A stretch of DNA of 26,325 nt from a virus. The DNA is taken from positions 1-26,325 of IMG/VR virus record IMGVR_UViG_3300047666_000093, one strand, 5' to 3'. Below, one piece after another: positions 1 to 26,325 of the stretch. The number at the start of each line of letters is the position of its first letter. Positions within the stretch are counted from its first letter, which is position 1. The notes under the pieces were generated by a model that was not told the origin of the DNA, ran no database searches, and worked only from the letters and a program-made list of their open reading frames with translations. The position numbers and the translations under genes are program-made.

Positions 1-2
1 CA

Positions 3-1292
3 AAGGTTGCTGCTAACGAATGGAAAGCATTCGCGATGTATACCGTTGAGAGTCGAGCAATTCCTAATATGATTGATGGTCTAAAACCAGTTCAAAGGTT
101 TTACCTCTATTCATCGTTAGTTAACAGCAAGAAGGATTTTAAAAAGGTATCAGCTGTCTCAGGTATTATATCTGACTACGGTTATAACCACGGAGAATCT
201 TCTGCTGCTGGTGCAGGTCAATTAATGGCAGCCACTTGGAATAACAACATATGTCTTATTGAAGGTAGAGGATCGTTTGGTACTCGGCTTGTTCAAGAAG
301 CTGGTGCTGCTCGTTATGTCTACTCAAGAGTTCACGATAATTTCAGTAAGTACGTTAAAGATATTGATCTGAGTCCTATTCACGAAGATCCTGAACACGA
401 ACCACCTTCATTCTATTTACCAATCATCCCTATGGTACTTGTAAATGGAACCAAAGGTATTGCTACAGGATTCGCAACAAACATCCTTCCACATAACCCT
501 AGTGATCTAAAGAAGGCTTGTTTACAATACATTAAGAATGGTAAAATACAAACACCATTAGGAATTAAGTTTCCTGATTATACTGGCGAGGTTGAACAAA
601 GCGAAGAAGACCCAACCAAATACGTTTCGTATGGTACCTTTAAACGTTCTGGTAAAACTGCAGTATCTATTACAGAAGTACCATACGGTTTTGACCGAGA
701 AGGATATGTAAAGGTTCTCGATAAGTTAGAAGAAGAAGGTGATATCGTATCTTACGAAGACAAATGTAATAAAGATGGATTCCACTTTGAGGTTAAACTC
801 AAACAATCTTCGGTTAAATGGAACGATTCTAAGCTCATTGCCAAATTCAAGCTAAGTAAGCCATTCTCTCAAAACCTAACAGTTATTGATTTTGATGGCA
901 AACTCCGCGAATACTCGTCCGCTAAACAACTTGTAAAGGACTTTTGTGACTACCGCAATGGTATCCTGCAGCAGAGAATTGACGCTAGAGTAAATGAATT
1001 CGCAGAACAAGTTCGATGGCTTAATGTCAAAATGGAGTTCGTTCAAGCAAATGTTGATGATCGTATTGTGTTTAAGAATAATAATAAAGCACAGGTCGTT
1101 AAACAAATAATGCAAGAGACATCGGCACTAGGAGGTGATACAAACCGATTGCTCGCATTAAGTTTCTTAAATTGTACAAAAGAGGAAATTGTAAACCTTA
1201 AGAAACAGATTGCTGACGCTACTGAGACATTAAGCTTCTGGCATACAACCTCACCACAAGAACAATTCATAACAGACTTGGAGAACATATAA
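3..1292 (+). CDS. 52: Type II DNA topoisomerase medium subunit gp52 (5' end missing)
   Basis: DNA breaking and rejoining subunit of the phage type II topoisomerase, partner of gp39 (and gp60 in T4), needed for normal replication initiation. The reading frame is open from base 3, eleven codons before the first ATG at 36, so the gene runs in from outside the window; by comparison with T4 gp52 about ten residues are missing. The N-terminal stretch MYTVESRAIPNMIDG followed by KPVQRF is nearly the T4 sequence. The active-site tyrosine is the Y of AARYVYSRV (residue 94 counted from the ATG at 36), and YLPIIPMVLVNG plus GIATGFATNILPHNP are typical of the GyrA/ParC fold. The stop overlaps the next ATG by one base. 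Identification is secure; only the N-terminus is unseen. Confidence 0.96.
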   Translation, partial: KVAANEWKAFAMYTVESRAIPNMIDGLKPVQRFYLYSSLVNSKKDFKKVSAVSGIISDYGYNHGESSAAGAGQLMAATWNNNICLIEGRGSFGTRLVQEAGAARYVYSRVHDNFSKYVKDIDLSPIHEDPEHEPPSFYLPIIPMVLVNGTKGIATGFATNILPHNPSDLKKACLQYIKNGKIQTPLGIKFPDYTGEVEQSEEDPTKYVSYGTFKRSGKTAVSITEVPYGFDREGYVKVLDKLEEEGDIVSYEDKCNKDGFHFEVKLKQSSVKWNDSKLIAKFKLSKPFSQNLTVIDFDGKLREYSSAKQLVKDFCDYRNGILQQRIDARVNEFAEQVRWLNVKMEFVQANVDDRIVFKNNNKAQVVKQIMQETSALGGDTNRLLALSFLNCTKEEIVNLKKQIADATETLSFWHTTSPQEQFITDLENI

Positions 1293-1636
1293 TGGGATGG
1301 AAAAGTAATACAACTCAATTAGAAATTGATACATCAGCGTACATAGACGAGAGAGGTGTTGAAGTTTCTGTCTATATTGGTGCAAACGCATGTGAACCTT
1401 CTATTGAAACAGTCTTTGATTTTGAAAAATTGATTGAGAACCACTTTGAAAGTTATACAATAGGTGATATGATTCGACCTATAGATATTCCTGATGCAGA
1501 ACTTTTAATTATTAAACTCGAGCAGATGGCAAAGTATGCACGCAACATGCTTCAAGATTATGCAGCGGAAGGAGAAGAAGATGAAAAGCTTCGAGGTGAA
1601 ACAGATCCTGCTCCTAATGCAAAGTATTTCGCGTAG
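1292..1636 (+). CDS. Hypothetical protein, 114 aa, acidic
   Basis: I do not recognise this family. The ATG overlaps the gene 52 stop (TAATG) and is preceded by a GGAG-type ribosome binding site within the end of gene 52, so it is probably translationally coupled. The protein is acidic and soluble-looking: a predicted beta-rich first half (LEIDTSAYIDERGVEVSVYIG), then a likely helix (ELLIIKLEQMAKYARNMLQD) and an acidic disordered tail (EGEEDEKLRGE). There is no signal peptide or membrane segment. The position suggests an accessory gene on the 52 transcript, but nothing identifies a function. Confidence 0.75.
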   Translation: MGWKSNTTQLEIDTSAYIDERGVEVSVYIGANACEPSIETVFDFEKLIENHFESYTIGDMIRPIDIPDAELLIIKLEQMAKYARNMLQDYAAEGEEDEKLRGETDPAPNAKYFA

Positions 1637-1648
1637 GGATAAATAATA

Positions 1649-1810
1649 ATGAACAAACTTAAATTGATTTGGAAATACTCACTAGGTGGTTTCTCTGATG
1701 ATAAGACCGAACCTTATGACGACTATGTTGTGTTGCTAAGGACGATTATTGTTGGTGTAAACTTTTTAACGTGTTTCTTTATTATGGCAAATACAATAAG
1801 GCATTGGTGA
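1649..1810 (+). CDS. Small single-pass membrane protein, 53 aa
   Basis: A 53-codon frame begins 13 bases after the previous stop and ends in TGATG, sharing one base with the methyltransferase start at 1810. The product begins MNKLKLIWKYSLGG, has an acidic middle (DDKTEPYDDY), and then a hydrophobic segment at about residues 28-47 (VVLLRTIIVGVNFLTCFF) ending IMANTIRHW, so a single transmembrane helix is likely. The tight stop/start overlap and the otherwise empty 170 bases support it as a real gene. The ribosome binding site is weak (AGGG). The function is unknown; the pattern resembles small membrane proteins scattered through marine T4-like phages, from memory only. Confidence 0.6.
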   Translation: MNKLKLIWKYSLGGFSDDKTEPYDDYVVLLRTIIVGVNFLTCFFIMANTIRHW

Positions 1811-2538
1811 TGAGCAGAAAAGAAGATTACGAAAGAATGGATACTAACAAGTATCTTAACTTGAATTTAAAAACAGACGGGTTACCTTTACCGGATATTA
1901 ACGCGCAATTTATTGAATTCTTTCACAGAATGGATTACAAGTGGTGGAGAGATGTTGAAGAAGGCGATGTGGTTGTTGATATTGGTGCCTGTGTTGGGTT
2001 CTTTGTGTGCCACGCTCTTGACCGTAAAGCTTCTCGTGTATTTGCTATCGAGCCTTCTAGACCTCATCTCAAAACTCTTATCCAAAATATTTCGGATCAT
2101 TATATTGACAATAGTACTACTCCTGTCATTCCTATCGAAGCAGGTATAGGATCAACGTCAAACCATTTTAATAATGTCTTTTCAGAATATTCAGATTTTA
2201 AAAGAATGTCTTTTCTCGATCTTGTAGTTGATTATAATATACCAAAAATTGATTACCTCAAAATTGATTGCGAAGGCGGAGAGTATGGTATATTTACTGA
2301 CATCAATATGGAATATCTAAAAACAAATGTTAAACACATGGCTGTAGAGTTTCACTTAAGCTGTTATGGCGGAGCTGCAAAACAATGGATAAAGATAAGA
2401 GATTCATTATTGCCTCAATTCAAAAAAGTACGATGGATGGATACGAAGCATCAGGCCTTAGCACACAACGACCAATGGTTAAGCGAAGGTGATTGGTCTA
2501 AGTGTTGTGCATTTATGGTATACATCACTAACGAATAA
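1810..2538 (+). CDS. FkbM-type SAM-dependent methyltransferase, 242 aa
   Basis: Class I methyltransferase of the FkbM family, usually O-methylating sugars or other small or surface-linked hydroxyl groups. SAM-binding motif I is VVVDIGACVGFF (residues 54-65), the acidic end of strand beta2 is FAIEPSRPH (78-86), and the family hallmark KIDCEGGEYGIF is at 151-162. An in-frame ATG lies 13 codons upstream at 1771, but the 1810 ATG overlaps the stop of the preceding membrane-protein gene and leaves the normal FkbM N-terminus, so I prefer 1810. It lies next to a tail-protein gene that is followed by a second FkbM-like gene, which hints at modification of a glycan on the virion or host surface. The substrate cannot be deduced. 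Confidence 0.86.
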   Translation: MSRKEDYERMDTNKYLNLNLKTDGLPLPDINAQFIEFFHRMDYKWWRDVEEGDVVVDIGACVGFFVCHALDRKASRVFAIEPSRPHLKTLIQNISDHYIDNSTTPVIPIEAGIGSTSNHFNNVFSEYSDFKRMSFLDLVVDYNIPKIDYLKIDCEGGEYGIFTDINMEYLKTNVKHMAVEFHLSCYGGAAKQWIKIRDSLLPQFKKVRWMDTKHQALAHNDQWLSEGDWSKCCAFMVYITNE

Positions 2539-2545
2539 TTCTTAC

Positions 2546-2590
2546 CGACTCAATTCTAATAAATAGAAATATACAAACAGGATTGAGTCG
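2546..2590 (+). promoter_or_regulatory. RNA stem-loop occluding the ribosome binding site of the tail gene
   Basis: Bases 2546-2557 can pair with 2579-2590 as a continuous 12-bp RNA stem (11 Watson-Crick pairs and one U-G at 2555/2581) with a 21-base loop. The 3' arm contains the AGGA ribosome binding sequence (2579-2582) and abuts the ATG at 2591, so translation should be blocked on any transcript entering from upstream. The late-type promoter sits in the loop, so an RNA started there would lack the left arm. T4 late genes such as e and soc use this arrangement. Confidence 0.75.
2558..2565 (+). promoter_or_regulatory. Candidate late promoter (AATAAATA)
   Basis: AATAAATA matches 7 of 8 bases of the T4 late -10 element TATAAATA, which is recognised by the gp55 sigma encoded at 6566. 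Transcription would begin about 6-7 bases downstream, near 2571-2573, giving a leader of roughly 20 bases before the ATG at 2591. The short box alone occurs by chance in AT-rich DNA (for example inside gene 45); its place in the loop of the occluding hairpin is what makes it credible. Confidence 0.6.
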
Positions 2591-3079
2591 ATGCCAGAAA
2601 TTATTAACAATTACTTATCTCCAACTAATTTTACGATTAGTATAGAGAAACTCCCGAACGTAGAATTCTTTACACAGAAGCTGCAAATTCCAGATGTCAC
2701 TGCAACTGCTACATCGTTAGGTACTCCTTTATCAACCCTATACGAATATGGTGATCGTATTGAGTACGGTGAAATGACAACTACGATGATCCTCGATGAG
2801 AATATGAATAACTATAAAGAAATTCTCAATTGGATAGAAGGCTATGCCGCTCCTGAAAGATCAACGCAAAACAAAATATACACCGCAACTGGTCATGAGT
2901 CCGATATCATCGCGACCATTACCAACTCTCACAAAAATCCAAACATAAGATTCGTATTTAAGAATTGCTTCCCAACCTCTTTGGGTGGTGTTTCTCTTGA
3001 TGTTAATGTTACTGATGTAGCATATGCAACAACGACAGTTACCTGGAGATACGATACCTTTACGATGGAACAACTATAA
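2591..3079 (+). CDS. Tail tube-like structural protein (T4 gp19 superfamily), 162 aa
   Basis: Probably a virion protein of the gp19-like tail tube fold. In T4 that fold makes the tail tube (gp19) and the tube-initiating baseplate proteins gp48 and gp54. Visible signatures are SIEKLPNVEFFTQKLQIP near residues 17-34, then TPLSTLYEYGDRIEYGE and the central helix LDENMNNYKEILNWIEGY, a layout I associate with tail-tube or baseplate-hub proteins of marine T4-like phages. There are no other structural genes nearby, so it is a late gene among early genes. It alone here has a late-type promoter and an occluding hairpin (2546-2590), which fits a structural role. Whether it is the main tube monomer or a minor tube or baseplate component is unresolved. 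Confidence 0.72.
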   Translation: MPEIINNYLSPTNFTISIEKLPNVEFFTQKLQIPDVTATATSLGTPLSTLYEYGDRIEYGEMTTTMILDENMNNYKEILNWIEGYAAPERSTQNKIYTATGHESDIIATITNSHKNPNIRFVFKNCFPTSLGGVSLDVNVTDVAYATTTVTWRYDTFTMEQL

Positions 3080-3094
3080 GATAAACCTTTTATT

Positions 3095-3706
3095 ATGAAT
3101 TATGATTTTATTGAAGTGGGTACATCTGATTTTGATACCCTTATACAAGACGCAACTGATAATTGTATTGGTCTGTGCATTGAACCAATCAAGTTCTATT
3201 TAGATCGACTACCAAACAAACCAAACGTTAAGAAAATCAATTCTGCGATTTCTTTTGATGGAAAAGTAGGTCGTGATAAGGTTTATTATATTCCTCTTAA
3301 GACAATTCAGAAACACAATATGCCTCTTTGGCTTCGTGGCTGTAATTCAATGGGTGACTATCACTATCAACATAAAGAGAATAATCTTCAATCACTCGTA
3401 GAAATAATTGATGTTGATACAATACCTTTAGGTGATATCTTTGAACAGTATAATGTTGATACACTTACTATATTAAAGATAGATACAGAAGGCGGAGATT
3501 GTTTTATATTAAATTCATTTATTCCTTTTCTTGAATCCAATGAGAAACAGCGTTGGCCTTTATGGATCGAATTTGAAACTAATATATTAACACCAAAAGG
3601 GATGGTAGGCGATACGATTCAGAAATACTGTGATCTTGGTTATACAGTAGCAAGACGTGGAGTTGGAGAAGAAAATTCAATCTTAAAAAGCCCTTTGTGC
3701 AAATAA
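3095..3706 (+). CDS. FkbM-like methyltransferase, 203 aa
   Basis: A second, divergent SAM-dependent methyltransferase. The start of the fold reads FIEVGTSDFDTL (residues 5-16) in place of the classic DIGANxG loop, followed by GLCIEPIKFYLDRLP at the beta2 acidic position and ILKIDTEGGDCFIL near residues 126-139, equivalent to the FkbM KIDCEGxE motif. EIGTSDFDT-type motif I variants occur in phage and surface-polysaccharide FkbM proteins. The gene follows the tail gene by 15 bases without a clear Shine-Dalgarno, so translation may depend on ribosomes from upstream. A second ATG 7 bases downstream is out of frame. It shares little sequence with the methyltransferase at 1810 outside these motifs, so it is not a recent duplicate. 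Confidence 0.7.
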   Translation: MNYDFIEVGTSDFDTLIQDATDNCIGLCIEPIKFYLDRLPNKPNVKKINSAISFDGKVGRDKVYYIPLKTIQKHNMPLWLRGCNSMGDYHYQHKENNLQSLVEIIDVDTIPLGDIFEQYNVDTLTILKIDTEGGDCFILNSFIPFLESNEKQRWPLWIEFETNILTPKGMVGDTIQKYCDLGYTVARRGVGEENSILKSPLCK

Positions 3707-3709
3707 CCA

Positions 3710-3738
3710 TTGACATTCACAATGAAACCTGTTATAAT
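3710..3738 (+). promoter_or_regulatory. Early sigma-70-type promoter, uvsY operon
   Basis: TTGACA at 3710-3715, a 17-base spacer, and TATAAT at 3733-3738 with an extended -10 TG. Preceded by CCA as in several sister promoters. It lies between the 3706 stop and uvsY and should drive uvsY through uvsW. Confidence 0.9.
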
Positions 3739-3769
3739 TGTAATGAATTTAAAGTTTATGGAATAGATT

Positions 3770-4207
3770 ATGGATACGAATGATATATCAGCAATATGGG
3801 CAGCTGATTCACCAATAGACGAAACAAACCTCTTAGGTGAAAGTAAAAGAATCCCATCGTTACACAGTAAGTACTACAACCTTTATTATAGAGAAGTCTT
3901 GCGTGTTAAAAAGTTAAAGGCCGAATATAAAGAATTGGAAATGGACAAACGTAATTGGTACGATGGTTCTATGGCTGAAGAAGATCTGAGAGAAAAAGGA
4001 TGGAAGCCGTTTCAAAGAAAGGTAATAAGAAACGATTTGGATAAACATATCCAAGCAGATAAAGATGTTATTAAATTAAGTCTTACGATTGATTTCCATA
4101 CTGCCAACGCAAACTACCTCGAAGATATTATTAAAACAATACATAGCAGAAACTTCGTCGTTAAGAATATGATTGATATATTGAAGTTTCAGTCTGGAGA
4201 TTATTAA
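3770..4207 (+). CDS. uvsY: UvsY recombination mediator, 145 aa
   Basis: Loads the UvsX recombinase onto gp32-coated single-stranded DNA during recombination-dependent replication and repair. It is close to the T4 length (137 aa), and its C-terminal half has the conserved pattern ADKDVIKLSLTIDF, then NYLEDIIKTIHSRNFVVKN and a final phenylalanine-glycine rich tail, aligning with ADKDVLKVDTSLQY and DAIKSRGFAIKH of T4 UvsY. The N-terminal half is charged and helical with a basic KKLKAEYKELEMDKRNW segment. It is first in an operon after a strong promoter, and the operon ends in uvsW, the recombination helicase, as expected for a recombination module. UvsX is not in the window. Confidence 0.88.
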   Translation: MDTNDISAIWAADSPIDETNLLGESKRIPSLHSKYYNLYYREVLRVKKLKAEYKELEMDKRNWYDGSMAEEDLREKGWKPFQRKVIRNDLDKHIQADKDVIKLSLTIDFHTANANYLEDIIKTIHSRNFVVKNMIDILKFQSGDY

Positions 4208-4425
4208 TGGATTGGTTAACAAAGTTTTGGAGAAAGCCTGAAGTTCAGCAACAGGAAACTCTTGTCATAGACATGATGAAGGACGATGTTGACCCTCAAG
4301 AACTAACAATTGAAAACGCATATAAGACAAGATGGATTTGGTACCATACAATATTAGCAATAGGTATCTTTTTCACTAATGTATTATTAATCGCAATACT
4401 TTTATTATTGGCAATTAAATTATGA
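4207..4425 (+). CDS. Small membrane protein, 72 aa
   Basis: The start overlaps the uvsY stop (TTAATG). The first 45 residues are polar and acidic (VIDMMKDDVDPQELTIEN); residues about 47-70 (YHTILAIGIFFTNVLLIAIL and following) form one clear transmembrane helix, ending in a single lysine-leucine. Topology is probably N-terminus in the cytoplasm. No function is known to me. Small genes of this sort sit between uvsY and uvsW in many T4-like phages, which supports its reality but not a role. Confidence 0.7.
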   Translation: MDWLTKFWRKPEVQQQETLVIDMMKDDVDPQELTIENAYKTRWIWYHTILAIGIFFTNVLLIAILLLLAIKL

Positions 4426-4913
4426 AGATGCATACATTGACAGATGGCAGAACCATTAGTGATAACAAAGCGCGGTTTATTATCTACGAAGCCTTTAATC
4501 ATATTAAGGTTATAGAAGGTTTGCCGATACGAAATAAAGTAAGAGCATTCGAAGAAATAAAAGGAATGATTCCAGGTTGGCATGTTGTTGGTATAACAAA
4601 AGATGCATTGGAAGTATTCAAAAAATTAAATTACAAACGTCCTCCGGGTCGTGGCGAAGATGGTGTAAATAGATCTCATCAATATTCTAGATCAGCAACA
4701 TATAAAAGTATGTTTGAAAAGTACGATTGGTCTTTTAAAGAATTTTGGGATTTTATTGATGAAAGAGATAATACTGTATTGGCAACGACAAAAGAAAACT
4801 ACTCTAAAGGCGAAGAGATCTCAGCTTACGATGTACCAGAAGGTTTATTCGAAGCTTACGGTTTTGCTTATAGAGTTAACGAAAGGGAAATCCAATTTCT
4901 TAAAAGCTTATGA
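4422..4913 (+). CDS. Conserved phage protein of unknown function, 163 aa
   Basis: Overlaps the previous stop by four bases (ATGA) and the next start by four. The product is soluble and basic, with a readable core: MIPGWHVVGITKDALEVFKK, KRPPGRGEDGVNRSHQYSR, YKSMFEKYDWSFKEFWDF, then NTVLATTKENYS and a C-terminal GLFEAYGFAYRVNEREIQFL. I recall similar small proteins in phages and some bacterial genomes, sharing the order N-R-x-H, Y-x-x-M-F and T-x-x-E-N, but I know of no experimentally defined activity. The ordered conserved polar residues suggest a nucleic-acid or nuclease role, which is only a guess. It is translationally coupled with uvsW. Confidence 0.72.
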   Translation: MKMHTLTDGRTISDNKARFIIYEAFNHIKVIEGLPIRNKVRAFEEIKGMIPGWHVVGITKDALEVFKKLNYKRPPGRGEDGVNRSHQYSRSATYKSMFEKYDWSFKEFWDFIDERDNTVLATTKENYSKGEEISAYDVPEGLFEAYGFAYRVNEREIQFLKSL

Positions 4914-6403
4914 GTGAAAGAATAGAAGTAGAATTAATTGATTCAGTATATATGCGCATTAAAGCGGATGCTGGATTAAAAACAGAGTTGTCTGATTTCT
5001 TTGCGTTTAAACCAGAAGGTTATCAGTTCAGCCCAAAATATAAAGCAAGAGTATGGGATGGAACCATTCGGTTGTTTCAAGCAATGCGTCCTGTATTATA
5101 TGTCGGTCTATATCCGCATCTAAAAAAGTTTTGTGAACAAAGAGATTATGTTTTAGAGGCACCAGCGTCAATAGCAGAACAGGAGAATATCGAAGATGGC
5201 TACGTTGAAGAGTTGGCTGAAGAAATTAATTGTAAGTTTAAACCAAGAGACTACCAAATCGAGTATATCAATAACGCTCTGCGTAACCGTAGATCTTTAT
5301 CTCTATCACCGACATCATCTGGTAAGTCTTTAATTATTTACCTGATACAACAACATTACTATCGAGCGCTTGGTTTAAGAACGTTAATTATTGTTCCTAC
5401 TATATCTTTAGTACATCAGATGGCTGGTGACTTTGTTGATTACGGTTGTGATGAAAACGATATCTATAAAATACAAGGTGGTGTTGATAAGAATACGAAA
5501 GCACCGATAGTAATATCTACATGGCAATCTTTAGTGAAACAAGATAAGGATTGGTTTGGTCAATTTGGTTGTGTCATGGGTGATGAAGCTCATACCTTCC
5601 AAGCAAAGTCTTTAACAACCATTATGCATAAACTCGAAGATTGCGAATTCCGACATGGATTTACTGGTACTCTAAAGTCTGCTGAAAGCAAGACGCATAG
5701 ATTAGTACTCGAAGGTTGTTTTGGAGAAGTAAAAAGAATCGTATCTACAAAGAAATTAATGGACGAAGGTACGGTTGCAGATTTTGAAGTTAAAGCGATT
5801 GTATTGAATCATAGTAATGAAGCCAAGGCTGCGTTTAAAAAGGCAATGGGACAAGTGAAAGAAGCAGTTCGTAAATGGCCTGCTGAAAGAGAATTCATTG
5901 TTAATCATGTAGGAAGAAACAATTTTATAAAGAATTTGGTTTGGTCTCTGAAAGATCAGAATAACTTGATTCTATTTGACTTGGTAGAAAAGCATGGTAA
6001 GGTACTTGCTCCTCTATTAGAAAAAGAAGGACGTGAGCTACATTTTATATACGGTAATACAAAAGGAGAAGAACGTGAACGCATTCGACATTTGGTTGAG
6101 AACGACCCGCTTAAGCAACATAACATCCTTGCATCCTATGGAGTTTTTAGTACTGGTGTTAACATTAAAAGACTTGATAATGTAATCTTTGCTTCCTCAT
6201 CTAAATCTGAGATTAAAGTATTACAATCAATTGGTAGAAGTTTGCGTAAAGCTGAGGACTCGCAGAAAGCGGTCCTCTATGATATCGCTGATGATTTGTC
6301 TGTGGGTAGTTACGAAAACTATACATTAAAACATTTTAAGTCGAGAATCGAAATCTACTCTTCAGAGGAGTTTGCATTTAAGATATTTACAATTGATATC
6401 TAA
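4910..6403 (+). CDS. uvsW: UvsW RNA-DNA and recombination helicase, 497 aa
   Basis: Superfamily 2 helicase that unwinds R-loops, branches and stalled forks; in T4 it shuts off origin replication late in infection in favour of recombination-dependent replication. The N-terminal UvsW-specific domain (KYKARVWDGTIRLF at 44-57) is followed by the helicase core: motif I SPTSSGKS (133-140), motif Ia IVPTISLVHQMA, motif II DEAH (225-228), motif III GFTGTL (250-255) and motif VI QSIGRSLRK (439-447). The length matches T4 UvsW (about 500 aa). All catalytic motifs look intact. It is the last gene of the uvsY operon. Confidence 0.95.
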   Translation: MSERIEVELIDSVYMRIKADAGLKTELSDFFAFKPEGYQFSPKYKARVWDGTIRLFQAMRPVLYVGLYPHLKKFCEQRDYVLEAPASIAEQENIEDGYVEELAEEINCKFKPRDYQIEYINNALRNRRSLSLSPTSSGKSLIIYLIQQHYYRALGLRTLIIVPTISLVHQMAGDFVDYGCDENDIYKIQGGVDKNTKAPIVISTWQSLVKQDKDWFGQFGCVMGDEAHTFQAKSLTTIMHKLEDCEFRHGFTGTLKSAESKTHRLVLEGCFGEVKRIVSTKKLMDEGTVADFEVKAIVLNHSNEAKAAFKKAMGQVKEAVRKWPAEREFIVNHVGRNNFIKNLVWSLKDQNNLILFDLVEKHGKVLAPLLEKEGRELHFIYGNTKGEERERIRHLVENDPLKQHNILASYGVFSTGVNIKRLDNVIFASSSKSEIKVLQSIGRSLRKAEDSQKAVLYDIADDLSVGSYENYTLKHFKSRIEIYSSEEFAFKIFTIDI

Positions 6404-6456
6404 TCATACTATATACCTTAAAGCAGATATACTTATTATACAAGGAGTTGAACCAA

Positions 6457-6504
6457 ATGTCAATAGTTTTTTTCATATTTGTGAAAATAAATTTAAACCA
6501 TTGA
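6457..6504 (+). CDS. Possible 15-aa hydrophobic leader peptide
   Basis: A 15-codon frame with a very good ribosome binding site (AAGGAG at 6442-6447, nine bases before the ATG). The peptide is MSIVFFIFVKINLNH; its stop TGA lies inside the -35 hexamer of the gp55 promoter (6501-6506). No known relative. The strong Shine-Dalgarno in otherwise non-coding sequence is the only real argument for expression. Confidence 0.25.
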   Translation: MSIVFFIFVKINLNH

Positions 6505-6529
6505 CATGTAAGAGTAAATAGATTATAAT
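6501..6529 (+). promoter_or_regulatory. Early sigma-70-type promoter, gp55 operon
   Basis: TTGACA at 6501-6506, a 17-base spacer, TATAAT at 6524-6529, preceded by CCA. No extended -10 TG here. It drives gp55 and probably the nucleotidyltransferase, deformylase, gp47 and gp46. Confidence 0.88.
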
Positions 6530-6565
6530 AACTACAATATTTAAACAAAGGAGTTTGTATTTGAA

Positions 6566-7099
6566 ATGGCTAAGAAAAAGAACTACGTAAACAATAAAGA
6601 TCTCCTTGCCGCATTAATCGAATATAAGAGTAAGTGCGTCGAGGCAGAAGAATGTGGAGATAAGAATCCACAAGTGCCCGACTACATTGGCAAGTGCATT
6701 ATGTTAATTGCACAACGATTAGCAACACGACCAAATTTTAGTGGATACATGTATAAGGAGGAAATGGTCTCAGACGGAATCGAGAACTGTCTACAATATA
6801 TACATAACTTTAATCCAGAGAAATCGCAAAATCCGTTTGCTTACTTCACTCAAATCATTTGGTATGCATTCCTCCGTAGAATCTCGAAAGAGAAGAAGCA
6901 GATGTATATTAAATTCAAAGCATCACAAAGACAAATGTATGACAACGAAGTATTTGATTCTACTGGTGATGCCGTGACCGCTAATATATTACCTGATTAC
7001 ATTAATGAATTCATTGATGATTTTGAAGGCAAGCTTAAAGCGGCAAAATTAAAGAACGCTGCTGAGGCAGAAGAAAAGAAGAACAACGCAGCAGAGTAA
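6566..7099 (+). CDS. 55: Late-transcription sigma factor gp55, 177 aa
   Basis: Minimal sigma factor that redirects host RNA polymerase to TATAAATA-type late promoters, with the sliding clamp as activator. The hallmark is a sigma-region-2-like block: MVSDGIENCLQYIHNFNPEK, then PFAYFTQIIWYAFLRRI (about residues 93-109), a pattern shared with T4 gp55 and distantly with sigma-70 core-binding and -10 recognition helices. T4 gp55 is 185 aa. The C-terminus is alanine, lysine and glutamate rich (AAEAEEKKNNAAE) and differs from T4, where the C-terminal end contacts the clamp. AAAGGAG lies 12 bases upstream of the ATG. Its presence makes late-type boxes such as 2558-2565 meaningful. Confidence 0.92.
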   Translation: MAKKKNYVNNKDLLAALIEYKSKCVEAEECGDKNPQVPDYIGKCIMLIAQRLATRPNFSGYMYKEEMVSDGIENCLQYIHNFNPEKSQNPFAYFTQIIWYAFLRRISKEKKQMYIKFKASQRQMYDNEVFDSTGDAVTANILPDYINEFIDDFEGKLKAAKLKNAAEAEEKKNNAAE

Positions 7100-7104
7100 A
7101 AGTT

Positions 7105-7497
7105 ATGTTTGATTATGATAAGGCTTTTGACTATAAGAAGCCCTCAATTCAGATTGTAGGTAAATGGCAACCCTGGCATCAAGGTCATACAAATTTATTT
7201 AAAAAGGCCTTGACATTCACAGGACAAGTTGTTATAATAGTCAAAGATGTATATAAATCGGAAGGAGAAGACTCTCCATTCGGTGAGATTGATGTTGTTA
7301 ACCAAATAACAATATCATTAGAAAAAGAAGGCTACTATGATGGACAGCAATATATTATTGTATGTACTCCAAATATAGTAGGGTCTCTCAACGGACCTGG
7401 TAATGGAATATCTAACTATGATATGAAATCGTCAGGCCTAGATTATATTATGTCAAGTGAAATTAGAGAACAATTGAGAAAAGAAGGTAAATTATGA
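7105..7497 (+). CDS. HIGH-motif nucleotidylyltransferase, 130 aa
   Basis: Small nucleotidylyltransferase of the cytidylyltransferase-like superfamily, which couples a phosphorylated substrate to CMP or AMP. The nucleotide-binding loop is VGKWQPWHQGHTNLF (residues 18-32), with the HxGH motif as HQGH (25-28); the second signature is SSEIREQL near residues 117-124, equivalent to ISSTxIR. Proteins of this kind are common in marine T4-like phages and are variously labelled cytidylyltransferase or NMN adenylyltransferase-like; the substrate is unknown. It starts 5 bases after gp55 and overlaps the deformylase ATG by four bases. A consensus promoter is embedded in it (7210-7238). It differs from the second enzyme of this superfamily at 19642. 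Confidence 0.82.
   Translation: MFDYDKAFDYKKPSIQIVGKWQPWHQGHTNLFKKALTFTGQVVIIVKDVYKSEGEDSPFGEIDVVNQITISLEKEGYYDGQQYIIVCTPNIVGSLNGPGNGISNYDMKSSGLDYIMSSEIREQLRKEGKL
7210..7238 (+). promoter_or_regulatory. Consensus promoter inside a coding region
   Basis: TTGACA at 7210-7215, a 17-base spacer and TATAAT at 7233-7238 with an extended -10 TG lie inside the nucleotidyltransferase gene, encoding part of its KALTFTGQVVIIV segment. It matches the intergenic promoters in every defining feature and would add transcription of peptide deformylase, gp47 and gp46. Confidence 0.72.
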
Positions 7498-8105
7498 AAC
7501 TAGTATCTAACAAAGATCCAATTCTATCAAAGGTATTGGAAGATATCAATATTGAGAATCCTCAGATTGATTTAAAGCAAACCAAAGACGAAATGGTAGA
7601 GCTGATGGTATCTAAAAGAGGTCTAGGGTTGTCTGCTTGTCAAGTCGGTATAGATTATAAATTGTTTATTATCGGTGAAGATAAAGACACTACAATGATG
7701 TTTGTTAATCCTCAGGTTATATCTGTATCTGAAGAAACGGAACTTGACTTTGAAGGTTGTCTTAGCTACCCTGATGTATTTCTCAAAATGCATCGACCAA
7801 CATCTGTTGAAGCTTCATGGTATGACGAAGACGGTAACGCACAAACCGGAAACTTTGAAGGTTATACCGCAAGATGCTTCCTACACGAATTTGACCACCT
7901 ACATGGAGTTGTATTTTCAGATAAAGTATCTCGACTCAAATGGGAAAGGGCGTTAAAGAAGAAGCAAAAAATTACAAAGCAAAGAAACCAATTAACGGCT
8001 TATATGCAAAACGCGCAAATAGCAATAGACAACGCAAAAGCTACTAAAGATGCTAGTGCTAATGCTCAAATAGCAATAGACAACGCAAAAGCCGCCCAGG
8101 AGTAA
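7494..8105 (+). CDS. def: Peptide deformylase with repeated C-terminal tail, 203 aa
   Basis: Metalloenzyme that removes the formyl group from nascent protein N-termini; phage-encoded deformylases are known from marine phages and are thought to favour processing of selected proteins during infection. All three motifs are present: GLGLSACQVG (43-52, usually GxGLAAxQ), EGCLS (87-91, metal cysteine) and HEFDH (131-135, two metal histidines and the catalytic glutamate). The catalytic domain ends near residue 150; the rest is a basic linker and an alanine/asparagine-rich tail with NAQIAIDNAKA twice (173-183 and 190-200). The tail is not part of ordinary deformylases and looks like a recent duplication. 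Overlaps its upstream neighbour by four bases. Confidence 0.93.
   Translation: MKLVSNKDPILSKVLEDINIENPQIDLKQTKDEMVELMVSKRGLGLSACQVGIDYKLFIIGEDKDTTMMFVNPQVISVSEETELDFEGCLSYPDVFLKMHRPTSVEASWYDEDGNAQTGNFEGYTARCFLHEFDHLHGVVFSDKVSRLKWERALKKKQKITKQRNQLTAYMQNAQIAIDNAKATKDASANAQIAIDNAKAAQE
8016..8092 (+). repeat. Direct repeat, two identical 26-base copies, period 51 bases
   Basis: Bases 8016-8041 and 8067-8092 are identical, and the similarity extends a few bases on either side with synonymous differences. The 51-base period keeps frame, adding 17 codons to the deformylase tail. Confidence 0.9.
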
Positions 8106-8106
8106 T

Positions 8107-9168
8107 ATGAAAATCGCGATCGTTACCGATATTCACATCGGTTGTCGAGGAGATAGTAAAGTATTTCACGAAGTACAAAGAAAGTTTTTTGAAGAAGTAT
8201 TCTTTCCGTATATTGACGAACATGATATTAAGGTTGTATTTGACCTTGGTGATACATTTGACCGTCGTAAATATATTAACTACGTATCTCTTTCGGCTGG
8301 TAAATCATTCCTCTTTGATAATTTAGTAAAACGTAATATAGATTTCCATGCACTGATTGGAAACCATGATACTTATTACGCAAGTACTAATGAAATCAAT
8401 AGTATGAATCTATTAACACAAGAGTATCCTCAGTTTACTTTATACCAAGATAAAGGCGTAGAGTTACAAATGGGATCTACAAAGTTTCTTATGTTACCGT
8501 GGCTCAATAAAGAAAACGGTGAAGAGAATTTAGAAATTGTAAAGAACTCTAATGCTAATATATTAATGGGACATCTTGAAGTAAAAGGTTTCGAGATGAT
8601 GAAAGGCGCGCTATGTACTCACGGCGTTGATATGAACGTGTTTAAGAATTTTGAATCTGCGTTCTCTGGTCATTTCCACCATCCTTCAAGATATGGCAAT
8701 GTTGAGTACCTTGGATCACCTTATGAAATGACATGGTCTGATTATAAAGGTAGTCGAGGTTTTCATGTATTCGATACTGAAACTCGAGAAATGATTAAGA
8801 TCGAGAATCCTAATCGCGTATTCTATAAAGTATTCTACGACGATGAAAACTGGACAGTTGATGATGTTGCTAATTATGACGTAGATCAATATCGAGACAA
8901 GTTCGTTAAAGTAATTGTACAGAATAGAACTAACGCATATCTTTACGATATGTTTATGGGTCGTATGTCTGAATGTGGTGCGGTTGATGTTAGAGCTGTT
9001 GATGACCATTTAAATTTAGACGCAGAAGGTGTCGATGAGATACTTGATGAAACAAAAGATACGACAGAAATATTATCACAATACATTGATGGTCTCGAGA
9101 CTACAATTGATAAGGTTAAAGTAAAAACTGTATTGGATGATTTATATCATGAGGCACTTAGTTTATGA
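8107..9168 (+). CDS. 47: Recombination endonuclease subunit gp47 (Mre11/SbcD family), 353 aa
   Basis: Nuclease subunit of the gp46/gp47 complex that resects double-strand ends for recombination-dependent replication and helps degrade host DNA. Calcineurin-like phosphoesterase motifs are clear: DIHIG (8-12), GDTFDR (48-53), GNHD (85-88), GHLEV (155-159) and GHFHH (188-192), which together supply the two-metal site. The length matches T4 gp47 (339 aa). The C-terminal part is the capping and gp46-binding region. Starts one base after the deformylase stop and shares four bases with gp46, so the two subunits are coupled. Confidence 0.95.
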   Translation: MKIAIVTDIHIGCRGDSKVFHEVQRKFFEEVFFPYIDEHDIKVVFDLGDTFDRRKYINYVSLSAGKSFLFDNLVKRNIDFHALIGNHDTYYASTNEINSMNLLTQEYPQFTLYQDKGVELQMGSTKFLMLPWLNKENGEENLEIVKNSNANILMGHLEVKGFEMMKGALCTHGVDMNVFKNFESAFSGHFHHPSRYGNVEYLGSPYEMTWSDYKGSRGFHVFDTETREMIKIENPNRVFYKVFYDDENWTVDDVANYDVDQYRDKFVKVIVQNRTNAYLYDMFMGRMSECGAVDVRAVDDHLNLDAEGVDEILDETKDTTEILSQYIDGLETTIDKVKVKTVLDDLYHEALSL

Positions 9169-10877
9169 GAATTAACTTTGAGAAGGTTAAATATAAAAAC
9201 ATACTATCGACAGGAAACGTATTTACAACCGTAGAACTAAATATCGTTCCTAGTACATTAATCGCAGGATCAAACGGTTCAGGTAAAAGTACATTGCTTG
9301 ATGCAATTGTATTTGGTCTATACGGCCGACCTTTTCGTAATATCAATAAAGCGCAGTTAGTTAACTCAATTAATAATAAAGAACTGATTGTCGAATTGTA
9401 TTTCTCTGCGGGTGGTGATAAGTACAAAATCCTTCGTGGTATCAAACCTAATCTTTTTGAGATCTGGAAGAATGGTGCAATGATTAATAAAGATGCATCT
9501 ATTCGAGATTATCAAGGATTCCTCGAAGACGATATTCTGGGTATTAACTTTAAGGCATTCAATCAAATCGTAGTACTTGGTTCTGCTACTTATATTCCCT
9601 TTATGGAATTGAGAGCATATCAACGTCGAGAGATTATTGAAGACTTGTTAGACATCCAGGTATTCAGTGTTATGGGTACATTGGCAAAAGAACGTATGTC
9701 AGGTATTAAGACTGATATCAACGAAAACAAATACGATATAGAAATGGTTGAGAGTAAAATTGTATCACAAGAAGATAGTGATGCAGCAATACGAAATCTT
9801 AAATCTATTGAAGTTGATAAGATCAAAGATAAGATGACTGGTCATATCGACGAAATCGAAACAAAGAACACAACGATTGATTCTCAAGATGAAGCAATCA
9901 AAGTTCTATATGATGATATAGCTGATAAACCTGAAGAAAAGAAAAAGTTTCAAGAAGCAACCGAAAAACGTGCTGAGCTTGAAAGAAATCGTGTTGCGTT
10001 TGAAAAAGAACTATCGTTCTACGAACACAATGATGATTGCCCAACATGTAAACAGGGTATTGCCCACGACTTCAAACAAGAACAAATTATAGATAAGAAT
10101 CAACAAAAGGCTAAGATTGAGAAAGGTCTTGTTGATATAGCAGACGTACTTACAACTCACCAAACACGTTTAGGTTCTATTTCAAAAATTGAAGAACAGA
10201 TTCAATCGGTTAACTTCAAGATCTCTGAGATCCGAGCTGAAATCAAAATGTCTAAGAATGCTCTAATGAGTTATAAAAAGGAACTTGATAATGCTCAAAA
10301 GGAAGTTGCTGAAATTGATACTTCTAAACTTGAGAATCTACAAAACAGAATAGATACTCTAACTACGGCCCGTACTGAACTTCTTGATGAACATGAAGTA
10401 CTCAATATTGTTCAATTGATATTGAGAGACGGTGGTATTAAGGCAAAGATTATTTCTCAGTACATTCCTGTTATTAATAAACTTATCAACAAGTATCTTG
10501 CTGCCTTTGATCTGTTCGTTGACTTTCAACTTGATGAAGAGTTCAATGAAGTTATTCGTTCAAGGTTCAGAGATAAGTTTACCTATGCTAGTTTTTCTGA
10601 AGGAGAGAAACTACGTATCACATTATCAATTATGTTGGCTTGGAGATCAGTTGCTAAATTGAGATCTTCTGTATCAACGAATCTATTAATACTTGATGAA
10701 ACGTTGGATGGTGCTTTGGATGGAGTTGGTATTGAGAGTTTGATTGAAACACTACATGGTTTGAACAACGATGATAATATCTTTGTCATATCACATCGTG
10801 GAGATCAGTTCGCTGAAAAGTTTGAGAACAACCTCAAGTTCGAGAAAATCAAGAACTTCTCGGAGTTAGTACAATAA
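9165..10877 (+). CDS. 46: Recombination endonuclease subunit gp46 (Rad50/SbcC family), 570 aa
   Basis: ATPase subunit that clamps and tethers DNA ends for gp47. The Walker A motif is GSNGSGKST (35-43). Two coiled-coil arms flank a zinc hook CPTC (292-295), the ABC signature is SFSEGEKLR (477-484), and Walker B is LLILDE (507-512) followed by TLDGALD and the H-loop in VISHRGD. The length matches T4 gp46 (560 aa). The order 47 then 46 and the four-base overlap are the standard T4 arrangement. The gene ends four bases before the next promoter's -35 region. Confidence 0.96.
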   Translation: MRINFEKVKYKNILSTGNVFTTVELNIVPSTLIAGSNGSGKSTLLDAIVFGLYGRPFRNINKAQLVNSINNKELIVELYFSAGGDKYKILRGIKPNLFEIWKNGAMINKDASIRDYQGFLEDDILGINFKAFNQIVVLGSATYIPFMELRAYQRREIIEDLLDIQVFSVMGTLAKERMSGIKTDINENKYDIEMVESKIVSQEDSDAAIRNLKSIEVDKIKDKMTGHIDEIETKNTTIDSQDEAIKVLYDDIADKPEEKKKFQEATEKRAELERNRVAFEKELSFYEHNDDCPTCKQGIAHDFKQEQIIDKNQQKAKIEKGLVDIADVLTTHQTRLGSISKIEEQIQSVNFKISEIRAEIKMSKNALMSYKKELDNAQKEVAEIDTSKLENLQNRIDTLTTARTELLDEHEVLNIVQLILRDGGIKAKIISQYIPVINKLINKYLAAFDLFVDFQLDEEFNEVIRSRFRDKFTYASFSEGEKLRITLSIMLAWRSVAKLRSSVSTNLLILDETLDGALDGVGIESLIETLHGLNNDDNIFVISHRGDQFAEKFENNLKFEKIKNFSELVQ

Positions 10878-10880
10878 CCA

Positions 10881-10909
10881 TTGACATTTCACCTGAACTG
10901 TTGTATAAT
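10881..10909 (+). promoter_or_regulatory. Early sigma-70-type promoter, gene 43
   Basis: TTGACA at 10881-10886, a 17-base spacer, TATAAT at 10904-10909, preceded by ACCA. Lies directly after gene 46 and gives a leader of about 25 bases before the polymerase start. Confidence 0.9.
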
Positions 10910-10940
10910 GGTTGTTCAAATATAAAAAGGCACTATAGCA

Positions 10941-13493
10941 TTGACTAAATTCTATACATCCGTTGAAAGATACGGAAATAATATTCTACATCGAGGTTAC
11001 GAAAACGGTAAACGATTCTCGTATAAGGTACCTTTTCAGCCTACGCTATTTGTCCATACACCAAAGTCAGGAGCAGAAGGTTATCATTCACTAGAAGGTA
11101 ACTTACCTGTATCTCCACATAAGTTTGGTGATATGCGGGAAGCAAAGAACTTCATCGAAGAATACAAAGGTGTTCACGGTATGAAGACGTTTGGTTCTAC
11201 AAATTACGTTACACAATTCATTCAAGAAGAATACCCAGGCAAGATTACATACGACGTATCCAAGGTTAATATCGTATCGTTTGATATTGAGGTTGACATC
11301 AGTGACGGTTATCCGAATATGGATACTGCTGATAAACCAATTACATCTATTGCCTATCACAGTTCTCGAGATAATGTATATTATGTTCTAGGACGTAAAG
11401 ATTACGACAAGGCTAAAACAGTTACTGATATTCCTCAGGACAAGATTCAGTTCGTATTGTTTGATGGTATTGATGGTGAACGTGCTTTACTTCAATACTT
11501 TATGAAATTATGGACAACTGATTATCCTGATGTTGTAACTGGTTGGAACGTTGAATACTTTGATATTCAATACATCGTAACTCGTATCATCGCGTTACTT
11601 GGAGAAGAAACCGCAAAGCGTTTATCTCCACACAAATCAATTAAACAATCCTCTCGAGAGATCTTTGGTAAAGTTGCCTCGACCTATCGTATTATGGGTG
11701 TTGCTGTTATTGATTACATGGATTGTTTCAAGAAGTTTGGTTATAAGTACGGTCCTCAAGAATCATACAAGTTAGATCATATTGCTTATGCCGTCCTTGG
11801 TGAAAAGAAAATTGATTACTCTGAATATGGTTCGCTGACTGGATTATGGGAAGAGAATCCTCAACTATATCTTGACTATAATTTAAAAGATACTCAACTG
11901 ATTGCTCGTCTCGAAGAAGAGACAGGATTGCTTGCGTTAGTTATGACAGTTGCATATGACGGTGGTGTTAACTACGGCGATGCGTTTGGTACAGTTGGTA
12001 TATGGGAAGCAACCATATATCGTAAACTGATGAAAGATAAAATTGTTCCTCCACTTAAAGGTGGACCAGGAATGATTGCTGGTGATCTTGTTGGTGGTTA
12101 TGTTAAAGATCCTAAAGTTGGAATGCATCCTTGGGTTGTATCTTTTGACCTTAACTCTCTATACCCTCACTTGATGTTACAATATAACATGTCACCAGAA
12201 ACATATATGCCTAATGATCGTGAATACGTGACTCAAGACATGGTACTGAATCGTGAATATAAAAATGATCGTCCTAATGTATCGGTAGCTGCTAACGGTG
12301 TTTGTTTTTCAAATAAGAAGCAAGGAATCATTCCTGAAATTATTGATGAATACTATAATAACCGTTCTGTCATTAAGAAGCAGATGATCCTTGCTGAGCA
12401 ACAAGAACAGGTCGAGACAGATCCAAGAGAACTCAAACGTCTAAAGCGTGAGATCAATCAATTACACAATTCGCAAATGTCAATTAAGATTGCCATGAAC
12501 AGTCTCTATGGCGCAACTGCTAACAAATATTTCTTATACTATATTAATGAAATGGCTGAAGCAATTACAACATCAGGTCAGTTAGGTATTCGTTACGCTG
12601 AGAAGTCGGTTAATGATTATTTAAATAGAACTCTAGGTACAACTGACCATGACTATATCATCTATATTGATACTGACTCCATCTATGTTGACTTTGGTCC
12701 TTTGATTAAAGAAGTATTTGGTACGACTGATATTGATAAAGATAAAGGCGAAGAGTTCCTTGATAGAATCTGTTCAACAAAAATTGAGCAAATCATTGAA
12801 GATGGTTATGAAAAGCTTGCTGCTGATCTAGGTACATATCGTAATGCAATGGTAATGAAACGTGAAAAGATTACTAACAGAGCAATCTTTGTTGCTAAGA
12901 AACGTTACATACTAAATACATTGAACTCAGAAGGTGTTCACTACGATACTCCTAAGGTATCAGTAACAGGATTAGAATCAGTAAGATCTTCTACTCCTGA
13001 GATCTGTCGTTCTAAACTCAAGAAATGTTTTGAAATCATTATGAACGAAGATGAAGAAACAACTCAAGCGTTTATTGGAGATTTCAAAGAACTGTTTCGT
13101 ACATTAGATCCTATGGCAATCGCAAAGACCTCGGGCGTTAATGAACTTCAGAAGTACCAAGATAAAGGATCTATATACAGAAAAGGTACACCAATGCATG
13201 TTCGCGGTTCCTTGATGTATAACCACTTTATCAAAGAGAAAGGTCTTGGCAAGAAGTTTCCAATGATACAAGGTGGAGATAAAGTCAAGCTATTATATTT
13301 AAAGGTACCTAATCCTATTCGTGAGAATGCGATATCGGTTCCTGGCCTTTTGCCAAAACAACTTGGACTACATGATTACGTTGATACTGAACTTCAGTTT
13401 GATAAAGTATTCTTGAGTCCTATTCAATCAATACTCGACGCAGTTGGATGGTCGGCAGAGAAGGTTAATACCCTCGATGACTTTTTCAGTTAA
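10941..13493 (+). CDS. 43: Family B DNA polymerase gp43, TTG start, 850 aa
   Basis: Replicative polymerase with 3'-5' proofreading, working with the gp45 clamp. Exonuclease motifs: Exo I FDIEVD (114-119), Exo II WNVEYFD (202-208), Exo III YNLKD (313-317). Polymerase motifs: A DLNSLYP (403-409), B KIAMNSLYG (516-524), C DTDS (577-580). The C-terminus DDFF resembles the clamp-binding peptide of T4 gp43. The start is a TTG at 10941: the predicted TKFYTSVERYGNNI aligns with the T4 N-terminus KEFYISIETVGNNI, AAAAGG lies ten bases upstream, and no in-frame ATG occurs before residue 81. T4 gp43 is 898 aa. It is transcribed alone between two promoters, upstream of the clamp genes rather than after regA as in T4. 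Confidence 0.96.
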   Translation: MTKFYTSVERYGNNILHRGYENGKRFSYKVPFQPTLFVHTPKSGAEGYHSLEGNLPVSPHKFGDMREAKNFIEEYKGVHGMKTFGSTNYVTQFIQEEYPGKITYDVSKVNIVSFDIEVDISDGYPNMDTADKPITSIAYHSSRDNVYYVLGRKDYDKAKTVTDIPQDKIQFVLFDGIDGERALLQYFMKLWTTDYPDVVTGWNVEYFDIQYIVTRIIALLGEETAKRLSPHKSIKQSSREIFGKVASTYRIMGVAVIDYMDCFKKFGYKYGPQESYKLDHIAYAVLGEKKIDYSEYGSLTGLWEENPQLYLDYNLKDTQLIARLEEETGLLALVMTVAYDGGVNYGDAFGTVGIWEATIYRKLMKDKIVPPLKGGPGMIAGDLVGGYVKDPKVGMHPWVVSFDLNSLYPHLMLQYNMSPETYMPNDREYVTQDMVLNREYKNDRPNVSVAANGVCFSNKKQGIIPEIIDEYYNNRSVIKKQMILAEQQEQVETDPRELKRLKREINQLHNSQMSIKIAMNSLYGATANKYFLYYINEMAEAITTSGQLGIRYAEKSVNDYLNRTLGTTDHDYIIYIDTDSIYVDFGPLIKEVFGTTDIDKDKGEEFLDRICSTKIEQIIEDGYEKLAADLGTYRNAMVMKREKITNRAIFVAKKRYILNTLNSEGVHYDTPKVSVTGLESVRSSTPEICRSKLKKCFEIIMNEDEETTQAFIGDFKELFRTLDPMAIAKTSGVNELQKYQDKGSIYRKGTPMHVRGSLMYNHFIKEKGLGKKFPMIQGGDKVKLLYLKVPNPIRENAISVPGLLPKQLGLHDYVDTELQFDKVFLSPIQSILDAVGWSAEKVNTLDDFFS

Positions 13494-13498
13494 GACTA

Positions 13499-13527
13499 TT
13501 GACATTTATATCAAACTGTGTTATAAT
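13499..13527 (+). promoter_or_regulatory. Early sigma-70-type promoter, redox operon
   Basis: TTGACA at 13499-13504, a 17-base spacer, TATAAT at 13522-13527 with an extended -10 TG. Starts six bases after the polymerase stop; drives the genes from 13551 to 15161 and possibly the peptide at 15263. Confidence 0.9.
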
Positions 13528-13550
13528 ATACACAATAAAGGAGAAAAACA

Positions 13551-13838
13551 ATGAGTGATGTACAAATCGTAAGACTATCAACCGGTGAAGAGGTTGTAGC
13601 AAAAGTAACTTTTGATAAAGGTTTCTATACCTTAACAGACGGAATATTATTAATACCAGCGGGAGAAGGTAAAATTGGAATGATCCCATTCGTACCTTAC
13701 GCTAAAAGAGACCCTATTGCTATTGGTGAAGCTCACGTTATGTTTACTGTTGAACCAGGCGTAGAGTTAAAGAGACAAGTTCTCGAAGCAACATCTAGTA
13801 TTATTATGCCTGATACAGGCGGACTAACACTAGTATGA
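13551..13838 (+). CDS. Small beta-rich conserved phage protein, 95 aa
   Basis: Begins after a strong AAGGAG site. The sequence opens with IVRLSTGEEVVAKVTFDKG and continues with alternating hydrophobic strands (LLIPAGEGKIGMIPFVPYAK, HVMFTVEPGVELKRQV), which reads as a small beta-barrel, perhaps Sm-like. I recall related small proteins in marine T4-like phages near their replication genes, all without a known function. There is no signal peptide, membrane segment or cysteine. It overlaps the glutaredoxin start by four bases, so the two are coupled. Confidence 0.72.
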   Translation: MSDVQIVRLSTGEEVVAKVTFDKGFYTLTDGILLIPAGEGKIGMIPFVPYAKRDPIAIGEAHVMFTVEPGVELKRQVLEATSSIIMPDTGGLTLV

Positions 13839-14050
13839 TAGAAATATACGGAAAGGCTAACTGTTCTTATTGCAGTATGGCTAAACAGATTTGCCAATCA
13901 AAGAAATTAGACTTTGTGTATAAATCAATGGGTGAGGACTTTTCGCAAGAAGAGTTCTTTACTAAGTTTCCAACTGCAAGAACCTTTCCACAGATTATAA
14001 TGGACGGCGAAGCAATTGGTGGATTTAATGAATTACAGGATAAATTATGA
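13835..14050 (+). CDS. Glutaredoxin, 71 aa
   Basis: Small dithiol oxidoreductase. The active site is CSYC (residues 10-13) after the first strand MIEIYGKAN; the cis-proline segment TFPQIIMDG and the GGFNEL glutathione-binding end are both present. It probably supplies electrons to a phage or host ribonucleotide reductase, as NrdC does in T4, though no reductase gene is in the window. It sits between the 95-aa protein and the MazG-like enzyme, overlapping both by four bases. It is slightly shorter than host glutaredoxins (about 80-85 aa) but looks complete. Confidence 0.9.
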   Translation: MIEIYGKANCSYCSMAKQICQSKKLDFVYKSMGEDFSQEEFFTKFPTARTFPQIIMDGEAIGGFNELQDKL

Positions 14051-14460
14051 GTAAAGATTGGGTAAAAGACATTGTCGACATGCAGACAAAATACAAAACA
14101 CATAGCTGGGTAGCAAACTCAGATATAGAAAAGTTGAAGGCGTTCTTGGAATTCAGAGTTAACTTCCTACAAGAAGAACTTGATGAAACAAGAACTGCTC
14201 AAACAGATATCGACTCCGAAGAAATCGTTGATGGTTTAGTTGACCTTTGTGTAGTGGCAATCGGTACTCTTGATGCCTTCGGAGTCGATCCTTATAAAGC
14301 TTGGGACGCAGTTCTCGAAGCTAACATGGCCAAAGAACCTGGTATTAAAGTAGGTAGGCCAAACCCACTAGGATTACCTGATCTAATGAAACCTGAAGGA
14401 TGGACAGCTCCATCACATGAAGGGAATCACGGTATCCTACCAACGTTAAAAGGAGAATAA
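14047..14460 (+). CDS. MazG-like / phosphoribosyl-ATP pyrophosphohydrolase-like enzyme, 137 aa
   Basis: All-alpha NTP pyrophosphatase superfamily. Metal-binding residues appear as EELDE (43-47) and EIVDGLVD (59-66), the paired acidic motifs of MazG and HisE type enzymes. The C-terminal part (EANMAKEPGIKVGRPNPLG, then PEGWTAPSH) is the arrangement seen in phage proteins usually labelled phosphoribosyl-ATP pyrophosphohydrolase-like. Possible roles are hydrolysis of unwanted dNTPs or of alarmone-like nucleotides; the substrate is not known. It overlaps glutaredoxin by four bases and abuts the cytochrome gene. Confidence 0.82.
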   Translation: MSKDWVKDIVDMQTKYKTHSWVANSDIEKLKAFLEFRVNFLQEELDETRTAQTDIDSEEIVDGLVDLCVVAIGTLDAFGVDPYKAWDAVLEANMAKEPGIKVGRPNPLGLPDLMKPEGWTAPSHEGNHGILPTLKGE

Positions 14461-14931
14461 ATGAGAGAGCTTGGATATGTATTAGTTGGCTGCTCTGTAT
14501 TTGTAATCTTTTTTGTTGCATTCATATATCCGAACATTGAGCATAAAGGTCATCCACCTATTAACAACTGCACAGGCGAATGCTATAAGCAGTATGTTAT
14601 AGACAATGGTACAGTAGCAGAACAAATACAAGAAAAGAAAGCTATAGCAATAGCCAAAGCAGAGTCAGGCATAGTTGATGTGTTTGAACAAGCTAGAGGA
14701 GTATGGAGAGGTTGTGCAGGCTGTCACGGAGCAAAAGGTCAAGGCCAAGGTATGTTTCCTAAGTTAGCAGGACAAACTTCAGACTATATAGCAGGAAGAT
14801 TAAATGCTTACAGAAATAAAGAAAGAGTAGGCAGTAATAGTGCAATGATGTGGGGACAAGCCATGCCATTAACAGATAGACAAATAGAACAGTTAAGCAT
14901 GTTCGTACAAGAAGGATTTCCAGAAGAATGA
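14461..14931 (+). CDS. Membrane-anchored class I cytochrome c, 156 aa
   Basis: A mono-haem cytochrome c carried by the phage. An N-terminal hydrophobic helix (residues 5-23) should act as an uncleaved signal anchor, putting the rest in the periplasm. Haem attachment is CAGCH (85-89) in GVWRGCAGCHGAKGQGQG, followed by the c4/c5/c553-type block FPKLAGQTSDYI (99-110) and a distal region AMMWGQAMPLTDRQIEQL; M129 or M130 is the likely axial ligand, M135 an alternative. Host Ccm machinery would have to attach the haem. A linker with another cysteine pair (C37, C41) separates anchor and domain. L8-V9-G10-C11 resembles a lipobox, but the hydrophobic stretch before it is too short. AAAGGAG precedes the ATG. 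Isoleucine is ATA in 8 of 11 codons and all seven arginines are AGA, unlike the polymerase gene, which suggests later acquisition. Probable role: electron transfer to a terminal oxidase during infection (inference). Confidence 0.9.
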   Translation: MRELGYVLVGCSVFVIFFVAFIYPNIEHKGHPPINNCTGECYKQYVIDNGTVAEQIQEKKAIAIAKAESGIVDVFEQARGVWRGCAGCHGAKGQGQGMFPKLAGQTSDYIAGRLNAYRNKERVGSNSAMMWGQAMPLTDRQIEQLSMFVQEGFPEE

Positions 14932-15161
14932 AAGAGTTAAGAGACAGGTTGGTATATGCAATGAGTGCGCAGTACGCTGCAGCTATTCAAAAGCATAGTG
15001 TTAATATTGAGATACTATTAGAGAAAGGTGTTGGCGTTGCTGAACATCCTGATCTTATGGCAACTATTGATTCAGAGATAACTTTATTAGCAGAGGCAGA
15101 AGATAAACTGTCTACTCTACAAGGTCACTTTGAAAGAGCACCGGAACCGAGAGTAGTATAA
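14928..15161 (+). CDS. Small conserved phage protein, 77 aa
   Basis: Overlaps the cytochrome stop by four bases. Predicted all-helical: MKELRDRLVYAMSAQYAAAI, then KHSVNIEILLEKGVGVAEHPDL and a second helix from about residue 46 with acidic heptads (TIDSEITLLAEAEDKLSTLQ). The block NIEILLEKGVGVAEHPD matches a small protein I recall from marine T4-like phages, with no known role. There is no membrane segment or cysteine, so it is probably cytoplasmic and not a partner of the cytochrome. It is the last sizeable gene of the 13551 operon. Confidence 0.75.
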   Translation: MKELRDRLVYAMSAQYAAAIQKHSVNIEILLEKGVGVAEHPDLMATIDSEITLLAEAEDKLSTLQGHFERAPEPRVV

Positions 15162-15175
15162 CTTTCATGAATAAC

Positions 15176-15256
15176 GTCTCCTATCTGTATATATATTTTA
15201 TATGTAACAGAATTGTAACACAATTGTTGCATTGGAAACATCGCAATATAGGAGAC
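15176..15256 (+). ncRNA. Cloverleaf-like structured leader RNA covering a ribosome binding site
   Basis: An 81-base element folds by eye into a four-way junction with no unpaired junction bases. P1: 15176-15184 with 15248-15256, nine Watson-Crick pairs. P2: 15185-15194 with 15200-15210, ten pairs with one bulged A and one G-U. P3: 15211-15216 with 15220-15225, six pairs. P4: 15226-15230 with 15243-15247, five pairs (one G-U), then a 2x2 internal loop, two pairs and a GAAA tetraloop (15235-15238). The 3' strand of P1 holds the AGGAGA binding site of the peptide gene at 15263, so the fold should hold translation off. It lacks the TTCGA T-loop of a tRNA. It could be a riboswitch-like or protein-binding leader. 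Confidence 0.6.
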
Positions 15257-15262
15257 AATAAC

Positions 15263-15340
15263 ATGGCAAAAGCATTTAAAGCATTCCATAAGTTGATGAA
15301 GTCAGGTAGACTTCACAAAGTCATAAAGATATTAAGTTAA
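15263..15340 (+). CDS. 25-aa cationic amphipathic peptide
   Basis: A complete 25-codon frame with AGGAGA ending eight bases before the ATG. The product contains six lysines and one arginine, two histidines and no acidic residue; it starts MAKAFKAFHKLMK and ends RLHKVIKILS. Hydrophobic residues at 5, 8, 11/12, 17, 20/21 and 24 give an amphipathic helix pattern, interrupted by S14-G15. Such peptides often bind membranes or nucleic acid. A 7-bp perfect hairpin lies inside the coding sequence (15297-15303 with 15309-15315). No promoter is visible directly upstream, so it depends on readthrough from the 13551 operon, and its binding site lies in the P1 stem of the structured RNA. The function is unknown. 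Confidence 0.55.
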   Translation: MAKAFKAFHKLMKSGRLHKVIKILS

Positions 15341-15368
15341 TCTCATAAAGTAGTTGACATTCATAAAG
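15321..15368 (+). repeat. Three copies of TCATAAAG
   Basis: Identical octamers at 15321-15328, 15343-15350 and 15361-15368 (steps of 22 and 18 bases). The last lies in the spacer of the 15354 promoter and the second just upstream of its -35, so they could be operator half-sites. In AT-rich DNA a clustered triple octamer is unusual but not conclusive. Confidence 0.4.
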
Positions 15369-15382
15369 AACTGTTGTATAAT
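15354..15382 (+). promoter_or_regulatory. Early sigma-70-type promoter, 15421 operon
   Basis: TTGACA at 15354-15359, a 17-base spacer, TATAAT at 15377-15382. The base before the -35 is G rather than A, and the -10 is preceded by TTG as in the gene 43 promoter. Drives the 107-aa protein and the PD-(D/E)XK-like protein. Confidence 0.88.
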
Positions 15383-15420
15383 GGTACTATAAATTGATAA
15401 ACTGAATGGGAACATGTATA

Positions 15421-15744
15421 ATGACTGATTTTAAATATGCAAACTATTATGGTTACTCTGATGTTAGTCCTTACGAAATTACTAAGGTCGTTTCTGATCT
15501 AACGTTAGAAGTTCGTCCAATGAGAGCAACGTTAGATCCCAATTTTAAATGTGAAACAGTTGTTGGTGGATTCTTCGGACATACTACTAATAACAACAAA
15601 CAATCTTATTCTTATGAATCTGTTGCCGATGCTGTGGTTACACGTATTCGATATAGTAAAGCAAAGAAAGGTTGGTTCAGTTCTTGCGGTCGACGCCATC
15701 TGCTAGAAAATAAACCTGTTCGTTTTTATGACTACAACTTTTAA
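15421..15744 (+). CDS. Conserved phage protein of unknown function, 107 aa
   Basis: Two in-frame ATGs are possible, 15406 and 15421. I choose 15421 because GGGAA lies nine bases before it, no binding site precedes 15406, and MTDFKYANYYGYSDVSPYE gives the N-terminus I recall for this family in many myophages. Other conserved parts are EVRPMRATLDP in the middle and the C-terminal HLLENKPVRFYDYNF. The protein is compact, rich in tyrosine and basic residues, without membrane segments; the role is unknown. It is followed after ten bases by the next gene, with AAGGAG between them. Confidence 0.78.
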   Translation: MTDFKYANYYGYSDVSPYEITKVVSDLTLEVRPMRATLDPNFKCETVVGGFFGHTTNNNKQSYSYESVADAVVTRIRYSKAKKGWFSSCGRRHLLENKPVRFYDYNF

Positions 15745-15754
15745 GGAGTAGATT

Positions 15755-16252
15755 ATGGATAAGTTAACAGAATTACTTGAACGTGCTTTATATAAACATA
15801 AACAAGGTAAGCTATGTGGTACAGGAGATCTGTACAAATCACTTATCGGTTCATTAGGTGAATCCAAGGTTGTTGAACTGACGGAAGGCGAATCAGTCAA
15901 TGGTAAATTTGATGTACTCGGTAAAGTCCGATTCCCAGGACGTATCGAAGTTAAGACAGCAAACAAATCTACAGAAGGTATGTTAGGAGCTTGGAGTTTA
16001 CTGTGTAAACACAATGCTTGTGATTGGATCGCCTTAGTTGATGCTTCCACTATTGAAGATTCTGATTACAGAATATCTATGATTCCCCACGATGCTTTCT
16101 TTGAGCATTTTCTTACTCCAAACAAAAATGGTAATACACCAGACTACATTCGTTGGTCTGAAACCTATAACGAATCTGATAACCTATCAGTAGCAGCAAC
16201 AAATCTTTTCTTAAAATACGAAGTTTCCATTGACATTATCAAGAATCTTTGA
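15755..16252 (+). CDS. PD-(D/E)XK nuclease-like protein, 165 aa
   Basis: Probable member of the PD-(D/E)XK nuclease-like fold. The expected residues occur in order: E36 in the helix SLGESKVVEL, D53 in GKFDVLG, and E65-x-K67 in RIEVKTAN, the classic D-x(n)-E-x-K core over two strands. The following WSLLCKHNACDWIALVDAS supplies the next helix and strand, as in restriction-enzyme and Holliday-resolvase-like folds. It could act on host DNA, on unmodified DNA or on recombination intermediates; the phage probably carries hydroxymethylcytosine. The name rests on motif order only. The -35 box of the next promoter lies in its final codons. Confidence 0.6.
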   Translation: MDKLTELLERALYKHKQGKLCGTGDLYKSLIGSLGESKVVELTEGESVNGKFDVLGKVRFPGRIEVKTANKSTEGMLGAWSLLCKHNACDWIALVDASTIEDSDYRISMIPHDAFFEHFLTPNKNGNTPDYIRWSETYNESDNLSVAATNLFLKYEVSIDIIKNL

Positions 16253-16258
16253 TATAAT
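16230..16258 (+). promoter_or_regulatory. Early sigma-70-type promoter, 16288 gene
   Basis: TTGACA at 16230-16235 inside the end of the upstream gene, a 17-base spacer, TATAAT at 16253-16258 immediately after that gene's stop, with an extended -10 TG. Confidence 0.88.
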
Positions 16259-16287
16259 ATACTATATTAAATTATGGAGAAACAATT

Positions 16288-16533
16288 ATGGCAGTACCAT
16301 TTAAATACATTGATGACGGAAGATATTATGGAATGGCTAAGGATTCTACTGTAACGTGGAAACCTAAGATCTATCCGGCTGATAAGTTTGACTACGAAAA
16401 GGTTAAAGCTAGAGTAGAGAAGTACCAAGAAGAAGGCAATAAGAAAGGTCTTAAAACAATGGCACGAAACTTCGAAAGAGTATGCAGAGATAATCCAGGT
16501 GTATTCGATCATTTCTTAGAGTTATTAAAATAA
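16288..16533 (+). CDS. Hypothetical protein, 81 aa, basic
   Basis: Has its own strong promoter and a good GGAG binding site (ATGGAGAAAC) upstream. Not recognised. The first 35 residues look beta-like (VPFKYIDDGRYYGMAKDSTV, then TWKPKIYPADKFD), and the rest is helical and basic (KKGLKTMARNFERVCRD), ending FDHFLELLK. There are no motifs, cysteine pairs or membrane segments. A single-gene transcription unit among essential genes suggests an early host-takeover protein, but this is conjecture. Confidence 0.7.
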   Translation: MAVPFKYIDDGRYYGMAKDSTVTWKPKIYPADKFDYEKVKARVEKYQEEGNKKGLKTMARNFERVCRDNPGVFDHFLELLK

Positions 16534-16536
16534 CCA

Positions 16537-16565
16537 TTGACAAACCAGTCAAATTGTGTTATAAT
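16537..16565 (+). promoter_or_regulatory. Early sigma-70-type promoter, dCMP hydroxymethylase operon
   Basis: TTGACA at 16537-16542, a 17-base spacer, TATAAT at 16560-16565 with an extended -10 TG, preceded by ACCA. Drives the genes from 16589 to 18316. Confidence 0.9.
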
Positions 16566-16588
16566 ATATTTTTTATTATGGAGTCTAT

Positions 16589-16933
16589 ATGACAAAACCA
16601 ACCAACCCAGTTTCGGTCGATATACTACAAGAGTGTGTTGACCTTCAATTGAAAAAGTCGAGAGATTATCAAAATCCAAACTCGACTGTTCAACAAGCTG
16701 ACTACTATCCTAACGGAATTATAACCATTCATGATATTATGCATGCAAAAATGCTACGTATGAAATCAGTAATGGAAGCAATGCAGTCAGATGATTACGA
16801 TCCTAACTTTGAGTCCCTTGAAGATTCAGCAAAAGATTTGATTAACTATTCAAGTTTCTTTGTTGCATATTGTCGTCAAGGTATTAAAGGTCAGAATCAA
16901 ACTAAAAATGTATTTAACAGGAGTACTATATAA
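16589..16933 (+). CDS. DUF1599-like phage protein, 114 aa
   Basis: Helical protein with the core KKSRDYQNPNSTVQQADYY (residues 23-41), HDIMHAKMLRMKSVMEAM and a C-terminal LEDSAKDLINYSSFFVAY. The D-Y pair followed by a C-terminal DSAxDLINY helix resembles the DUF1599 family, proposed to be MazG-related and linked to nucleotide modification. That fits its place at the head of the operon carrying dCMP hydroxymethylase and dCMP deaminase, but the assignment is from memory of patterns. GGAG lies upstream and the stop shares one base with the next start. Confidence 0.6.
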   Translation: MTKPTNPVSVDILQECVDLQLKKSRDYQNPNSTVQQADYYPNGIITIHDIMHAKMLRMKSVMEAMQSDDYDPNFESLEDSAKDLINYSSFFVAYCRQGIKGQNQTKNVFNRSTI

Positions 16934-17187
16934 TGAGCAATATAATTTTACCATCTTCACCCGAAGACTTGAAACGAATCCGTGGTTGCATGGAAGAAAT
17001 GAGTAATTCTTTTACAAGAATGGAAGCAGAACGTGATTTTCAGAAAGAAGCAATTAATGCTTTGGCTGAAGAATGCGAAATCCCAAAATCAATTCTTCGT
17101 AAAACCGCAAGAGCTTTCCATAACCAAAACGTTACAGATCTAATTGCTGAAGTCTCTGATATTGAAGCATTGATGGAATCTATCTAA
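16933..17187 (+). CDS. Small helical protein, possible DsbA-like dsDNA-binding protein, 84 aa
   Basis: Overlaps its neighbours by one base at both ends (TAATG). All-helical and acidic: PSSPEDLKRIRGCMEEMSNS, then RMEAERDFQKEAINALAEEC, KSILRKTARAFHNQN and a final EVSDIEALMESI. The arrangement resembles small phage proteins that I remember annotated as double-stranded DNA-binding protein DsbA, which in T4 binds near late promoters. The similarity is weak and the label may be wrong. Confidence 0.55.
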   Translation: MSNIILPSSPEDLKRIRGCMEEMSNSFTRMEAERDFQKEAINALAEECEIPKSILRKTARAFHNQNVTDLIAEVSDIEALMESI

Positions 17188-17867
17188 TGAAGTGTACAAA
17201 TGATATCCGAGCCGACCTTATTGAGAAATATCTTGAACAAGATTTTGTCATTGATAGGACAGGTGCCAAGACTATTGAAGTTCTCGGCGAATCATTTGTT
17301 GCTACTGAAGATTGGTTAATCCGTACACCAGCATATAAGTACATTGAACGCGAACTGCAATGGTACGATTCTCAATCCTTATATGTTGATGATATTCCTG
17401 GAGAGACACCACAGATTTGGAAAGATATATCTTCTGACGAAGGTAAGATCAATTCTAATTATGGTTGGTGCATTTACTCTGAGGAGAATGGTAATCAATA
17501 TAAGAATGTGTTACGTGAGTTGAGAAACAATCCTAATAGTAGACGTGCAGTTATGTTATATAACAGACCATCTATGCATACGGATTTCAATCGTGACGGT
17601 ATGAATGATTTCGTATGTACCTATTCTAATACATTTATGATTAGAGATGGTTGTTTGATTTCCCATTACCTAATGCGTTCTAACGATGCAGTGTTTGGTT
17701 ATAACAATGACGTTGCTTGGGCAAAGTTTGTTCAAGGCCAACTTGCTTATGATCTTGGTATTCCATGCGGTGATCTAATTTGGACTGCAACTAATCTTCA
17801 TGTATACGAAAGACATTTTGAATTTATTGAAGATCTTGTACGCGCAGAACATAAGGTAGTTACATGA
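17187..17867 (+). CDS. 42: dCMP hydroxymethylase gp42, 226 aa
   Basis: Converts dCMP to 5-hydroxymethyl-dCMP with methylenetetrahydrofolate, so that the phage DNA can contain hydroxymethylcytosine. It is strongly T4-like: DFVIDRTGAKTIEVLG, DIPGETPQIWKDISS, INSNYGW, NSRRAVMLYNRPSM and MRSNDAVFGYNND. The nucleophile is C144 (DFVCTY, T4 C148). D175 occupies the T4 D179 position, where thymidylate synthases have asparagine; this residue separates hydroxymethylation of dCMP from methylation of dUMP. It is slightly shorter than T4 gp42 (246 aa). It overlaps dCMP deaminase by four bases, giving a dCMP branch-point pair: one enzyme to hydroxymethyl-dCMP and one to dUMP. Confidence 0.94.
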   Translation: MKCTNDIRADLIEKYLEQDFVIDRTGAKTIEVLGESFVATEDWLIRTPAYKYIERELQWYDSQSLYVDDIPGETPQIWKDISSDEGKINSNYGWCIYSEENGNQYKNVLRELRNNPNSRRAVMLYNRPSMHTDFNRDGMNDFVCTYSNTFMIRDGCLISHYLMRSNDAVFGYNNDVAWAKFVQGQLAYDLGIPCGDLIWTATNLHVYERHFEFIEDLVRAEHKVVT

Positions 17868-18316
17868 TAGATTTGACTTGGGATAAACGATTCCTATCCG
17901 TAGCAAAAGAAATTTCTACTTGGTCGAAAGATCCTAGTAAAAAGATTGGTGCAATTATTGTTAAAGATAAACGTATCCTTGCTACAGGCTATAATGGTTT
18001 TCCTAAAGGTATTGATGATAGTCTTGAGCGATATGAGAACAGGGAAGTTAAGTACGAATTGGTTGTCCATGCTGAGATGAATGCAATTTACAATGCAGCT
18101 GCTAATGGTATCTCTTGTAAAGACGCAACGTTATATGTTTATGGATTACCAGTTTGTTCTAACTGTGCCAAAGGAATTGTTCAGACCGGCATAAATAGAA
18201 TTGTAATGGATGCAACAGATGTTCCACAGCGATGGATAGATTCATTTGACAAAACAAAAGATATGTTTGATGAAGTTGGTATATCGTGGAGTCTGACTGG
18301 TGATTTTGACTGGTGA
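17864..18316 (+). CDS. cd: dCMP deaminase, 150 aa
   Basis: Deaminates dCMP to dUMP for thymidylate synthesis. Zinc ligands and the catalytic glutamate are H69-A-E71 in VVHAEMNAI, and C98 and C101 in LPVCSNCAKGI; WSKDPSKKIGAIIV and TGYNGFPKGIDD are typical of the family. The product is shorter than T4 Cd (193 aa) and lacks the extra zinc-binding insertion, resembling the compact bacterial and marine-phage forms. It is translationally coupled with gp42. Confidence 0.94.
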   Translation: MIDLTWDKRFLSVAKEISTWSKDPSKKIGAIIVKDKRILATGYNGFPKGIDDSLERYENREVKYELVVHAEMNAIYNAAANGISCKDATLYVYGLPVCSNCAKGIVQTGINRIVMDATDVPQRWIDSFDKTKDMFDEVGISWSLTGDFDW

Positions 18317-18337
18317 CTAAAAAGTTGAAGAAAACTA

Positions 18338-18366
18338 TTGACAACATCCTTAAAATTTGTTATAAT
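18338..18366 (+). promoter_or_regulatory. Early sigma-70-type promoter, sugar/DNA modification operon
   Basis: TTGACA at 18338-18343, a 17-base spacer, TATAAT at 18361-18366 with an extended -10 TG. It should drive the genes from 18394 to 22565. Confidence 0.9.
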
Positions 18367-18393
18367 AGTAAATATTAACAAGGAAACTATATT

Positions 18394-18597
18394 ATGAAAG
18401 AAACACTTAAAGACTTCGGATTTGGCATATTGACTGTGGCAGGTATTGTTGGATTAATCTCAGCTCTCATCGGTCTCGGTGAATTGGTTGGTGCAACTTC
18501 TGATACAATACGACTCGCACTTGCAGTTCCATTCTTCGTATACTTCACCTACCTCTTTGGTGGATTAACTCGAAACATTTATTTTAAGAAGGACTAA
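18394..18597 (+). CDS. Small membrane protein, 67 aa, two predicted helices
   Basis: Two hydrophobic segments, about residues 8-32 (FGFGILTVAGIVGLISALIG and onward) and 41-58 (LALAVPFFVYFTYLFGG), are joined by a short polar loop, with a basic C-terminus (RNIYFKKD). An AAGGAAA binding site precedes it. I do not recognise it. It is first on the transcript of the kinase-cytidylyltransferase cassette, two bases before the next gene, so it could anchor or export a product of that pathway. Holin-like size and topology are also possible, but its place argues against a dedicated lysis role. Confidence 0.7.
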   Translation: MKETLKDFGFGILTVAGIVGLISALIGLGELVGATSDTIRLALAVPFFVYFTYLFGGLTRNIYFKKD

Positions 18598-18599
18598 TT

Positions 18600-19655
18600 A
18601 TGTCACCGCATAAAAGAATAGTTCTTGACTTTGATGACACCTTAGCATTTACGTCGAATAGAGATTGGGATAATGCAAAACCCAATGTTGCTCTAATTGA
18701 AAAGTGTAATGAACTATATAATCAAGGTTGGACTGTTGACATATATACAGCTCGTGGTTCTATTTCTTGTAGGAGTAGAGAAGAAGCTGCAGATAAGTAT
18801 GGTCCTCAAATCGAATCGTGGTTGTTAAAGAACCACGTTAAGTATCACGCACTCAGTTTTAACAAACCACTCGCAGCATATTATATTGATGACAAAGGTA
18901 TTACACCTGAAGATTTTATACTTGCTGATATTCGTGAATTAGAAGGCGGCCTATCAGGCTCTGACATTTACACCGACGGTAAGTTTGTTCACAAGACAGC
19001 TAAAAACGCTCATGAAGCCGCACTTTGGTATGAGAAAACCGGTTGGGCAGTATGTACACCTGAGATTCATCGAGTGGTTGGTGATACGATTACAATGGAT
19101 TATATTGATAACGATCCTAATTTTTTCGAAGAGAGTCCTCATAAAGCAATGGCGCTGATTCAAGAAGCTCTTGATGCTTTTGGCGATATGCCAACTGAAT
19201 CAAAGTTTTTAACCTTTGATGATTATATAGCAAGAATCGTAAATCACTGTACTGGTGCTAACCTTGAACCTTTTAATGATATCGTTGAAAAACTATCTTC
19301 TATTGAATTAGAGTATGGTTATTGTCATGGAGATTTTGGTATTAAGAACATGCTATTTAATGACAGTGACAGTATGTACTTAATTGATCCTATTCCTAAT
19401 GTATTTGGTTGTCGTGAACTTGACATAGCAAAGTTTATCGCAAGTTTAATAATCAATCGTTATGATAGTCATACACAAGATCTTGCTATTAATACAATGT
19501 TGGCATATAACAATTGGATAGATAAGTATGAGTTGTTAACGCTAACAGCAGCTGAAGTTATTCGAGTATATAAGTACCACCCAGATAAAGACTTTATCAT
19601 TCAGTGTGTTAACGATCTATTGGGTATTATTGAGGAAGAAAATGTTTCTAGATAG
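18600..19655 (+). CDS. HAD phosphatase fused to an APH-type kinase, 351 aa
   Basis: Two domains. Residues 1-110 are HAD-like: LDFDDTL (9-15) with nucleophile D10 and general acid D12, motif II YTARGS (49-54), and FNKP followed by YYIDDK (95-99) for the lysine and metal aspartates; this compact form resembles capsule-biosynthesis-type HAD phosphatases. Residues about 120-350 resemble the aminoglycoside/choline phosphotransferase family: a candidate ATP-binding lysine in GKFVHK, the catalytic loop CHGDFGIKN (242-250) and the metal aspartate in LIDPIP (D263). The next gene is a cytidylyltransferase, so the likely sequence is phosphorylation of an alcohol or sugar and then activation as a CDP derivative. 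The substrate (choline, ethanolamine, polyol or sugar) cannot be read from sequence. Confidence 0.8.
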   Translation: MSPHKRIVLDFDDTLAFTSNRDWDNAKPNVALIEKCNELYNQGWTVDIYTARGSISCRSREEAADKYGPQIESWLLKNHVKYHALSFNKPLAAYYIDDKGITPEDFILADIRELEGGLSGSDIYTDGKFVHKTAKNAHEAALWYEKTGWAVCTPEIHRVVGDTITMDYIDNDPNFFEESPHKAMALIQEALDAFGDMPTESKFLTFDDYIARIVNHCTGANLEPFNDIVEKLSSIELEYGYCHGDFGIKNMLFNDSDSMYLIDPIPNVFGCRELDIAKFIASLIINRYDSHTQDLAINTMLAYNNWIDKYELLTLTAAEVIRVYKYHPDKDFIIQCVNDLLGIIEEENVSR

Positions 19656-20076
19656 GAAAAAATTACCAGCTGACTGCAAAGTCGGCTTTACATGTTCAAC
19701 GTTTGATCTGTTTCATGCAGGTCATATTGTAATGTTACAAGAAGCAAAGACGTTGTGCGATTATTTAATTGTTGGATTATTGATTGACCCAACGGTAGAT
19801 CGTCCTGATGCAAAGAACGCACCAGTTCAGACTCCATTCGAAAGATACATACAGTTATCTTCTTGTAAATATGTAGACGAGGTAATACCTTTCTCAACTG
19901 AGCAAGAATTAGTTGATATGATTTTGACTATCAATCCTGACATTCGAATTGTTGGTGAAGAATACAAAGATGTTGAGCATACTGGAAAAGGTTTATGTCC
20001 TGTTCATTATAATCGTAGAAGGCATTCTTTCAGTTCGTCAGAGCTCAGACAGCGTGTGGTCAATTCGGATAAATAA
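19642..20076 (+). CDS. Cytidylyltransferase (HxGH type), 144 aa
   Basis: Glycerol-3-phosphate/phosphoethanolamine-cytidylyltransferase-like enzyme that activates a phosphorylated substrate as a CDP derivative. The nucleotide-binding loop is FTCSTFDLFHAGH (16-28), followed by CDYLIVGLLIDP, the substrate-binding FERYIQLSSCKYVDEVIPF, and the C-terminal SFSSSELRQRV equivalent to the ISTTxIK motif. An upstream in-frame ATG exists at 19606; I prefer 19642 because GAGG lies six bases before it and the usual N-terminus follows. It overlaps the kinase end by 14 bases, which makes cooperation likely. Confidence 0.87.
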   Translation: MFLDRKKLPADCKVGFTCSTFDLFHAGHIVMLQEAKTLCDYLIVGLLIDPTVDRPDAKNAPVQTPFERYIQLSSCKYVDEVIPFSTEQELVDMILTINPDIRIVGEEYKDVEHTGKGLCPVHYNRRRHSFSSSELRQRVVNSDK

Positions 20077-20103
20077 ATTTAACAGAACGGCAAACTTTAT
20101 ATT

Positions 20104-21345
20104 ATGAAAAACATTGGATTTGGAAAGATCGGTAAATCGGTCAAGTTTAAGCGGAATCGCTTTTCTCCTGTTGGTGGAGACAACGAGCCGTCTACAGTAC
20201 TTATTGCACTCGCAAATAATAACCCAGACAAAAAATTCTACATTATCGGACGATCTGATTTCAGTACTCTAAATGAGTCTGAATCATTGGAGTTGTTTCC
20301 CTTTGATAATGTAATTGATATTTGGAAAGGTATTAAAAATAAAGACGATGATGCCTTCTTTAATCATGTGATTGATTACTTTAAGAGTAGGTCAATGAAA
20401 TTAGACTATACTGTTTTAATGGTTGGTCAAGTTGGTACAGTTACAATCCCAGGTAAAATTGAACAAGTTAAAGACCGTTCACTTAAAGCTTCTGTGATTG
20501 ATATGACAAAGAATTATACGTCACCAATTGCGATTTGGATTAACGAAGAGAATCCTGATTATGTTGAGATTGTAAACGATCCTCGGTATGTTATGAATCA
20601 ATCAAGAGACATATTCAATTTACCAAATATATCTTTAGGTCAATACGATTACGAATATAAGGTAAGTAGTATTAAGTCATATAAAGAACAAGATCGTTAT
20701 GACAGATCAATGCCTTCAACATATGCAGGAATGGAAACTTGTTTCTGTATTAACTATCAACATACTGAACAGTTCAACTTAAATCGTAACGTTCCTTTTA
20801 TGGTTATCTTAAACGAAGCTAAACCTTCAAGATACAAATTATTAAAGGATTGGGTATTAGATGAACATGATGATGTTGAGATCTATGGTAAATGGGAACA
20901 TCCTAATACCGAAACAGACGCAAGGTTCAAAGGATCTATTCATCTTGATGATGTAATGGCTAAAATGAATAATGTTAAATTTACTTTTATTATTCCAATC
21001 GCTAAAGGTTGGGTAACTTCAAAGTATATTGAAATGGTACATGCTGGTGTGATACCGTTCTTGCATCCATCTTATGATGAACAAGGGCATTTGCCAATAC
21101 CAGATTTTTTAAGACCGAAGACTCCTGCTGAATTTAAAGAAAGGATGAATAGGTTATTAAATAATGAACAGGAGTACGAATCAGTAATTACAGGATTACG
21201 CAAACTTATATGCAAACCTGAATACTACGATGGTACATTCTTAAACAATAAAATTATGACAGCGATTGATAATGATTATGTTGCACCTGATGTAACGCAA
21301 TTTGATAAGAAAGTAGCTGCAACACTTGAGGATTTTTTCGGATGA
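20104..21345 (+). CDS. GT-B-like glycosyltransferase candidate, 413 aa
   Basis: Probable glycosyltransferase. The N-terminal IGFGKIGKSVKFKRNRFSPV and GGDNEPSTVLIALANNNPDK, then FYIIGRSD, look like a GT-B Rossmann domain with a nucleotide-sugar-type glycine-rich start. The C-terminal half has DVEIYGKWEHPNTETDARF, KFTFIIPIAKGWVTSKYIEM and VHAGVIPFLHPSYDEQG, reminiscent of the GT-B donor-binding end with a conserved glutamate. I recall related large proteins in marine T4-like phages. With dCMP hydroxymethylase nearby, a role in decorating hydroxymethylcytosine in DNA, like T4 alpha- and beta-glucosyltransferases, is attractive but unproven. It overlaps the C5-methyltransferase gene by four bases. 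Confidence 0.62.
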   Translation: MKNIGFGKIGKSVKFKRNRFSPVGGDNEPSTVLIALANNNPDKKFYIIGRSDFSTLNESESLELFPFDNVIDIWKGIKNKDDDAFFNHVIDYFKSRSMKLDYTVLMVGQVGTVTIPGKIEQVKDRSLKASVIDMTKNYTSPIAIWINEENPDYVEIVNDPRYVMNQSRDIFNLPNISLGQYDYEYKVSSIKSYKEQDRYDRSMPSTYAGMETCFCINYQHTEQFNLNRNVPFMVILNEAKPSRYKLLKDWVLDEHDDVEIYGKWEHPNTETDARFKGSIHLDDVMAKMNNVKFTFIIPIAKGWVTSKYIEMVHAGVIPFLHPSYDEQGHLPIPDFLRPKTPAEFKERMNRLLNNEQEYESVITGLRKLICKPEYYDGTFLNNKIMTAIDNDYVAPDVTQFDKKVAATLEDFFG

Positions 21346-22565
21346 ACAAAAAAGAAATAACATGGGCACCACTTATTCCACTTATCGGTGGACAAGCTTT
21401 AGGAGCAGAGAAGGCATTTGGTAAACCACCCGAAGCCATTTACTCTTTCGGTGGATTTGAAGCTAATGATAACCATTACGTAAACTATCAGCAAAATACA
21501 TTAGGACGTGATATTCCTTATGTATTATTAGATTCAGAGAATCCTAGTATTAAACAAGTTGATGTAGTGACAGGTACTCCACCTTGTGCTGCTCTATCTC
21601 AGTTAAATACAGGAACGACAACAGAATCAAAAGGACCAGGTTGCGCAAAGAACGAATTTATGTATATGGTCTTTGAGAATGGTATTGATGTTCTTGGAGC
21701 AAAGGTAGTCATTGTTGAAAATGCTCCTGCGCTATTTACAAACAAAGGACGTCCTGTAGCAAATAAACTTTACGAAATTTGTAAAGAACGTGGATTCTCA
21801 TTATCATTATTTAAAACATCAACAAGATTTCATGGAGTTCCACAAGGTCGTGATAGATGTTTTGCGATTGGTTGGAAATCAGAATCAAGTCCTGTTATGA
21901 ATTACTATAATCGTGATAGAAAAGATTTTGCTGAATATCTTCAAGAGATTCCTGCTAACGCTTTACATCAAGATATTATTATTAATAAGAATGTACCTGA
22001 CGAACCATATTATAATTTCATCAAGACAAAAACAAATCGTGATGTTCGAGAAATTATGATTGAAGAAGGTGTTAAGACAACTCTGAATTATGTAAACAAA
22101 AAAGGTTGGATGAAAGAAGCTAACGAATGGTTCCACAAGACAGGTAACGAAAAAGGTGTTAAGTATTCAGATCATGCAATGATGAAGTATGCAGATGGCA
22201 AAGGTGTATGGGATGGATCAGTACATGTCTTTGGCGAATATATGAATGCAGTGATTGGTCGTAATATGGTTGATACAATGCATCCTACTGAAGAAAGATC
22301 ATTAACAATTCGAGAAGCTTTACATATGATGGGATTCCCTGAAGATTTTGAGTTACTTGATGGATTAAAGAAAATGAATCATATTGCTCAGAACTGTCCT
22401 GTACCAACATCAAGAGATATGCATTTAGAAATTGGTAAGTTTCTAACAGGTGAACTTGATATGTCAGAGTCAACTTATCTTCGACAGAACAACCATAAGC
22501 AATTAATGGAACATGATAAGACTGGAGTAGATACAACTCCTAACTTAGCTGAATTCTTTGCATAA
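21342..22565 (+). CDS. C5-cytosine DNA methyltransferase homologue, 407 aa
   Basis: Dcm/DNMT-type fold. Motif I is LIPLIGGQALGAEKAFG (11-27), an unusual form of the FxGxGG loop; motif II is FEANDNHYVNY (39-49). Motif IV is GTPPC (78-82) with nucleophile C82, motif VI ENA (126-128, usually ENV), motif VIII FHGVPQGRDRCFAIGW with QGRDR (168-172), motif IX RSLTIREALHMMGFP, and motif X QNCPVPTSRDMHLEIGKFL, with QNCPVP instead of GNSVPP. The catalytic residues are retained, so it should be active on cytosine or a related base. The region between VIII and IX is the target recognition domain. It is puzzling beside dCMP hydroxymethylase, since full hydroxymethylation would block C5. Confidence 0.85.
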   Translation: MNKKEITWAPLIPLIGGQALGAEKAFGKPPEAIYSFGGFEANDNHYVNYQQNTLGRDIPYVLLDSENPSIKQVDVVTGTPPCAALSQLNTGTTTESKGPGCAKNEFMYMVFENGIDVLGAKVVIVENAPALFTNKGRPVANKLYEICKERGFSLSLFKTSTRFHGVPQGRDRCFAIGWKSESSPVMNYYNRDRKDFAEYLQEIPANALHQDIIINKNVPDEPYYNFIKTKTNRDVREIMIEEGVKTTLNYVNKKGWMKEANEWFHKTGNEKGVKYSDHAMMKYADGKGVWDGSVHVFGEYMNAVIGRNMVDTMHPTEERSLTIREALHMMGFPEDFELLDGLKKMNHIAQNCPVPTSRDMHLEIGKFLTGELDMSESTYLRQNNHKQLMEHDKTGVDTTPNLAEFFA

Positions 22566-22570
22566 AACTA

Positions 22571-22599
22571 TTGACAAGACTGAGAAAGTTTGTTATAAT
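22571..22599 (+). promoter_or_regulatory. Early sigma-70-type promoter, dexA
   Basis: TTGACA at 22571-22576, a 17-base spacer, TATAAT at 22594-22599 with an extended -10 TG, five bases after the methyltransferase stop. Drives dexA and the GT-A-like gene. Confidence 0.9.
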
Positions 22600-22625
22600 A
22601 GTATATTGAAATTTAGGAATATAGT

Positions 22626-23264
22626 ATGAGAAATGATTTAATCATCGACTTCGAAACAATGGGACAAGATGTTCATAACTGTGCAGTCATTGATGTATCT
22701 GTAATGGTATTTCAGTGGGACAAGTTTACATCTGATAATCCTTATAACTTAAGCGATGTATTCAAAGCAAAGAAATTTAAATTGAATGTAGCCGAACAAG
22801 TAAAGAATTATAATTGGGTAGTTGATAGAAGTACTCTCGACTTTTGGTCTAAACAGGATTCAGAAGTAAGAAAGAATATTGCTCCTAAAAGTTCAGACCT
22901 ATCGGTTGAAGACTTTGTGAAACAGTTTACCGACTTTTTAATTGATGCTCCAAAGATTAATTATTGGTGGTCAAGATCTAATTCCTTTGACCCCGTTATT
23001 CTTGAAAGGCTTTTTAAGTCTCAAGGTAAAGTAGGTCATTTACAATCACACCTTAAACATTGGGCTGTTAGAGATACAAGAACCTTTATTGATGCAAAGT
23101 TTGATTTTGGTTTAAAGAAGAATGGATTCCCTCCTTGTGCAAACGAAGATAAGTGGGATTCAGTATTTAAAGCACACGATTCGGCATGGGACATATTGGC
23201 TGATGTATTAAGATTACAGTCAATCACTCGAGCTGAAAACGACTTGGAGCAAATTACAGTATGA
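22626..23264 (+). CDS. dexA: Exonuclease A (DexA-like), 212 aa
   Basis: DEDD-type 3'-5' exonuclease. Exo I LIIDFETMG (5-13) gives D8 and E10, Exo II is NSFDPVILERL, and Exo III with its histidine is KAHDSAWDIL. DRSTLDFWSKQDSEVRKNIA resembles the T4 DexA sequence around WWKNQSPEARKNIAP, and the length is close to T4 DexA (227 aa). In T4 it degrades single-stranded DNA and helps in host DNA breakdown, although it is dispensable. It overlaps the following gene by four bases. Confidence 0.88.
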   Translation: MRNDLIIDFETMGQDVHNCAVIDVSVMVFQWDKFTSDNPYNLSDVFKAKKFKLNVAEQVKNYNWVVDRSTLDFWSKQDSEVRKNIAPKSSDLSVEDFVKQFTDFLIDAPKINYWWSRSNSFDPVILERLFKSQGKVGHLQSHLKHWAVRDTRTFIDAKFDFGLKKNGFPPCANEDKWDSVFKAHDSAWDILADVLRLQSITRAENDLEQITV

Positions 23265-24130
23265 AGTTAGAAGTAAAGACAGAAGAACTACAAAAACAAA
23301 GGCTCTTTATTGGTACACCTATGTATGGTGGTCAGTGTACAGGACTATATACCAAATCGACTAATGATTTAAGTATGTTATGTAGTTCTCACAAAATTCC
23401 AATGAAGTACTACTTTCTATTCAACGAAAGTCTAATTCAAAGAGCAAGGAACTATATCGTAGATGAATTCCTTCGTTCTGATTGTACTCATTTATTGTTT
23501 ATTGATGCAGACATTGGATTTGATCCACGTGACGCGTTAGCATTACTTGCATTACAGATTTCAGATCCAGAAAAATACGATGTTGTATGTGGTCCATATC
23601 CTAAGAAGACAATTGCTTGGGAAAAGGTAGCTGCAGCTTCTAAGGCCGGTGTAGGCGTAGAGAATCCTTTCGACTTAGAAAAATTTACATCAGATTTTGT
23701 TTTTAATCCAGTTGGAGATATAAAACAATTTAAACTCGCAGAACCTGTTGAAGTTGCCGAAGGCGGAACTGGGTTTATGTTAATTACAAGAGATGCATTA
23801 GAGAAATATCGAGATGCTTATCCTGAAATGGCATATAGACCAGATCACGTTAGGACAGAACAATTTGACGGTACTCGCGATATCCACGCTTTCTTCGATT
23901 GTGTCATTGACCCAGAATCTAGAAGGTACTTATCCGAAGACTACTTCTTCTGTAAGATGGCTCGTAAAGCTGGTCTATCAGTATGGATGTGTCCATGGAT
24001 GAAAATCAACCATGTTGGTTCTTATATCTTTAAGGGTGACATGGGATCTCTCGGTCAATTAGGTGTTACGGCAACTGCAGATGAGACTGCTAACAGAAAG
24101 TCTTATAATCCTATTGACAAATCTAAATAA
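23261..24130 (+). CDS. GT-A-type glycosyltransferase-like protein, 289 aa
   Basis: GT-A fold glycosyltransferase candidate. It opens with LFIGTPMYGGQCTGLY; the helix LIQRARNYIVDEFLRSDCTH leads into LLFIDADIGF (78-87), whose D82-A-D84 is the metal-binding DxD motif. Later YLSEDYFFCKMARKAG resembles the ED..F acidic helix with a catalytic carboxylate. I recall homologues in marine T4-like phages annotated as glycosyltransferases of Anp1 or GT2 type. Possible acceptors are hydroxymethylated phage DNA or a surface glycan. The last codons contain the -35 box of the clamp promoter. Confidence 0.75.
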   Translation: MKLEVKTEELQKQRLFIGTPMYGGQCTGLYTKSTNDLSMLCSSHKIPMKYYFLFNESLIQRARNYIVDEFLRSDCTHLLFIDADIGFDPRDALALLALQISDPEKYDVVCGPYPKKTIAWEKVAAASKAGVGVENPFDLEKFTSDFVFNPVGDIKQFKLAEPVEVAEGGTGFMLITRDALEKYRDAYPEMAYRPDHVRTEQFDGTRDIHAFFDCVIDPESRRYLSEDYFFCKMARKAGLSVWMCPWMKINHVGSYIFKGDMGSLGQLGVTATADETANRKSYNPIDKSK

Positions 24131-24142
24131 ACCTGTTATAAT
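24114..24142 (+). promoter_or_regulatory. Early sigma-70-type promoter, sliding clamp operon
   Basis: TTGACA at 24114-24119 within the last codons of the upstream gene, a 17-base spacer, TATAAT at 24137-24142 after its stop, with an extended -10 TG. Confidence 0.9.
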
Positions 24143-24175
24143 ATACAACAATAAACTAATGGAGAAACCTATATA

Positions 24176-24838
24176 ATGAAATTTTCTAACGAAACCTTGA
24201 CGGTCCTAAAAAGCTTTACCTCTATCAACAAGTCTATCTTGTTGGCGGCTGGTTCAGTTATTAAGACTATAACTCCAGAGAAAACACTGATTGCGATCGC
24301 GAATATCAGTCAAGAAATACCGGCTGATGCTTGTATTTACGACTTATCGCGGTTTCTTTCAATTTTATCTCTGTACAACGATCCTGATGTAGAGTTTAAT
24401 GATAAATACTTTATTATATCAGAAGGCAAAAGACGTACCAAGTATGTTTTTGCCGATCTGTCGATGATTCACACTCCACCAGAAAAGGAAATTAATATTC
24501 CTACGGCTGATGTTGTTGTGGATGTAACGGCAGATACACTGTCTTCAGTATTGAAGGCTGCAGGGGTATTACAATTTTCAGAGATCGCGTTTGTAGGCGA
24601 AGGCGGCAAATGCTATCTGAAAGCAATCGACAGTGCCAATAGCAACGCAGATGACTTTGGCGTTGAAATTGGGGAAACTGTCGATGAGTTCAGGATTATC
24701 ATTAAAACTGATAACTTGAAACTGATGCCAATAGATTATGAGGTTACGCTTTGTTCAAAAGGTATCTCACAATTTAAAGGCGAAGGCGTCACGTATTACG
24801 TGGCAATTGATTCAAAGTCGACTTATAACAAAAGGTAA
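24176..24838 (+). CDS. 45: Sliding clamp gp45, 220 aa
   Basis: Trimeric processivity clamp for gp43 and, in T4, the mobile activator of gp55-dependent late transcription. It opens MKFSNETLTVLKSFTSINKS, very like T4 gp45, has the clamp fold pattern FIISEGKRRTKYVFADLSMI and ends KGISQFKGEGVTYYVAIDSK. It is close to T4 length (228 aa). A GGAG site lies 11 bases before the ATG. The stop overlaps the next ATG. Since gp55 is also present, clamp-coupled late transcription is likely, although the gp33 co-activator is not in this window. Confidence 0.95.
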   Translation: MKFSNETLTVLKSFTSINKSILLAAGSVIKTITPEKTLIAIANISQEIPADACIYDLSRFLSILSLYNDPDVEFNDKYFIISEGKRRTKYVFADLSMIHTPPEKEINIPTADVVVDVTADTLSSVLKAAGVLQFSEIAFVGEGGKCYLKAIDSANSNADDFGVEIGETVDEFRIIIKTDNLKLMPIDYEVTLCSKGISQFKGEGVTYYVAIDSKSTYNKR

Positions 24839-25122
24839 TGAATATGAATGATGCAATGCAACAAGGCCAACAGGGCCAACAGCAAGAACAAGAAGCTGTA
24901 ATTACTCTTGGAGATATCTCAACGCTACTACAGGTCATTGACGTGGTCAGTACTCGCGGTGGATTCCAAGGGCAAGAACTAGCTGGTATCGGTATGCTAA
25001 GAAATAAACTCGAAGCATTCCTAAGACAGAAAGGTCCTAAGCAAGACGAAAGTGTTGGTGATGGTTCCGTAGATGTTGATACTAGTGGTGATGGCGAAAT
25101 GGCTAGCAAGCTCGTAGGTTAA
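24838..25122 (+). CDS. Small conserved phage protein with glutamine-rich head, 94 aa
   Basis: Starts in the stop of gene 45 (TAATG); an alternative ATG lies two codons in at 24844. The head is glutamine-rich (MQQGQQGQQQEQEAV) and partly encoded by a perfect 9-base tandem repeat at 24865-24882. The folded core is GDISTLLQVIDVVSTRGGFQ then GQELAGIGMLRNKLEAFL, a helical pattern that I recall in small proteins next to clamp or clamp-loader genes of marine T4-like phages; the tail is acidic (DVDTSGDGEMAS). It occupies the place of T4 rpbA, downstream of gene 45, but I see no convincing similarity to RpbA. Function unknown. Confidence 0.72.
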   Translation: MNMNDAMQQGQQGQQQEQEAVITLGDISTLLQVIDVVSTRGGFQGQELAGIGMLRNKLEAFLRQKGPKQDESVGDGSVDVDTSGDGEMASKLVG

Positions 25123-25124
25123 AC

Positions 25125-25198
25125 TACAGCTCATTTCTCGAGAAGTGGGGAAACTGTAAAAGGGGACCCCGCGTTTTTGACTCGAATTTTTTTTATAT
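25125..25198 (+). terminator. GC-rich structured element before gene 44 (possible attenuator or terminator)
   Basis: The 93-base gap before gene 44 contains TACAG/CTGTA arms (25125-25129, 25154-25158) around a perfect 10-base palindrome TTCTCGAGAA (25135-25144), then GTGGGG (25145-25150) that can pair with CCCCGC (25167-25172) as a 6-bp stem with one G-U. GTTTTTG follows and a run of eight T ends at 25194. This GC cluster is out of character for the AT-rich window. It could attenuate gene 44 relative to gene 45 or bind a translational regulator. The two stems compete partly, and no folding was run. Confidence 0.35.
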
Positions 25199-25215
25199 TA
25201 TGTTTATGGTGAATT

Positions 25216-26169
25216 ATGATTGATGCAAAATCAAACGAAGTCTTATGGGTTGAGAAGTACCGTCCGCAAATCGTTGATGATACTATTCTACCAAGCAAGA
25301 CAAAAGAATCCTTTCGCAAGTTCGTATCAGACGGAAGTGTTCCAAATCTATTATTAACCGGTGGTCCAGGTGTAGGTAAAACTACAATTGCGAAAGCTAT
25401 GTTAGAAGAACTAGGTTGCGATTATATCGTAAAGAATGGTTCTCTTAATGTTAATATAGATACCCTCCGATACGACATCTCTACTTTCGCTTCCGCTGTT
25501 TCTCTCACAGGAACAGGTCGTAAGTATGTTATCTTTGACGAAGCAGATTATTTGAACGCAGCAAACGTTCAGCCCGCTCTTCGTAACTTTATTGAAGAAT
25601 ACAGTTCAAACTGTGGCTTTATCTTTACTTGTAATTTCAAGAATCGTATTATCAGTCCATTACGTTCAAGGTTGTCTGAAATAGACTTCTCTATTGATAC
25701 TGCTGACCGTCCACAGATGGCAATGGAATTCTTTAAACGCGTTAAGGCAATACTTGACCAAGAAGAAGTTCAATACGATCCTAAGGTTGTTGCTAAAGTA
25801 ATTGAGAAACACTTTCCAGATTTCCGTAGAGTATTAACTGAATTACAATCGTATGCTGCATCTGGTAAAATTGATGAAGGTATCTTTGTTAATCTTGCTC
25901 AAGAATCTATTGATGATCTATTTCGTTGTCTCAAAGCAAAGCAATTTACCGATATGCGTAAATGGGTTGCCAAGAACTCCGACCAAGATATGAATGAAAT
26001 GTTTCGACGTATCTATGATATGATGGGTGGCAAAGTTACATTACAATCACAAGCAGGATTTATAGTTACATTAGCTGATTATATGTACAAGTCCGGTTTG
26101 GTTGCTGACCAAGAAATTAATATGGTTGCATTCCTTACAGAAGTAATGATTGAATGTGAGTATTCGTAA
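25216..26169 (+). CDS. 44: Clamp loader large subunit gp44, 317 aa
   Basis: AAA+ ATPase that, with gp62, opens and loads the gp45 clamp. Walker A is GGPGVGKTT (49-57), Walker B VIFDEAD (105-111), and the arginine-finger region PLRSRLSE (148-155) stands in place of the usual SRC motif. The N-terminal EVLWVEKYRPQIVDD is the typical clamp-loader start. The length equals T4 gp44 (319 aa). The binding site is weak (GGTGA), fitting the translational control known for this gene in T4. Its stop overlaps the start of a zinc-ribbon gene instead of gene 62. Confidence 0.95.
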   Translation: MIDAKSNEVLWVEKYRPQIVDDTILPSKTKESFRKFVSDGSVPNLLLTGGPGVGKTTIAKAMLEELGCDYIVKNGSLNVNIDTLRYDISTFASAVSLTGTGRKYVIFDEADYLNAANVQPALRNFIEEYSSNCGFIFTCNFKNRIISPLRSRLSEIDFSIDTADRPQMAMEFFKRVKAILDQEEVQYDPKVVAKVIEKHFPDFRRVLTELQSYAASGKIDEGIFVNLAQESIDDLFRCLKAKQFTDMRKWVAKNSDQDMNEMFRRIYDMMGGKVTLQSQAGFIVTLADYMYKSGLVADQEINMVAFLTEVMIECEYS

Positions 26170-26325
26170 TGATTGGCCGACTTGTTTGTTTCAGCTGCAA
26201 AGCTAAAACTTCAAAGAAGAAAGCTTATACGGTTGAAATGGTTACAGCAGATGGTAAACATACAGTAACTCTCTGTGAACCTTGTGGTAAAGACTTTGAT
26301 ATAATAGCAAAAGAATTAATAGAGG
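26169..26325 (+). CDS. Small zinc-ribbon protein (3' end beyond window)
   Basis: A frame opening at 26169 (TAATG overlap with the gene 44 stop) stays open to the end of the window, 52 codons. It contains two CxxC pairs: C7-F-S-C10 near the start and C37-E-P-C40, separated by a basic stretch and beta-like sequence (KAYTVEMVTADGKHTVTL), as in a small zinc ribbon. I recall similar short proteins next to clamp-loader genes in marine T4-like phages. It was probably missed by automatic calling because it is truncated. The role is unknown; gene 62 probably follows outside the window. Confidence 0.75.
   Translation, partial: MIGRLVCFSCKAKTSKKKAYTVEMVTADGKHTVTLCEPCGKDFDIIAKELIE

Follow-up and report, generated by a model that had tools for sequence, protein, structure and literature searches.

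A probable T4 gene e-type delayed-translation switch upstream of a conserved micro-protein gene in an uncultured marine phage

A gene for a 25-residue peptide in an uncultured marine phage is probably governed by a switch that delays translation in the manner of T4 gene e, in which a late promoter sits within the very hairpin that masks the Shine-Dalgarno sequence (SD). The gene lies in a 26-kb metagenomic virus record, IMGVR_UViG_3300047666_000093, analysed here over its whole length of 26,325 nt and referred to as the window; window coordinates given below are those of its + strand. Read-through transcripts from upstream early genes would contain both arms of the closing helix P1, so that the SD would be buried and little peptide made. 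After replication, RNA polymerase with the phage gp55 would start at an octamer in the P1 loop, at about 15201, and the late RNA, devoid of the 5' arm, would expose the SD and allow the peptide to be made late. This type of switch is already known from phage T4, in a form that differs from the variant described here; the micro-protein family matches nothing in the protein libraries searched. The classic T4 timing device would hereby be extended to uncultured marine phages and tied to a conserved micro-protein family.

The leader RNA (15160-15270) folds in ViennaRNA with a minimum free energy of -29.5 kcal/mol. Dinucleotide shuffles average -15.4 (sd 2.9), which gives a z of -4.93, and 0 of 200 shuffles fold as well. 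The four helices proposed in a first-pass annotation are all recovered: P1 (15176-15184/15248-15256, 9 bp), P2 (15185-15195/15199-15210, 11 bp with one bulge, where 10 pairs had been counted), P3 (15211-15216/15220-15225, 6 bp), and P4 (15226-15230/15243-15247 plus 15233-15234/15239-15240, 5+2 bp), the last capped by a GAAA loop at 15235-15238. The minimum free energy structure accounts for 2% of the ensemble; in the centroid the four arms are retained and the junction is looser. Part of the low energy stems from palindromes in the DNA itself, namely the TGTNACA boxes described below and the AT-palindromic promoter octamer. A palindrome scan for TCTCCTAT..ATAGGAGA returned mostly chance-like matches. 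The 3' arm of P1, ATAGGAGAC (15248..15256), contains the SD AGGAGA (15250-15255), just as the annotation had placed it, and the 5' arm, GTCTCCTAT (15176..15184), provides the anti-SD strand directly 5' of the octamer. In the read-through RNA the SD and start are paired in silico, as in a T4 gene e-type hairpin. The accompanying proposal that loss of P1 would switch translation on gains support from this modelled masking of the SD of a conserved tiny gene.

Between the P1 arms lies the sole copy in the window of TATATATA (15188..15195), a putative gp55-type late promoter. The canonical TATAAATA does not occur in the window; in sister lineages (L266, L272-L282) it occupies the aligned position. 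TATAAATA is the known T4-type late promoter, found as NATAAATA in cyanophage S-PM2 (PMC2984593). Judged from the alignment, TATATATA may well serve as the late promoter in the window lineage, which encodes a T4 gp55-like late sigma factor (6566..7099; phrog_234, E 2e-63). In T4, genes e, soc, 49 and I-TevI have start regions masked by RNA helices, and the late-promoter transcripts of gene e, which lack the 5' strand, are well translated (PMC3014915). With these the leader shares a 5' arm upstream of the putative late promoter, the position of that octamer in the loop and the SD in the 3' arm, in addition to the T4-like late sigma factor. It differs in the octamer, in the sequences of 5' arm and loop, in the phased TGTNACA array that separates promoter and SD, and in its target, a 25-residue micro-protein.

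P1 might also be a constitutive SD-masking hairpin that has no internal promoter and yields either to a trans factor or to ribosomes translating the upstream gene. P1 does mask the SD, the octamer is a variant, and the upstream 77-aa gene (14928..15161; phrog_1811, unknown function) stops 14 nt 5' of P1. Such a hairpin is nonetheless quite unlikely: the octamer aligns with the canonical TATAAATA of the sisters, and only a few nt separate it from the 5' arm. A further frame (14461-14931) encodes a 156-aa protein with a CAGCHG haem-binding motif (cytochrome c-like), for which PHROGs holds no match.

The T4-type reading predicts that masking is relieved in the late RNA, which was taken as the RNA begun 5 nt after the octamer. 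Orthologous leaders were recognised via the 77-aa gene upstream. Opening the SD-AUG region costs more in the read-through RNA than in the late RNA in every ortholog scored. This difference (ddG) averages 5.1 kcal/mol over non-redundant orthologs, whereas 30 other TATAAATA-gene pairs from three related phages show a mean of 0.55 (sd 1.27, maximum 4.0; Mann-Whitney 2e-6). The size of the effect is comparable to T4, with 11-13 for gene e in the same calculation, 4.5 for the peptide gene of the window and 12 for its tail-tube gene. When the 5' flank was exchanged for 62 flanks taken from other late promoters, the native 15176..15184 arm of the window masked the start region better than 62/62 (p floor 1/63), and among the leaders of the peptide locus the native flank was best in 14 of 25 (p again at the 1/63 floor). 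The combined Fisher values of 2e-9 over 13 related leaders and 6e-6 with one per sublineage overstate independence, since orthologs share ancestry. T4 gene e itself reaches a p of only 0.063 in this test.

As the native flank is special in the swap test and the opening cost drops in the late RNA of every ortholog scored, these calculations support the view that complementarity between 5' flank and SD is maintained across orthologs, in a manner distinct from classical covariation. Arms that differ in sequence still pair, as in GUCUCCUAU/AUAGGAGAC, CUGUCUCCUA/UAGGAGACAG, UUCUCCUU/AAGGAGAA and GUUUUCUUUGU/ACAAGGAGAAC. Pairing is weak in several orthologs (L267, L280, L197, L198, L266, L251), and in L272-L278 the predicted late RNA is still fairly structured. 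Swapping arms between relatives gave no discrimination, as every arm looks like SD or anti-SD, and a contiguous-helix test returned p 0.01-0.1 for the strong cases and non-significant values for the others.

A second and stronger example of the same anatomy is found within the window at the tail-tube gene. Its leader hairpin (2546..2593) consists of a 12-bp helix, CGACTCAATTCT/AGGATTGAGTCG, with the late promoter TAATAAATA in the loop and the SD in the 3' arm, which adjoins the ATG at 2591. The fold has a z of -5.0, and two tail-tube relatives show a partial effect (ddG 7.1 and 3.7). A general hairpin rule for the late promoters of related phages was rejected, as most of them stand without such a hairpin.

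Does the whole cloverleaf, which the first-pass annotation had regarded as the functional unit, persist among relatives? Four leaders are identical to that of the window (L015, L022, L032, L061), a fifth (L007) differs by one leader base, and two near relatives (L005, L199) carry variants. All of these retain P1 and P2; in L005 the GAAA tetraloop is replaced by GAAC, and in L199 two P4 pairs are broken. Orthologous leaders have lost P2-P4 together with tetraloop and junction, and RNAalifold finds no common cloverleaf in an alignment of 14 orthologs, the sole pairs called joining two TGTNACA boxes. A conserved cloverleaf as functional unit was therefore rejected, with P4 and tetraloop already lost in the nearest variants. 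Nor did the compensatory changes hoped for in homologues appear: alignment-based counts gave no two-sided change, near relatives being too alike and distant ones shifting register. The peptide frame, on the other hand, accompanies the RNA in the relatives L005 and L199 and is found well outside this group.

The four tightly packed helices of the window sequence would suit a cloverleaf riboswitch that binds a ligand and controls the peptide. Against such a riboswitch stand the lack of conservation of both cloverleaf and loop sequences and the absence of Rfam and tRNA matches, which together make it highly improbable. The Downstream-peptide and glnA glutamine RNAs likewise combine a structured RNA 5' of a tiny ORF with a marine phage setting; the leader differs from them in having no conserved core in relatives and no Rfam match, with none to the Downstream-peptide family even at E<=10, in agreement with the annotation, which saw no conserved sequence of that motif here. 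ARAGORN found no tRNA or tRNA-like match in the leader, and Rfam-class, tRNA and riboswitch identities were all rejected for want of matches. Nothing in the leader points to a ligand-binding core. A late transcript starting inside the hairpin is the simpler opener of P1.

What orthologs maintain is the late-promoter octamer, the TGTNACA boxes and the pairing of the segment upstream of the octamer with the SD. Invariant columns of the 14-sequence alignment are mainly the octamer and the boxes, with a few single positions elsewhere, and in orthologous leaders a segment rich in pyrimidines runs up to TATATATA or TATAAATA and is followed by the boxes and the SD, in this order. In the window three TGTNACA-type boxes follow each other with an 11-nt period (15203-15209, 15214-15220 and 15225-15231, the last being TGTTGCA), and two TGTNACA boxes are invariant or nearly so in orthologs. 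Over the fetched loci, 46 TGTNACA pairs are spaced at 11 nt versus 0-5 at other spacings, a count that is not neutral, as some loci were fetched by patterns related to the leader region. Triple arrays precede many phage sigma70 early promoters, and in the window the array comes after the putative late promoter. Phased boxes near late promoters or upstream of early ones are seen at 15203-15231 and in L347, L359, L421 and L542-L657.

The boxes have the geometry of the Pho box (consensus described in PMC3131613), namely direct 7-bp repeats with a 4-bp spacer and an 11-bp period, and TGTCACA boxes occur in some arrays. Unlike the Pho box, the leader boxes read TGTNACA and follow a putative late promoter. 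The four bacterial assemblies tested contain hardly any strict arrays and did not establish a link to a Pho regulon; SAR86A has a single strict array, 5' of its copy of the peptide gene, and the two other arrays found are on phage-like contigs. Located in the initially transcribed region, the phased boxes probably act as a DNA operator and would thereby provide an additional level of control.

One could go further and regard promoter and Pho-box-like operator as the only conserved unit, with the RNA hairpins as by-product of palindromic boxes and an AT-rich promoter, and P1 as incidental. The invariant columns, the RNAalifold pairs confined to two boxes, and the arrays without P1 that precede other genes and early promoters all agree with this. 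P1, however, lies outside the boxes and its pairing beats other late-promoter flanks in most orthologs, and the tail-tube hairpin has no boxes at all. We consider a DNA-only unit unlikely and prefer the T4-type switch with the operator as an addition.

The peptide gene, MAKAFKAFHKLMKSGRLHKVIKILS (15263..15340; ATG 15263, TAA 15338-15340), belongs to a family of FHKxMKxGR micro-proteins. Described at first as a cationic, amphipathic peptide of 25 residues, its product indeed has that length and a net charge of +7; its amphipathicity is moderate only (muH 0.44, equalled by 20% of composition shuffles). Over the first 18 codons, window and L199 differ by six synonymous and one non-synonymous codon changes. 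Directly 3' of the gene, and 5' of the gene at 15406, lies a perfect sigma70 promoter, TTGACA-N17-TATAAT (15354-15382).

The family consensus, FHK[FLMI]MKxGR[LI]xKV, was found at no fewer than 123 distinct sites among the loci fetched, for which a degenerate pattern was run on IMG/VR; nearly all are on phage contigs, plus one SAR86 scaffold. A set of 84,980 prokaryote genomes contains four family sites only. Two of them (L518, L519) share their contigs with T4-like phage genes, a third (L517) comes from a Pelagibacter MAG contig, and the fourth (L516) lies on a SAR86A scaffold of 806 kb. Locus L516 encodes MKTFKTHLSRFHKFMKSGRIYKVWNSMAS at about 1200-1300, downstream of the sole strict array of the SAR86A assembly. 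A survey of 100 genomes from the order to which SAR86A belongs turned up no other copy. The family has no Pfam match, and PHROGs matched it only at E 0.05-0.15. With tblastn, three of its peptides gave a single, chance-level match and no relative in a phage isolate collection, and no member of the family is present in Pelagibacter phage HTVC008M. By the libraries searched, the family appears to be unannotated and new.

Some family genes seem to be timed by other means. Among the matches listed with an upstream late octamer, 15 of 34 have exactly TATAAATA-N5-ATG (L325, L331, L337, L341 and others). In T4, a 5-nt gap puts +1 at the A of the AUG, and these genes are predicted to give leaderless late mRNAs. 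Tentatively, marine T4-like phages, and with them a SAR86 scaffold, may share a widespread and undescribed late micro-protein that is silenced early by lineage-specific devices: here a late-promoter hairpin, elsewhere a late promoter 5 nt from the ATG that yields a leaderless mRNA, often with a phased TGTNACA array. Strict late timing by several independent means would suggest a peptide that is harmful or useless early, for example one acting in lysis, packaging or DNA binding. In L272-L278, L359 and L409, a small protein of about 93-114 aa with a signal-peptide-like start is encoded 3' of the late promoter or array, and in L278, L359 and L409 the FHK peptide gene comes after it.
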